A DNA stretch of 43,642 nucleotides from Egibacteraceae bacterium (GTDB lineage: Bacteria > Actinomycetota > Nitriliruptoria > Euzebyales > Egibacteraceae), in the NCBI GenBank assembly GCA_035540635.1, contig DATLGH010000063.1, forward strand, positions 1-43,642, read 5' to 3'. Under the pieces are notes generated by a model that worked only from the letters and a program-made list of their open reading frames with translations, did not search any database and was not told the origin of the DNA. How positions within the stretch are numbered: the stretch's first letter is position 1; each line of letters begins with the position of its first letter. The position numbers and the translations under genes were made by a program. Positions 1 to 43,642 of the stretch are shown here, piece by piece.

Positions 1-293
1 GTCCCCGGGGCCGGAGGGGCTGGGGAGGTGAGAGCAGAAGGCTGCGAGCGGGGCGACCGGCCCGCCGCGACGTCGGCCGTCGGAGCGATCGTGGGCGCGC
101 CGGCCGTCGGCGCCTCCTCGGCCGTGGAAAAGCCGTCCACGACCACGACGCGGTTGCGGGGATCCTGGGGCGAGGTGCCGAACCCGAAGAAGCCGCCGTT
201 CAGCATCATTCCACCCCCGATGAGCACGGCGACGAGGACGAGCGCGCTCAACGCCGCGGCCGGCAAGCCGGTGCGGTTCTGCCCGTCGTCCAC
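1..293 (-). CDS. Membrane-anchored protein, N-terminal part (3' end outside window)
   Basis: Leftward gene cut by the window edge; 97 codons are open with no stop. I chose the GTG at 293 because an AGAAGGAG-type ribosome site lies just upstream. The product begins with a short polar stretch (VDDGQNRTG), then one hydrophobic helix (about residues 10-30), a Gly/Phe-rich turn and the segment NRVVVVDGF. After that comes an Ala/Pro/Thr-rich region typical of an extracytoplasmic linker. It is therefore probably a single-pass protein with most of its mass outside the membrane. The frame stays open upstream of the GTG, so a longer N-terminus cannot be excluded. I do not recognise the family and the C-terminal domain is not visible. 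Confidence 0.55.
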   Translation of the reverse strand, partial: MDDGQNRTGLPAAALSALVLVAVLIGGGMMLNGGFFGFGTSPQDPRNRVVVVDGFSTAEEAPTAGAPTIAPTADVAAGRSPRSQPSALTSPAPPAPG

Positions 294-599
294 CCTCTTC
301 TCCTTCTCCCGGAGGCGGCGAACGCCTCGAGAGGTGCATCGGCACGTGCGCGCCGCTCCTTGAGAGACTCCTCCGTTATCCCCGGACGACAGCCAACCCA
401 CCCAGCGCCCAGGCGACCACCACGGCTCCCAGTGTGCACCTCACGGCCGCCTGATGGATCCGCCGGCGGGTGACCCTCGCCACTGTAGCGATCCGCGGTT
501 GCCGCCCGGGGGTGGTGGGCGGCTCACGGCGAGCCGGGCCGGAGGCCGCGACGCGAAAAGTGGGCGGACGGTCGGAATGTCCTGGGGGCGCACGGCGTT
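294..599. other. Mostly non-coding stretch left of the DksA gene
   Basis: About 300 bases between the left-edge leftward gene and the rightward DksA/TraR gene. It must hold the promoters for both directions. Apart from one doubtful 35-codon leftward reading frame (376-483) I see no coding signal, clear promoter hexamer or strong hairpin. Confidence 0.4.
376..483 (-). CDS. Possible 35-residue single-helix membrane peptide
   Basis: A GTG-started leftward frame reads a basic N-terminus (VARVTRRRIHQAAVR) followed by one hydrophobic helix (about residues 18-33) and a TAA stop. The basic start plus single helix is what a small membrane peptide would look like, and it lies on the same strand as the left-edge gene. 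There is no recognisable ribosome site before the GTG, and in such GC-rich DNA a frame of this length can arise by chance. No family is recognised. Confidence 0.18.
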   Translation of the reverse strand: MARVTRRRIHQAAVRCTLGAVVVAWALGGLAVVRG

Positions 600-1000
600 G
601 TGCCCGACGTGACCCGCAAGAAGTCGCTGTCCACCGGGCTCTCCCGTTCCGATCGGGCCGCTCTCTCCCGCCTCGTCGCGGCCGAGACCGAGCGGACGAC
701 GGCGCGGGTGGCCGCCCTCACCCGTGACCTCAACGCCATCGTGGAGTCCGCGGGCAGTGCCTCGGTCGACGACGAGCACGACCCGGAGGGCGCGACGCTG
801 GCTTTCGAGCGGCCCAGGTTGCGGCGCTGCTCGCGCAGGCGCGCGGCCATCTCGGCGAGCTGGCGGACGCGGACGGGCGGCTGCGCGCAGACGCCTACGG
901 GACCTGTGAGGACTGCGGGCAGCCGATCGCACGCGAGCGGCTCTACGCGCGACCGACGGCGCGGGCCTGCGTGAGCTGTGCCGCCCGCAGCGCACGCTGA
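600..1000 (+). pseudogene. DksA/TraR-type C4 zinc-finger protein gene with a single-base frameshift
   Basis: DksA/TraR proteins bind the secondary channel of RNA polymerase; actinobacterial members are about 110-135 residues. The first 70 codons from the GTG at 600 read a basic start, a coiled-coil-like helix and the family-typical DDEHDPEGATLAFER. In that frame the rest is arginine-rich nonsense, but shifting by one base near 809-815 gives the expected continuation: AQVAALLAQARGHLGEL, then YGTCEDCGQPIARERLYARP and ACVSCAAR, ending at TGA 998-1000. Both CxxC pairs of the C4 zinc finger are present. Restoring one G in the run at 811-812 would join the halves. The protein is either truly broken or the base was lost in sequencing or assembly; strong conservation of the second half favours a very recent event or an error. 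Confidence 0.8.
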
Positions 1001-1025
1001 CCTGTAGTCAGTCCAAAGGGAGTAG

Positions 1026-1052
1026 TCAAGTCCCGGCTCGTTTCGTCCGAAT
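1026..1052 (+). promoter_or_regulatory. Possible sigma-28/WhiG-like promoter
   Basis: TCAAGTCC, 11 bases, then GTCCGAAT, resembling the sigma-28 pattern TAAAGTTT-N11-GCCGATAA with CCGA retained. It lies 55-80 bases before the ATG at 1107. A similar GTAGTCAGTCC segment lies just before it. Weak, by-eye match. Confidence 0.25.
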
Positions 1053-1106
1053 CAACCGCTAGCCGCGGGACCCGCCCCGGCAAGCGATCTCGAGGAGGAC
1101 ACCCCC

Positions 1107-1505
1107 ATGCAGTCTGAGCCGTCGGTCTCCGCGTCCCTGTTCATCCCTGACGACATCACCGCCGTGTTCGCAGACGACGCGCGCGTGCAGGTCAGAAGCA
1201 CCCGACCCCCGGCACCCGGCCCCGTCGGCCGCAGGCCAGCGTCCTCGACCACCGGGCTGAACGCGGCGTTGCAGCGCACCAGCCGCCAGCAGCAGCTCGT
1301 CATCATGACGGCGGTGTGGATCGCGCTGGTCGGCCTCGGTCTTTGCACCGCCTGGTGGACCAACCTCTCCATGAACAGCGCGTCGGCCGCCTGGACGGCG
1401 TTGTCCTGGGGCGGCGGCGCGATCTGGGTGCTCGGCACGGCCGTGGCGCTGTCGGTGCGCTTCGGACCGGTCGAGGACCACGCCCCGGACCGGGCGCAGC
1501 GCTGA
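1107..1505 (+). CDS. Small two-helix membrane protein
   Basis: 132 residues. The ATG at 1107 is preceded by GAGGAGG at 1091-1097, a good ribosome site. The first 55 residues are polar and Pro/Ser-rich, so probably cytoplasmic and disordered. Two hydrophobic helices follow: QQLVIMTAVWIALVGLGLC (about residues 58-80), a short WWTNLSMNSASAAW loop, and LSWGGGAIWVLGTAVAL (about 98-115). A charged tail ends the protein, so both ends should be in the cytoplasm. No enzymatic motif is present and I do not recognise a family. It is convergent with the sulfotransferase gene and seems to belong to the chromosome left of the biosynthetic cluster. Confidence 0.7.
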   Translation: MQSEPSVSASLFIPDDITAVFADDARVQVRSTRPPAPGPVGRRPASSTTGLNAALQRTSRQQQLVIMTAVWIALVGLGLCTAWWTNLSMNSASAAWTALSWGGGAIWVLGTAVALSVRFGPVEDHAPDRAQR

Positions 1506-1531
1506 CGCCACCAGGTCGAGCCCGCGTCCCG

Positions 1532-2701
1532 TCAGTGACCGAGGAGGGCGCCGAACCGCTGGAGGTAGTCGGCGAAGGCGGCGCCCACCCTCGCGGGTGA
1601 CAGCCCGAAGTGCGCGGCCTCGTACCGGTGCGCTCCGTGGCGATCGGCGGGATGCTCGGCCACCCATCGGCGCATGGCCTGCTCGACGTCAACGTCCATC
1701 GGGGCGCCGAGCCGTTCGCAGATGGCAGCCGCTGTGGCCACCGGGTCGGCGACCAGTGCCGGGTAGGACACGTCCAGGAAGCGCCCGGCATCCGTGGCCG
1801 CCCGCACGTCGAGTGCCCGCCGGAGAGCGGTGGCGCATCTGCGCAGTGCCTGGTTGCCCGCCACGACGGGCGACACGTCGGCACTGTGAGGCCGTCGCAC
1901 GGTGGTGATGAGGCTCGCATAGGAGGCCACCGCCTGCGAGGGGTCGCGGTGGCAGTGGACCACCGTCGCCCCCGGAAGCACCCGCAGCAGCGCGTCGAGG
2001 TGTCCGGTGTGACCCGGCGACTTCAGCAGCCACTCCCTGCTGCCCCGGTCCTCGCCGAGGACGCGTAGCTGGAGGGCGTAGTATGCGTACTCACCGTGCA
2101 GGTCCGCGCCGGCGAACCATCGTGAGTAGGCCTGGGCGTCGAACATGTCGTCGAAATGCTGGCTCGCGAAGGCGTTCTGCAGTAGGGCATCGCATTCCTC
2201 AGGGCCATGGGGGGTCAGGGGATGGATGGCCTTGAACTCGGGCGCCAGCGCGTAGAAGCGCTCGAGCCAGCGCTCCGCCCTGGCCACCAGAGTCGCCTCG
2301 TCGGGCTGTCCGTCCCCCGGGGGGACCGGGTGCAGCGCCTCCCACAGCCGAAGGGGACGGTAGCGCGGGTGCTTCGCCAGCAGGTTGTGGAGCAGGCTCG
2401 TTCCCGTGCGCGGCAGGCCGGTGACGACGACCGGGCGCCCGAGTGGCCGCTCCGGCGTCTCGGGGCGCCGCTGGAGGTAGGCCTGGAGGAGCAGGCGGTT
2501 GCGCAGACGCCGTATGAGCAGACTGCGCAGCACGCCCCGGCCCTGCGGGGTGAGACGGCCGGTGTCCTCACACGCCGCCACGAGCAGCGACAGCGGCTCG
2601 GTGAAGCCCAGGTCGCCCCAGTCGTCGTGGCCGGCCGCCCGGGCAGCCTCGGCCATGAGCGTCGACGGGTCGAGGTCACCCCGGGTTTGGTCGGGCTCCA
2701 C
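1532..2701 (-). CDS. Sulfotransferase (PAPS-dependent, Sulfotransfer_3-like)
   Basis: 389 residues, GTG start at 2701. Sulfotransferases of this family transfer sulfate from PAPS to hydroxyl or amino groups of small molecules and lipids. The 5'-phosphosulfate loop is VVTGLPRTGTSLLHNLL (about residues 92-108). The 3'-phosphate site looks like VVHCHRDPSQAVASYASL (about 255-272), and the WLLKSPGHTGHLDALL segment before it is typical of the family. Length is normal. The gene begins 20 bases after the chorismate-lyase stop, so the two are probably co-transcribed. That makes a phenolic hydroxyl, as in a 4-hydroxybenzoate-derived product, the obvious acceptor, but this is inference from position. 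The ribosome site is weak, so expression may depend on coupling to the upstream gene. Confidence 0.88.
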   Translation of the reverse strand: MEPDQTRGDLDPSTLMAEAARAAGHDDWGDLGFTEPLSLLVAACEDTGRLTPQGRGVLRSLLIRRLRNRLLLQAYLQRRPETPERPLGRPVVVTGLPRTGTSLLHNLLAKHPRYRPLRLWEALHPVPPGDGQPDEATLVARAERWLERFYALAPEFKAIHPLTPHGPEECDALLQNAFASQHFDDMFDAQAYSRWFAGADLHGEYAYYALQLRVLGEDRGSREWLLKSPGHTGHLDALLRVLPGATVVHCHRDPSQAVASYASLITTVRRPHSADVSPVVAGNQALRRCATALRRALDVRAATDAGRFLDVSYPALVADPVATAAAICERLGAPMDVDVEQAMRRWVAEHPADRHGAHRYEAAHFGLSPARVGAAFADYLQRFGALLGH

Positions 2702-2721
2702 CGGGTGTCAGGAGCGCGACA

Positions 2722-3351
2722 TCAACCCCGGCTCCCGCACGGCCGCTTGGGGAGTGTGTCCTCGACGTCGTCGCGCAGATCGACCACCATCTGCGGGTCC
2801 GTGTCCTCGGCGGATGGCAGGGGACCAGCCGGGAAGTGCTCGGCGATGAGCATGATGGGCAGACCGCCGGACACGACGCGGTAGACGCGGAACAACAGCT
2901 GGTCGGCGCTGTCGCAGCCGAAGTCGCCGGCCAAGGCGCCTACGGGGCGCCGGCCGGTGCGCAGGATCTCCCTGAACGTCTCCACGCGGTGCCTGCGCAG
3001 CACCCGGCCGATGGGCTCGGCCGACGACAACAGCGACTCCCGAACCGGCGCGGACAGCCGGTCGAGCACGACCGCGGTGTCGGCGTAGACGTAGTTGCGC
3101 CCGGTGCGCCGGCCCCGGAGGAGAACCCTGCGCCGCAGGATCGTCTCGTGCCCGGCCGGCTGGAGGTCCTCGTCGGTCAGCTGGACCGGGGTGATGAACT
3201 GCTCGTGTCCGGCCAGCTCGATCGGGTCGTCGAACCATGACTCCAGCAATTGCACCACGGTGCCGTCGGTGGTCAGCAGGATACGCTGCAGGGCGTCCGG
3301 TGACGCCCCGGCCCGCAGCCCCGCGTCCAGCGTGTCGTGGGTTCCGGTCAT
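2722..3351 (-). CDS. Chorismate pyruvate-lyase (DUF98/PF01947 type), makes 4-hydroxybenzoate
   Basis: 209 residues. Family members such as mycobacterial Rv2949c remove pyruvate from chorismate to give 4-hydroxybenzoate, the aryl starter of phenolic glycolipids. Visible family blocks: LQRILLTTDGTVVQLLE near the N-terminus, RRVLLRGRRTGRNYVYAD, VLDRLSAPVRESLL, PIGRVLRRHRVETFREI, and RVYRVVSGGLPIMLIAEHFP near the C-terminus. I chose ATG 3351 because GGGAG lies just upstream and it gives the usual length; an in-frame GTG at 3399 is possible. The gene heads a leftward pair with the sulfotransferase and faces the ligase gene across a 240-base regulatory gap. It is the best clue to the pathway's building block. 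Confidence 0.85.
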   Translation of the reverse strand: MTGTHDTLDAGLRAGASPDALQRILLTTDGTVVQLLESWFDDPIELAGHEQFITPVQLTDEDLQPAGHETILRRRVLLRGRRTGRNYVYADTAVVLDRLSAPVRESLLSSAEPIGRVLRRHRVETFREILRTGRRPVGALAGDFGCDSADQLLFRVYRVVSGGLPIMLIAEHFPAGPLPSAEDTDPQMVVDLRDDVEDTLPKRPCGSRG

Positions 3352-3463
3352 ATCCACTCTCCCGTCATGCGCCTCGGTCAACACCAGTTCCTTTCCCACG
3401 CGGGCATCGGCCGATCCCCAAAGGACAACTGTAGCCCCCGAAAGGTTGATGGTAAGAAGATAT

Positions 3464-3490
3464 TGTCGCCAGCGGTAGTGGTGGGCGACA
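3464..3490. promoter_or_regulatory. Inverted repeat in the divergent lyase/ligase promoter region
   Basis: TGTCGCC (3464-3470) and its exact complement GGCGACA (3484-3490), separated by 13 bases, in an unusually AT-rich patch. Spacing suits a dimeric repressor or activator. It lies about 110 bases upstream of both genes. Confidence 0.4.
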
Positions 3491-3503
3491 TATAGGTGCG
3501 CAT

Positions 3504-3515
3504 AGCAACGTTGCT
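3504..3515. promoter_or_regulatory. Perfect 12-base palindrome AGCAACGTTGCT
   Basis: A gapless perfect palindrome between the divergent chorismate-lyase and ligase genes, 14 bases from the preceding dyad. A plausible operator for a dimeric regulator (TetR/GntR-type sites look like this), though no such regulator gene is in the window. Confidence 0.4.
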
Positions 3516-3574
3516 GAGCGGGTGTTCTCTAACGCGCAAGGCCGTGCGGTGGCGCCAGACAGGAAAGCAGCGGC

Positions 3575-3580
3575 TAGGAT
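3575..3580 (+). promoter_or_regulatory. -10 box TAGGAT placing transcription start at the upstream ORF
   Basis: TAGGAT followed by 8 bases and then ATG (3589). The same geometry (TAGACT, 8 bases, ATG) is seen before the exporter gene at 6159, so both transcripts are probably leaderless or nearly so. No good -35 hexamer is visible. Confidence 0.45.
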
Positions 3581-3588
3581 CGCCCCCC

Positions 3589-3615
3589 ATGTCAGTGCCT
3601 GAGGGGGCCCGGTGA
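3589..3615 (+). CDS. Eight-codon upstream ORF coupled to the ligase start
   Basis: ATG at 3589 reads MSVPEGAR and stops at TGA 3613-3615, which overlaps the ligase GTG (3612-3614) in the GTGA arrangement. The -10 box 8 bases before the ATG would make this the first codon of a leaderless message. The GAGGGGG inside the tiny ORF (3601-3607) also serves as ribosome site for the ligase. The peptide is too short to have a function of its own; translational coupling is the likely role. This is inferred from spacing alone. Confidence 0.4.
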   Translation: MSVPEGAR

Positions 3616-5186
3616 GCACCCCGGCGAGCGTGGCGCCGTTGAGCGCGACCCTGGAGGAGGCCTGCCTCCGGTGGTCGCCACGCCCGGCCGTCAGCGCAGC
3701 CGGGACCACCCTCACGTACGGCCAGCTGTGGGAGCGGGTCCTCGCCCTCGCGGCAGCCTACGAACGGCTCGGGGTGGGGCGCGGCGACCGGGTCATCTGC
3801 CAGCTGCGCAACGGCCCCGAGCACCTCGCGGCCGTCGCCGCCGCATGGCTGCGTGGGGCGGTCCACGTCGGAGCGGACAACGACCTCACGGGCCCGGAGC
3901 TGTCACGGCTCGCGCAGCGCCTGGGCGCCGCTGCCCTGCTCTACCAGCCGCCCGCGGACGCCGAGGAGCCGCTGGCCCCACTCGACGTGGTCGCCGAAGG
4001 GTCCCCGGCCACCCGCTTGATCGTCCACGGAGCCTCGTCGGGGCCCTACGAGCCGCTGGACCGGCTGCTGGCCTCGGGCGGGCCGGTCACACCTGCCCCG
4101 CCCGGTCCGCTCGACCCCGCCGTGGTATTCCTCACGTCAGGCACCACGGGAGAGCCGAAGGCGGTCCTCGAGACCCTGTCGGCCCACTGGGCGAAGATGC
4201 AGCTGTTCACCGACGCGTTCAGGCCCGGCCCTGAGGACGTGCACCTGCTCTACCTACCCATGGCGCACGTCTTCGGCCTGCGGCTGGCGTTCCTGGCGCT
4301 GCTGCGCGGCGGCCATCTCGTCCTGCTCGAGCGGTTCTCTCCCGACCGTGCCCTCGCACTCGTCGCGCAGGAGCGGGTGACCGTTCTCCCTGCCGTGCCG
4401 ACTCACCTGCGACTGCTGCGCAACCGTTACGACCCCGACCGCCACGACGTCAGCAGCCTGCGCTGGGTGCTGTCGGCGGCATCCGGACTTCCCCGCCCGC
4501 TGGCGGAGTGGGTCTACAACGTCCTCGGCGCCAACATCACCTACGTGTTCGGCTGCAGCGAGGGATTCACCACGGTGACCGCGGACCCGGAGGACATCCT
4601 CGCCGGCTCGGTCGGCAGGACGGTGTTCAAGGGGCCGCCCGGCACACCCGCCGACGGGACGGTGCGCATCATCGACCCGGCCACAGGCGCCCCGCTGCCC
4701 CCGGGGGAGACCGGGGAGATCGCCTTCGGCGCGGCTACCCCGGTGCGCTACTGGGACCACGCCGACGCAGCCACGGACGGGTGGTACCGCACGGGCGACC
4801 TCGGGCGCATCGACGACTCCGGGCGACTCTACGTCGTGGGCCGGCTGAAGGAGCTCGTCAACCGGGGTGGACTCCACGTCTCCGCAGCGGAGGTCGAGAT
4901 GGCGCTCCTGCGCCATCCCGCGGTGGCGGACGCCGGCGTCATCGCCGTCCCGGACCCGATCCTCGGCGAGGCCGTCTGCGCGTGCGTCGTGCCCGCGGAA
5001 TCCCCGCCCCCGACGCTGCCGGAGCTGCGCGACTTCCTCGCCCGCAGCCTCGCCCGCCACAAGCTTCCCGACGAGCTCTGCGTCGTCGACGTCATCCCGC
5101 GCACGGTCATCGGCAAGGTCGACCGGCCGGAGCTGCGGGTCAGGGTCGTCGAGGGCGCGCTCCCGCGGGAGCGCGCCCGGCCCTGA
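3612..5186 (+). CDS. Aryl/acyl-AMP ligase (benzoate-CoA ligase-like), paralog 1
   Basis: 524 residues, ANL superfamily. It should activate a carboxylic acid as acyl-AMP and pass it to CoA or a carrier protein. Motifs: FLTSGTTGEPKAV (P-loop), LPMAHVFGLRLA, VFGCSEGF (the E of the YGxTE position), WYRTGDLGRIDDSGRL, VGRLKELVNRGG and the catalytic lysine in VIGKVDR near the C-terminus. All key residues are present. No carrier domain is attached. The gene faces chorismate lyase, so 4-hydroxybenzoate is the natural candidate substrate, but specificity cannot be read by eye. A paralog with the same motif wording lies at 14518-16134. The GTG start overlaps the stop of an 8-codon upstream ORF. A 26-base palindrome covers its last codons. 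Confidence 0.87.
   Translation: MSTPASVAPLSATLEEACLRWSPRPAVSAAGTTLTYGQLWERVLALAAAYERLGVGRGDRVICQLRNGPEHLAAVAAAWLRGAVHVGADNDLTGPELSRLAQRLGAAALLYQPPADAEEPLAPLDVVAEGSPATRLIVHGASSGPYEPLDRLLASGGPVTPAPPGPLDPAVVFLTSGTTGEPKAVLETLSAHWAKMQLFTDAFRPGPEDVHLLYLPMAHVFGLRLAFLALLRGGHLVLLERFSPDRALALVAQERVTVLPAVPTHLRLLRNRYDPDRHDVSSLRWVLSAASGLPRPLAEWVYNVLGANITYVFGCSEGFTTVTADPEDILAGSVGRTVFKGPPGTPADGTVRIIDPATGAPLPPGETGEIAFGAATPVRYWDHADAATDGWYRTGDLGRIDDSGRLYVVGRLKELVNRGGLHVSAAEVEMALLRHPAVADAGVIAVPDPILGEAVCACVVPAESPPPTLPELRDFLARSLARHKLPDELCVVDVIPRTVIGKVDRPELRVRVVEGALPRERARP
5153..5178. terminator. Perfect 26-base palindrome at the 3' end of the ligase gene
   Basis: Arms GGGCGCGCTCCC and its exact complement around a central GC, encoding the ligase C-terminus. 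It could act as a terminator for the convergent ligase and hydrolase genes. No U-tract follows. Because it lies inside codons, translating ribosomes would compete with folding. Confidence 0.45.
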
Positions 5187-5202
5187 GCGGGCGGCGAGTC
5201 GG

Positions 5203-6105
5203 TCAGTGCTGGTTGGCGAAGGCCTGCCTGATCGAGGCGGCCACGACGTCGGGACGCTCGAGGGGGCCGAGGTGACCGAGACCGGAAAGCGCCTCGGTGC
5301 GGGCGTCACGCAGGCGCCCGGCGAGGTGCGCGAAGATGCGCGCGTCGGCCGCCTCGGAGTCGGCGCCCCGGACGAGCGTCACCGGGCAGCGGACATCGGC
5401 CAGGCGGCCGTAGCAGCCGTGCGCCGTGGCCATCTCGTAGATCCGCGCCTCGTCCTCCGGCCGGCACTTCAAGCGAACCGTCCCGTCGCCGACGTCCCGC
5501 ATGCCGTGCGCGACGTACGCCCGCAGCACCTCGGGGTCGAGGTGCGCGAGTGGCGGCTTGGCCGCGTAGTGCGCGAGGGCCTCGTCCGACGAACGAAACG
5601 TCGCGCGCCTCGCGCGGGCACGGGCCGCCAGCCAGCTGTCGGGGTCCCGTCCGAGCGGTGGGTCGGCGGGCACGAGCACGGGCTCGTAGCAGTACAGGGC
5701 GGCGAAGGTGCCCGGCCGGCCTTGCTCGGCGAGCAGCAGTGCGGTGCCGCCCGACGAGTGGCCCACGCCGAGCGGCCGGGCGAGCCCGTAATGGTCGACC
5801 ACCGCAAGGATGTCCGCCGCGAACCGCTCCCAGGCGAAGTCGTGCCCGTCGCCGACCGAGTCGCCGTGAGCGCTGAGGTCGGGGGCCAGGCACCGGAAGT
5901 CGCCGAGCTCACGCGCGACGGGGCCCCACACGAGCCCGTGGAAACCTGTAGCGTGCGCGAGCACGACCGGCGGCCCTGCTCCCCCCAGGTCGTGGACGGC
6001 CAGGTCCGTCGAGTCGGCGCGCACGGGGATGCGGTGCGAAGGCCGCGTGTGGTGGTCGATGCCCAAGGCGAGGTGACCATACCGGGACGCCCCTGACGTT
6101 GACAA
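5203..6105 (-). CDS. Alpha/beta-hydrolase
   Basis: 300 residues from the TTG at 6105; a GTG start about 25 codons later is also possible, as the core fold begins near STDLAVHDLGG. Serine hydrolases of this fold cleave esters, thioesters or lactones. Seen: oxyanion segment VVLAHATGFHG, nucleophile elbow GHSSGG (Ser near residue 117), acid VRGADSEA and histidine SGLGHLGPLE near the C-terminus, so the triad looks complete. It lies convergent to the ligase and divergent from the DrrAB exporter. No NRPS thioesterase domain exists in this window, so this is a candidate stand-alone thioesterase for product release or editing; an unrelated esterase remains possible. Confidence 0.8.
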   Translation of the reverse strand: MSTSGASRYGHLALGIDHHTRPSHRIPVRADSTDLAVHDLGGAGPPVVLAHATGFHGLVWGPVARELGDFRCLAPDLSAHGDSVGDGHDFAWERFAADILAVVDHYGLARPLGVGHSSGGTALLLAEQGRPGTFAALYCYEPVLVPADPPLGRDPDSWLAARARARRATFRSSDEALAHYAAKPPLAHLDPEVLRAYVAHGMRDVGDGTVRLKCRPEDEARIYEMATAHGCYGRLADVRCPVTLVRGADSEAADARIFAHLAGRLRDARTEALSGLGHLGPLERPDVVAASIRQAFANQH

Positions 6106-6144
6106 GGCGTTCGCTGATGAGGGTTCGAAACCGCCAGGCTCGAC

Positions 6145-6150
6145 TAGACT
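6145..6150 (+). promoter_or_regulatory. -10 box TAGACT for a leaderless exporter mRNA
   Basis: TAGACT, 8 bases, then ATG 6159; no ribosome site precedes that ATG. The arrangement matches leaderless transcription common in actinobacteria. No convincing -35 hexamer. Confidence 0.45.
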
Positions 6151-6158
6151 TCGGGCTT

Positions 6159-7175
6159 ATGCGCGCGTCCGCTTCTCGACCGCAAGAACCCGCGGGTACT
6201 GCGGCCGACGGGTCGGAGCCGGCTGACGTGCCCCCTGGGGAAGCCATCCGGACCGAGGGCCTCCGCAAGGTGTATCCCGGTGGGCTCGTCGCGGTGGCGA
6301 GCCTCGACCTGACCGTCCGCCCCGGCGAGATCTTCGGTCTGCTCGGCCCTAACGGTGCGGGCAAGACGACGACCGTCGGCATGCTCACCACGAGGATCGT
6401 GCCGACGGAGGGGGCTGCCGTCGTGGGCGGCGTCGACGTGGTCAGCGATCCCGCCCGCGCCCGCCAGGTCATCGGCGTGGTGTCGCAGGCGAACAACCTC
6501 GACCGGGGGCTGACCACCTGGGAGAACCTGTACTTCCACGGGCGCTACTTCGGCATGGGGGTGAAGGCCGCCCGCGCGGCGGCGGACCAGTGGCTCGAGG
6601 CCTTCCGCCTCACGCACAAGGCCAAGGCGCGTGTCGACGCGCTGTCCGGCGGGATGAAGCGCCGGCTCGTGCTCGCGAAGGCCATGCTGCACGGCCCCGC
6701 CGTCGTGTTCCTCGACGAGCCCACCGCCGGTCTCGACCCCCAGAGCCGCCTCGCACTCTGGGAGATCATCCAGGCGCTCCATGCCGCCGGGCAGACGGTC
6801 TTCCTCACCACCCACTACATGGAGGAGGCCGACCGCTTCTGCGACCGCGTGGCGGTCATGGACCACGGCGGGATACTCGCGCTCGACACGCCCACGAACC
6901 TCAAGCGGTCGCTGCGCGCGGGCGTGTCGGTCAGCGTCCGGGCCGAGGGCGACGTCGAGCGTCTCGCCGATCAGCTGGGAGCCGTCGACGGGGCGACGGG
7001 GGCATGGGCCAAGGACGGGGCGGTGCGCCTGCACCTCGACAGCGCCGACGGCGCCCTCGGCAAGATCCTGACCGCGGCGGAGCAAGGCGGGTTCCGCGTC
7101 ACCGACGTGTCGGTGAGCGAAGCGACCCTCGAGACGGTCTTCTTCAGCCTGACCGGCCAGGACCTGCGCGAATGA
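6159..7175 (+). CDS. ABC transporter ATP-binding protein, DrrA type
   Basis: 338 residues. DrrA-type ATPases pair with an ABC-2 permease to export drugs and complex lipids. Walker A LLGPNGAGKTTT (about residue 65), Q-loop VVSQANNLD, signature LSGGMKRRL, Walker B VVFLDEPTAGLDP and switch LTTHYMEEAD are all intact. The C-terminal extension SVSEATLETVFFSLTG is the usual DrrA ending. The first 28 residues are a Pro/Ala-rich tail before the ATPase fold. Start ATG 6159 is chosen from the leaderless promoter spacing. Its stop overlaps the permease ATG (ATGA), so subunits are translationally coupled. Position beside the ligase and hydrolase makes it the likely exporter of the cluster product. Confidence 0.92.
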   Translation: MRASASRPQEPAGTAADGSEPADVPPGEAIRTEGLRKVYPGGLVAVASLDLTVRPGEIFGLLGPNGAGKTTTVGMLTTRIVPTEGAAVVGGVDVVSDPARARQVIGVVSQANNLDRGLTTWENLYFHGRYFGMGVKAARAAADQWLEAFRLTHKAKARVDALSGGMKRRLVLAKAMLHGPAVVFLDEPTAGLDPQSRLALWEIIQALHAAGQTVFLTTHYMEEADRFCDRVAVMDHGGILALDTPTNLKRSLRAGVSVSVRAEGDVERLADQLGAVDGATGAWAKDGAVRLHLDSADGALGKILTAAEQGGFRVTDVSVSEATLETVFFSLTGQDLRE

Positions 7176-8011
7176 CGACCCCCGTCACCGTCCCCGCCAC
7201 CCGCGCCACACCCCGCTCCCCCCGGTCGGCCACGCTAGCCGCCTTCCGGGCGCTGGTCGTGCGCGATCTCACCGTGCTCGACAAGAACCTGGGCCGGTTC
7301 CTGCCGGGTGCGCTCATGCAGCCGCTGCTGCTCGTGTTCGTCTTCACCTACCTGTTCCCGCTCATCGGGCAGGGGGTGGGCGGCGAGGCCGGTGCGGCAC
7401 GGTTCTCCACGCTGCTCCTGCCCGGCATCGTCGCGCACTCCATCATCTTTGTAGGCATCTTCACCGTCGGCATGAACCTCATCACCGAGCTGGAGGCCGA
7501 GGAGCTCGAGGATCGGGTCCTCGCGCCGACGCCGACCGCCACGGTCGCGGTGGCGAGGATCGCCGCCGGCGCCCTCCAGGCGCTGATCGCCGGACTCGTC
7601 GTGTTCCCCGTGGCCGCCTTCCTGCCGGCGACGCCGGTGTACCTCCAGCCGGACTGGCCCGTGCTGCTCACCATGCTGCCGTTGACCTGCCTCACCTCGG
7701 CGGCGCTGGGCCTCGCGCTCGGTGTCCTGTTCGAGCCCCGCTCCGCACCCTGGCTCTTCAGCGTCGTCGCCCTTCCGCTGAGCTTTCTCGGCGCGATCTT
7801 CTACACCTGGCAGTCGCTCGAACCCCTCCCGGTGCTGCAGTACGCGGTGCTGCTGAATCCCCTCGTCTACATGAGCGAGGGATTGCGGGCCGCGACGGTC
7901 ACCGGCATGGTGCACCTGCCCCTACCGACCGTCTACGGCGCACTCGTCGTCTTCATCGGCGTGTTCGCCGTGGTCGGCGTCCGCGGGTTCCGCCGGCGGG
8001 TCCTGAGCTGA
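7172..8011 (+). CDS. ABC-2 type permease, DrrB type
   Basis: 279 residues, membrane partner of the upstream ATPase, with which it shares an ATGA overlap. After a Pro/Thr-rich N-terminus and the amphipathic VVRDLTVLDKNLGRFLPG segment, hydrophobic helices are visible near LLLVFVFTYLFPLIG, IIFVGIFTVGMNLI, AGALQALIAGLVVFPVAAF, LLTMLPLTCLTSAALGLALG, LFSVVALPLSFLGAIFYTW and YGALVVFIGVFAVVGV, giving the usual six. The charged loop ELEAEELEDRVLAPTP corresponds to the conserved coupling region of ABC-2 permeases, and LNPLVYMSEGLR is the typical motif before the last helix. Function: export of the cluster's product or a lipid. Confidence 0.9.
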   Translation: MTTPVTVPATRATPRSPRSATLAAFRALVVRDLTVLDKNLGRFLPGALMQPLLLVFVFTYLFPLIGQGVGGEAGAARFSTLLLPGIVAHSIIFVGIFTVGMNLITELEAEELEDRVLAPTPTATVAVARIAAGALQALIAGLVVFPVAAFLPATPVYLQPDWPVLLTMLPLTCLTSAALGLALGVLFEPRSAPWLFSVVALPLSFLGAIFYTWQSLEPLPVLQYAVLLNPLVYMSEGLRAATVTGMVHLPLPTVYGALVVFIGVFAVVGVRGFRRRVLS

Positions 8012-8015
8012 CGCC

Positions 8016-8438
8016 GTGAAGCGCCTCGCGGTCGTCGTCGTCGTCGCCGTCGCCGGTTTCGCAGCCGCCTTCTCCGCCTTCGGCGACGCCGCCCGGCGCG
8101 GGTGCGTGACCGACGCCCCGCCCGATCCCACCTACGAAGTGGCATTCGCCGGGCCGGTGCACGTCGGGGAGGACACCCACGTGCTCGGGGTAACCCGCGC
8201 CGGCGACCCGGTGACGGGAGCCTGGGTCTGCGTCACCATCGAGATGGCCGGGATGTCGGCGATGGGGGCCAGCGCCGAGGCCCGGGAGGTCGGTGGGGGC
8301 CACTACGAGGTGTCGCTGCCGTTCGCGATGGAGGGGACATGGCAGGGCACGGTGCTCGTGGGGGCGCACGAGACCGTTGCGGACGTGGGCATCCCCGTGA
8401 CCGTCGAGGTCACCGCCGGGGACGCGCACGGGTCGTGA
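8016..8438 (+). CDS. Secreted YtkA/FixH-like protein
   Basis: 140 residues starting with GTG four bases after the permease stop, so third gene of the exporter operon. The N-terminus MKRLAVVVVVAVAGFAAAFSAFGDAA is a signal peptide or membrane anchor; a cysteine soon after (RRGC) is not in a clear lipobox. The remainder is a beta-rich domain with VTIEMAGMSAMGASAEA, GGGHYEVSLPFAMEGTWQGTVLV and a terminal IPVTVEVTAG, the pattern of YtkA-like/FixH-like domains. Such domains occur beside copper and membrane proteins but have no assigned reaction. A role with the exporter outside the membrane is suggested only by position. Confidence 0.65.
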   Translation: MKRLAVVVVVAVAGFAAAFSAFGDAARRGCVTDAPPDPTYEVAFAGPVHVGEDTHVLGVTRAGDPVTGAWVCVTIEMAGMSAMGASAEAREVGGGHYEVSLPFAMEGTWQGTVLVGAHETVADVGIPVTVEVTAGDAHGS

Positions 8439-8480
8439 TGCCCTCCGGGGCGCCCGCCGGAGGCGCGTAGGCCCATGGTC

Positions 8481-8525
8481 GCAGGGCGGGCGGGCCCTGC
8501 GGCTGACGTGCGGGACGTCAGCCGC
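8481..8525 (+). terminator. Two adjacent perfect hairpins after the exporter operon
   Basis: First stem GCAGGGC/GCCCTGC (8481-8500); second stem GCGGCTGACGT/ACGTCAGCCGC with a GCGGG loop (8499-8525). They share two bases, so only one can form fully at a time. TTCTAGC rather than a T-run follows. Probably a factor-independent terminator of the U-less actinobacterial kind; an operator or an anti-terminator switch is possible. Confidence 0.6.
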
Positions 8526-8637
8526 TTCTAGCATCCACGCGATGCGGGCAGACGGGCACGGGGCAAGGGTGCCACCTCGTGCGCACCCCTGAGCGGCGCC
8601 GGACGCGCGCGAGCCCGTGCGGGAGGCAGGCGAAACG

Positions 8638-10521
8638 ATGGACATGGAAGTCACCGCGTGGATGTCGCTGTACAACGCGATGCACGCGCAGCAGGACCGC
8701 CGGCCGTTCTCCACGGCGACCCTGCGACGCATCTTCGCGTTCGCGCGACCGCACCGGCGGCAGCTGCTGCTGTTCCTCGCCCTCAGCGTCGTGACCGCAG
8801 GGCTGGCGGTCGCGACGCCGGTGCTCGCCGGGCGTGTCGTCGACGCGATCGTCGGAGGGGCGGCCCTGCGGGTCGTTGTGGGGTTCGCGCTGCTCATCGC
8901 CGGGATAGCGGTGGCCGAGGCGGGCATCGGCATGGTGACGCGGTTGTTGTCGGCGCGCATCGGCGAGGGCCTGATACTCGACCTGCGCACCACGGTCTTC
9001 GACCACGTCCAACGCATGCCGATCGCCTTCTTCACACGGACGCGTACCGGCGCTTTGGTGAGCCGGTTGAACAACGACGTGATCGGCGCGCAGCGCGCGT
9101 TCTCCGACGTGCTGTCCGGGGTGGTGAGCAACCTTGTGACGCTCGTCCTCGCGCTCCTCGTCATGCTCGGCATCTCGTGGCAGGTCACGGTGCTCGCGCT
9201 CCTGCTCCTCCCGGTGTTCGTGCTGCCGGCCCGGCGGATGGGCGTCCGCCTGGCCCGCCTGGAACGTGAGGCGGCGAATCACAACGCGACGATGAACACC
9301 CAGATGACCGAGCGGTTCTCCGCGCCCGGTGCCACGCTCGTGAAGCTCTTCGGCCGACCCGCGCAGGAATCCGCCGGCTTCGCCTCCCGGGCTCGCCGTG
9401 TGCACGACATCGGGGTGCGGACGGCGATGGTCCAGTGGGTGTTCATCACGGCACTGACGCTCGTGTCGGCGTTGGCGCTCGCCCTGGTGTACGGGCTCGG
9501 GGGCTTCTATGCGCTGCAGGGTCGGTTGGAGGCCGGCGCGGTCGTGGCGCTGGCCCTGCTGCTGACCCGTCTCTACGCCCCGCTGACGGCGCTGGCCAGC
9601 GCGCGGGTGGAGGTCATGAGCGCGATGGTGAGCTTCTCGCGGGTGTTCGAGGTGCTCGACCTCGATCCCCTCATCGCGGAGCCGGCCGACGCCGTGCCGC
9701 TGCCGGACGGTCCCGTGTCCGTCGAGTTCGCCCATGTGCGCTTCAGCTATCCCGCAGCCGACAAGGTGTCGCTCGCTTCGCTGGAGGAGGTCGCGAGGCT
9801 CGACACCCGCGGGGGCGTCGAGGTGCTCCACGACGTGTCGTTCCGCGCTGAGCCGGGACAGATGGTGGCGCTGGTCGGCTCGTCGGGCGCCGGCAAGTCC
9901 ACGTTGGCCCAGCTTGTGCCGCGGCTCTACGACGTCGACGCCGGCGCCGTGCGGCTGTCGGGGGTGGACGTGCGGGACCTTTCGGCGGAGGCGATCCGCG
10001 AAGCCGTCGGGATGGTGACGCAGGACGGGCACCTGTTCCACGACTCCGTCCGCGACAACCTGCTCCTCGCGCGACCGGAAGCCACGGAGGAGGAGCTGTG
10101 GGACGTGCTCCGCCGTTCCCGGCTGGGCGATCTCGTCGCCGGCCTCCCCGACGGCCTCGACACCGTCGTCGGGGAGCGGGGGTACCGCCTGTCCGGCGGC
10201 GAGCGCCAGCGGCTGACCATCGCCCGCCTGCTGCTCGCGCGGCCTCGCGTGGTGATCCTCGACGAGGCGACCGCACACCTCGACTCGACGTCGGAGGCCG
10301 CTGTCCAGGCGGCGCTGGGCGAGGCCCTCGCCGGGCGGACGGCCGTGGTGATCGCCCACCGCCTCTCGACCGTGCGAGCCGCAGACCTCATCCTCGTCAT
10401 CGAGGACGGGCGCGTCGTCGAGCGCGGCACGCACACCCGGCTGCTCGCCGGCGGAGGGCGCTACGAACAGCTGTACCGGACGCAGTTCGACCAGTCGCCG
10501 GCGCCGCAGCCGGCCGCCTGA
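8638..10521 (+). CDS. ABC exporter, fused membrane and ATPase domains (ABCB/MsbA type)
   Basis: 627 residues from ATG 8638, chosen because a GGGAGG site precedes it. A half-transporter: six-helix membrane domain (about residues 30-320, with RRQLLLFLALSVVTAGLAVATPVLAG as helix 1) followed by an ATPase domain. Walker A LVGSSGAGKSTL, Q-loop MVTQDGHLFHDSV, signature LSGGERQRL, Walker B VVILDEATAHLDS and H-loop VIAHRLST are intact. It probably works as a homodimer. An insert of about 20 residues (KVSLASLEEVARLDTRGG) sits before the ATPase beta-strand. It could export the cluster product alongside DrrAB, or lipids. It has its own transcription unit between two terminators. Confidence 0.9.
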   Translation: MDMEVTAWMSLYNAMHAQQDRRPFSTATLRRIFAFARPHRRQLLLFLALSVVTAGLAVATPVLAGRVVDAIVGGAALRVVVGFALLIAGIAVAEAGIGMVTRLLSARIGEGLILDLRTTVFDHVQRMPIAFFTRTRTGALVSRLNNDVIGAQRAFSDVLSGVVSNLVTLVLALLVMLGISWQVTVLALLLLPVFVLPARRMGVRLARLEREAANHNATMNTQMTERFSAPGATLVKLFGRPAQESAGFASRARRVHDIGVRTAMVQWVFITALTLVSALALALVYGLGGFYALQGRLEAGAVVALALLLTRLYAPLTALASARVEVMSAMVSFSRVFEVLDLDPLIAEPADAVPLPDGPVSVEFAHVRFSYPAADKVSLASLEEVARLDTRGGVEVLHDVSFRAEPGQMVALVGSSGAGKSTLAQLVPRLYDVDAGAVRLSGVDVRDLSAEAIREAVGMVTQDGHLFHDSVRDNLLLARPEATEEELWDVLRRSRLGDLVAGLPDGLDTVVGERGYRLSGGERQRLTIARLLLARPRVVILDEATAHLDSTSEAAVQAALGEALAGRTAVVIAHRLSTVRAADLILVIEDGRVVERGTHTRLLAGGGRYEQLYRTQFDQSPAPQPAA

Positions 10522-10543
10522 GCACGCTGCGTCCCGCCGGATC

Positions 10544-10578
10544 GCAGCATCGGTCGCCCATCATGCGACCGATGCTGC
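10544..10578. terminator. Perfect 14-base-pair hairpin between convergent genes
   Basis: GCAGCATCGGTCGC and its exact complement with a 7-base CCATCAT loop, lying between the ends of the ABC exporter and the dehydrogenase. Works for both strands. No T-run on either side. Confidence 0.75.
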
Positions 10579-10603
10579 AACCTACGCACCAAGGGGGCCG
10601 GCC

Positions 10604-12085
10604 TCAGGAGCGCCTCTTGGTCGAGAAGATCTCGTAGACCGTCCCGTGCGTGAGCGAGACGACGTAGAGGTTGCCGTTCGGGCCGGTCTGGATGTCGGTG
10701 CTCACCCCAAAGCCCTCGCCGAACAGCAGCGTCTCGCTCTCCGTGCCGTCGAACTTGTGGTGGTTGTCGGCGACGCGATCCTCGAGGCGGGGGTCGTCGA
10801 CGGCGACCTCGCGCCGGTTGCCGGTCAGCTTCATCCGCAGCAGGTGGCCCTCCGCCAACAGCGGCCGTGCCGCTCCCACGAACAGGTCACCGTCGAACTG
10901 CGGGCCGAGGCCGCGTCCACGCATGAAGCCCATCCCGCCTGGCGCCACCTCGTACCTCCAGCTGAACGCCGGGTCGCGGTAGTGGGCACCGGGCAGCATG
11001 AACAGGCGTGACAGGGCCTCCTCCGGGGTGTCGGCGATGTTCTCCGGGGACCAGCGGAGCTGCTGAAGCCCGAAGTAGACGTTGCCTGCCAGGGGATCGC
11101 GACTGCTGCTCGTCTCGATCGCCTTGTACTCGGCGATGCGGTCAACCGGTCCCATGATCTGGACCCAGCCGCCGTTCATCCCGGCCAGCACCCGGTTCAG
11201 CTCGGTGAAGGTGTCGTCGCCGTTCTCCGCGAGCCACAGGTTCCCGGAGCGCGGGTCGAAGGCCATGCCGATCGCGTTGCGGTGCCCGTAGGAGAAGATC
11301 TTCTGGATGTTGGCACCCACCTCGCCGCCGAGGGCGGCGCCGGCGGCGGCGAACGGGTTGTCCGCCGGGGTGGTCCCGTCGTCGTTGAGGCGCAGGACCA
11401 CGCCGGTGAGGTGGGCGTTGTCGGGCTCCGGTCCGCCGAACTGGTCGTCGGGGACCGTTGGCCCCGGGCAGGTGGCAGTCGGGCCGCACGGCAGGTTCTG
11501 CAGCTGGCCCCGCCGCCCCACGTCACCGACGAAGACGTGCAGCTTGCCGTCGGGACCGAATCGTATGACCCCGCCGTTGTGGTTGCCGCGCGCGGGTTGA
11601 CCGGCGTCCTCCTGCAGCGCACGAATCCGCACGAGGTTGCGGTCGAAGGTCAGCGTGGACCCGTCCCAGTTGAACCGGTCCACCCGGTTGCCGAGCAGCG
11701 GCGTGTTCGCGAGCACGTTCGTGTCGGCGCCGGTGGTGCTCTCCGTCCAGTACAGGTACACCCCGGGGTTGGCCGGGAACTGCGGGTGCAGCGCCATGCC
11801 GAGCAGCCCCCGCTCGGAGGCGAAGTTGACCGCGAGGTCGAGCACCGTGCTGTGCAGCGCGCCGCCGACGATGCGCTGGACCTTGCCGGTGTTCTTCTCC
11901 GTCACGAGCATGTCCCCGGCGCCGAGGAAGGCGAGGCTCACCGGCGTGACGAGACCCGATGCCGCAGTCCGCACCCCCAGGTTGGGATGCGCGATGCGCG
12001 GCCCGTGGTTGTCGGCGGCCACGCCGCCCACGCCGGCTGGTACGAGCAGCGCGACGGCCAACGCAAGAACGAGAAAGCGACGCAT
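10604..12085 (-). CDS. Secreted PQQ-dependent sugar dehydrogenase-like protein (GSDH family)
   Basis: 493 residues. ATG 12085 has GGGAG just upstream and begins a clear signal peptide (MRRFLVLALAVALLVPAGVGGVAAD). The mature part is a six-bladed beta-propeller of the glucose/sorbosone dehydrogenase family: VSLAFLGAGDMLVTEKNTGKV, ERGLLGMALHPQFPANPGVY, RGNHNGGVIRFGPDGKLHV, YGHRNAIGMAFDPRSGNLWL and GPNGNLYVVSLTHGTVYEI. Members oxidise sugars with PQQ and calcium, acting outside the cell. The histidine in RGNHNGG fits the catalytic His position as I remember it, but PQQ contacts need alignment. It looks like a bystander gene or a scavenging enzyme rather than a tailoring step. Confidence 0.85.
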   Translation of the reverse strand: MRRFLVLALAVALLVPAGVGGVAADNHGPRIAHPNLGVRTAASGLVTPVSLAFLGAGDMLVTEKNTGKVQRIVGGALHSTVLDLAVNFASERGLLGMALHPQFPANPGVYLYWTESTTGADTNVLANTPLLGNRVDRFNWDGSTLTFDRNLVRIRALQEDAGQPARGNHNGGVIRFGPDGKLHVFVGDVGRRGQLQNLPCGPTATCPGPTVPDDQFGGPEPDNAHLTGVVLRLNDDGTTPADNPFAAAGAALGGEVGANIQKIFSYGHRNAIGMAFDPRSGNLWLAENGDDTFTELNRVLAGMNGGWVQIMGPVDRIAEYKAIETSSSRDPLAGNVYFGLQQLRWSPENIADTPEEALSRLFMLPGAHYRDPAFSWRYEVAPGGMGFMRGRGLGPQFDGDLFVGAARPLLAEGHLLRMKLTGNRREVAVDDPRLEDRVADNHHKFDGTESETLLFGEGFGVSTDIQTGPNGNLYVVSLTHGTVYEIFSTKRRS

Positions 12086-12187
12086 GATCTCCCACCTCAC
12101 CCGGCTGGCCGGGAATTGCCACAGCGCTGGCCCACAGACAGCGCGCCCGGGAGCCAGCATACGCCCTCACCGTCTCGATGAGAAGGA

Positions 12188-12209
12188 AAAACCCGGCGCA
12201 GTGGGTTTT
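12188..12209. terminator. Hairpin with A- and T-rich flanks in a divergent promoter region
   Basis: AAAACCC (12188-12194) and GGGTTTT (12203-12209) around an 8-base loop, preceded by GGAAA and followed by ATTG. It resembles a short bidirectional intrinsic terminator but sits upstream of two divergent genes, where a terminator would not be expected; attenuation of the leftward leader is an alternative. Confidence 0.35.
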
Positions 12210-12341
12210 ATTGCCGCGCCGGCACGGCACGGCGCTGACCGTGGGACGGGGGTCACCCGAAAGCCTGCCGCTGCCGGGAAGATGTATCAGGCGGGCCGCC
12301 CGGTACCTCGGTAGGGGAAGACGAAGGCCAAGGGGGGAACC

Positions 12342-12710
12342 ATGCCGACGATCCGCACCATCTGCCCTTCCTGCCGGGGCGACGTGCTCTTGGAGGCAGG
12401 ACACTGCGCGCTGCTCGGCGGTCACGACGGCCAACCCGTCGCCTACGCGTTCGTCTGCCCTGACTGTGGGGAGCCGGTCGTGCGGCGAGCCGACCGCCGG
12501 GCCGCTGCGCTGCTCACGGCCTGCGGCGCGTCGCCGCGCGGCGTCCGGGAGCGGGCAGCCCGCTTCCCCCATCCCGAACAGCCCGGGGACGGGCCGCCGC
12601 TCACCGCGGACGACCTCATCGACTTCCACATGCTGCTCGCGGACCCACACTGGGCGGTGCAGCCGGCCCCGGACGCGCCGCCGCCGCCGCCCGCCTCAGT
12701 CGAGCAGTGA
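12342..12710 (+). CDS. Small zinc-ribbon protein
   Basis: 122 residues; ATG 12342 preceded by AAGGGGGG. The N-terminal 50 residues hold two knuckles, CPSC (residues 8-11) and CPDC (about 39-42), forming a likely four-cysteine zinc ribbon. The middle VVRRADRRAAALLTACGA is helical and basic. The segment PPLTADDLIDFHMLLAD is a common C-terminal helix in actinobacterial small regulatory or hypothetical proteins. The tail is Pro-rich. It might bind nucleic acid or protein; there is no catalytic motif. It lies alone between divergent and convergent neighbours, so its link to the cluster is unclear. Confidence 0.7.
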   Translation: MPTIRTICPSCRGDVLLEAGHCALLGGHDGQPVAYAFVCPDCGEPVVRRADRRAAALLTACGASPRGVRERAARFPHPEQPGDGPPLTADDLIDFHMLLADPHWAVQPAPDAPPPPPASVEQ

Positions 12711-12802
12711 CACGGCGAGTTCGCGCAGTCTTCCGGTGCTCGGCGCCGCGGGGTCGTGGTCGACCGGTGAGGCGCCGGCCCGGTCTGCGGCGAGCACGGC
12801 GG

Positions 12803-14290
12803 CTAGCGACGGGAGCGGACCCGGGCGAGGACGATCCGACCGACCTCTCGCCCCTGGTCCTTGCCGGCCTCGACCCCCATGGGGAAGTGAATGCCCCCAT
12901 AGATGCGCGACTGCGCGGCCTCTTCGGCGGCGTGGAGGAACGAGGCGAAGTGGCGTGTGCGCTCGGCGTCAGCCAGGTCGCCGACGAGGTCGTGACGGTC
13001 GGCGTACGGGAAGGACCCGAGCAGGTCGGTGAGCACGACGGCAGCCGCCACGGAGGACACGGAGTGGCCCGAGGTGTACTCGGGGAACGGCGGCGTGCTC
13101 ATCAGCGGCAACCAGGAAGGGTCGATGTGGGCCTGCACGTACGTCACGGGGCGCAGGACGTTGAGCATGTACTTGCAGTGCCAGCACGACAGGAGGGCGT
13201 CCGCGAGCGCGATCCCCGTCCGGGCGAGGGCCTCCACGGTGACGTCGAGCTGCAGCGAGCGCTGCGCCGCCACCTGCCCGACGGTCAGCATCCAGTGTCC
13301 CGGCGGCAGACCGGACTGGAGCGGGTTGTCCGCCCAGAACCGCGCGACGCTGCGCTGCTCCGCGGTGAGCACCAACCCCGCTTGGTAGGTGCGCAGGGCC
13401 TCCCCGTGGAACGGTGACCCCCGCTCCTCGGAGAAGGGCACGGGGGGGTCGGGCGTGACCTCGCCGGCGCTGCGCAGCACGAACGGGCGGATCCCGCTCC
13501 AGTACGGCTCCAGCGCAGGGGCGAAGCTCGGTGGCGTCGGCTGCCACAGGCCCGGGCCCGTGGGTGGCGTGTAGCCGTGTTCGGCGGCTCTCCGGCGGAC
13601 GTCGGTGTAGCCGTCGGCGTCGATCCATGGCCGCAGGGCCGATGCAACGGCCTCTCCGTGCGCGAGTGACGCGGCGATCGTGGCGGCCGGCACCCCGGCC
13701 TCACGGCGGGCCCGGACCTGCGCGATGTGGAAGGCGTCGATGTCCTGCCGGCTGGCCTGGCGGGTGAACAGCGAGCTTGCGGTGCCGGCCACGGCCGCCG
13801 ACAGGGCGGTCGGCCAGTCGTGGCGGGTCGCCGGATGGGCGCTGGGCATGGTGGGCATGCCCGTGAGCTGGCCGGCAAGCGACCGGTGTGCGTGCATGCC
13901 GCCGACGACCGCCTCGTACATCGCGATGCCGGCGTAGGCGTACAGCCGAGCCGCCGAGGTCGGCGTGAATCCCTGGAGGTGGTCGAAGCCGTCGGCGTTC
14001 TGCTGCCCGCTCGGCGCGCTGCCCGTTGGCGCGTACCCGTCTGCCCGCACGCGCAGGAAAATGCGGCGTATCCACGCCTGCGCGATCTCGTGGCCGTGGT
14101 CGCGGGTGAGCACCCGCGGCCCTGGGCCGCGCGTTGGGGCTCCGTGCGCGGCCACGGGCGTCGCGAGCAGCGTGGGGCTCAACGCCGCAAAAGCGAGCGT
14201 GCTCGCGTGCCGGAGGAACGCCCGCCGCGACGAGCGCAGCTCGCCGTCCGCTCCCCGCTGCCGACCGCCCGCGAGCCCTTCTTCAGCCAT
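12803..14290 (-). CDS. Tat-exported vanadium-dependent haloperoxidase-like protein
   Basis: 495 residues from ATG 14290. The N-terminus has a twin-arginine motif (SSRRAFLR) and a hydrophobic stretch ending ATPVAAHG, so it is probably exported folded. Vanadate-site residues match the family: K and R in CKYMLNVLRPVTYV, PPFPEYTSGHSVSS, and SRIYGGIHFPMGVEAG with Arg and His six apart. Haloperoxidases oxidise halides with hydrogen peroxide to halogenate or oxidise electron-rich aromatics; the same fold also makes acid phosphatases. A phenolic pathway product would be a suitable substrate. Transcription probably begins at a near-consensus promoter 154 bases upstream, leaving a long leader; a longer N-terminus is less likely given the Tat signal. 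Confidence 0.82.
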   Translation of the reverse strand: MAEEGLAGGRQRGADGELRSSRRAFLRHASTLAFAALSPTLLATPVAAHGAPTRGPGPRVLTRDHGHEIAQAWIRRIFLRVRADGYAPTGSAPSGQQNADGFDHLQGFTPTSAARLYAYAGIAMYEAVVGGMHAHRSLAGQLTGMPTMPSAHPATRHDWPTALSAAVAGTASSLFTRQASRQDIDAFHIAQVRARREAGVPAATIAASLAHGEAVASALRPWIDADGYTDVRRRAAEHGYTPPTGPGLWQPTPPSFAPALEPYWSGIRPFVLRSAGEVTPDPPVPFSEERGSPFHGEALRTYQAGLVLTAEQRSVARFWADNPLQSGLPPGHWMLTVGQVAAQRSLQLDVTVEALARTGIALADALLSCWHCKYMLNVLRPVTYVQAHIDPSWLPLMSTPPFPEYTSGHSVSSVAAAVVLTDLLGSFPYADRHDLVGDLADAERTRHFASFLHAAEEAAQSRIYGGIHFPMGVEAGKDQGREVGRIVLARVRSRR

Positions 14291-14450
14291 GCGCGGCGGG
14301 CACCCACGAGCGACGCCGGAAATCAGCCACGGGAAACCCCCCGTCGGAATATCCCCACCGCGACCGTGCGGAGTTACGCGGCCTGCGGGCCCGTGCACAA
14401 AAGCCCCCACCAAAGTACGGCTTACGGCACCCGCCCTGGGTGCGCGGAGC

Positions 14451-14480
14451 ATTATAGGTCCTTCGAGAACCAACCGTCAA
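14451..14480 (-). promoter_or_regulatory. Near-consensus housekeeping promoter for the haloperoxidase
   Basis: Reading leftward: TTGACG (14480-14475), 18 bases, TATAAT (14456-14451). This is the best -35/-10 pair in the window. Expected start near 14444, giving about 154 bases of leader before ATG 14290. Confidence 0.7.
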
Positions 14481-14517
14481 TGTCGGACAGCCGGGAAATA
14501 GGATGGGACGCCAGCGG

Positions 14518-16134
14518 TCAGCGCGGCGGGGGCGCGGCCGCCTCCCTCGCCGGCGGCCGGAGCCGCTCCCGGGGCCGGTCCACCTCTCCCGCGAGGGCCG
14601 ACACCGCCGCGCGGTCGATCTTGCCGACACTCGAGCGGGGGATGGACTCCACGACGCAGAGCTCGTCGGGGAGCTTGTGGCGGGCCAGGCGCCCAGCGAG
14701 GTGCTCGCGGACCTCCGGGAGCGTGGGGGGCCGACCGCCGGCGGGCACGACGCAGGCGCAGATCGCCTCGCCGAGGACGGGATCCGCAGCGGGTACCACG
14801 GCGCAGTCGGCGACCGCTGGGTGCTCGGCCAGGACCGCCTCGATCTCTCCCGCGGCCACCTTGAGCCCCCCACGGTTGATGACCTCCTTGAGGCGTCCGG
14901 TGATGAACAGCCGTCCGTCCTCGTCGAGCCTGCCCAGGTCGCCGGTGCGGTACCACCCGTCGGTGGCGGCCGGCGGCTGACCCCAGTAGCGAACCGGGCG
15001 CGTCGCGCCGAAGGCGATCTCGCCTTCCTCCCCCGCGGGCAGGCGGATGGGGCGGTCGGGGTCGAGGATCGCCACCGACCCGTCCGGGGGCGCGGGCGGG
15101 TTCGCCGTCGACCCCACGAAGACCCGGCTGCCCACCGAGCCCCGCACGATCTCGTCGGGGTCGGTGGTGCAGGTGAGGAAACCCTCGCTGCAGCCGTAGA
15201 CGTAGAGCAGGTCGACGCCCAGGCGCTCGATGAGCGCCGGCACGAGCCGGGGGCTGAGCGGCGCGGCGGCGGTCACCACCCAGCGCAGGCTCTCGACGCG
15301 GTGGCGGTCTGCGTCGAGGTGGCCGACGAGCAGCGTGAGATGCGTGGGGCTGCCCGAGACGACCGTCACCCCTTCGGCGCCTACGAGGCGCAGGGCCGCC
15401 TCCGGCGAGAAGGGATCGAGGAGGACGAGCCGTCCGCCGGTCCCGAGCGCCATGAGTGCGAGCTTCAGGCCGAAGACGTGGGCGATCGGCAGGTAGACGA
15501 GATGCACGTCGTGGGGCCGGGGGGAGAGGGCGTCGGCGAAGAACCCGATCTTGGCCCAGAGGCCCGGGAGGGTCTCCTCCACGGCCTTCGGCTCGCCGGT
15601 CGTCCCCGACGTGCGCAGGAGCAGTGCCGTGTCCCCGGAGGTGACGGGAGCCGGCGGGTGAGGGTGAGGGCTCGGTCCGGCGAGCAGGGCGGACAGGACC
15701 TCCACGTTCTCGGGGGCGTCGGGGAGGCCGTGCGCGATGACCCTCGGGCGGGGCCGAGAGGCATGGACCGCGCGCAGGGACGCGAGCGGGTCGTCGAGGC
15801 GGGGCGGGGGCTGCACGACGACCGCCCCCGCCCCGGTGCGCTCGACGAGCGCCGCGAGCTCCGGTGGCGTCAGGTCACGGTGAGCACCGACGTGGACCGC
15901 CCCGCAGGCCCACGCCGCACCTGCCGCGACGAGGTGCTCCGGGCAGGTGGGCAGCTGGCACACGACCCGGTCGCCCGGCCGGATGCCGAGGGCCTGATAG
16001 GCCCAGGACAGGGCCAGGACCTGCTCCCAAAGCTGCCCGTACGTGAGCGTGCGGCCCCGGAAGGTCACGGCGGGGCGTTCCGACCATCGCTCGCACGCGG
16101 CTTGGAGATCCGGGACGAGGTCCGCACGGCTCAC
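14518..16134 (-). CDS. Aryl/acyl-AMP ligase, paralog 2
   Basis: 538 residues from the GTG at 16134, which overlaps the CoA-transferase stop (GTGA); an ATG at 16149 is the alternative. ANL ligase motifs are intact: LLRTSGTTGEPKAV, LPIAHVFGLKLA, YVYGCSEGF, WYRTGDLGRLDEDGRL, TGRLKEVINRGG and the lysine in SVGKIDR. The wording follows the ligase at 3612-5186 closely over its whole length (TLTYGQLWE, GAVHVGA, RHKLPDELCVV), so the two arose by duplication. It has no carrier domain. Being coupled to a CaiB-type CoA transferase, it may form an acyl-CoA that the transferase uses. Two paralogs suggest two related acids or two destinations, CoA and carrier protein. Confidence 0.86.
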   Translation of the reverse strand: MSRADLVPDLQAACERWSERPAVTFRGRTLTYGQLWEQVLALSWAYQALGIRPGDRVVCQLPTCPEHLVAAGAAWACGAVHVGAHRDLTPPELAALVERTGAGAVVVQPPPRLDDPLASLRAVHASRPRPRVIAHGLPDAPENVEVLSALLAGPSPHPHPPAPVTSGDTALLLRTSGTTGEPKAVEETLPGLWAKIGFFADALSPRPHDVHLVYLPIAHVFGLKLALMALGTGGRLVLLDPFSPEAALRLVGAEGVTVVSGSPTHLTLLVGHLDADRHRVESLRWVVTAAAPLSPRLVPALIERLGVDLLYVYGCSEGFLTCTTDPDEIVRGSVGSRVFVGSTANPPAPPDGSVAILDPDRPIRLPAGEEGEIAFGATRPVRYWGQPPAATDGWYRTGDLGRLDEDGRLFITGRLKEVINRGGLKVAAGEIEAVLAEHPAVADCAVVPAADPVLGEAICACVVPAGGRPPTLPEVREHLAGRLARHKLPDELCVVESIPRSSVGKIDRAAVSALAGEVDRPRERLRPPAREAAAPPPR

Positions 16135-17996
16135 GGCAGCACCCGCCATGGGCTCCCGGGGACCGACGCACCAGCACCGAGCGGCTCGAACAACCCGTTG
16201 AGCCGGGGCTGGTCGGGCAGCGCGCCGAGGTCGGTGCAGACCTCGGCGCAGGCGACACCCTCCTCGGCCAGTGCCGCCTCCCAGACGGCACCGGGTTGCC
16301 CCGCGATGCGGTCGGCGATGACCGGATCGAGGCCCTCCCCCAGGGACGGGTCGACGTCGCAGACGCGGCACAGGCGCCGGACGTCCTCGTCGTCCTCGAC
16401 GGTGACGACGAGGAAGCCGTCAGCGGTCGGCAGCGGATGGTCCAGGGGACCCCAGACCGGACGGCCGCGCCGCCGCCCCTTCTCCTCCCCGGAGGCGATC
16501 GCCTCGAGCACGTGCGCCTGGAGGGCCACCGCCCCTGACAGCAACGAGGCGTCGACCCGCTGTCCGCGGCCGGTGCGCTCGGCGGCGTAGAGTCCGGCAA
16601 GGACCCCCTCGCAGGTCACAAGGGCGCCCGCGTAGTCGGTGAACAGCGCTCGCGACGGCAGCGGGGGCTCGCCGGCGGGGCGGATGCCCGCCCCGAGACC
16701 GGCGTGGGCCTGCACGAGGAAGTCGGTGCCGAGCAGGTGCGCGAGCGCCGGGCGGCCACCCCACCCTGACGCGTAGGCGTACACCAACCGGCCGTTCGCG
16801 GCGGCGAGGTCCTCCGCGGCGAGGCGCCACTCCGCCGCCTTGCCCGGCCTCCAGTTCTGGAGGAACACGTCGGAGCCGGCCGCGAGGTCGACGAGATCGC
16901 TGCGGCCGCTCGGCGTGGCGAGGTCGAGCTCCACGGGCTCCTTGCCCCGGTTGAACGACAGGAAGAAGGAGCCCGTGTCGCCCAGCAGGGGTGGCACGGT
17001 CCGGAAGAGGTCCCCGCCGGGGGGTTCCACCCGCACGACCGACGCGCCGAGCATCTCGAGCAGCAGCCCCGCCAGGGGTCCCTGCATGCGGTTGGTCGCC
17101 TCGAGGACCCGCACGCCGGTCAGCGGCAGTGCGCCGAGCCCCGCCGGCACACCGGCGCCGGGCCGGGGATGGTGCGGCTCGCCGAACGGGCGGCAGCCGG
17201 GGTGGCCGTCGGAGGGGCCGAGCTCGTCGGCGATCTCGTCGTAGTCACGGACGCGCCGCAGGCTCACGTTGCACGCCTCGGCGGCGGCGGTGATGTGGTC
17301 CAGCCCCAACGCGCGGGTGGCCTCGTGCAGCCCGGGGGGCAGGGTGCAGGTGCCGCGGAAGTAGCGGGGGCGGAAGAGCTTCCACGCCCAACCAAGGTCC
17401 GCGCCGCCCGCGCCGAGACGCTCCCAGAACGCCTTCCATGCGAGCGGGTCCAGGGTTTCGATCTCGAACCACGGGCCGTCCGCGCTGCGGAACGGCGGCC
17501 CGGGGGCGGGACCGGCCGGCGCGGGGACCCACTCGTGTCCGGAGCTGTCCGCGGCGAGCCGGTGGGAGACGAGCAGGAGGCCCGCCTGCAGGACGGAGCT
17601 CTCCACGCGGGTGACGGTCAGCCCCCGGATGCGGGCGATGAGGGTCGCGAGAGCGGCGTGGCCGGCGAGGATGCCCGCCGCGACCGACGCCACCTCGAGA
17701 CCGATGCGGCGGGGCCCGTCGCTGTCGCGGCCGTGCACCTGCATGAGGCCCGTCATCGCCTGGACGGCCGCTTCGCTACCGCGCCGTGCCGTCATGGCCG
17801 CGGGTCCGTACCACGACAGGTCGAGCTCGATCGGGTCGCCGGCCATGCGCCCGGACTCTCCCCAGTCGAGGCGAACGCCACCGTCGCCGGGCGACAGCGA
17901 CGTGGCGTCGGCAGGTCGTGCGCCGATCGGCGCGAGACGTCTGGCGCAGGTGGCCACGGCCAGTGCGGGTCCACGCACCTCAAAGGGGATCACCAT
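16131..17996 (-). CDS. CoA transferase, CaiB/BaiF (family III) type, with extra N-terminal half
   Basis: 621 residues; GAGGAGGACC precedes ATG 17996. Family III enzymes of about 400 residues move CoA between acids or racemise acyl-CoA. The C-terminal half (from about residue 288) is a recognisable CaiB core: LPLTGVRVLEATNRMQGPLA, LGASVVRVEPPGGDLFR, FNRGKEPVELDL and GTDFLVQAHAGLG, where the Asp (about 423) is the expected nucleophile. The N-terminal half (about 1-275) looks like a second, diverged CaiB-type segment (IGLEVASVAAGILAGHAAL, WFEIETLDPLAWKAFWERLG). Double-length forms exist in this family. Its stop overlaps the ligase start. It probably recycles CoA within the pathway; partners unknown. 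Confidence 0.78.
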   Translation of the reverse strand: MVIPFEVRGPALAVATCARRLAPIGARPADATSLSPGDGGVRLDWGESGRMAGDPIELDLSWYGPAAMTARRGSEAAVQAMTGLMQVHGRDSDGPRRIGLEVASVAAGILAGHAALATLIARIRGLTVTRVESSVLQAGLLLVSHRLAADSSGHEWVPAPAGPAPGPPFRSADGPWFEIETLDPLAWKAFWERLGAGGADLGWAWKLFRPRYFRGTCTLPPGLHEATRALGLDHITAAAEACNVSLRRVRDYDEIADELGPSDGHPGCRPFGEPHHPRPGAGVPAGLGALPLTGVRVLEATNRMQGPLAGLLLEMLGASVVRVEPPGGDLFRTVPPLLGDTGSFFLSFNRGKEPVELDLATPSGRSDLVDLAAGSDVFLQNWRPGKAAEWRLAAEDLAAANGRLVYAYASGWGGRPALAHLLGTDFLVQAHAGLGAGIRPAGEPPLPSRALFTDYAGALVTCEGVLAGLYAAERTGRGQRVDASLLSGAVALQAHVLEAIASGEEKGRRRGRPVWGPLDHPLPTADGFLVVTVEDDEDVRRLCRVCDVDPSLGEGLDPVIADRIAGQPGAVWEAALAEEGVACAEVCTDLGALPDQPRLNGLFEPLGAGASVPGSPWRVLP

Positions 17997-18069
17997 GGTC
18001 CTCCTCGATATTCGGCGGGGGATGCTACGGGCAAGCGGTCACCCGAATAAAGGCCTGACACACATAGAT

Positions 18070-18083
18070 CGATTGGTGAATCG
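18070..18083. promoter_or_regulatory. Short dyad CGATTGGTGAATCG in the gap before the CoA-transferase gene
   Basis: Five-base arms around GGTG within the 158-base gap between the AspRS-like stop and the CoA-transferase ATG. The patch is locally AT-rich and may contain a promoter for the transferase/ligase pair; no clear hexamers. Confidence 0.25.
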
Positions 18084-18154
18084 CCCGGAGTGGGAAAACG
18101 GGTGCTTCGAGGTCGTGGCCGGATGCCTGCTCGCGGCCTCGTGGACGCCCCCGC

Positions 18155-19456
18155 TCAGGGGCTCAGGCGGTCGGGACCGCGGAACAGGTAGGTGACCTCC
18201 CGGACGTCGCCGACACCGAAGAGGCTCATGAGCATCCGGGTGAGCCCGAGACCGAAGCCGCCGTGCGGGGGGCAGCCGTAGCGGAAGAAGTCGAGGTACT
18301 GGTGGACGACGTCCACCCGCACGCCCCGGGCCCTCGCCTGCGCGACGAGCCGGTCGTAGCGGTGCTCGCGCTGGGCGCCGCTCGTGATTTCCAGACCTTT
18401 CCACAGCAGGTCGAAGCTGCGCGTCTCGACCGAGCCCTCGTCGCAGCGCATGTGATAGAAGGGCCGGGAGACGTCGGGGTAGTCGGTGACGAAGACGAAC
18501 TCGTGGCCGTGCTCCCGGGCGACGTGGGCGGCGAGGCGCCGTTCCCCCTCCGCGTCGAGGTCGTCGGCGTCCCCGCCGACCCCCCATCCCGTCGAGGCGA
18601 CGATCTTCTTCGCCTCCGCGAGGCTCAGTCGCGGGAACGGCATGCGCGGCACACGCACATCGGTGCTGAACCAGCGGGAGATCTGCGGGGCGTGCGCGTC
18701 GCGCACCGCGCCGAGGACCCGGCACAGCAGCTGCTCCTCGTGCACGAGCAGGTCCTCGAGACCGTCGATCCACGACATCTCGATGTCGACGCTCGTGAAC
18801 TCGGTGTCGTGGCGCGCCGTCGGGTCGGCCTGGGCACGGAAGACCGGCCCGATCTCGAAGACGCGGTCGAAGCCGGCGGCCATGGCCATCTGCTTGTAGA
18901 ACTGCGGCGACTGCGCAAGCCAGGCCCGCTGACCGAAGTACGCGACGGCGAACAGCTGGTCCCCCGACTTGTTCGGGATCGGCTTGAGCTTGGGGGAGTG
19001 GACCTCGAGGAACCCCTGCTCGTGCCAGAAGTCGCGCATGGCACGCTCGGCCGTCGTCTGGACCTCGAAGATCAACCGGTTCCGCGCGTGGCGCAGGTCG
19101 AGGTAGCGCCAGTCGAGCCGTTCGTCGAGCGGGGAGGCGGCGGTCACCGGCAGGGGTTGCGCCGCCCCGCCCGCGACGCGCAGGTGGTCGAGGGCGACCT
19201 CGACGTGGCCACGCGCACCCGTTACCGTCCCGGTCGCCTCGACGGCCGACTCGACGGTGACGTCCGTCAGCGCGCCATCCCCTCCCGCGAGGGGCGTCCC
19301 GACGAGGATGGCCGTCCCGGTGTGGTCACGCAGCACGATCGCCGGCGGGTCGTCCGTGCCGCGCACCTCCTTCGCCCACCCGCACAGACGGATCCGCTCG
19401 CCGAGCCGGCGCCCGATCTCGGACACGAGCGTGCGCGGGAGGGGATGCGCCGTCAC
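18155..19456 (-). CDS. Divergent AspRS/AsnRS-like class II aminoacyl-tRNA synthetase paralog
   Basis: 433 residues, archaeal-type AspRS layout: N-terminal OB-fold (IRLCGWAKEV to about residue 100) then class II core. Seen: FLEVHSPKL, LAQSPQFYKQM, motif 2 FRAQADPTARHDTEF (about 205-220), GLEITSGAQREHRYD, and motif 3 GFGLGLTRML (about 403). Compared with archaeal AspRS as I recall it, several substrate-site residues differ: the loop TEGGAELF is NKSGDQLF, FRAE is FRAQ, KPFY is RPFY, and the ER of motif 3 is TR. It starts 4 bases after the stop of a loading ligase-carrier gene, so it is in the biosynthetic operon. It could make an aminoacyl adenylate or aminoacyl-tRNA for the pathway, or be a resistance copy. 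An ordinary AspRS is less likely. Confidence 0.8.
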   Translation of the reverse strand: MTAHPLPRTLVSEIGRRLGERIRLCGWAKEVRGTDDPPAIVLRDHTGTAILVGTPLAGGDGALTDVTVESAVEATGTVTGARGHVEVALDHLRVAGGAAQPLPVTAASPLDERLDWRYLDLRHARNRLIFEVQTTAERAMRDFWHEQGFLEVHSPKLKPIPNKSGDQLFAVAYFGQRAWLAQSPQFYKQMAMAAGFDRVFEIGPVFRAQADPTARHDTEFTSVDIEMSWIDGLEDLLVHEEQLLCRVLGAVRDAHAPQISRWFSTDVRVPRMPFPRLSLAEAKKIVASTGWGVGGDADDLDAEGERRLAAHVAREHGHEFVFVTDYPDVSRPFYHMRCDEGSVETRSFDLLWKGLEITSGAQREHRYDRLVAQARARGVRVDVVHQYLDFFRYGCPPHGGFGLGLTRMLMSLFGVGDVREVTYLFRGPDRLSP

Positions 19457-19460
19457 CGGG

Positions 19461-21200
19461 TCAGCGGGCCTCGGCGACGGCGTGCTCGACCGCGCGGGCG
19501 AGCTCGGCCACCGTCGGCTGCTCGAAGACGGCGGTCACCGGCAGGTCGATGTCGAACGCGTCGCACAGCCGGGCGACCACCTGCGCGGCGGCGAGCGACT
19601 GGCCGCCGAGGTCGAAGAAGTCGTCCTGCACGCTGATGCCCTCGCGTCCCAGCACGGCCTGCCACACCGCCACAACCGCCGACTCCGCCTCGCTGCGCGG
19701 GCTCTCCGCCACCGGGGCGGTGACCGCCCGTGCCACGAAGCGCTCGCGCAGCTCCGTCTTCAGCACCTTGCCGGACGGGTTGCGGGGGAGACGGTCGACG
19801 AAGAAGACCTGGCGGGGGACCTTGTGCTCCCCGAGGCGCTCGCGGGCGAAGGACTGCAGCTGCCGCACCTCGACCCCCGAGCTCGCGACGACGGCCGCGG
19901 CGACCGCCTGCCCGAGCACGTCGTGGGGGATGCCGAAGACCGCTGCCTCCCGCACAGCGGGGTGCGCGGACAAGACGTTCTCGACCTCCACGGAGGAGAT
20001 GTTGAGCCCGCCGCTGATGATGAGGTCCTTCTTGCGGTCGACGAGGTAGAGGTAGCCCTCCTCGTCGAGGTAGCCGAGGTCGCCCGTCCGCAGCCAGTCG
20101 CCCGCGAAGGCGTCCGCCGTCGCGTCGGGGTCCCGGTAGTACACGCGGCGGGGCGCGCCGGCCCGCCGCAGCCAGACCTCGCCCGTCTCACCGGCCGGCA
20201 GGTCCGCCCCCGTCTCGTCGACGACCCGGACCTCGGTGCGACCTACGGGCCGGCCGACCGACCCCGGGCGTCGCGGGTCATAGCCCATGAGGGTGCGGGC
20301 ACTGCCCGACTCGGTGAGGGCGTAGGCGTTCCACAAGGTGGCGTTCGGGAAGGCGGCGGCCAGGCGCGGCAGCAGCGCCGGGGGCACGGGTGCGGACGAC
20401 AGGGTGACCCGCTCGACCGACGAGACGTCGTGGCGCGCCGCCGCCCCGGAGGAGACGACCATCTCCGCCATGGCGGGCACGAGCTGCAGCCGCGAGATCC
20501 GCCGTTGCGCCACGAGCGCGCAGAGGCGGTCCGGGTCGAACGTCGGCAGCACGAAGGCGGTGACCGGCCGCCGCAGCGGCATGCGCAAACACTCCTGGCC
20601 GGCGTTCGTGCCGACCGGGAAGGCGTGCACGAACGCGACCCTGCCGCTTGGTGCCTGCGGCGGCAGGTCGTGGACGAGGATGCTTTCGTGGGTGCAGGCG
20701 ACGCCCTTGGCCGTGCCCGTCGTGCCGGAGGTGTAGATGATCTCGGCGAGGTCCCCCGCGTGGCTGGACGGCGCGCTCAGCGGGGGGGCGGCGGCGCCTG
20801 CACGCTCGAGGAAGCCCGGCTCGACGACGGGATCCAAGCCCGTCGACGCGGTGAGGTCGGAAGGTCCGACCGTCATCGCCACGCCCGCGTGCTCGGCGAT
20901 CGCCGCGAGCTCGGCCGGGGAGAAGCGGGACGACAGCGGGACCGCGACCGCACCGAGCTTGAGCACCGCGAGGTAGCACACGGCGTAGTCCGTCCATCGC
21001 GCGTTGTCGAACAGCAGCACGACCCGGGCGCCGGCGGTGACCCCCTCGGCGGACAGGCCGCGGGCCGTCGCGTCCGACCGCTCGTCCCAGTCACGGTAGG
21101 TCAGGGCAGGGCCCCCGTCCACGACGAGGGCCAATGCGTCAGGCTCCGCGGCCGTTCGAAGCCGAAGAAGATCGGGAACACGCGTCGCCTTGGGCTTCAT
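19461..21200 (-). CDS. Acyl-AMP ligase fused to a carrier domain (A-PCP loading didomain)
   Basis: 579 residues. An FadD/CaiC-like ligase (about 1-510) followed by a carrier domain (about 515-579). Ligase motifs intact: IIYTSGTTGTAKGV, NAYALTESG, WLRTGDLGYLDEEGYL, VDRKKDLIISGG and the lysine in NPSGKVLKTEL. The carrier motif DDFFDLGGQSLAA keeps the phosphopantetheine serine (near residue 532). It should load its own or a partner carrier with an acyl or aryl acid and pass it to a condensation domain; neither is present here, so it acts in trans. First gene of the leftward run; a TAACCT box 10 bases before the ATG may be its -10. It resembles the degenerate first domain of the 1622-residue protein (shared HAFPxGTxAGQ segment). 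Confidence 0.88.
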   Translation of the reverse strand: MKPKATRVPDLLRLRTAAEPDALALVVDGGPALTYRDWDERSDATARGLSAEGVTAGARVVLLFDNARWTDYAVCYLAVLKLGAVAVPLSSRFSPAELAAIAEHAGVAMTVGPSDLTASTGLDPVVEPGFLERAGAAAPPLSAPSSHAGDLAEIIYTSGTTGTAKGVACTHESILVHDLPPQAPSGRVAFVHAFPVGTNAGQECLRMPLRRPVTAFVLPTFDPDRLCALVAQRRISRLQLVPAMAEMVVSSGAAARHDVSSVERVTLSSAPVPPALLPRLAAAFPNATLWNAYALTESGSARTLMGYDPRRPGSVGRPVGRTEVRVVDETGADLPAGETGEVWLRRAGAPRRVYYRDPDATADAFAGDWLRTGDLGYLDEEGYLYLVDRKKDLIISGGLNISSVEVENVLSAHPAVREAAVFGIPHDVLGQAVAAAVVASSGVEVRQLQSFARERLGEHKVPRQVFFVDRLPRNPSGKVLKTELRERFVARAVTAPVAESPRSEAESAVVAVWQAVLGREGISVQDDFFDLGGQSLAAAQVVARLCDAFDIDLPVTAVFEQPTVAELARAVEHAVAEAR

Positions 21201-21234
21201 CCGCGCAAGAAGGTTACCACCGCGTACGGTGGCG

Positions 21235-21264
21235 TTGACGGTCTTCTCGACCGTGCAGTACCGT
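21235..21264 (+). promoter_or_regulatory. Promoter of the glycosyltransferase-NRPS operon
   Basis: TTGACG (21235-21240), 18 bases, TACCGT (21259-21264), then 7 bases to ATG 21272. Transcription would begin at or next to the start codon, giving a leaderless mRNA; no ribosome site precedes the ATG. Confidence 0.5.
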
Positions 21265-21271
21265 CGCCACC

Positions 21272-22468
21272 ATGGCCCCGTTGCGTGTCATGTGCACCTG
21301 CCTTCCCGGTTGGGGTCACTTCCTGCCGATGCTGTCGCTGGCCCGGGCGGTCGCCGAGGCCGGCCACGTCGTCGCCTTCGCGACCGCCGAGGACTTCTGC
21401 CCCCGCATCGAGCAGACGGGGTTCGCTGCGTTCCCCGCCGGCCTCAGCCTCCCGGAGCAGCTTGCGCAGGCGGCACGCCGCTTCCCGGAGCAGCACGCCC
21501 TGCCGCACGGCAAGGAGCGCTTCTGCGAGTTCGTTCCCCGCATGCTCGCCGGTGTCGCCGCTCCCGAGCGCGCCGGCGACCTCATGAACGTGTTCGCGCG
21601 GTGGCGACCCGACATCCTCGTGCACGACGAGACCGACTTCGGCGGTCCGGTCGCCGCGGCCGTCTGCGGGGTGCCCTACGCCGACCACAGCGTCGGGTTC
21701 CTGCGGCCCCTCCGCATGGCCCGTCTCGCCCGGGCCATTCTCCACCCGCTGTGGGACCGGTGGGACGTCGACCTCGGGGAGCACGGGGGGCTGTTCCGCT
21801 ACCTCTACCTCGACGTCTGCCCGCCGAGCCTGCAGTCGGCCGAGATCGGTGAGATCGCCGTCGCCCACCCGATGCGCAACACCGACGTCGACCCCGGCGG
21901 CGACACGCTGCCCTCGTGGGTTTCCAAGCTGCGGCCCGCGCCGACGGTCTACGTGAGCCTCGGCACGATCTTCGACCGGGGGCAGGAGGTCTTCGCCGCC
22001 GTGCTGGAGGGCCTGCGCGACGAGTACCTCAACGTCATCGTCACGGTGGGCAACCAGAACGACCCCGCAGCGCTCGGCCCCCAACCCGACAACGTCCACA
22101 TCGAGCGGTTCATCCCTCAGGCGCTGCTGCTGCCCTTCTGCGACGTCGTCGTGAACCAGGGCGGCACGGCGATCCTGCCGATCCTCGCCCACGCGCTGCC
22201 GCTGCTCGTCCTTCCGCAGCGGGCGAACCAGTTCCACAACGCGGAGGCGTGCGTGGCCGCCGGTGTGGCACGCCGGCTGCTGCCGCACGAGGTCACCGCC
22301 GAGGCCGTGCGGACCGCTGTCCTCGCCCTGCTGCGCCAGCCCACGTACCGGCGGCGAAGCCGGGAGGTCGCCGAGGAGATCGCCCGCATGCCCCACCCCG
22401 CGGAGGCCGTCCGCCTCCTGGAACGGCTGGCCGAGGAGCGCGCGCCGCTGACCCGGGCTCCGCTGTAG
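21272..22468 (+). CDS. Glycosyltransferase, GT1 family (MGT/EryCIII-like)
   Basis: 398 residues with GT-B fold. The N-terminal domain begins LRVMCTCLPGWGHFLPMLSLARAV, with the usual Gly-His of natural-product glycosyltransferases. The C-terminal domain has TVYVSLGTIFDRGQEVF and the nucleotide-sugar region VVVNQGGTAILPILAHALPLLVLPQ followed by RANQFHNAEACVAAGVA. The common HGG of this motif is NQGG here, so the conserved histidine that contacts the diphosphate is replaced; this may change donor choice. Function: transfer of a sugar to an aglycone hydroxyl, perhaps the phenol of a 4-hydroxybenzoate unit. It opens a five-gene operon, 3 bases before the aminotransferase. No sugar-modifying genes are present, so a housekeeping NDP-sugar is likely. 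Confidence 0.85.
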   Translation: MAPLRVMCTCLPGWGHFLPMLSLARAVAEAGHVVAFATAEDFCPRIEQTGFAAFPAGLSLPEQLAQAARRFPEQHALPHGKERFCEFVPRMLAGVAAPERAGDLMNVFARWRPDILVHDETDFGGPVAAAVCGVPYADHSVGFLRPLRMARLARAILHPLWDRWDVDLGEHGGLFRYLYLDVCPPSLQSAEIGEIAVAHPMRNTDVDPGGDTLPSWVSKLRPAPTVYVSLGTIFDRGQEVFAAVLEGLRDEYLNVIVTVGNQNDPAALGPQPDNVHIERFIPQALLLPFCDVVVNQGGTAILPILAHALPLLVLPQRANQFHNAEACVAAGVARRLLPHEVTAEAVRTAVLALLRQPTYRRRSREVAEEIARMPHPAEAVRLLERLAEERAPLTRAPL

Positions 22469-22471
22469 ACC

Positions 22472-23875
22472 ATGACGGGTCTGCGGTTCGAAGACCGGTT
22501 GGCGGACCTCGACGAGGAGCGCCTTCCCGCCGTGCACACCGACATCCCGGGGCCGCGTTCGGCGGCCCTGTGGGAGCGCGACGCACGTTTCCACGCGAGC
22601 AACGCCTCGTTCCCCGCGCAGTCCCTGCGTCTGGTGATCAACGACGGCTCGGGAGCGCTCGTGCGGGACGTGGACGGCAACGTCTTCATCGACTTCTCGT
22701 CGGGGATCGTCGTCACGAACCTCGGCCACGCCCCGCCCGCCGTCGTCGAGGCGCTGACTGCCGAGGCCGGCCGGCTGCTGCACTTCTTCGACTTCGCCAC
22801 ACCCCCGCGGGTGGCGTTCTTCGAGGCGCTCTCGCGAACGCTGCCGCCGAGCCTGCAGACCTATCAGATGTACACGACCGGAGCGGAGGCGGTCGAGGCA
22901 GCCATGCGCCTGGCCAAGGCCTACACGGGCAACTACGAGTTCATCTCGTTCTTCGACGCCTGGCACGGACGCACCCTCGGGGCCATGTCGCTCATGGGCG
23001 GGTTCCCGTTGAAGCACGGCTACGGCCCCTTCGCACCCGGGGTCCTGCACAGCGCGAACGCGTACTGCTACCGCTGCCCGCTCGGACTGGAGCGCGACCG
23101 CTGCGAGGACGCGTGCGCGGCGTTCGTCGACCGGGTGTACGCGCAGTCGAGCGAGCGGCGGCTGGCGGCGGTCATCATCGAGCCCGTCCAGGGCGTCGGC
23201 GGAGCCATCGTCCACTCGCCGGCGTTCCTGTCGCACCTGCGCGAGTTCTGCGACCGCACCGGTGCGCTGCTCATCTTCGACGAGATCCTGACCGGGGTCG
23301 GGCGCACCGGCTCCATGTGGGCGTTCGAGCAGACCGGGGTGGTGCCCGACATCCTGATCGCGGGCAAGGGTCTTGCGTCGGGGTACCCCGTCTCGCTCAT
23401 CGCCTCGCGCCGCGAGATCCTCGACGTCCTGCCCTTCGGGCAGCCCGGAGCGGGGGCGTCGACGTTCGCAAGCGGCAACCTCGCGTGCGCCGCGGGCGCG
23501 GCGACGCTCGACCTGCTCGCCGACGGCACCGTCCTGGCCGGCGCGCGCCGCGTGGGCGGCGAGCTGTTCGCCGGGCTGCGCGAGCTCGCCGAGCGCCACC
23601 CCATGATCGGTGAGGTCCGCGGGCAGGGGCTGCTGCTCGCCCTCGAGCTCGTCAGGGACCGGCAGACGAAGGAGCGCGTCCCCCCCGAGGTCGGGCGGGA
23701 GCTTCTCGCAGCCCTCGCCCGGCGTGGGGTGCTCGTCGCCGGCGGGGGCGCCGTCGTGCGGATCACGCCGCCGCTCGTCGTCAGCCAGACGCTTGCACGG
23801 CGTGGGCTCGCGCTCCTCGACGAGGCGCTGACCGAGGTCGAACAGGGGCTCGCCATGGGGGCCCCGGGAGGATGA
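22472..23875 (+). CDS. Class III PLP-dependent aminotransferase
   Basis: 467 residues; family includes 4-aminobutyrate, ornithine and omega-amino acid aminotransferases. Visible blocks: DVDGNVFIDFSSGIVVTNLGH, YTTGAEAVEAAMRLAK, SFFDAWHGRTLGAMSLMG, the cysteine-rich CYRCPLGLERDRCEDAC, VIIEPVQGVGG, LIFDEILTGVGRTGSMWAFE, and ILIAGKGLASGYP with the PLP lysine. All key residues are in place. It could make or consume an omega-amino or beta-amino acid used by the NRPS downstream, or aminate an aldehyde intermediate. ATG 22472 follows the glycosyltransferase stop by 3 bases and its own stop overlaps the next start. Confidence 0.9.
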   Translation: MTGLRFEDRLADLDEERLPAVHTDIPGPRSAALWERDARFHASNASFPAQSLRLVINDGSGALVRDVDGNVFIDFSSGIVVTNLGHAPPAVVEALTAEAGRLLHFFDFATPPRVAFFEALSRTLPPSLQTYQMYTTGAEAVEAAMRLAKAYTGNYEFISFFDAWHGRTLGAMSLMGGFPLKHGYGPFAPGVLHSANAYCYRCPLGLERDRCEDACAAFVDRVYAQSSERRLAAVIIEPVQGVGGAIVHSPAFLSHLREFCDRTGALLIFDEILTGVGRTGSMWAFEQTGVVPDILIAGKGLASGYPVSLIASRREILDVLPFGQPGAGASTFASGNLACAAGAATLDLLADGTVLAGARRVGGELFAGLRELAERHPMIGEVRGQGLLLALELVRDRQTKERVPPEVGRELLAALARRGVLVAGGGAVVRITPPLVVSQTLARRGLALLDEALTEVEQGLAMGAPGG

Positions 23876-24336
23876 GCGGCACCGCCTTCGGGGGCGTGCA
23901 CCACGTCGGCATCACCGTCACCGACCTCGCCGCTGCCGCGGCCTTCTGGGAGCGCCTGCTCGGCGCTCCCCCGCGGGACCGCCGCACCCTCGACGGTCCC
24001 CAGCTCGGCACGCTGGTCGGCTACCCCGGCGTGCGGATCGACTCGTGCTGGTTCGATCTGCCCGGTGGCGTCGCGCTCGAGCTCCTGCACTACCTCGACC
24101 GCCCGGAGGCCCCCTACGACCCGGGGACTGCCCACCCCGGCAACGTCCACGTCTGCCTGCGGGTGGACGACATGGCCGCCGCCCATGCCCACGCGGTGGC
24201 CTGCGGGGCCCGGCCGGTCAGCGAGGCGCCGATCGAGGTCTTGCACGGTCCCCGGGCCGGCACGAAGGTCGCCTACCTCCGCAGCCTCGACGGGGTCACC
24301 ATCGAGCTCCACCAGCCCGGGAGGGCAGATGGCTAG
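23872..24336 (+). CDS. VOC-superfamily (glyoxalase-like) protein
   Basis: 154 residues, ATGA overlap with the aminotransferase. Two beta-alpha-beta-beta-beta repeats are visible: VHHVGITVTDLAAAAAFWERLL and GNVHVCLRVDDMAAAHAHAVA. Likely metal ligands are the first His pair, E in VALELLHY, H in GNVHVCL and E in VTIELHQP, so a metal site looks complete. VOC proteins include lyases, epimerases, dioxygenases and antibiotic-binding resistance proteins. Here it may be a tailoring enzyme or a self-protection binder; the sequence does not decide. Its end overlaps the next gene by 8 bases. Confidence 0.8.
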   Translation: MSGTAFGGVHHVGITVTDLAAAAAFWERLLGAPPRDRRTLDGPQLGTLVGYPGVRIDSCWFDLPGGVALELLHYLDRPEAPYDPGTAHPGNVHVCLRVDDMAAAHAHAVACGARPVSEAPIEVLHGPRAGTKVAYLRSLDGVTIELHQPGRADG

Positions 24337-25324
24337 CGGATCGGGCACGAGGCTCGTGCTGCTCGGGACCGCCGGCGGGCCCCTCCCGTCGCCGGTGCGG
24401 GCGGGCATCTCCCAGGCGGTCGTCGCCGGGGGTCGCGCCTACCTCGTCGACTGCGGCAGCGGCGTCACCCGCCAGCTGCGCCGCGCCCGGCTGCTGTCGA
24501 GCCTGCACGCGGTGTTCCTCACCCACCTTCACTCCGATCACGCCTGCGACTACTTCAACCTCTTCCTGCTCGGGTGGCCCATCCTGCAGTGGGGTCCACC
24601 GGTCGACGTCTACGGGCCCGGCAGCGCGGGCCGGCTGCCTGCGCCGACCACGGAGCGCCCGGCGGACCGCCCCCTGTCCATCGTCAACGCCTCCAACCCC
24701 GTGCCCGGCCTCGCCGACCTCACCCGCTCGCAGATCGCCGCGCACGCCTACGACATCAACGTGCGGATCCGTGAGGCGGGCCGCACCGACCTCACCGAGC
24801 TGGTCGTGCCGCACGAGATCGCGCTGCCGCCCGACCTCGAGGCCGGCCCGGGGCGTGTGGCTCCGCCCATGGCGCCGGTTCTCGTGGCCGAGGACGACCG
24901 CGTGCGGGTGACCGCCGTGCTCGTCGAGCACGCCCCGGTCTTCCCGGCCTTCGCCTACCGGTTCGACACCGCCGACGGTTCGGTCGTCGTGTCGGGCGAC
25001 ACGGCGCCGTGCGGGAACCTCGTCGCGCTCGCGCGTGGCGCCGACGTCCTCGTCCACGAGGTGTTCGCCGACGACATCTGGGCGCAGCGTCCGGAGGAGG
25101 TGAGCTGGGAGGCCAGCCAGCGCGAGCATCATCTCTTCACGGCCCACACCGCGCTGAGCCAGGTGGGCAAGGTGGCCAGCGAGGCGGAGGTCGGCCGGCT
25201 GGTCCTCACGCACTTCGTACCCGGCGACGACGTCCTGCCGGACGAGCACTGGCTGCGCGGACTGCGCGGGACGTTCGACGGCGAGGTGACGGTCGGCAGC
25301 GACCTGCTGGAGCTGCCGCTGTGA
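24329..25324 (+). CDS. Metallo-beta-lactamase-fold hydrolase (RNase Z / AtsA arylsulfatase-like)
   Basis: 331 residues, start overlapping the VOC gene by 8 bases. Motifs: LVLLGTAGGPLPSPVRAG at the N-terminus, YLVDCGSG, the zinc motif THLHSDHACD (about residue 66), VVSGDTAPCGNLVALARGADVLVHE and LVLTHFVPGDD. Order and spacing fit the RNase Z-like group that contains the AtsA-type arylsulfatases rather than classical lactamases. Candidate activities are cleavage of a sulfate ester, phosphodiester or lactone. With a sulfotransferase elsewhere in the cluster, an arylsulfatase role is attractive but unproven. Its stop overlaps the NRPS start (GTGA). Confidence 0.82.
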   Translation: MASGSGTRLVLLGTAGGPLPSPVRAGISQAVVAGGRAYLVDCGSGVTRQLRRARLLSSLHAVFLTHLHSDHACDYFNLFLLGWPILQWGPPVDVYGPGSAGRLPAPTTERPADRPLSIVNASNPVPGLADLTRSQIAAHAYDINVRIREAGRTDLTELVVPHEIALPPDLEAGPGRVAPPMAPVLVAEDDRVRVTAVLVEHAPVFPAFAYRFDTADGSVVVSGDTAPCGNLVALARGADVLVHEVFADDIWAQRPEEVSWEASQREHHLFTAHTALSQVGKVASEAEVGRLVLTHFVPGDDVLPDEHWLRGLRGTFDGEVTVGSDLLELPL

Positions 25325-28300
25325 CGACGCTGCGCGGCCCGACCATGCCGCTGCCCGAGGACGCGACGCTCGCCACCCTCGTAGAGGCTCAGGTCGACCG
25401 CACCCCCGGAGCCGTCGCGCTCGTCGGCGGCGACGAGCAGGTGACCTACGCGGCGCTCGACGACCGCGCGAACCGGCTCGCGCACCACCTGCGGGCCCGC
25501 GGGGTCGGTCCGGACGTCCCGGTGGCCGTCTGCGTCGAGCGCTCGGTCCACCTCGCCGTCGCCCTCCTCGGCGTGCTCAAGTCAGGCGGCGCCTGCCTGC
25601 CCCTCGATCCCGCCTACCCCGCGGCGCGCCTTGCGTTCATGCTCGCCGACGCCGCGCCGCCGGTCGTGCTCACCGTCGACCGCCTCACCGGGGCGCTCCC
25701 CGCCTACCCCGGCCCCGTCGTCCGGCTCGACGCCGACTGGTCGGAGGTGGCCCGCAACCCCGCGGACCGCCCGGACGCCGCGGCCGACCCCGACCACCTC
25801 GCGTACGTGATGTACACCTCGGGCTCCACCGGCCAGCCCAAGGGTGTCATGCTCGCCCACCGGGGACTCGTCAACCACAGCCTCGCCGTCCGCGAGCTCT
25901 ACGGGCTCCGCCCCGACGACCGGGTGGTGCAGTTCTGCTCGATCAGCTTCGACGTGAGCGTCGAGGAGATCTTCCCCACGTGGGCGTCCGGTGGTGCGGT
26001 GGTCCTGCGACCCGACGACGTCCCGGTGCTCGGGCGCGCGTGGGTGGAGTGGCTGCGGCGCCTGCGGGCCACCGTGCTCAACCTGCCGACGGCGTACTGG
26101 CACGAGTGGGTCCGCGACCTCGCGACGCACGACGAGCGGGTCCCCGGCGACGTCCGCCTCGTCGTGGTAGGCGGTGAGAGGGCGCTGGGTTCGGCCTACC
26201 GTTCGTGGCTCGAGGTGGGAGGTGACGTGGTGCCGTGGGTGAACGCCTACGGGCCCGCCGAGACGAGCGTGCTCGCCACGGCCTACCAACCGCCGGTGGG
26301 TGCGCGCCTGCCCGACGGGGTCGACCCGCCGATCGGGCGCCCCCTGGCGAACACGACGCTGCACATCCTCGACGCGCGCGGCGAGGCGGTGTCGGCCGGA
26401 ACCCCCGGCGACCTCCACATCGGCGGGGTCGGCGTCGCCCGCGGCTACCTCAACAGCCCAGATCTCACCGCTGAGCGCTTCGTGCCGGACCCCTTCTCCA
26501 CCGCGCCGGAAGCCCGCCTGTACCGCACCGGCGACCTCGTGCAGGTGCTGCCCGACGGCAACCTCGCGTTCGTCGGGCGCGTCGACGAGCAGGTCAAGGT
26601 GCGGGGATTTCGCATCGAGTGCCGGGAGGTCGAAAGCGTCCTCACCCGCCACCCCGCCGTTACCGAGGCGGTGGTCGTCGCCCGCGAGGACAGCCCCGGG
26701 GACCGGCGCCTGGTCGCCTACGTCGTGGGCGGCCAGGAGCCCGCCGAGCCGGGGGGGCTGCGCCGCTTCCTCGCCGAGCGCCTGCCCTCCTACATGGTGC
26801 CGGGCGCGTTCGTCCACCTCGACGGCCTGCCCCTGTCGCCCAACGGCAAGGTCGCCCGGGAGGCGCTGCCGCCCCCCGGCGACGCGCGCGCCGAGCTGCC
26901 GACCCGGTGGGTGGCTCCGCGCACGCCGACCGAGGAGGCGATCGTCGCCATATGGTCGCGGGTGCTCGGCGTGACCGACGTCGGTGTCGACGACGACTTC
27001 TTCGACCTCGGGGGGCACTCACTGCAGGCGACGCACGTCGTCGCCCAGGTGCGTGAGCGCTTCGGTGTCGCGGTCGGCGTGCGCGCCCTGCTCGACGCCC
27101 CGACGGTCGCCGAGCTCGCCGCAGCCGTCGATGCCGAGCGCGGCCACGACCCCAAGGCGCCACCGCTGCGGCCCCAACCGCTGCGTCCGGGGCAGCGCAT
27201 CCCGCTGACCCTGTCCCAGGAGCAGATGTGGCGGCTCGAGACGACCGCCGACCCACCGGGCCTCTTCAACGTCACCGCCCTGCACCGCTTCTCCGGGCGC
27301 GTGGACGAGGCCGTGCTGCGCGGGGCGCTCGGGCACCTCGCCCAACGCCACGACGCGTTGCGCACGAGCTTCCACGTCGACGACGGCGAGCCGCATCAGA
27401 CCGTGGCGCGTGAGGTGCCGGCGGTCCTCGATGTGACCGACCTCACCACGACCGACCCGGCCGAGCAGGAGGACGCGCTGCGCCGGCGGGTCGCCGCGCA
27501 GGACGCCGCGCCGTTCGACCTCGCCGCACCACCCCTGTGGCGCGCGTGCCTGTACCGGCTCGACGACGAGCGCTGCGTGCTCGCGGCCACCTTCGACCAC
27601 CTCGTCTGCGACGGGACCTCGGCGTACGTGTTCCTCAGTGAGCTGTCGGCTGCCTACGACGCGCTGGCGGCCGGCCGGACACCGGCGTTGCGGCGGCTGG
27701 CGGTCTCCTACGCCGACTACGCCCTGTGGCAGCGCCAATGGCTGGCGGAGGAGCGTCTCCAGGCCCAGGTCGACTACTGGAAGCGCAAGCTTGCGGGGAT
27801 GCCGCTCGGCCCGGCCGTGCCGTTCGACCGGGTGCCGGAGCAACCGAGCCGGCGCATCGTCGCCCGCCCCATGTCCGTCGCGCCGGAGATGTACGAACGG
27901 CTGCAGCGGCTCGCCCGGCGCACCCGCAGCACGGTGTTCGTCACGACCGCCGCCGTCGTGCAGGCGCTCTGCAGTCGCGTCGGAGGGGCAACGGACGTGG
28001 TTTTCAGCACGACGCTGAGCGGGCGCCAGCATGCCGAGCTCGACGGGCTCGTCGGCTGCTTCCACGGCGTGGGGAGGATCCGTACCGACCTCTCCGGGGA
28101 TCCGCCCTTCGCCGAGGTGGTCGCGCGGGTCCGGGAGAGCGTCCTCGGGCTGTTCGAGCACCAGGACGTGCCCTTCTGGCGCGTGCGGCAGGCGGTGCTC
28201 CCCCACTTCCCGTCCTCGGGAGCGGCGCTGCTCGCCGCCGCGCCGACCGAGTTCCAGTACTTCCACACCGCGCACGACGAGTGGGCGCCCGGCACTGGCG

Positions 28301-28557
28301 TGGTCGAACGCCCCGGGCCGGACAAGGGGCCCGACGAGCTGTACTTCCGGGGCCAGCTCCACCCGCTTGCGATCACGTTCCTCGACGACGGCACCCAGCT
28401 CTGGGGGGAGCTGCGCTACAAGAGCGACTTCTACGACGCCGACACGATCGAGCGCCTCGCGGTGGGGCTCGACACGCTGCTCGGGGCTGTCACGGAGGAC
28501 GTCTCCCTGCGCCTCTCCGAACTGGTCGTGGATCCCCGCCAGTCGGCGAGGCCATGA
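25321..28557 (+). CDS. Non-ribosomal peptide synthetase, A-PCP-C
   Basis: 1078 residues. Adenylation domain about 15-520: MYTSGSTGQPKGVMLAH, NAYGPAETSV, LYRTGDLVQVLPDGNLAFVG, VDEQVKVRGFRIE and NGKVAREAL, all functional. Asp in FDVSVEEIF indicates an alpha-amino acid. Residues read by eye at the ten specificity positions are D-V-E-N-V-V-A-V-L-K; I cannot assign a substrate. Carrier about 540-600 with serine in DDFFDLGGHSLQA (near 567). Condensation domain about 620-1070: its C3 motif is DHLVCDG, so the second, catalytic His is kept but the first is Asp. The order A-PCP-C without thioesterase means the terminal C domain probably joins the loaded residue to a partner supplied in trans, perhaps from the ligase-carrier protein. 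Last gene of the operon. No MbtH-like gene is present. Confidence 0.92.
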   Translation: MTTLRGPTMPLPEDATLATLVEAQVDRTPGAVALVGGDEQVTYAALDDRANRLAHHLRARGVGPDVPVAVCVERSVHLAVALLGVLKSGGACLPLDPAYPAARLAFMLADAAPPVVLTVDRLTGALPAYPGPVVRLDADWSEVARNPADRPDAAADPDHLAYVMYTSGSTGQPKGVMLAHRGLVNHSLAVRELYGLRPDDRVVQFCSISFDVSVEEIFPTWASGGAVVLRPDDVPVLGRAWVEWLRRLRATVLNLPTAYWHEWVRDLATHDERVPGDVRLVVVGGERALGSAYRSWLEVGGDVVPWVNAYGPAETSVLATAYQPPVGARLPDGVDPPIGRPLANTTLHILDARGEAVSAGTPGDLHIGGVGVARGYLNSPDLTAERFVPDPFSTAPEARLYRTGDLVQVLPDGNLAFVGRVDEQVKVRGFRIECREVESVLTRHPAVTEAVVVAREDSPGDRRLVAYVVGGQEPAEPGGLRRFLAERLPSYMVPGAFVHLDGLPLSPNGKVAREALPPPGDARAELPTRWVAPRTPTEEAIVAIWSRVLGVTDVGVDDDFFDLGGHSLQATHVVAQVRERFGVAVGVRALLDAPTVAELAAAVDAERGHDPKAPPLRPQPLRPGQRIPLTLSQEQMWRLETTADPPGLFNVTALHRFSGRVDEAVLRGALGHLAQRHDALRTSFHVDDGEPHQTVAREVPAVLDVTDLTTTDPAEQEDALRRRVAAQDAAPFDLAAPPLWRACLYRLDDERCVLAATFDHLVCDGTSAYVFLSELSAAYDALAAGRTPALRRLAVSYADYALWQRQWLAEERLQAQVDYWKRKLAGMPLGPAVPFDRVPEQPSRRIVARPMSVAPEMYERLQRLARRTRSTVFVTTAAVVQALCSRVGGATDVVFSTTLSGRQHAELDGLVGCFHGVGRIRTDLSGDPPFAEVVARVRESVLGLFEHQDVPFWRVRQAVLPHFPSSGAALLAAAPTEFQYFHTAHDEWAPGTGVVERPGPDKGPDELYFRGQLHPLAITFLDDGTQLWGELRYKSDFYDADTIERLAVGLDTLLGAVTEDVSLRLSELVVDPRQSARP

Positions 28558-28646
28558 CCGCCGCTCGCCCCGACACGGCGGGAAGGACGGTCTTCCTCCA
28601 ACCGCGTGACAGGGCCAGGCAACCGCACTCGTCCCTCATCACCCCG

Positions 28647-28681
28647 CAGCCAGCGCCACGCCCTCCCGTGCGCGCTGGCTG
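28647..28681. terminator. 10-base-pair hairpin between convergent NRPS and beta-helix genes
   Basis: CAGCCAGCGC (28647-28656) and GCGCTGGCTG (28672-28681), exact complements around a 15-base loop. Likely bidirectional terminator without a U-tract. Confidence 0.6.
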
Positions 28682-28736
28682 ACCCATGCGCCGGGCATCC
28701 CAGCGGCCGCATCCTCGGGAGCATTCCTGGGCGGGC

Positions 28737-29957
28737 TCAGCGCGCGCTGACGCTTCTGACCGCCGCGGTGGGGCCGGCGACGGATCCGCTTCCCTCGTTC
28801 GCGACGCACGGCTGGTTCACCGTGCCGAAGCGGTTGCGGGTCCAGCGGTTCGCGCCGCAGTCGTCGTTGCCGTCGACGCCGTCGATCGCGTTGTTGCGGC
28901 CGCGGTTGCCGGTCAACGTGCTGTCGGTCACGCCGGCGAGGCCCTCCGACGGGCCCTCGAGGAGGATGCCCGCGCCGCGGTTGCGGTTGACGACGTTGTT
29001 GCGGATGGTGTGGCCACGCGACTCCCGGCCGGCGACGGAGATGCCGTGGCCGAAGTTGTGCGACGAGTTGTTGCCCTCGATCGTGACGTCGTTGGGTGGG
29101 CGCACGAACGCCGGCCCCATTCGCATGACGGTGATTCCATGGGCGTGGGGGTCCATCTCGTGGGTGCTCTTGCCGGTCTCCGACACGCGGTTGTTGCGGA
29201 TGACCGTTGCGTCGTTCGGCGGCGTGCCGGCCTGCGCGTTGTAGCTGTGCACGGCGATGCCGGCGATCGCGCTTCTGCTGACGCGGTTGCCCTCGATGAC
29301 GTTGCGGTCCGCCCCGGGGCCCTCAACCCGGATGCCGATGTTCTGCACCGCTCGGCCGCGCCCCATGGGGCCCTGCCCGGGGCCGGTGCCGCACGTCGTC
29401 GGTCGCCCGTCCGGCGTCTGGTTCAGCACGTCGTTGTCGCGCACGTCGTTGTGGGCGACACGGTTGTCGTTGGAGTCGCCGACGAGAGCGATCCCTGACA
29501 GTGGGCCGTTTCGGTAGACGCGGTTGTGCGCGATGACGTTCTCGCTCGAGTCGGTCACGGTGATGCCTTCGCCGAAGATGCAGATGATGTCGTTGTCGAC
29601 GTCGACGTCGTCGGGGTCGGCGTTCCTGCCGGTCAGGACCCGGTAGTTCACGTTGTCCTCGGCGGTTATCTCCTCGACGGTGTTGCCACCGCCTCCCTGG
29701 ATGGCCACGCCCGCGTCGAAACCCGTGACCGTGCCGTTGCGGACAGTGACACCGCGGACACCGCGGAGGAGGATGCCGGCCCGGCACCGGCTGTCCCGCG
29801 CGGTGGGGTCGCCGATGATGGTGTGCCCGTTCAGGTCCACGGTGATGTCATCGGCAGTTATGACGAGGCCGTCGCCCGAGCACGGTCCGACGTCCTTGTT
29901 CAGGGTGATGCTGCGGGTGATCTCCTCGCCGCAACTGACGTCACTGGTCTCGTTCAC
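28737..29957 (-). CDS. Right-handed parallel beta-helix protein, no signal peptide
   Basis: 406 residues; GAGGAGACGGAAC before GTG 29957. Starts with two cysteines flanking an ITLNKDVGPCSGDGLVI block, then many beta-helix turns (ITVDLNGHTIIG, VTVRNGTVTGF, NVIAHNRVYRNG, NRVAHNDVRDN, VTIEGNNSSHNFGHGISV, HTIRNNVVNRNRGAGILL). Such N-rich ladders bind or cleave polysaccharides, or are structural; no catalytic set is obvious. Unlike the paralog starting at 43265, which opens with a signal peptide, no hydrophobic leader is visible here even upstream in frame. It is therefore cytoplasmic, or a start-site change has removed its signal. The two paralogs flank the right half of the cluster. Confidence 0.85.
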   Translation of the reverse strand: MNETSDVSCGEEITRSITLNKDVGPCSGDGLVITADDITVDLNGHTIIGDPTARDSRCRAGILLRGVRGVTVRNGTVTGFDAGVAIQGGGGNTVEEITAEDNVNYRVLTGRNADPDDVDVDNDIICIFGEGITVTDSSENVIAHNRVYRNGPLSGIALVGDSNDNRVAHNDVRDNDVLNQTPDGRPTTCGTGPGQGPMGRGRAVQNIGIRVEGPGADRNVIEGNRVSRSAIAGIAVHSYNAQAGTPPNDATVIRNNRVSETGKSTHEMDPHAHGITVMRMGPAFVRPPNDVTIEGNNSSHNFGHGISVAGRESRGHTIRNNVVNRNRGAGILLEGPSEGLAGVTDSTLTGNRGRNNAIDGVDGNDDCGANRWTRNRFGTVNQPCVANEGSGSVAGPTAAVRSVSAR

Positions 29958-30076
29958 GTTCCGTCTCCTCGTCGAGGTGGCAAGACGGGGCAGTCAACAC
30001 CAACCTGGCATTTGCCGGTAGTTGCGGGGAACATCTACCCAAAGGTGCGCTGTGGCTGCCCAGCGCGAGGGGAGGG

Positions 30077-31288
30077 TCAGTAACCACCGCCCCCTTCGGC
30101 GAGACGCGGTCCGTACGGTGCGGCGTCGAGCCACCTGCCCAAACGGGGGACGCGGGTGGCGAGTCGGGCAGCGGTCTCCTGGCGGAGGCGCGTGCCAAGG
30201 CCTTTCGCCTCCATGAACGCCAGCGCCTGCCGCGCGGCGTCGCGGTTGCGCAGCGCCGCCGCCCGCCGTTCGCCGGCGAAGGTGTCGAGCGCCGCGTGTG
30301 CCACGGCGGGATACGCCGCGTGGAGTGCCTGCACCGCCGCCGCGGCGGCCGCGTCCGCGTCCGCCACACCGGAGTTCAGCCCGCGCGCGCCGAACGGCGC
30401 GAAGACGTGCGCCGCGTCGCCGACGAGCATCACCCGCCGGCCGGGGTCGACGAAGCGCTCGGCAACCGCCTGCTGGAACCGGTACGTCGACACCCAGGTG
30501 ACACGGTTGGCGTAGCCTGTCGGCAGGATCCGGCGGACCCAGGCGCGTGCGCCCTCGGCGCTGCCGAGCGCGTCGGCGTCGTCGCCCCGGCGCAGCTGGA
30601 CGTCGATCCTCCAGCCGCCCGCGAACGGCACGAGCAGGACGTTGCGCCCGTCCACTGCCGGATGGCGGTAGTGGTAGACCCGCTCGACCGGAAGGGGCCC
30701 CTCGTCGGCCTCGGCGACGTCGACGACGACGAACGGGGCGTCGGACCGCTCGCCCTCCAGCGCGACACCGAGACAGGCCCGCACGGTGGAGCGGGGACCG
30801 TCCGCGGCGATGACGTACGGCGAGGTCCTGCGCTCGCCGTCGGGGCCCGTGAGCTCCACGACGTCGCCGTCGACCTGCACGCCGCGGACCGGCCAGGCCC
30901 ATGCGACGTCGACCCCGGCCGCCGCGCAGGCCGCGAGCAGGACCCCCTCGATCGTGGTCTGCGGCAGGCTCGTGAGCGGGGGCAGGCGCGAGCCGTCCCA
31001 TGGGGGGTAGGTCTTCGCGTAGACCTCCCGGCCCTCGAAGAAGGTCCGCTTCGTGGGCCACACCACGCCCCGCCGGGCGAGCTCCCACCCGAGGCCGGGG
31101 CGGTTGCGCTCGTAGAGCTCGAGGCTCGCGCGGTGCTGGAAGATCGCCCGGCTGCCCGGGCGAGCGCGGTTCGCCGGCTCCGCCTCGACAACGAGCAGGT
31201 CGTGGACGCCGCGGGCGCGCAGCGCGAGCGCGACGGTCAGCCCGACGGGGCCTGCGCCGACGACGATGACCGCGCGCCGATCCTCCAC
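30077..31288 (-). CDS. FAD-dependent aromatic monooxygenase (class A)
   Basis: 403 residues. FAD motif VIVVGAGPVGLTVALALRARG at the N-terminus, the DG motif YVIAADGPRSTVRACLG (about 155-170), and MLVGDAAHVFAPFGARGLNSG (about 285-305) match the 4-hydroxybenzoate hydroxylase / RdmE / PgaE group. These use NADPH and oxygen to hydroxylate phenols or aromatic polyketides. A phenolic 4-hydroxybenzoate unit in the pathway fits this well. It begins 10 bases after the stop of the 1622-residue NRPS-like gene with GAGGAGGGCGAC as ribosome site, so it is the last gene of that operon. There is no thioredoxin-like C-terminal domain, so it is of the short form. Confidence 0.9.
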   Translation of the reverse strand: MEDRRAVIVVGAGPVGLTVALALRARGVHDLLVVEAEPANRARPGSRAIFQHRASLELYERNRPGLGWELARRGVVWPTKRTFFEGREVYAKTYPPWDGSRLPPLTSLPQTTIEGVLLAACAAAGVDVAWAWPVRGVQVDGDVVELTGPDGERRTSPYVIAADGPRSTVRACLGVALEGERSDAPFVVVDVAEADEGPLPVERVYHYRHPAVDGRNVLLVPFAGGWRIDVQLRRGDDADALGSAEGARAWVRRILPTGYANRVTWVSTYRFQQAVAERFVDPGRRVMLVGDAAHVFAPFGARGLNSGVADADAAAAAAVQALHAAYPAVAHAALDTFAGERRAAALRNRDAARQALAFMEAKGLGTRLRQETAARLATRVPRLGRWLDAAPYGPRLAEGGGGY

Positions 31289-31298
31289 GTCGCCCTCC

Positions 31299-34200
31299 TC
31301 AGCCCGGGGATCGTTCGACGGTGGCGGAGGGCGGCCGGTTGGCGGCGATGTCGGCGGCGAGGGTGTCGACGGTGCGGTTGCGGGTCACGTGAGCAGCGGC
31401 GACCGGCAGGCCGGCCTCCCGGGCGCGCGCGAGCACCTCGAGGAAGGAGAAGCGCTGCCAGTAGTTGCCGTCCGCGGGGACCTCGTCGACGCCGAGGACG
31501 TCCGCCCACAACGCCGTGAGGACGCGTGCCGCCCCGCCCGCACCGGTGGTTTCCGGGGAGGCGGAGCCGTCAGCCGATCCGGTCGGGTCCGCGCCCGGGC
31601 CCTCTACGGCCACCACGATCGCCGCAGGGCAGGCGTAGCCGGGCAGCCGTGCCCACAAGGCCCGCCGGACGTCCGCGACGCTGGGAGGCCGCCCCTCCGG
31701 GACGACGTGGGCGACGAGGGCCGGGTCGCCGTGCTCGTCGCGGTGGACGGTCACGGCGGCCCCCCGGACACCCGGGACCCCGAGCACGGCGGCGCGGACG
31801 CGTTCCGCGTCGACCCGAAAGCCCCGCAGGTCGACCACGGCGTCGCGGGATCCGAGCAGCTCAACCGTCCCGTCGGGCAGCGCCCGTGCGAGCTGGCCGG
31901 TGGGCCAGAGTCGCGGAGCGGCTCCGCGGGCCGGGGTCTGCACGAAGGGTCCGGGGGCCGGCGCGCTGACCGCAGGCATGACGCCGGGGCCGCCGAGGTG
32001 CAGCTCACCGGTGGCCCAGGGCGGCACGGGGCGTCCCTGGGTATCGAGGACCAGCGCGTCCATGTTCGCGAGCGGGCGTCCCGCCACCGGCCGGGCGTGG
32101 TCGCTCACCACGGCGGCGGTCGCGGCGAAGGCGCACTGCGGCGGGCCGTAGACGGCGAGGGAGCGCAGGGTCGTCGCCCCGCGAAGTCGCCGCCACGCCG
32201 CCTGGTCGAGGCCCCGGCGCCCGCCCACCACGAGCACCGGCTCCGCATCTGCACGCCCAGCCCGCTCGAGCGCGTCGGGCAGGCCGGCCTGGAGCAGCGC
32301 CGAGGCCTCCTCGGGTGCGCAGTCGAAAAGGTCGATCATCCCCGTGGCGGCCAGGGCCACGATCCGCTTGGGGTCGCCCGGCGTCCCGTCGTCGCCCACG
32401 CACAGGCGGTGACCGTCGAGGAGGGCGACGAGCTGGCGGACGAAGCCGTCACGGGTGGGGGCGGGCAGCCAGATCCGGCGTGGGTCGCCCCCCTGTGGGA
32501 GGAGCCCACGGAGCCCGGCCGCGAGGTGGAGCAGGTTGCGGTGGTCGAGCGCGACGCCGTCGGGGACCGCGGACGCTCCGCTGCCGAAGAAGACGGTCGC
32601 CGTGGCGTCGGGCGACAGGGCGGGGGGGTCGAGCGGCGGGGCATCGTTGGTGTCGTCGACCAGCTCGGCGGCGCGGAGCGGGACGTAGCGGGAGAGACTG
32701 CCGTGCGGATCGTCGCCGACGACGACGCCCGCGGCGGTCTTCGCGAGGATCTGTGGGAGGCGCTCGTCCACGGGGTCCAGCGCGACCCACGCGGCCCCTG
32801 CCTTCCACACGGCGAGGGCGGCGACGACGGCGGCGGTCGAGGGGCCGAGCGCGATGCCGACGGTCGCGCCGGGTTCGACGCCGGCGGCCTGCAGGCGCCC
32901 GGCGATCCGATCGGACCGGGCGTCGAGGTCGGCGTAGGTGATGGCCCGGGTGGGTGTGCGGACGGCCACGGCCTGTGGGATCCGTCGCGCCTGGGCGCGG
33001 AAGGCGTCGTGGACGGTCACTGCCGGCACCTCCGAGGCGGGGCCACGCGCGCGACCGACCACCTGAGCGGCATCCCGCTCGTCGAGGATGCGCAGCCGCG
33101 AGGCCGGCCGGGAGGGGTCGGCGACCGCGTCGGCGAGCAGCGTCGCGTAGCTGTCGAGCAGCCGGCGCACCGCCGGCCCGTGGAAGGCCCCACGGGCGAC
33201 GCAGCTGAGCGCGTCGTCGGTCTCGGCCACCGACACGATCACGAACGTCCCCTGGTAGAGGCCCGCGCCCCACGCCACTGCCGGCTGGTCGGGGGTGGCG
33301 CCGTCCTCAGCCGCGAAGTGGGCGCGGCGGGCCGACGCGGCGGTCGCGAAGCCGGTCGACGCCGAGCCGGGAAGGGCGAGCTCCTCGCGGGGGGTCTCGC
33401 CCTGGAAGACGAGGGCGACGTGCGGCACGAGGCCGTGCGCGGCGGCTGGTTCCGCCAGCACGCCCTGCACCATGGTCTCGAAGGCGAGGTCCTGGTGGGA
33501 CAGGGCGCCGAGCAGCGCCGTGCGGGTGCGCGCGACCACGTCGGTGAAGGGGGGGTCGCCGCCCAGCTGCAGCCGCAGCGGCACCTTCTTCGTGAAGCAG
33601 CCGATCAGCCCCTCGTGCTCGGTGCGGTTGCGGTTGGCGACCACGGTCGCGAGCAGCAGGTCCTCTGCGCGTGCGAAGCGATGCACGAGGACCCCGTATG
33701 CGGCGAGCATGACCATGAAGACCGTCGCGCGGTGACCCCGGGCGAACGCGCGAAGGCCGGCGTGCACCTCCGCGGGCAGGTCCAGCGAGACCGGCTCGCC
33801 GGCGGCCTGGGGAGTGCCCTCGGGACGCGCCGGGTCGTCGACCGGCAGCTGGGTGGTGAAGGGGGCGCCAGCGAGCTCACGTCGCCAGAAGGCCATCTCG
33901 CGCGTCCCGGCCGGACCGGCGAGACGGCGCCGCTGCGCGCGGGCGAAGTCGCGGAAGCCGAGGGGCAGCGCGGGCAGGGGACTCGCCCGACCGGCGGCGA
34001 AGGCGGCGTAGAGGGCGGCGAGCTCCCGCCTGAAGACCCCGACGGACCAGTCGTCGAAGACGCTGTGGTGCGTGCGGATGACGAGGACGTGATCCTCCGG
34101 CCCGAGTCGCAGGAGAGTGGGGACGAACATCGCGTCGGCGGTGAGGTCGAACGGACGCCGTCCCGCCTCCGCCACCCGCCGGGCGACCTCCTCGTCGCGT

Positions 34201-36167
34201 TCCGGGAGAGCCACGTCGGCGAGGTCGACGACCGTCAGCCGCATGGGGCGGTGCGGCCGCACGTGCTGAACGAGGCGTCCCTGCGTGAGCGCGAAGGTCG
34301 TGCGCAGCGGCTCGTGCCGGCCGACGATCTCGTCGAGGGCACGCGTCAGCGCCCCGGCGTCGAGCGGGCCACGGTAGCGGCGCGCGAGGCCTGGCAGGTT
34401 CTGGCAGCCCGGCGCGAAGTGCTCGTGCCAGAGCATGCCCTCCTGGGAGAAGGCGACCGGGGCCGCCGCCCCCTCGGGCGCGGGAGCCTGCCGTTCGACC
34501 GCCACGGTCAGGCCCGCCACCGTCGGTGCGGAGGCGAAGGCGTCATAGGGCACGCGCACCCCGCAGGCCTCCTCGACCAGGTCGAGCATCAGGCGCCCCG
34601 CAAGGGGGTCACCTCCGAGGGAGAAGAAGTCGTCGGTGGGCCGGATGTCCCGGCGCCCGAGCACGCGCCGCCAGGTCGCTGTGACCGCCCGCTCGGCGGG
34701 TGCGGGCTCGCCGGCTGCGCCCGCAACGTCGATCGCCGGAGCGCTCTCCGTGCCTCTCCCGAGGCGGCGGCGGAGCTCGGCGGCAAGGAGCACCCCGGCG
34801 CGGTTGCGCGGGAGGTGGTCGACGACGTAGACGGCTCCCGGCCGGTTGGCCTCGCCGATGCGGGCGCCGACCCATGCCTGCAGCGCGGATGGTGCGGTCC
34901 CCGAGCGCAGGGCGACGGCGGCCGCGACGGTGTCCGCCGCGGCGTCGTCGGGCAGTCCGAGCACGGCCGCGTCGACGACGTCGGGGTGGGCGCGCAGCGT
35001 GTGCGCGACCTCCGCCTTGCACACGCTCGCTCCCCGATGGACGACGACGTCGTGCCGACCCGAGACGAGGTAGAGGAGACCGTCACCCTCGACGTACCCG
35101 ACGTCACCCGTCCACACGGGGCTCGACGCCTCCCCCGCGAGGACCGAGACCCGCCCGACCTGGCCGGGACGGGCGGTCTGACCGTCGGGGTCGACCACGG
35201 CCACGCGCGTTCCGCGGCCGGGTCGTCCGGCGGCGCCGGGCCGGGCCCGGTCGTGGAGGATGACCGTCCGCACCGCCGGGCCGTGCCCGAGCACGTCGAC
35301 GAGCACGAGTGCGGCGCGGGGGAACAGCACCGCGAGTCGGGTGAGCAGCCCTGCGGACACGCCCCCCGAGGCGAGGACGAGCCGGGTGACGTGCGCGACG
35401 TCGTCAACAGCGAGCAGCCCCGACTCGAGGACGGCGTGCGCAGCTGCGGGATGCAGCGCACAGGCGGTGATGCCCCGCCGCGACACCAGCGCGCACCACC
35501 GGTCGACGGCGAAGACGGGAAGCACCACCGACGGCAGGGCGTCGTCGGCGAGCAGCGCGAAGAGCGCGTCCTGGCCGGCCAGCGTCCCGGGGGGGAACGC
35601 GTGCAGCAGCGGCGGTGCGCACGGCGGCGCGTCCCCGGCGCCCCACGGTCCGGCGCGAACGTCGGGGGTGCGAGTCACGATCTCGGGCGGTGCGAGCGGG
35701 TGGGGCACCGCGAGCAGCTCGGCTGGGGGCCCGGGCGGGTCGAGGGAGACCGGCGGCAGGCCTCGCCCGGCGCTGTCGAGGTCCCCCACGGCGACCGTGG
35801 GAACCCCCGCGTCGCCCAGGGGCAGGCCGTCGGCCCCGACGACGACCGACACCCCACAGGCGTGCAGCGTCCGGTTCAGGGCGGGCCCGGCCAGGTCGCC
35901 CGGCAGCGGGACGGGGACGGCGCCCGCTCGCTGGACCGCGACGTAGGCCGCCGCGTACTCGCGCCAGCTCGCCGCGTCGAACCGCAGGGCCACCCGCTCG
36001 CCGGGAGGGATCCCCTCGCGCCGCAGCCCCCGCGCCAGGGCATCGGCTCGCTCCTGCCAGGCGCCGTACGTGAGCTCCCCGCGCCCGTCGACCGTCATCG
36101 CGACCACGTCGGATCGGGCGGCGCCTGCCTGCCGGAGGCGAGCGTGCAGCCCGCCGTTCGCCGTCAT
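31299..36167 (-). CDS. NRPS-like protein with degenerate A-PCP-C-A-PCP architecture
   Basis: 1622 residues in one open frame. Domain 1 (about 1-475) is ligase-like but lacks the TSGTTGxPKG loop and the YxxTE glutamate; the catalytic lysine position reads NRAGVLLAAEL. Carrier 1 reads DDFFSLGGDPLAG: the phosphopantetheine serine is Pro (near 519). The condensation domain (about 570-985) looks functional: RHEPLRTTF, THHSVFDDWS (catalytic second His kept), IGCFTKKVPLR and HQDLAFETM. Adenylation domain 2 (about 1000-1500) reads FGSGASAVPDGV for PKG, YGPPQ for YGPTE, WPTGQL for RTGDL, and lacks the NGK lysine. Carrier 2 reads GNYWQRFSFLEVL with no GGxS. So probably only condensation activity remains. 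It may act as a scaffold-embedded C domain or acyltransferase on partners' carriers. Middle gene between the SnoaL-like and monooxygenase genes. Confidence 0.85.
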   Translation of the reverse strand: MTANGGLHARLRQAGAARSDVVAMTVDGRGELTYGAWQERADALARGLRREGIPPGERVALRFDAASWREYAAAYVAVQRAGAVPVPLPGDLAGPALNRTLHACGVSVVVGADGLPLGDAGVPTVAVGDLDSAGRGLPPVSLDPPGPPAELLAVPHPLAPPEIVTRTPDVRAGPWGAGDAPPCAPPLLHAFPPGTLAGQDALFALLADDALPSVVLPVFAVDRWCALVSRRGITACALHPAAAHAVLESGLLAVDDVAHVTRLVLASGGVSAGLLTRLAVLFPRAALVLVDVLGHGPAVRTVILHDRARPGAAGRPGRGTRVAVVDPDGQTARPGQVGRVSVLAGEASSPVWTGDVGYVEGDGLLYLVSGRHDVVVHRGASVCKAEVAHTLRAHPDVVDAAVLGLPDDAAADTVAAAVALRSGTAPSALQAWVGARIGEANRPGAVYVVDHLPRNRAGVLLAAELRRRLGRGTESAPAIDVAGAAGEPAPAERAVTATWRRVLGRRDIRPTDDFFSLGGDPLAGRLMLDLVEEACGVRVPYDAFASAPTVAGLTVAVERQAPAPEGAAAPVAFSQEGMLWHEHFAPGCQNLPGLARRYRGPLDAGALTRALDEIVGRHEPLRTTFALTQGRLVQHVRPHRPMRLTVVDLADVALPERDEEVARRVAEAGRRPFDLTADAMFVPTLLRLGPEDHVLVIRTHHSVFDDWSVGVFRRELAALYAAFAAGRASPLPALPLGFRDFARAQRRRLAGPAGTREMAFWRRELAGAPFTTQLPVDDPARPEGTPQAAGEPVSLDLPAEVHAGLRAFARGHRATVFMVMLAAYGVLVHRFARAEDLLLATVVANRNRTEHEGLIGCFTKKVPLRLQLGGDPPFTDVVARTRTALLGALSHQDLAFETMVQGVLAEPAAAHGLVPHVALVFQGETPREELALPGSASTGFATAASARRAHFAAEDGATPDQPAVAWGAGLYQGTFVIVSVAETDDALSCVARGAFHGPAVRRLLDSYATLLADAVADPSRPASRLRILDERDAAQVVGRARGPASEVPAVTVHDAFRAQARRIPQAVAVRTPTRAITYADLDARSDRIAGRLQAAGVEPGATVGIALGPSTAAVVAALAVWKAGAAWVALDPVDERLPQILAKTAAGVVVGDDPHGSLSRYVPLRAAELVDDTNDAPPLDPPALSPDATATVFFGSGASAVPDGVALDHRNLLHLAAGLRGLLPQGGDPRRIWLPAPTRDGFVRQLVALLDGHRLCVGDDGTPGDPKRIVALAATGMIDLFDCAPEEASALLQAGLPDALERAGRADAEPVLVVGGRRGLDQAAWRRLRGATTLRSLAVYGPPQCAFAATAAVVSDHARPVAGRPLANMDALVLDTQGRPVPPWATGELHLGGPGVMPAVSAPAPGPFVQTPARGAAPRLWPTGQLARALPDGTVELLGSRDAVVDLRGFRVDAERVRAAVLGVPGVRGAAVTVHRDEHGDPALVAHVVPEGRPPSVADVRRALWARLPGYACPAAIVVAVEGPGADPTGSADGSASPETTGAGGAARVLTALWADVLGVDEVPADGNYWQRFSFLEVLARAREAGLPVAAAHVTRNRTVDTLAADIAANRPPSATVERSPG

Positions 36168-36225
36168 GGTGGTCGCCGCGGCGCCCGCGGGTGCGAGGGC
36201 GCCGCGCGGTCACGCACCGCCCGTC

Positions 36226-36663
36226 TCACCCGGCGAGATCGGCCGCATCGGAACCGGCCGCGCAGCCCCGAGTGAGGAACCGGTCGAGCTCCTCCTGGCC
36301 GGTGGTGAACGCCGAGCGTTCGCTGACGTGCCCGTCGACGACGCGGAAGACCTCGACGGTCTTCCAGCCTCGCGGACCCTCCCCGAAGTCGTGCACCGCC
36401 TCGGCGAAGGCGACGACGTGCTCGCCGTGGACCACGATCTCGTCGTCTTCGACGCGTGCGGGAGAGGGCCAGAGGGGGGCGAAGTAGCGTTCCCAGGCAG
36501 CTTCGCGGCCGAGGTATGACCCGGCCATGGGGTTGTTGCCCTCGACGTTCCAGACCGCATCCTCGGCGAGGCAGCCGAGGAAGCGGTCGCGGTCGCGGTC
36601 GTTGAAGGCTGCGTGCACCGCGCGTACGACCTGCGCGGCGGGTCCGTCGTCGTGGGCGGCCAT
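36226..36663 (-). CDS. SnoaL-like / NTF2-fold protein
   Basis: 145 residues; AGGAGACCCC before ATG 36663. The fold is recognisable from AAQVVRAVHAAFNDRDRDRFLGCLAEDAVWNVEG, then MAGSYLGREAAWERYFAPLW, IVVHGEHVVAFAEAVHDF and WKTVEVFRVVDGHVSE, the usual SnoaL-like/ketosteroid-isomerase-like order. Members include aldol cyclases of aromatic polyketides, isomerases and dehydratases, as well as stress proteins. It opens the leftward operon containing the NRPS-like protein and the monooxygenase, 58 bases upstream of the former. A cyclisation or isomerisation step is plausible; catalytic residues cannot be assigned by eye. Confidence 0.8.
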   Translation of the reverse strand: MAAHDDGPAAQVVRAVHAAFNDRDRDRFLGCLAEDAVWNVEGNNPMAGSYLGREAAWERYFAPLWPSPARVEDDEIVVHGEHVVAFAEAVHDFGEGPRGWKTVEVFRVVDGHVSERSAFTTGQEELDRFLTRGCAAGSDAADLAG

Positions 36664-36788
36664 GGGGTCTCCTGCCGTTGATGGGGTGGGGCGCTGCGGC
36701 GGGAGTATGGCACCCGCGCTCGTGTAGCGAAGCGGCAGCGCCTCCCATTAGGGTGCGCCCGTTGACGTCGTGCGGAAGGCGGTCAGGT

Positions 36789-37676
36789 ATGGGTGAGGCT
36801 CCGCGGCCGCGGCCGATGAGACCCGACGACGTCGCGGCGGTCGACGCGCTGTCGACCCGGTGCTTCGACGACCTCGCCCGCCGCCTCGACCTGCCGACGC
36901 CCTCCGACGGTCCGCCGAGTGAGGCGGAGACGGCCGCGAGCCACGGCCGGCTGCGCCATCTGCTCGCCTTCCACGGCGACGGCGCCTGGGTGGTAGACGG
37001 TGACGACGGCCTCGCCGCAGCCGCACTGGCCCTTCGCCGCGAGCGCTTCTGGGGACTGTCGCTGCTCGTCGTGGACCCTGCTGCGCAGGGCCGCGGGCTG
37101 GGCCGGCAGGTGCTGCAGGCGTCGATGGTCACGAGCGCGGACGCTGCCCGCGCCATGGTGCTGTCGTCGCAGGACCCCCGGGCGACCCGGCTCTACGGTG
37201 GAGCGGGGTTCGCCGAGCATGCCGGCCTGCGTGCGGTGGGAACGGTGCGGCGCGCGGGGCTGGCCCACGAGGCGGCGGTGGTGCGTGACGGGCGTGACGC
37301 GGACCGCGAACTCGCCGCCGAGGTCGACCGGGGTGTGCGCGGCGGCCCGCACGCGGCGGAGCTCGACGTGCTGCTCGACCACGCCGCCGGCTGGTGGGTG
37401 GTCGACGAGGGTGCATGCCGGGGATACGCCGTGCTCGTCCAGAACCGGGTCGCGCTCCTCGCCGCGACCGATGCGGAAGCCGCCCGCGCGCTGCTCGTGC
37501 GCTGCCTCGGTGCGGCCGATCCACACCGCCAGGTCGCCGTTCCCGCGCTCGGCGCCGAGGCATGGGCCGTGGAGCTCGTCCGCGGGGCCGGTTTGACGGT
37601 TCACCCGAGCGGGCCGACGTTCACCCGGGGGCTCGGCCCCCCACCGTGGTACCTGCCGAACCCGGCGTGGTTGTGA
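36789..37676 (+). CDS. GNAT-family N-acetyltransferase (probable tandem GNAT)
   Basis: 295 residues. The first half is a GNAT domain: RPMRPDDVAAVDALSTRCF at the start and the acetyl-CoA loop LLVVDPAAQGRGLGRQVLQ (about residues 95-113), then TRLYGGAGFAEHAGL. The second half (about 150-295: GWWVVDEGACRGYAVLVQNRVALLAATD...) has the spacing of a second, degenerate GNAT lobe lacking the glycine loop. Such double GNATs acetylate small molecules or proteins. ATG 36789 is preceded by GGAAGG at a slightly long distance; an in-frame TTG at 36762 placed 7 bases after a TAGGGT box would be a leaderless alternative. It could be a tailoring or self-resistance enzyme, or unrelated. It converges with the PEP-utilizing gene with 4 bases between stops. 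Confidence 0.8.
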   Translation: MGEAPRPRPMRPDDVAAVDALSTRCFDDLARRLDLPTPSDGPPSEAETAASHGRLRHLLAFHGDGAWVVDGDDGLAAAALALRRERFWGLSLLVVDPAAQGRGLGRQVLQASMVTSADAARAMVLSSQDPRATRLYGGAGFAEHAGLRAVGTVRRAGLAHEAAVVRDGRDADRELAAEVDRGVRGGPHAAELDVLLDHAAGWWVVDEGACRGYAVLVQNRVALLAATDAEAARALLVRCLGAADPHRQVAVPALGAEAWAVELVRGAGLTVHPSGPTFTRGLGPPPWYLPNPAWL

Positions 37677-37680
37677 CGCG

Positions 37681-39396
37681 CTAGTCACGCACGGCGACCG
37701 CGCCGGCGGTGCCGTCGACGACGACCAGGGCGCCGTCGGGGATCCTCCTCGTCGCCTCCCGGGTGCCGACCACGGCGGGGATGGCGAGCTCGCGGGCGAC
37801 GATGGCGGCGTGCGACAGCAGGCCGCCGCGGTCGGTGACGATCGCTCCGACGAGGGGCAGGACCGCGTTGAACGCCGGGGTGGTGGACGAGGTCACGAGG
37901 ACGTCGCCCCGGGCGATGCGGTCGAGCTCCGCGGCGCTGCGGATGACGCGGGCACGACCGGTGGCCGTGCCGGGGCTCGCCCCGAGGCCGTGCACGGAGG
38001 CCGCGGGAGCCCGTGCCTCGACCGGCGCCGCCTCCTCCGACATCGCCCGCACGTAGGCACGGAACGCACGCTCGGTGCGGTCAGCGCCTGCGGGGAGCCA
38101 CTCGACGGGTATCGGCCGGCGCGGGGGGTCGCCGAGGACGGTCGGAACCCCGGCCTCCGACGCGTGCTCGCGGTAGTGGGCCCGCGCGGCGAGCTCATCG
38201 CCCGAGAGCCCGGCTGTACCCGCGAGCAACGAGCGGATCTCCTGCCGTCCGGCCTCGACGAGGTGCTCCGGCTGGGCGATGACGCCGGCGTCGGCGAGGC
38301 GGCTGCCCGCGGCGAGGATCGCCCGGCGCGCCAGCCCGTACGCCCACACGTCGCAGTAGGTGGCCCGCTCGTCACGCACCCGGTGGGTGGCCCGCGCCTC
38401 GGCGAGCAGCCCGTCGAAGGCCTCCCGCCTGCTGCGCGGCACGGCGGCCCGCACGCCGCTGAGGCGGTCCGCGAGCTCTTCGGACGGCTCGCTGCGGACC
38501 CGACCGGACCGTGCGGCGCGGATCGTCTCCACGAGGAGCTGCGGCATCTCACGCAGGCACGGCTCTCCCACGTCGGACCCGCTCCCGACGCTCCAGCCGC
38601 CGACGAGGACGAGGTAGTCGCTCGTTGCCGGGCCGACCGGCGGGGGGCGTGCCGTGAGGGCGGCGAGCACCCGTTCCGGGGGCGGGCCGCCGGCGAGCGC
38701 CGCCGCAGCTGCGGGGTCCTCCCGCAGCGCCTCGGCCAGGCGAGCAAGCTGCGGAGCCGCCCCGACCGCCAACGGACCGTCGCCGCGCACGAGCGCCACG
38801 AGCTCACCGTGCGGGCGACCCGTCCACTCGGCGGCGTGGACGAGGAAGTCGCCGGCGGGGACCACGGGAGCGACGTTCAAGCGGTGATGATGGTAGACGG
38901 ACCCCACGAGGTTGTCCCGGCAGCGGTCCACATGGGTTGCGAGCTCCCCCGCGTGGCCGCCCGACGGGGCTGCTGCCTGCAGCGCGAGGTGCCCGCGACG
39001 CAGCCGGGGCTTGGTGTGCTCGTCCCACACGCGCACGTCCTCACGCCACGGCCGGTCGGTGAACACGCGGGCGCTCGTGGCGAGACGGGTGGCGAGCGCG
39101 GGGGTGGCGTCGACGAGGCGGTCCCAGTCCCGCCTCGCCAGCCCGGCGCCAGCCTCGGTCAGGGCGGGCACGGGACGCGGGCAGAGATAGGCCCACCGGT
39201 GCACGAACCCCCATGCGATGTGGTCGAGCAGGAGCCCGTAGCGAGCCGTCGCCTCCTGGAAGCCACGCCGGGCCGCGTCCCCGAAGACCTCGATGACGAA
39301 GTGCGTGGCGGGCCGGGGGAAGTGCGCGGTGTCGAGGCTCCACGCCCCGGGTCCCGGCGGCGCGAACGCCAGGGGATGCTCTGGGCGGCTCGGCAC
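37681..39396 (-). CDS. PEP-utilizing enzyme-like protein without ATP-grasp domain
   Basis: 571 residues, GTG start at 39396. The C-terminal 90 residues are a PEP-utilizer mobile domain with the phospho-accepting histidine in VTDRGGLLSHAAIVARELAIPAVVG, preceded by SPGTATGRARVI. The long N-terminal part (WSLDTAHFPRPATHFVIEVF..., HHHRLNVAPVV) resembles the substrate-binding region of rifampin phosphotransferase-type proteins. The ATP-grasp domain that normally phosphorylates the histidine is missing. So either another protein supplies it, as in split phenylphosphate-synthase-like systems, or it works without phosphotransfer. A phenolic substrate would be consistent with both comparisons. A TATCCT box six bases before the GTG suggests a leaderless transcript. 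Confidence 0.78.
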   Translation of the reverse strand: MPSRPEHPLAFAPPGPGAWSLDTAHFPRPATHFVIEVFGDAARRGFQEATARYGLLLDHIAWGFVHRWAYLCPRPVPALTEAGAGLARRDWDRLVDATPALATRLATSARVFTDRPWREDVRVWDEHTKPRLRRGHLALQAAAPSGGHAGELATHVDRCRDNLVGSVYHHHRLNVAPVVPAGDFLVHAAEWTGRPHGELVALVRGDGPLAVGAAPQLARLAEALREDPAAAAALAGGPPPERVLAALTARPPPVGPATSDYLVLVGGWSVGSGSDVGEPCLREMPQLLVETIRAARSGRVRSEPSEELADRLSGVRAAVPRSRREAFDGLLAEARATHRVRDERATYCDVWAYGLARRAILAAGSRLADAGVIAQPEHLVEAGRQEIRSLLAGTAGLSGDELAARAHYREHASEAGVPTVLGDPPRRPIPVEWLPAGADRTERAFRAYVRAMSEEAAPVEARAPAASVHGLGASPGTATGRARVIRSAAELDRIARGDVLVTSSTTPAFNAVLPLVGAIVTDRGGLLSHAAIVARELAIPAVVGTREATRRIPDGALVVVDGTAGAVAVRD

Positions 39397-39402
39397 GCCG
39401 GG

Positions 39403-39408
39403 AGGATA
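39403..39408 (-). promoter_or_regulatory. -10 box TATCCT for the PEP-utilizing gene
   Basis: TATCCT reading leftward (39408-39403), then six bases to the GTG at 39396, so transcription would begin at the start codon. No ribosome site is present between them. Confidence 0.4.
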
Positions 39409-39522
39409 GCCCCCGGGTAGCCCGGTTCGGGGAGGTCAGTGTTCGGCGCACTTACCAGCCGGCTCCGGGGGACGTACCGTGCGTGGGCGCTGTACGGCAA
39501 TTGCGTTCACAGGGGGCGAGGG

Positions 39523-42500
39523 GTGACCGAGGACGAGGCAGCTCACGAGGACGCGGCAGCGCTCTCGGTGACCCCCGCCGACCGACGCACGCTCGAGGAG
39601 TGGAGCGCCCGCGGCGACGACTCCGCGTTGGCCCGCCGGGCGCGTATCGTCCTGCGGGCGAGCGAGGGAGCGTCGACGAGCCGCATCGCCTGGGAGCTCG
39701 GTGTCAGCCGCCCCACCGTCACCTTGTGGCGTGGCCGGTTCATCGAGGCTGGCCTCGACGGGATCGCGAGGATCAAGCAGGGCCGCGGCCGGCGGTCGAC
39801 GCTGCCGCCGGAGAAGGTCCGGCTGATCCTCGACGTGAGCCACCGACCTCCACCGCCGGGCCATGCGCGGTGGACGGTGCGCGCCATGGCCGCGCATGCC
39901 GGCGTGAGTCCCGACACCGTGCAGCGCCTCTGGCGCGACCACGGCGTCCGCCCGCACGCTGCCCCGGCAACCGCCGTCGGCGAACGTCCCGGAACCGAGG
40001 ACCGCGGTCACGCCCCCATGCTCGTCGACCCGCCGGCGAGCGCCACCGAGCCGGCACACCACCTGCCCGTCCCGTTCAGCAGCTTCGTCGGGCGTCAACG
40101 GGAGCTCAGCGAGGTCGCGGGCCTGCTCGGCGGGACGCGTCTCGTGACCCTGACCGGCGGTCCGGGGGTCGGCAAGACCCGTCTCGCGCTCGAAACCGCG
40201 ACGCGCCTGCTGCCCGAGCGTGCCGGTGACGCCTGCTTCGTCGAGCTGGCGCCCGTCGCCGCTCCCCGCCTCGTCGCCTACGCCGTCGCGTCGGCGGTCG
40301 GCATCCGCGAGCACGCCGGCGAGGAGCTGGCCGAGACGCTCGTGGCCGGGCTGCGCCACCGTCAGCTCCTGCTCGTCCTCGACAACTGCGAGCACGTCCT
40401 CTCCGCATGTGCCGACCTCGTGCAGGCGCTGTTGCCCGCCTGCCCGCACCTCACGGTGCTCGCCACGAGCCAGGAACCGCTCGGCGTCCCGGGCGAGCGG
40501 GTGTGGCAGGTTCCCCCCTTGGCGCTGCCGGCTCCGGACGACAGCTGCGAGGCGCTCGAGTCGTCGGAGGCCATCCGCCTCTTCTGCGAGCGCGCGGGCG
40601 CGCAGGTGGAGACGTTCGCCCTGACGCGTGAGACCTTGGCCGACGTCGCCGAGATCTGCCGGCGCCTCGACGGCAACCCGCTGGCGATCGAGCTGGCCGC
40701 GGCGCGAGCGGGCGCGATGAGCCCTGCCGCGATCCTCGAACGCCTCGAGCAGCGGTTCCGGCTGCTCACCTCCGGTCGGCGAGGCGGTCCTGCCCGGCAT
40801 CGCACGCTCGAGGCGGCCATCGCCTGGAGCTTCGATCTCCTCCCCGATCGTCACCAGACCCTGCTGCGCCGGCTGTCGGTCTTCGCGGGGGAGATCACCC
40901 TCGAGGCGGCCGAGAAGGTGTGCGACGGCGACGGACTGACCGGTGACGTCTTCTACCTCCTCGCATCACTCGTCGAGCGGTCGCTCGTGGTCGCGGAGGT
41001 CGCGGGCCGGCATGCCCGCTACCGCCTGCTCGAGACCATCGGGGCGTTCGCCCGGGAGCGCCTTGTGGAGTCGGGGGAGGCGGACCGGGTGAGGAGCCGC
41101 TTCGTCGCCTGGTGCACCGAGCTCGTCGAGCAGGCCGAGCCCGAGCTGACTGGCGCGACGCAGCAGGACTGGCTGTCGCGCCTGGAAGGCGAGCACGACA
41201 ACATCATCGCCGCCATCGAGTGCAGCCTTGCCGCGGGCCAGGTGGAGCAGGCGCTGCGCATCGCCGGGGCCATGGCGGCCTTCTGGCGCCTTCGCGGCTA
41301 CCTGCGCAAGGGCGCCAACCTCCTCGAGGGATGCCTCGCCGCCGCGGGCTCCGGGGTGCCGGAGGACGTGCGGTTGAAGGCGGCGTGGGGAGCCGGGCTC
41401 CTCGCAGCCATGCTCGGTGACTTCGCCACCGCACAGGTCCGGGGGGAGGAGAGCCTTCGGTCCGCCGAGAGGCTGGGGGACCCCGCCGCGGCGGCGCGGG
41501 CGCTCACGCTGCTCGGCTCCGTCCGGATGTACCGGGGGAGCCCCGCGGCCGCGGCAGAGCTCCTCGAGGAGGGGGTGCTCCGGGCGCGCAGGGCACAGGA
41601 CATGAGGTGCCTCGTCGACGCCCTCGGTCGCTGCGGTCAGGCGCACATGCTTCGCGTCGACTACAAGGCCGCCCTGCCGTTGTTCGCCGAGTGCTACGAC
41701 GTCGCGCGGCAGCTCGGCGACCGGCAGGCGGAGACCTTCGCCCTCGTCGGCCAGGGCTGGGCGGCCATGGACCTCGGCGACGACGCCGTCGGCGAGACCC
41801 GCATCCGCCAGGCGCTGGAGATCGCCCGCGCGCTCGGGGACCGCTTCCGGACGGGGGAGACGCTCGCTTTCCTCGGTGAGCTGTCCCGCCGTCGCGGGGA
41901 CCTGCCGGAGGCGGAGGCCCTCTTCGCGGAGTGCCGCCAGGTCGCCCAGGCCATCCGTGCGCCCCTGCTCCAGGCGCGCTCCTTGGGGGGCCTCGGGCGC
42001 GTCGAGCTCAGCCTGCAGCGCTACGAGGCCGCCCGGGCCTACTTCGACCGGGGGATCGCCATAGCCCGGGAGGTCGGGTTGCCCTATGTCCTCACCCGCA
42101 TGCTGCTCGGGGCCTCCGCCTGCGCGCACGCGCTCGGCGACGACGCCGCAGCGGAGGACCTCCTCGCCGAGGCGCTCGCGCACGCCCGCACGCACGCCGA
42201 TAGCCAGGGGACGGCCACGGCCCTCTATGCGTCGGCGGTATGCGCGCGGAGGAAGGGCTGCCTCGACCGGGCGGCCCTCCTCCATGCGGATGCGCTGCAG
42301 ATGCACGTCGACGCCGACGACACGGAGTCGGTCGCCCGCTCCCTGGAAGGCCTTGCCGGCATCGCGCTCGACCGTGAGCAGTTCGTGTTCGCGGCGCGCC
42401 TGTTCGGCGCCGCCGCCGCCAGCTGGCGCCGGGTGGGCTGCCGGTGCGCGAGGTGGCCGTGGGAGCAGGAGCGCTATGACCGTGACCTCGCCCGCCTCGG

Positions 42501-42831
42501 GCGGGCCCTGCCGGCCGATGCCCTGCGGGCGGCCTGGCACGAGGGGGCGGAGCGCTCCCGCCAGGACGTCGTCGGCTACGCCCTGCGCCGCACCGGCGGG
42601 AGGCGGCGCAGCGCAGAGGGCCGCGCAGGCCTCACCCCCTCGGAGCTGGAGGTCGTCCGTCTCGTGGTCCAGGGGCTGACGAGCCGGGAGGTGGCCGAGC
42701 GGCTGTTCGTGTCACCCCGCACGGTGGACGCCCACCTTGGGCGCATCTACCGCAAGCTGGGCATCCGCTCGCGCCAGCAGCTGCGCGAGCTCGTCGAAGC
42801 CATGCCTGAGCTTCAGCTCACCGGCGCCTGA
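39523..42831 (+). CDS. Large LuxR-family regulator with IS630-type N-terminal DNA-binding domain
   Basis: 1102 residues; AGGGGG before GTG 39523. Four parts. (1) About residues 15-145: an IS630-transposase-type double helix-turn-helix (RARIVLRASEGASTSRIA, ELGVSRPTVTLWRGRFIEAG, WTVRAMAAHAGVSPDTVQRL, ending GVRPH); no DDE nuclease follows. (2) About 185-500: NB-ARC/AAA ATPase with FVGRQREL, TLTGGPGVGKTRLA, LLLVLDNCEHVL, LATSQEPLGV and GNPLAIELAAA. (3) About 520-1000: TPR-like helices. (4) About 1037-1090: LuxR HTH, LTPSELEVVRLVVQGLTSREVAERLF with VSPRTVDAHLGRIYRKLG. Parts 2-4 are the usual actinobacterial ATP-sensing pathway activator. It is the only regulator in the window and so the best candidate for cluster control. 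The extra domain could give a second DNA contact. Confidence 0.9.
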   Translation: MTEDEAAHEDAAALSVTPADRRTLEEWSARGDDSALARRARIVLRASEGASTSRIAWELGVSRPTVTLWRGRFIEAGLDGIARIKQGRGRRSTLPPEKVRLILDVSHRPPPPGHARWTVRAMAAHAGVSPDTVQRLWRDHGVRPHAAPATAVGERPGTEDRGHAPMLVDPPASATEPAHHLPVPFSSFVGRQRELSEVAGLLGGTRLVTLTGGPGVGKTRLALETATRLLPERAGDACFVELAPVAAPRLVAYAVASAVGIREHAGEELAETLVAGLRHRQLLLVLDNCEHVLSACADLVQALLPACPHLTVLATSQEPLGVPGERVWQVPPLALPAPDDSCEALESSEAIRLFCERAGAQVETFALTRETLADVAEICRRLDGNPLAIELAAARAGAMSPAAILERLEQRFRLLTSGRRGGPARHRTLEAAIAWSFDLLPDRHQTLLRRLSVFAGEITLEAAEKVCDGDGLTGDVFYLLASLVERSLVVAEVAGRHARYRLLETIGAFARERLVESGEADRVRSRFVAWCTELVEQAEPELTGATQQDWLSRLEGEHDNIIAAIECSLAAGQVEQALRIAGAMAAFWRLRGYLRKGANLLEGCLAAAGSGVPEDVRLKAAWGAGLLAAMLGDFATAQVRGEESLRSAERLGDPAAAARALTLLGSVRMYRGSPAAAAELLEEGVLRARRAQDMRCLVDALGRCGQAHMLRVDYKAALPLFAECYDVARQLGDRQAETFALVGQGWAAMDLGDDAVGETRIRQALEIARALGDRFRTGETLAFLGELSRRRGDLPEAEALFAECRQVAQAIRAPLLQARSLGGLGRVELSLQRYEAARAYFDRGIAIAREVGLPYVLTRMLLGASACAHALGDDAAAEDLLAEALAHARTHADSQGTATALYASAVCARRKGCLDRAALLHADALQMHVDADDTESVARSLEGLAGIALDREQFVFAARLFGAAAASWRRVGCRCARWPWEQERYDRDLARLGRALPADALRAAWHEGAERSRQDVVGYALRRTGGRRRSAEGRAGLTPSELEVVRLVVQGLTSREVAERLFVSPRTVDAHLGRIYRKLGIRSRQQLRELVEAMPELQLTGA

Positions 42832-43264
42832 ACGAGCGCGCACCGGTCCGTCCGCTCAGGGCTGTCGACGAGGGGCGCGCCGGTGGCCGGCTGCGGCCTC
42901 GAGCCAAAGCATTTGTCGGACGCACGGGCGCGGAGGCGCCACGCGATTTCCCGCCATGGCCGGGCATAAGCGCACCCGTAACCCATTTCCCCGGCCATGC
43001 CGTAGCCGGCTCGCGCGGGCAGCGCGCGCTGGCATCACTCTGTGTGCGTTCCACAATACTGAGCGGCGGAGAGCGCTTCCCCAACAATAGGTAGTTCCTA
43101 CCGATGCCCGCGTAGTCCGGATGGGCCATGCTCGGTCCTCGGCGGCCGCGGTGGCTGCAGCGCTCCGGCGCAAGAGAAGTGGCGAAGGTCACGTGGCGGC
43201 TCCTGCGTGGCCACCTTTCGCCGCCCGACTCAATTCCTCATAAACACGGTCGAGGGGGACCAAA
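42832..43264. promoter_or_regulatory. Long leader/intergenic region before the beta-helix gene, with inverted repeat
   Basis: 433 bases without a believable gene. CATGGCCGGG (42955-42964) and its exact complement CCCGGCCATG (42990-42999) enclose a 25-base, AT-richer loop. A smaller dyad GGTAG/CTACC sits near 43090-43104. The stretch is less GC-rich than its surroundings and must contain the beta-helix promoter. A structured leader is possible, but I could not match it to a known riboswitch. Confidence 0.35.
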
Positions 43265-43642
43265 ATGGAACAAGCCACTCAGGTGCGCGCTCTGCGTCAC
43301 ACCGTCGTCGTTGCTCTGGTGCTCAGCATGCTCGTCGTGCTACCCGCGGTACCGGCGGCGGCGAACCACGTGCAGTGCGGTGACGTGATCACCCAAAACG
43401 TGACCCTCGACGCGAATCTGGGTCCGTGTCCGGGTCATGGGTTGATCATCGGTGCGAACAACGTGACGGTGAACCTGAACGGGTTTGCGATCATCGGGGA
43501 TCCGGCGGCGCGTCCTTCGGGTGAGCTGGTGCAGGGCAGCCGTGACCGTGCGGGGGTGTTGTTCCGGCAGGTGACGGGCTCGATGGTGATGAACGGTGAG
43601 GTCCGCGGCTTCGACGCGGGTGTGGCGATCATGGGTGGGGGC
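43265..43642 (+). CDS. Secreted right-handed beta-helix protein, N-terminal part (3' end outside window)
   Basis: 126 codons visible, cut by the window edge. GAGGGGGACC precedes ATG 43265. A signal peptide is clear: RALRHTVVVALVLSMLVVLP then AVPAAANH. The mature start CGDVITQNVTLDANLGPCPG and the following VTVNLNGFAIIGDPAAR, GVLFRQVTGSMVMNGEVRGF and DAGVAIMGGG align turn by turn with the gene at 28737-29957 (CGEEITRSITLNKDVGPCSG, ITVDLNGHTIIGDPTAR, DAGVAIQGGG). Codons here use GGT, GTG and TTG more freely than the cluster genes. Probably an exported polysaccharide-binding or structural protein; the C-terminal part is not visible. Confidence 0.85.
   Translation, partial: MEQATQVRALRHTVVVALVLSMLVVLPAVPAAANHVQCGDVITQNVTLDANLGPCPGHGLIIGANNVTVNLNGFAIIGDPAARPSGELVQGSRDRAGVLFRQVTGSMVMNGEVRGFDAGVAIMGGG

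Follow-up and report, generated by a model that had tools for sequence, protein, structure and literature searches.

A pseudo-NRPS gene with dead adenylation and carrier domains keeps a condensation domain under purifying selection

We analysed a 43,642-nucleotide stretch of DNA (hereafter, the window) from an Egibacteraceae bacterium. Our interest was a pseudo-NRPS gene, referred to as PSN. Pfam matches in the protein, all above curated cut-offs, occur in the order AMP-binding, AMP-binding_C, PP-binding (residues 494-553), Condensation (residues 569-916), AMP-binding, and AMP-binding_C. Nearby genes encode a live didomain protein (P2), a live NRPS (N3), a class III aminotransferase, a glycosyltransferase, an AspRS-like protein, a metallo-beta-lactamase-fold protein, and transporters. 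Many of these recur next to PSN in three other genomes (L029, L074, and L078). The features at the PSN locus are as follows.

31299..36167, reverse strand: PSN, 1622 residues, A-PCP-C-A-PCP, with both A and both PCP domains dead
34758..36167, reverse strand: A1, dead acyl-ligase-type adenylation domain, residues 1-470
34488..34715, reverse strand: carrier 1, dead, residues 485-560, GGDP instead of GGxS
33087..34487, reverse strand: condensation (C) domain, residues 561-1027
34050..34070, reverse strand: catalytic motif HHSVFDD, residues 700-706, with D706 where most C domains have Gly
33585..33590, reverse strand: K860-K861, invariant in the PSN family; the C5 motif of other C domains is FVNT
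31548..33050, reverse strand: A2, dead amino-acid adenylation domain, residues 1040-1540
31302..31547, reverse strand: carrier 2, dead, residues 1541-1622, with conserved YWQxF[STA]FL at the attachment site; four carrier-type helices in a structural model
30077..31288, reverse strand: FAD monooxygenase gene, downstream of PSN and 10 bases from its stop codon

We infer that the FAD monooxygenase gene and PSN are probably on the same transcript.

A first-pass annotation, made from the sequence, stated that both adenylation domains lack the P-loop, the TE motif, and the catalytic lysine. Alignment to live homologs bears this out. In A1, LLAVPHPLAPPEI is found where live homologs have IIYTSGTTGTAKG, VLGHGPA takes the place of YALTESG, and RAGVL that of PSGKV. 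The only exception, a matter of detail, is the A7 motif TGD, which survives in A1. In A2, the P-loop position (YTSGSTGxPKG) is occupied by FFGSGASAVPDG; YGPPQC is found for YGPTE, TGQ for TGD, SRD for GRxD, and GS for GK. Nearly all of the A2 ATP-site residues tested (A3, A5, A7, A8, and A10) are lost. We looked for a lysine at a shifted position in the A-domain alignments and found none. With 84 live A domains for comparison, the window A2 retains 0.63 of highly conserved columns (live 0.95, s.d. 0.07), 0.45 of moderately conserved columns (live 0.59), and 0.21 of those weakly conserved (live 0.27). This pattern fits a domain that may have lost catalysis while its scaffold relaxed only in part. 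The placement of A2 in an adenylation-domain tree is unsure (branch 2.03).

The carriers are similarly defective. Carrier 1 reads FSLGGDPLA and the attachment serine is replaced by Pro521, as first noted, with the CCC codon at 34605-34607, a few bases from the position originally quoted (34612). Carrier 2 reads YWQRFSFLE and, again as described previously, has no GGxS. We searched the alignments for a displaced carrier serine. The sole arguable example, in ‘FSFL’ of carrier 2, is Ala in L029 and Thr in L114, and so is not a conserved attachment site. An AlphaFold2 model of the PSN tail (mean pLDDT 77) has an A_C fold followed by the helices of carrier type, and best matches the A_C-PCP parts of NRPS structures.

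The PSN reading frame is open for 1622 codons without interruption, as the first-pass annotation had it. The accompanying argument, that the frame would not have survived random decay, carries little weight. The PSN region has a G+C content of 76% and, on the forward strand, an antisense frame of 1669 codons (31266-36275) is open across the whole gene. This antisense frame is a by-product of high GC content, and long frames are a poor sign of genes here. Since the antisense strand is also open, the PSN frame is weak evidence for selection, and the case for the gene must rest on its relatives. Note that GC content by codon position is of coding type, and even, throughout PSN. Given this, and the exact position of the A2 stretch between parts that orthologs share, a chimeric assembly is unlikely.

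A scan of 84,980 species genomes identified five orthologs (L027, L028, L029, L074, and L078) with 46-52% identity to PSN of the window over the whole length. In a search of about 400 genomes from the order of L027, we found two more: one in G520 and a fragment, at a contig edge, in G676. Both are 51-52% identical to PSN over the matched stretch. PSN thus occurs in 7 of 397 sampled genomes of this order (Acidimicrobiales). Among 66 genomes of the window genome's own class, PSN was found only in the window genome. A plasmid search returned, among the matches listed, just ordinary NRPSs with less than 40% identity. The patchy occurrence of PSN in two groups suggests that the cluster has been transferred horizontally.

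All orthologs have intact frames and the same functions are dead. Thus, the P-loop, A5 Glu, and A10 Lys are missing from both A domains, and a carrier with the GGxS serine is absent, in the window and in orthologs alike. No live P-loop, catalytic lysine, or carrier serine was found in any of the seven. Codon-model omega values for PSN are 0.165 (C domain), 0.282 (A1 remnant), and 0.220 (tail), compared to 0.137 for the live paralog P2; these values describe only the parts shared with orthologs. Pairwise NG86 estimates of dN/dS range from 0.26 to 0.52, and the codon model is preferred because GC3 exceeds 90%. Hence, the shared parts are under purifying selection. The opposite pattern, in which orthologs retain intact motifs and dN/dS is close to 1, was not found. 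The earlier proposal that PSN is selected, and is not a recent pseudogene, therefore stands: the orthologs and omega values rule out the latter.

Members of the family have been reduced to different extents, and range from 617 to 1622 residues. The orthologs have deleted most of A2, of which only the C-terminal subdomain remains (from about residue 1441), and the C-terminal part of A1. Beyond residue 290 or so, A1 is found in the window copy only, with slightly more retained in L027. The N-terminal part of A1 (approximately residues 8-290) is kept in all orthologs that reach it. Carrier 1 has been deleted from all but one of the readable orthologs: it is present but dead in L027 (GGDE), absent in L028, L029, L074, L078, and L112, and the L114 fragment stops short of this part. 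The C domain, and the tail with YWQxF[STA]FL, are kept by all. Hence, full-length members have in common the A1 N-terminal part (about 280 residues), the A2 C-terminal subdomain, and the carrier 2 remnant; the L029 ortholog is 937 residues long. Judged from sequence, the window copy is the least reduced PSN known. A tree groups it with L027 and L028, and the remaining five members fall elsewhere; barring regain, there must have been two or more losses of most of A2.

These deletions bear on the first-pass proposal that PSN is a stand-alone condensation protein using its pseudo-domains for docking. The first part, a selected C-domain protein, is supported. Docking by full pseudo-domains is not, since orthologs have deleted the bulk of A2, the C-terminal end of A1 and, in most cases, carrier 1, so that these parts are dispensable. 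This leaves three candidates for docking: the N-terminal part of A1, the C-terminal subdomain of A2, and the remnant of carrier 2.

As initially recognised, the C domain has kept its HHxxxD core (H700-H701 and D705). The core is invariant, and Asp replaces the glycine that normally follows, in 8 of 8 family members; the orthologs retain the motif as HHxxxDDWS. The C domains of PSN group together as a single clade (SH-aLRT 100) within which the two His, the Asp, and the C2 Arg are invariant. The nearest C domains, by sequence, are the ordinary LCL-like Txo2 and Txo1. Of the 32 highly conserved columns of C domains, 9 differ in PSN, including those normally occupied by Arg at 682 (95% in the panel) and by Trp at 744. 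PSN has DD for DG, TKK for VNT, and six invariant, family-specific, basic residues (R596, R698, R713, R743, K860, and K861). Given the departures from canon, and the DD and TKK substitutions, activity or substrate may have changed. An AlphaFold2 model of the L078 ortholog at full length had a mean pLDDT of 60.6, too poor for its C domain or structural matches to be used as evidence.

Two other proteins encoded by the window, and a third found elsewhere, could be partners for the PSN C domain. Those in the window are listed here.

19461..21200, reverse strand: P2, live acyl-ligase/carrier didomain, paralog of the dead A1 and carrier 1 (41% identity), proposed donor in trans
25009..28557, forward strand: N3, live A-PCP-C NRPS, open reading frame as called, proposed acceptor module in the window cluster

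P2 was found in 7 of 7 ortholog genomes, where it is 58-63% identical and by far the best match in each, although the G520 copy sits on another contig. All P2 motifs are intact in seven aligned copies. In the adenylation-domain tree, P2 and the A1 remnants of PSN are sister groups (support 100/99). Hence, P2 and the dead first module of PSN descend from one ancestral didomain. The third protein, N2, is an A-MT-PCP-C protein in L029, L074, and L078, and is absent from the window contig. PSN, upstream, overlaps N2 by 4 bases (ATGA or GTGA) in these three genomes. Since N2 also starts without a C domain, the PSN C domain is located where the one missing from this module would be expected. The real start of N3 is probably about 330 bases downstream of that called. 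The C domain of N3 (27196-28527, forward strand) reads DHxxCDG, as does N3 of L029, L074, L078, and L112. Asp replaces the first His in these domains, and the catalytic His is retained. This is possibly a chain-releasing C domain.

On balance, we think it somewhat probable that PSN derives from an NRPS of acyl-ligase/ACP-C-A-PCP type, that its activating and carrier functions have died, and that its C domain is selected because it catalyses in trans, with P2 as donor and N2 or N3 as acceptor. Briefly, P2 would activate a carboxylic acid and load its own carrier. The PSN C domain would then join the P2-borne acyl group to the amine of a carrier-bound aminoacyl group on the next NRPS protein, presumably N2 in L029, L074, and L078 and N3 in the window. 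Partners may be held together, or the fold stabilised, by the pseudo-carrier and by what remains of A1 (N-terminal part) and A2 (C-terminal subdomain), and the other dead sequence of the window copy would mostly be a relic in the course of being lost. We infer both C-domain catalysis and working in trans from the lack of a live P-loop or carrier serine anywhere in the family, the low omega, the sister relationship and ubiquity of P2, the PSN/N2 overlap, and the tail model.

Elements of this scheme have precedents. PSN has a dead A domain in line and a live, stand-alone, A-T didomain is found in 8 of 8 genomes. Known trans-complemented cases of the albicidin type keep a live carrier; in PSN, both carriers are dead or deleted. 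In the albicidin, ramoplanin, and enduracidin clusters, the function lost with a dead A domain of the assembly line can be supplied by a live A-T didomain encoded separately (PMC8949500). In PSN, by contrast, no A domain or carrier is functional, the didomain that could stand in is itself a paralog of the dead module, and much of the dead sequence has been physically removed from orthologs. While rescue of dead A domains in trans (PMC8949500) and free-standing condensation enzymes (PMC13142362) are known, we did not find, in the open-access literature searched, a protein with both A domains and both carriers dead, conserved in eight genomes, and with the dead parts deleted stepwise; an earlier report is possible.

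An alternative is that PSN is catalytic but takes as acceptor a small amine or an amino acid in free form, like VibH, SgcC5, and OaaC, and requires no acceptor carrier. Here, D706 would hold the amine and the new basic residues the acid group of the acceptor. Those enzymes resemble PSN in having a single C domain that looks functional, in lacking a working A domain or carrier, and in keeping the HH and D (PMC13142362). Furthermore, the Gly of DG is often replaced in free-standing C domains acting on small amines (PMC13142362). Residues G131 and N335 of VibH have been reported as determinants of the acceptor (PMC6996325), and N335 is putatively the Asn that K860 replaces. Fuscachelin C3 has an acidic residue in place of the same Gly (HHxxxDE) and this touches the acceptor amine (PMC8097023), although C3 is a normal C domain in a live assembly line and PSN has Asp together with TKK in C5. 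A free acceptor would fit the Asp and Lys-Lys present in every member, and the six basic residues, and would account for the death of A2 and carrier 2 as well. Conversely, the overlap with N2 sets PSN beside an acceptor module, and its C domain resembles ordinary LCL-like domains. VibH, SgcC5, and OaaC are single-domain proteins; PSN keeps A and carrier remnants. Overall, we consider a free acceptor possible but unlikely. A fuller version, in which PSN joins the acyl group on the P2 carrier to a free acidic amine, recognised by D706 and the Arg/Lys residues, with the remnants as a docking platform, is rather unlikely. If true, the family would display the stepwise origin of a free-standing condensation enzyme from a modular one.

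The PSN C domain might instead be a binding platform that has lost condensation, like the X domain of glycopeptide NRPSs. X domains are also C-fold domains in assembly lines, off canon, and are known to recruit partners (PMC8949500); the nine altered columns, and remnants resembling binding parts on either side, would be in keeping with such a role. However, X domains have lost the catalytic residues of HHxxxDG, whereas both His and the Asp are invariant across the PSN family. Similarly, omega is lowest, among PSN parts, in the C domain. We regard a platform role as improbable. That PSN is a decaying pseudogene, open only since stop codons are rare at such GC content, accords with the open antisense frame, the missing catalytic motifs, and the poor column retention of A2, and may hold for window-only parts of A1 and A2, but is very improbable overall and already refuted for the C domain, A1 remnant, and tail by the intact orthologs, low omega (0.17-0.28), coding-type GC content, and invariant family-specific motifs such as YWQxFxFL.

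Whether the acceptor is free or, as we prefer, carried by N2 or N3, free-standing condensation enzymes are known and their stepwise origin from modular NRPSs is rarely seen. The PSN family spans a range, from full-length and all-dead (the window), through a dead carrier 1 without most of A2 (L027), to members without carrier 1. Hence, PSN catches a modular enzyme becoming nearly free-standing. There is also a caution for genome mining: PSN would be annotated as a two-module NRPS adding two residues, and probably adds none itself.

Other genes of the window deserve brief comment. The AspRS-like protein (18155-19456, reverse strand) is full length and scores above the NCBI cut-off for aspartate--tRNA(Asn) ligase. 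The gene is conserved next to PSN in L029, L074, and L078, and the window genome has a separate bacterial AspRS on contig C21. A role in self-resistance or substrate supply is possible. The metallo-beta-lactamase-fold protein (24065-25324, forward strand) is near the RNase Z and GntH families, and is 67% identical in L029 and L078, where it is also next to PSN. Finally, an Rv2949c-like chorismate lyase is encoded at 2722-3399 (reverse strand), with homologs close to the L074 and L029 clusters. Given this enzyme, p-hydroxybenzoate might be the acyl starter.

Follow-up and report, generated by a model that had tools for sequence, protein, structure and literature searches.

Regulators of the LAL/STAND LuxR and SARP-LAL type, such as MalT, AfsR and PimR, combine an AAA/NB-ARC ATPase with a TPR region and a C-terminal GerE helix–turn–helix (HTH), beside a biosynthetic cluster. 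PimR has no C-terminal GerE domain (PMC5930380). Members of the family swap their N-terminal modules; among the relatives sampled here the N-terminus carries no module, a cyclase, a BTAD/SARP or XRE DNA-binding domain, or a kinase, and in none of them is it of IS630 origin.

Transposases of the IS630-Tc1-mariner group have an N-terminal half with two HTHs and a linker, and this N-terminal part binds the ends of the element. Animal Pax genes are thought to stem from the capture of such a transposase. It is well established that animals have obtained new transcription factors by capturing transposases; in such host-transposase fusions, a regulatory protein carries the DNA-binding half of a Tc1/mariner-type transposase (PMC8290160). 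In nematode F-box proteins, a captured Tc1/mariner HTH is not involved in transcriptional regulation; a role as a protein-interaction platform has been proposed (PMC12062965). The open-access literature searched gave no bacterial IS630 example of transposase capture by regulators.

The window analysed here, a stretch of 43,642 nucleotides from a member of the Egibacteraceae, encodes a protein with the LAL/STAND build whose N-terminus resembles the IS630 half, including the linker. The principle is similar to that of the animal fusions, in a separate event; the host is bacterial, the transposase is IS630 rather than Tc1/mariner, and the partner is a STAND-LuxR protein. The preferred reading, with a probability of roughly 0.6, is that a cluster-situated LAL/STAND activator gained a complete IS630 two-HTH half in frame, and that the captured HTHs provide a second, independent DNA contact.

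Gene and domain architecture

The reading frame of the regulator starts with GTG at 39523 and stops at 42831. The segment 39523-39960 (plus strand), to which the first-pass annotation drew attention, encodes residues 1-146. The gene has the following features.

39523..42831, plus strand: regulator gene, 1102 aa; IS630 DNA-binding half, AAA/NB-ARC (STAND), TPR and LuxR/GerE HTH (Pfam, NCBIfam)
39628..39762, plus strand: first HTH, IS630 type, aa 36-80 (Pfam HTH_23, 2.9e-17; 11/11 near-invariant columns)
39814..39957, plus strand: second HTH, IS630 type, aa 98-145 (Pfam HTH_32, 2e-10; 10/16 near-invariant columns)
39958..40044, plus strand: decayed transposase linker up to DPPASA, aa 146-174, where the catalytic domain would begin (4/17 near-invariant columns; tail similarity p = 0.017; L083 alignment)
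40063..40827, plus strand: STAND ATPase, AAA_22/NB-ARC-like, aa ~181-435 (Pfam, match at ~188-435)
41290..42402, plus strand: TPR region, limits approximate (Pfam TPR_12, seven stretches, 2.1e-19)
42631..42783, plus strand: C-terminal LuxR/GerE HTH, aa 1037-1087 (Pfam, 7e-20)

The three hallmarks of a LAL/STAND-LuxR regulator that can be read from sequence are present, namely the P-loop STAND ATPase (AAA_22, 4.9e-7, with the motif GGPGVGKT), the TPR region and the C-terminal GerE HTH. By its domain content, the gene at 39523-42831 is a STAND/LAL-type regulator adjoining an NRPS-like cluster. The first 174 codons contain no stops; the codon-position G+C runs continuously across the transposase/ATPase junction, with ordinary bias. 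PADLOC returned TPR and generic HTH-region matches and nothing else.

IS630 origin of the N-terminal domain

Three Pfam families, proposed for this search by the first-pass annotation, match the N-terminus above their gathering scores: HTH_23 (aa 36-80, 2.9e-17), HTH_29 (aa 39-97, 1.6e-9) and HTH_32 (aa 65-137, 2e-10). The NCBIfam model for IS630 transposases, NF033545, aligns aa 38-152 with positions 1-120 of 299 (80.8 bits, 1.2e-22; the full-model cut-off is 100, and this score falls below it). A profile made from ten IS630 transposases of the same class scores 123 bits, with about 30-42% identity between the domain and the class transposases. The two-HTH, paired-like DNA-binding half is recognised by NF033545, by the class profile and in the predicted structure, and the earlier identification of a paired IS630-type HTH at this end of the protein is borne out. 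These matches are far beyond chance and identify the N-terminal ~174 residues as the part of an IS630 transposase that binds DNA.

Past position 120 of NF033545, neither Pfam nor NCBIfam finds a DDE/D catalytic domain in the regulator; AAA/NB-ARC comes instead. The protein hence has the make-up of a host-transposase fusion, a transposase DNA-binding domain with a host domain and the catalytic domain lost or dead. Unlike IS630 transposases, it is present in single copy and is fused to a regulator. No terminal-inverted-repeat-like sites were found in the window, and the CTAGTG-type ends seen in IS630 elements of the class are absent from it (ends of distant subgroups would escape this search). 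The rest of the genome contains no second or closely similar copy of this fragment. Because its branch is very long (1.9 substitutions per site), the domain cannot be placed within the IS630 tree.

Junction and residue conservation

When the protein is aligned with IS630 transposases from its own class, it begins to resemble them at aa ~11-14, and many of the pairwise alignments extend as far as aa 174. At the equivalent of aa 174, the class transposases have '(G)LYxDPPxxA' right before 'VLCVDEK', where the catalytic domain begins. In L083, a transposase from a viral contig, 'GLYVDPPAHA' is aligned against 'PMLVDPPASA' of the regulator, and VDPPASA fits the transposase pattern xxxPPxxA. The tail alone, compared end to end with transposase tails, is similar at p = 0.017. 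From aa 181 the sequence reads 'LPVPFSSFVGR', a motif of the ATPase family, which places the junction at aa ~174-180. Since transposase homology reaches DPPxxA and the ATPase motif follows from aa 181, the DNA-binding half has been retained in full, cut at the domain border. The first-pass annotation had a domain of ~145 residues running straight into NB-ARC with no DDE domain; the lack of DDE stands, but the homology goes further, to aa ~174 (nt ~40044), in a decayed tail that ends in 'VDPPASA'. The C-terminal LuxR HTH that it placed in the same protein is confirmed by the GerE match.

Near-invariant columns were defined from the ten class transposases. The regulator keeps all 11 in the first HTH region (aa 36-97), 10 of 16 in the second HTH (six residues lost) and only 4 of 17 in the tail. 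For this one sequence, the difference between both HTHs together (21/27) and the tail (4/17) gives a Fisher p of 0.0006. Transposases of other lineages keep far more of the tail: 14/17 in the divergent L083 (with 20/27 HTH columns), 17/17 in L086 and 12/17 in L097. Typical transposase HTH residues retained in the regulator are T65, V66, W69, R70, R72, W117, R120, S129 and W137. Selection on the HTHs is read from the contrast between 21/27 and 4/17, which fits such selection after loss of the catalytic half, in one sequence from one genome.

An AlphaFold model of aa 1-180, predicted with 13 relatives, has two HTH units and an unordered tail (mean pLDDT 72.6, pTM 0.45); pLDDT is mostly 73-92 over aa 11-140, with a dip near 81-91. 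In VIA-align, Pax5, Pax6, Prd, SETMAR, Mos1 and Tc3 span both HTHs (95-107 residues) with middling Z scores of 5.1-6.6, and sigma-4 domains fit the first HTH equally well. Foldseek matches to the model have E > 0.001. The likeness of the predicted two-HTH structure to Pax, Prd, SETMAR, Mos1 and Tc3 is suggestive only.

An ortholog lacking the domain

Genome G008, from the same family, encodes the closest relative of the regulator body, which shares 44% identity with it over 938 aa and has a GerE domain. Neither this ortholog, whose N-terminus has no HTH, nor the other aligned relatives carry an IS630 N-terminus. Its contig (C28) also encodes a sulfotransferase, an Rv2949c-like protein, an adenylation (AMP-binding) enzyme and a CoA-transferase, with 44-55% identity to those of the window. 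The two regulator genes also have an upstream element in common.

39446..39480, plus strand: probable promoter, common to the ortholog without the domain; GCGCACTTACC (39446-39456), 18 nt, TACCGT (39475-39480) (sequence match to G008)

Both regulator genes are preceded by GCGCACTTACCNGCC, and TACNNT follows GCACTTACC at a distance of 18 nt. GCGCACTTACCNGCC occurs exactly once in the genome of the window and once in G008, each time upstream of the homologous regulator; the rest of the 21 family genomes searched contain no exact match. For the similarity of the two upstream regions, p is 0.001-0.004 when the score takes base composition into account and 0.085 when it does not. The shared element has no match to the sigma-70 consensus. 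Because the ortholog without the domain has the same probable promoter element upstream, the most likely event is insertion of the domain between promoter/start and ATPase, rather than its loss in G008.

Occurrence of the IS630-LAL fusion

No second IS630-LAL fusion was found in about 760 sampled actinobacterial genomes (66 of the class, 396 of the phylum and 296 of a single genus, the last among the matches listed). In the 66 class and 396 phylum genomes, the search with the N-terminal domain gave nothing but shorter frames, which were interpreted as IS630 transposases or pieces of them. A set of 72,556 plasmids contained no such fusion and no place covering 80% of aa 1-241, and viral contigs yielded IS630 transposases and no fusions. 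These genome searches covered part of the phylum, and the fusion is known from one genome, a draft assembly. An apparent second case over aa 8-239 (G004:C69) is a low-complexity chance alignment in a frame with stops; inspection by eye assigned most of the long open frames that match HTH_32 (L120-L131) to IS481/IS3-like transposases. The first-pass annotation had considered that this N-terminus might be the standard form of a large, already described regulator family. The survey brought up no such family; the ortholog and aligned relatives do without the domain, and the fusion was met once in the genomes sampled.

The regulator joins an N-terminal DNA-binding module to GerE, whereas the five examined LAL relatives with such a module (BTAD/SARP or XRE) all lack GerE. 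Two DNA-binding domains in one protein are for this reason unusual among these relatives.

Parallel captures by GntR and ROK regulators

In the 296 genomes of one actinobacterial genus, six frames of at least 600 aa with the N-terminal domain were inspected among the matches listed. The loci are as follows, together with one shorter frame.

L112 1830-3809, plus strand: IS630 HTHs, degenerate DDE and GntR/FCD (sequence comparison)
L113 1872-3725, minus strand: IS630 HTHs, degenerate DDE and GntR/FCD (sequence comparison)
L115 1631-3697, plus strand: IS630 HTHs, degenerate DDE and GntR/FCD (sequence comparison)
L114 1144-3372, minus strand: IS630 two-HTH N-terminus, diverged middle and ROK-family regulator, 743 aa, one genome (sequence comparison)
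L116 2049-3347, minus strand: IS630-like, HTHs intact, catalytic part degenerate, no second domain; shorter frame (sequence comparison)

The three GntR/FCD proteins, from three genomes, share 46-72% identity over almost their full length. Like the regulator of the window, they and the ROK protein are bacterial transcription regulators that begin with the two HTHs of IS630; both forms differ from it in partner and genus, and the GntR forms also in the degenerate DDE remnant between their parts. L116 is possibly a stand-alone domesticated transposase. L117 and L118 were set aside as ordinary transposases with long upstream frames. Proteins combining IS630 HTHs with GntR/FCD or ROK are not described in the open-access literature searched.

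Across the pairs L113/L115, L112/L113 and L112/L115, the HTHs have dN/dS values of ~0.31, ~0.37 and ~0.36, the dead DDE part ~0.64, ~0.76 and ~0.74, and the GntR/FCD part 0.18, 0.46 and 0.52. As the values for the HTHs lie below those for the dead DDE part, purifying selection holds the transposase HTHs of the GntR fusions while the catalytic part drifts. Since IS630 HTHs are also fused to GntR/FCD in three genomes and to ROK in one, the sequences indicate that bacterial regulators capture such DNA-binding domains recurrently.

Proposed mode of action and alternative explanations

In the proposed mechanism, the bipartite DNA-binding half of an IS630 transposase would have entered in frame between promoter/start and the ATPase domain. 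In keeping with the family, the ATPase/TPR (STAND) part would sense a signal and gate or drive oligomerisation, and the LuxR HTH would bind cluster promoters and recruit RNA polymerase. The captured HTHs may still bind DNA, as a second contact that adds specificity or anchors the regulator near its targets. It is plausible that the IS630 half was exapted for DNA binding, and both the conservation pattern and the parallel GntR fusions speak for this. The first-pass annotation also looked to shared sites upstream of the cluster operons; in this respect it found no support, as no motif common to the regulator promoter and the other cluster promoters of the window rises above shuffles.

The fragment could instead be a passenger at the 5' end of the gene, in frame, tolerated, inactive and decaying, with DNA bound by the LuxR HTH alone as in the ortholog. 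The fusion is present in one genome only, on a long branch and with a decayed tail; the G008 ortholog evidently copes without the domain, and IS630 debris does gather at such genes, as the DDE remnant upstream of a LAL-type gene on contig C67 illustrates. Uniform drift would not predict a first HTH region with every near-invariant residue kept beside a tail with 13 of 17 lost, nor do 174 codons without a stop and with ordinary codon-position bias suggest decay; the HTHs of the related GntR fusions are moreover under purifying selection. This explanation is rather unlikely.

Less probable still, the captured HTHs would mediate contacts between proteins or help the regulator to oligomerise instead of binding DNA. 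The nematode F-box proteins provide a precedent (PMC12062965), and the LuxR HTH already supplies DNA binding. The typical transposase HTH residues are nevertheless retained, and there are LAL relatives whose N-termini carry DNA-binding modules of other kinds (SARP, XRE).

That the domain binds the ends of resident IS630 elements, and thereby represses transposition or couples cluster expression to IS copies, is very improbable. It would agree with the function of IS630 transposase N-termini, and two degraded IS630 copies do lie on contig C77 of the same genome; these copies are, however, distant and fragmented, and the window is free of CTAGTG-type ends. An assembly chimera, in which an IS630 end was falsely joined to the regulator gene of this draft of 110 contigs (IS elements do cause misassembly), is hardly credible, because the domain has ortholog-like sequence on either side (promoter element, ATPase), which would demand two false joins within about 0.6 kb with the frame kept, and because composition is smooth and the genome holds no near copy of the fragment.

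Beyond the in-frame gain of a second DNA contact at this locus, there are about even odds that STAND-LuxR, GntR and ROK regulators independently captured the paired-like half of IS630, as a prokaryotic counterpart of Pax and host-transposase capture, with two unrelated DNA-binding domains controlling a biosynthetic cluster in the present case. The GntR and ROK fusions show that such a capture is not a one-off. A single bacterial family offers both the domain-free state (ortholog, related cluster, same upstream element) and the domain-bearing state for comparison, and how regulators gain a new DNA-binding module becomes testable in bacteria by deletion or transplant of a single domain.

Genomic neighbourhood

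The NRPS-like cluster lies at 1532-36167 of the window and comprises adenylation, condensation and carrier domains, a sulfotransferase, a CoA-transferase, a glycosyltransferase, a class-III aminotransferase and ABC transporters; part of its genes are also found on contig C28 of G008. Divergent from the regulator gene, at 37681-39396 on the minus strand, is a gene for a 571-aa protein whose sole Pfam match is a C-terminal PEP-utiliser mobile domain. On contig C67 of the same genome (L109 3465-6896, plus strand), a further AAA/TPR/LuxR regulator is preceded by an IS630 DDE remnant that is open and in frame with it. That this remnant might be the catalytic counterpart of the captured half was considered and rejected, as its motifs read like those of another IS630 subgroup. 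The C67 regulator probably begins at MLCPVVVGRDAQ, and the remnant there is likely to be debris rather than part of a fusion.
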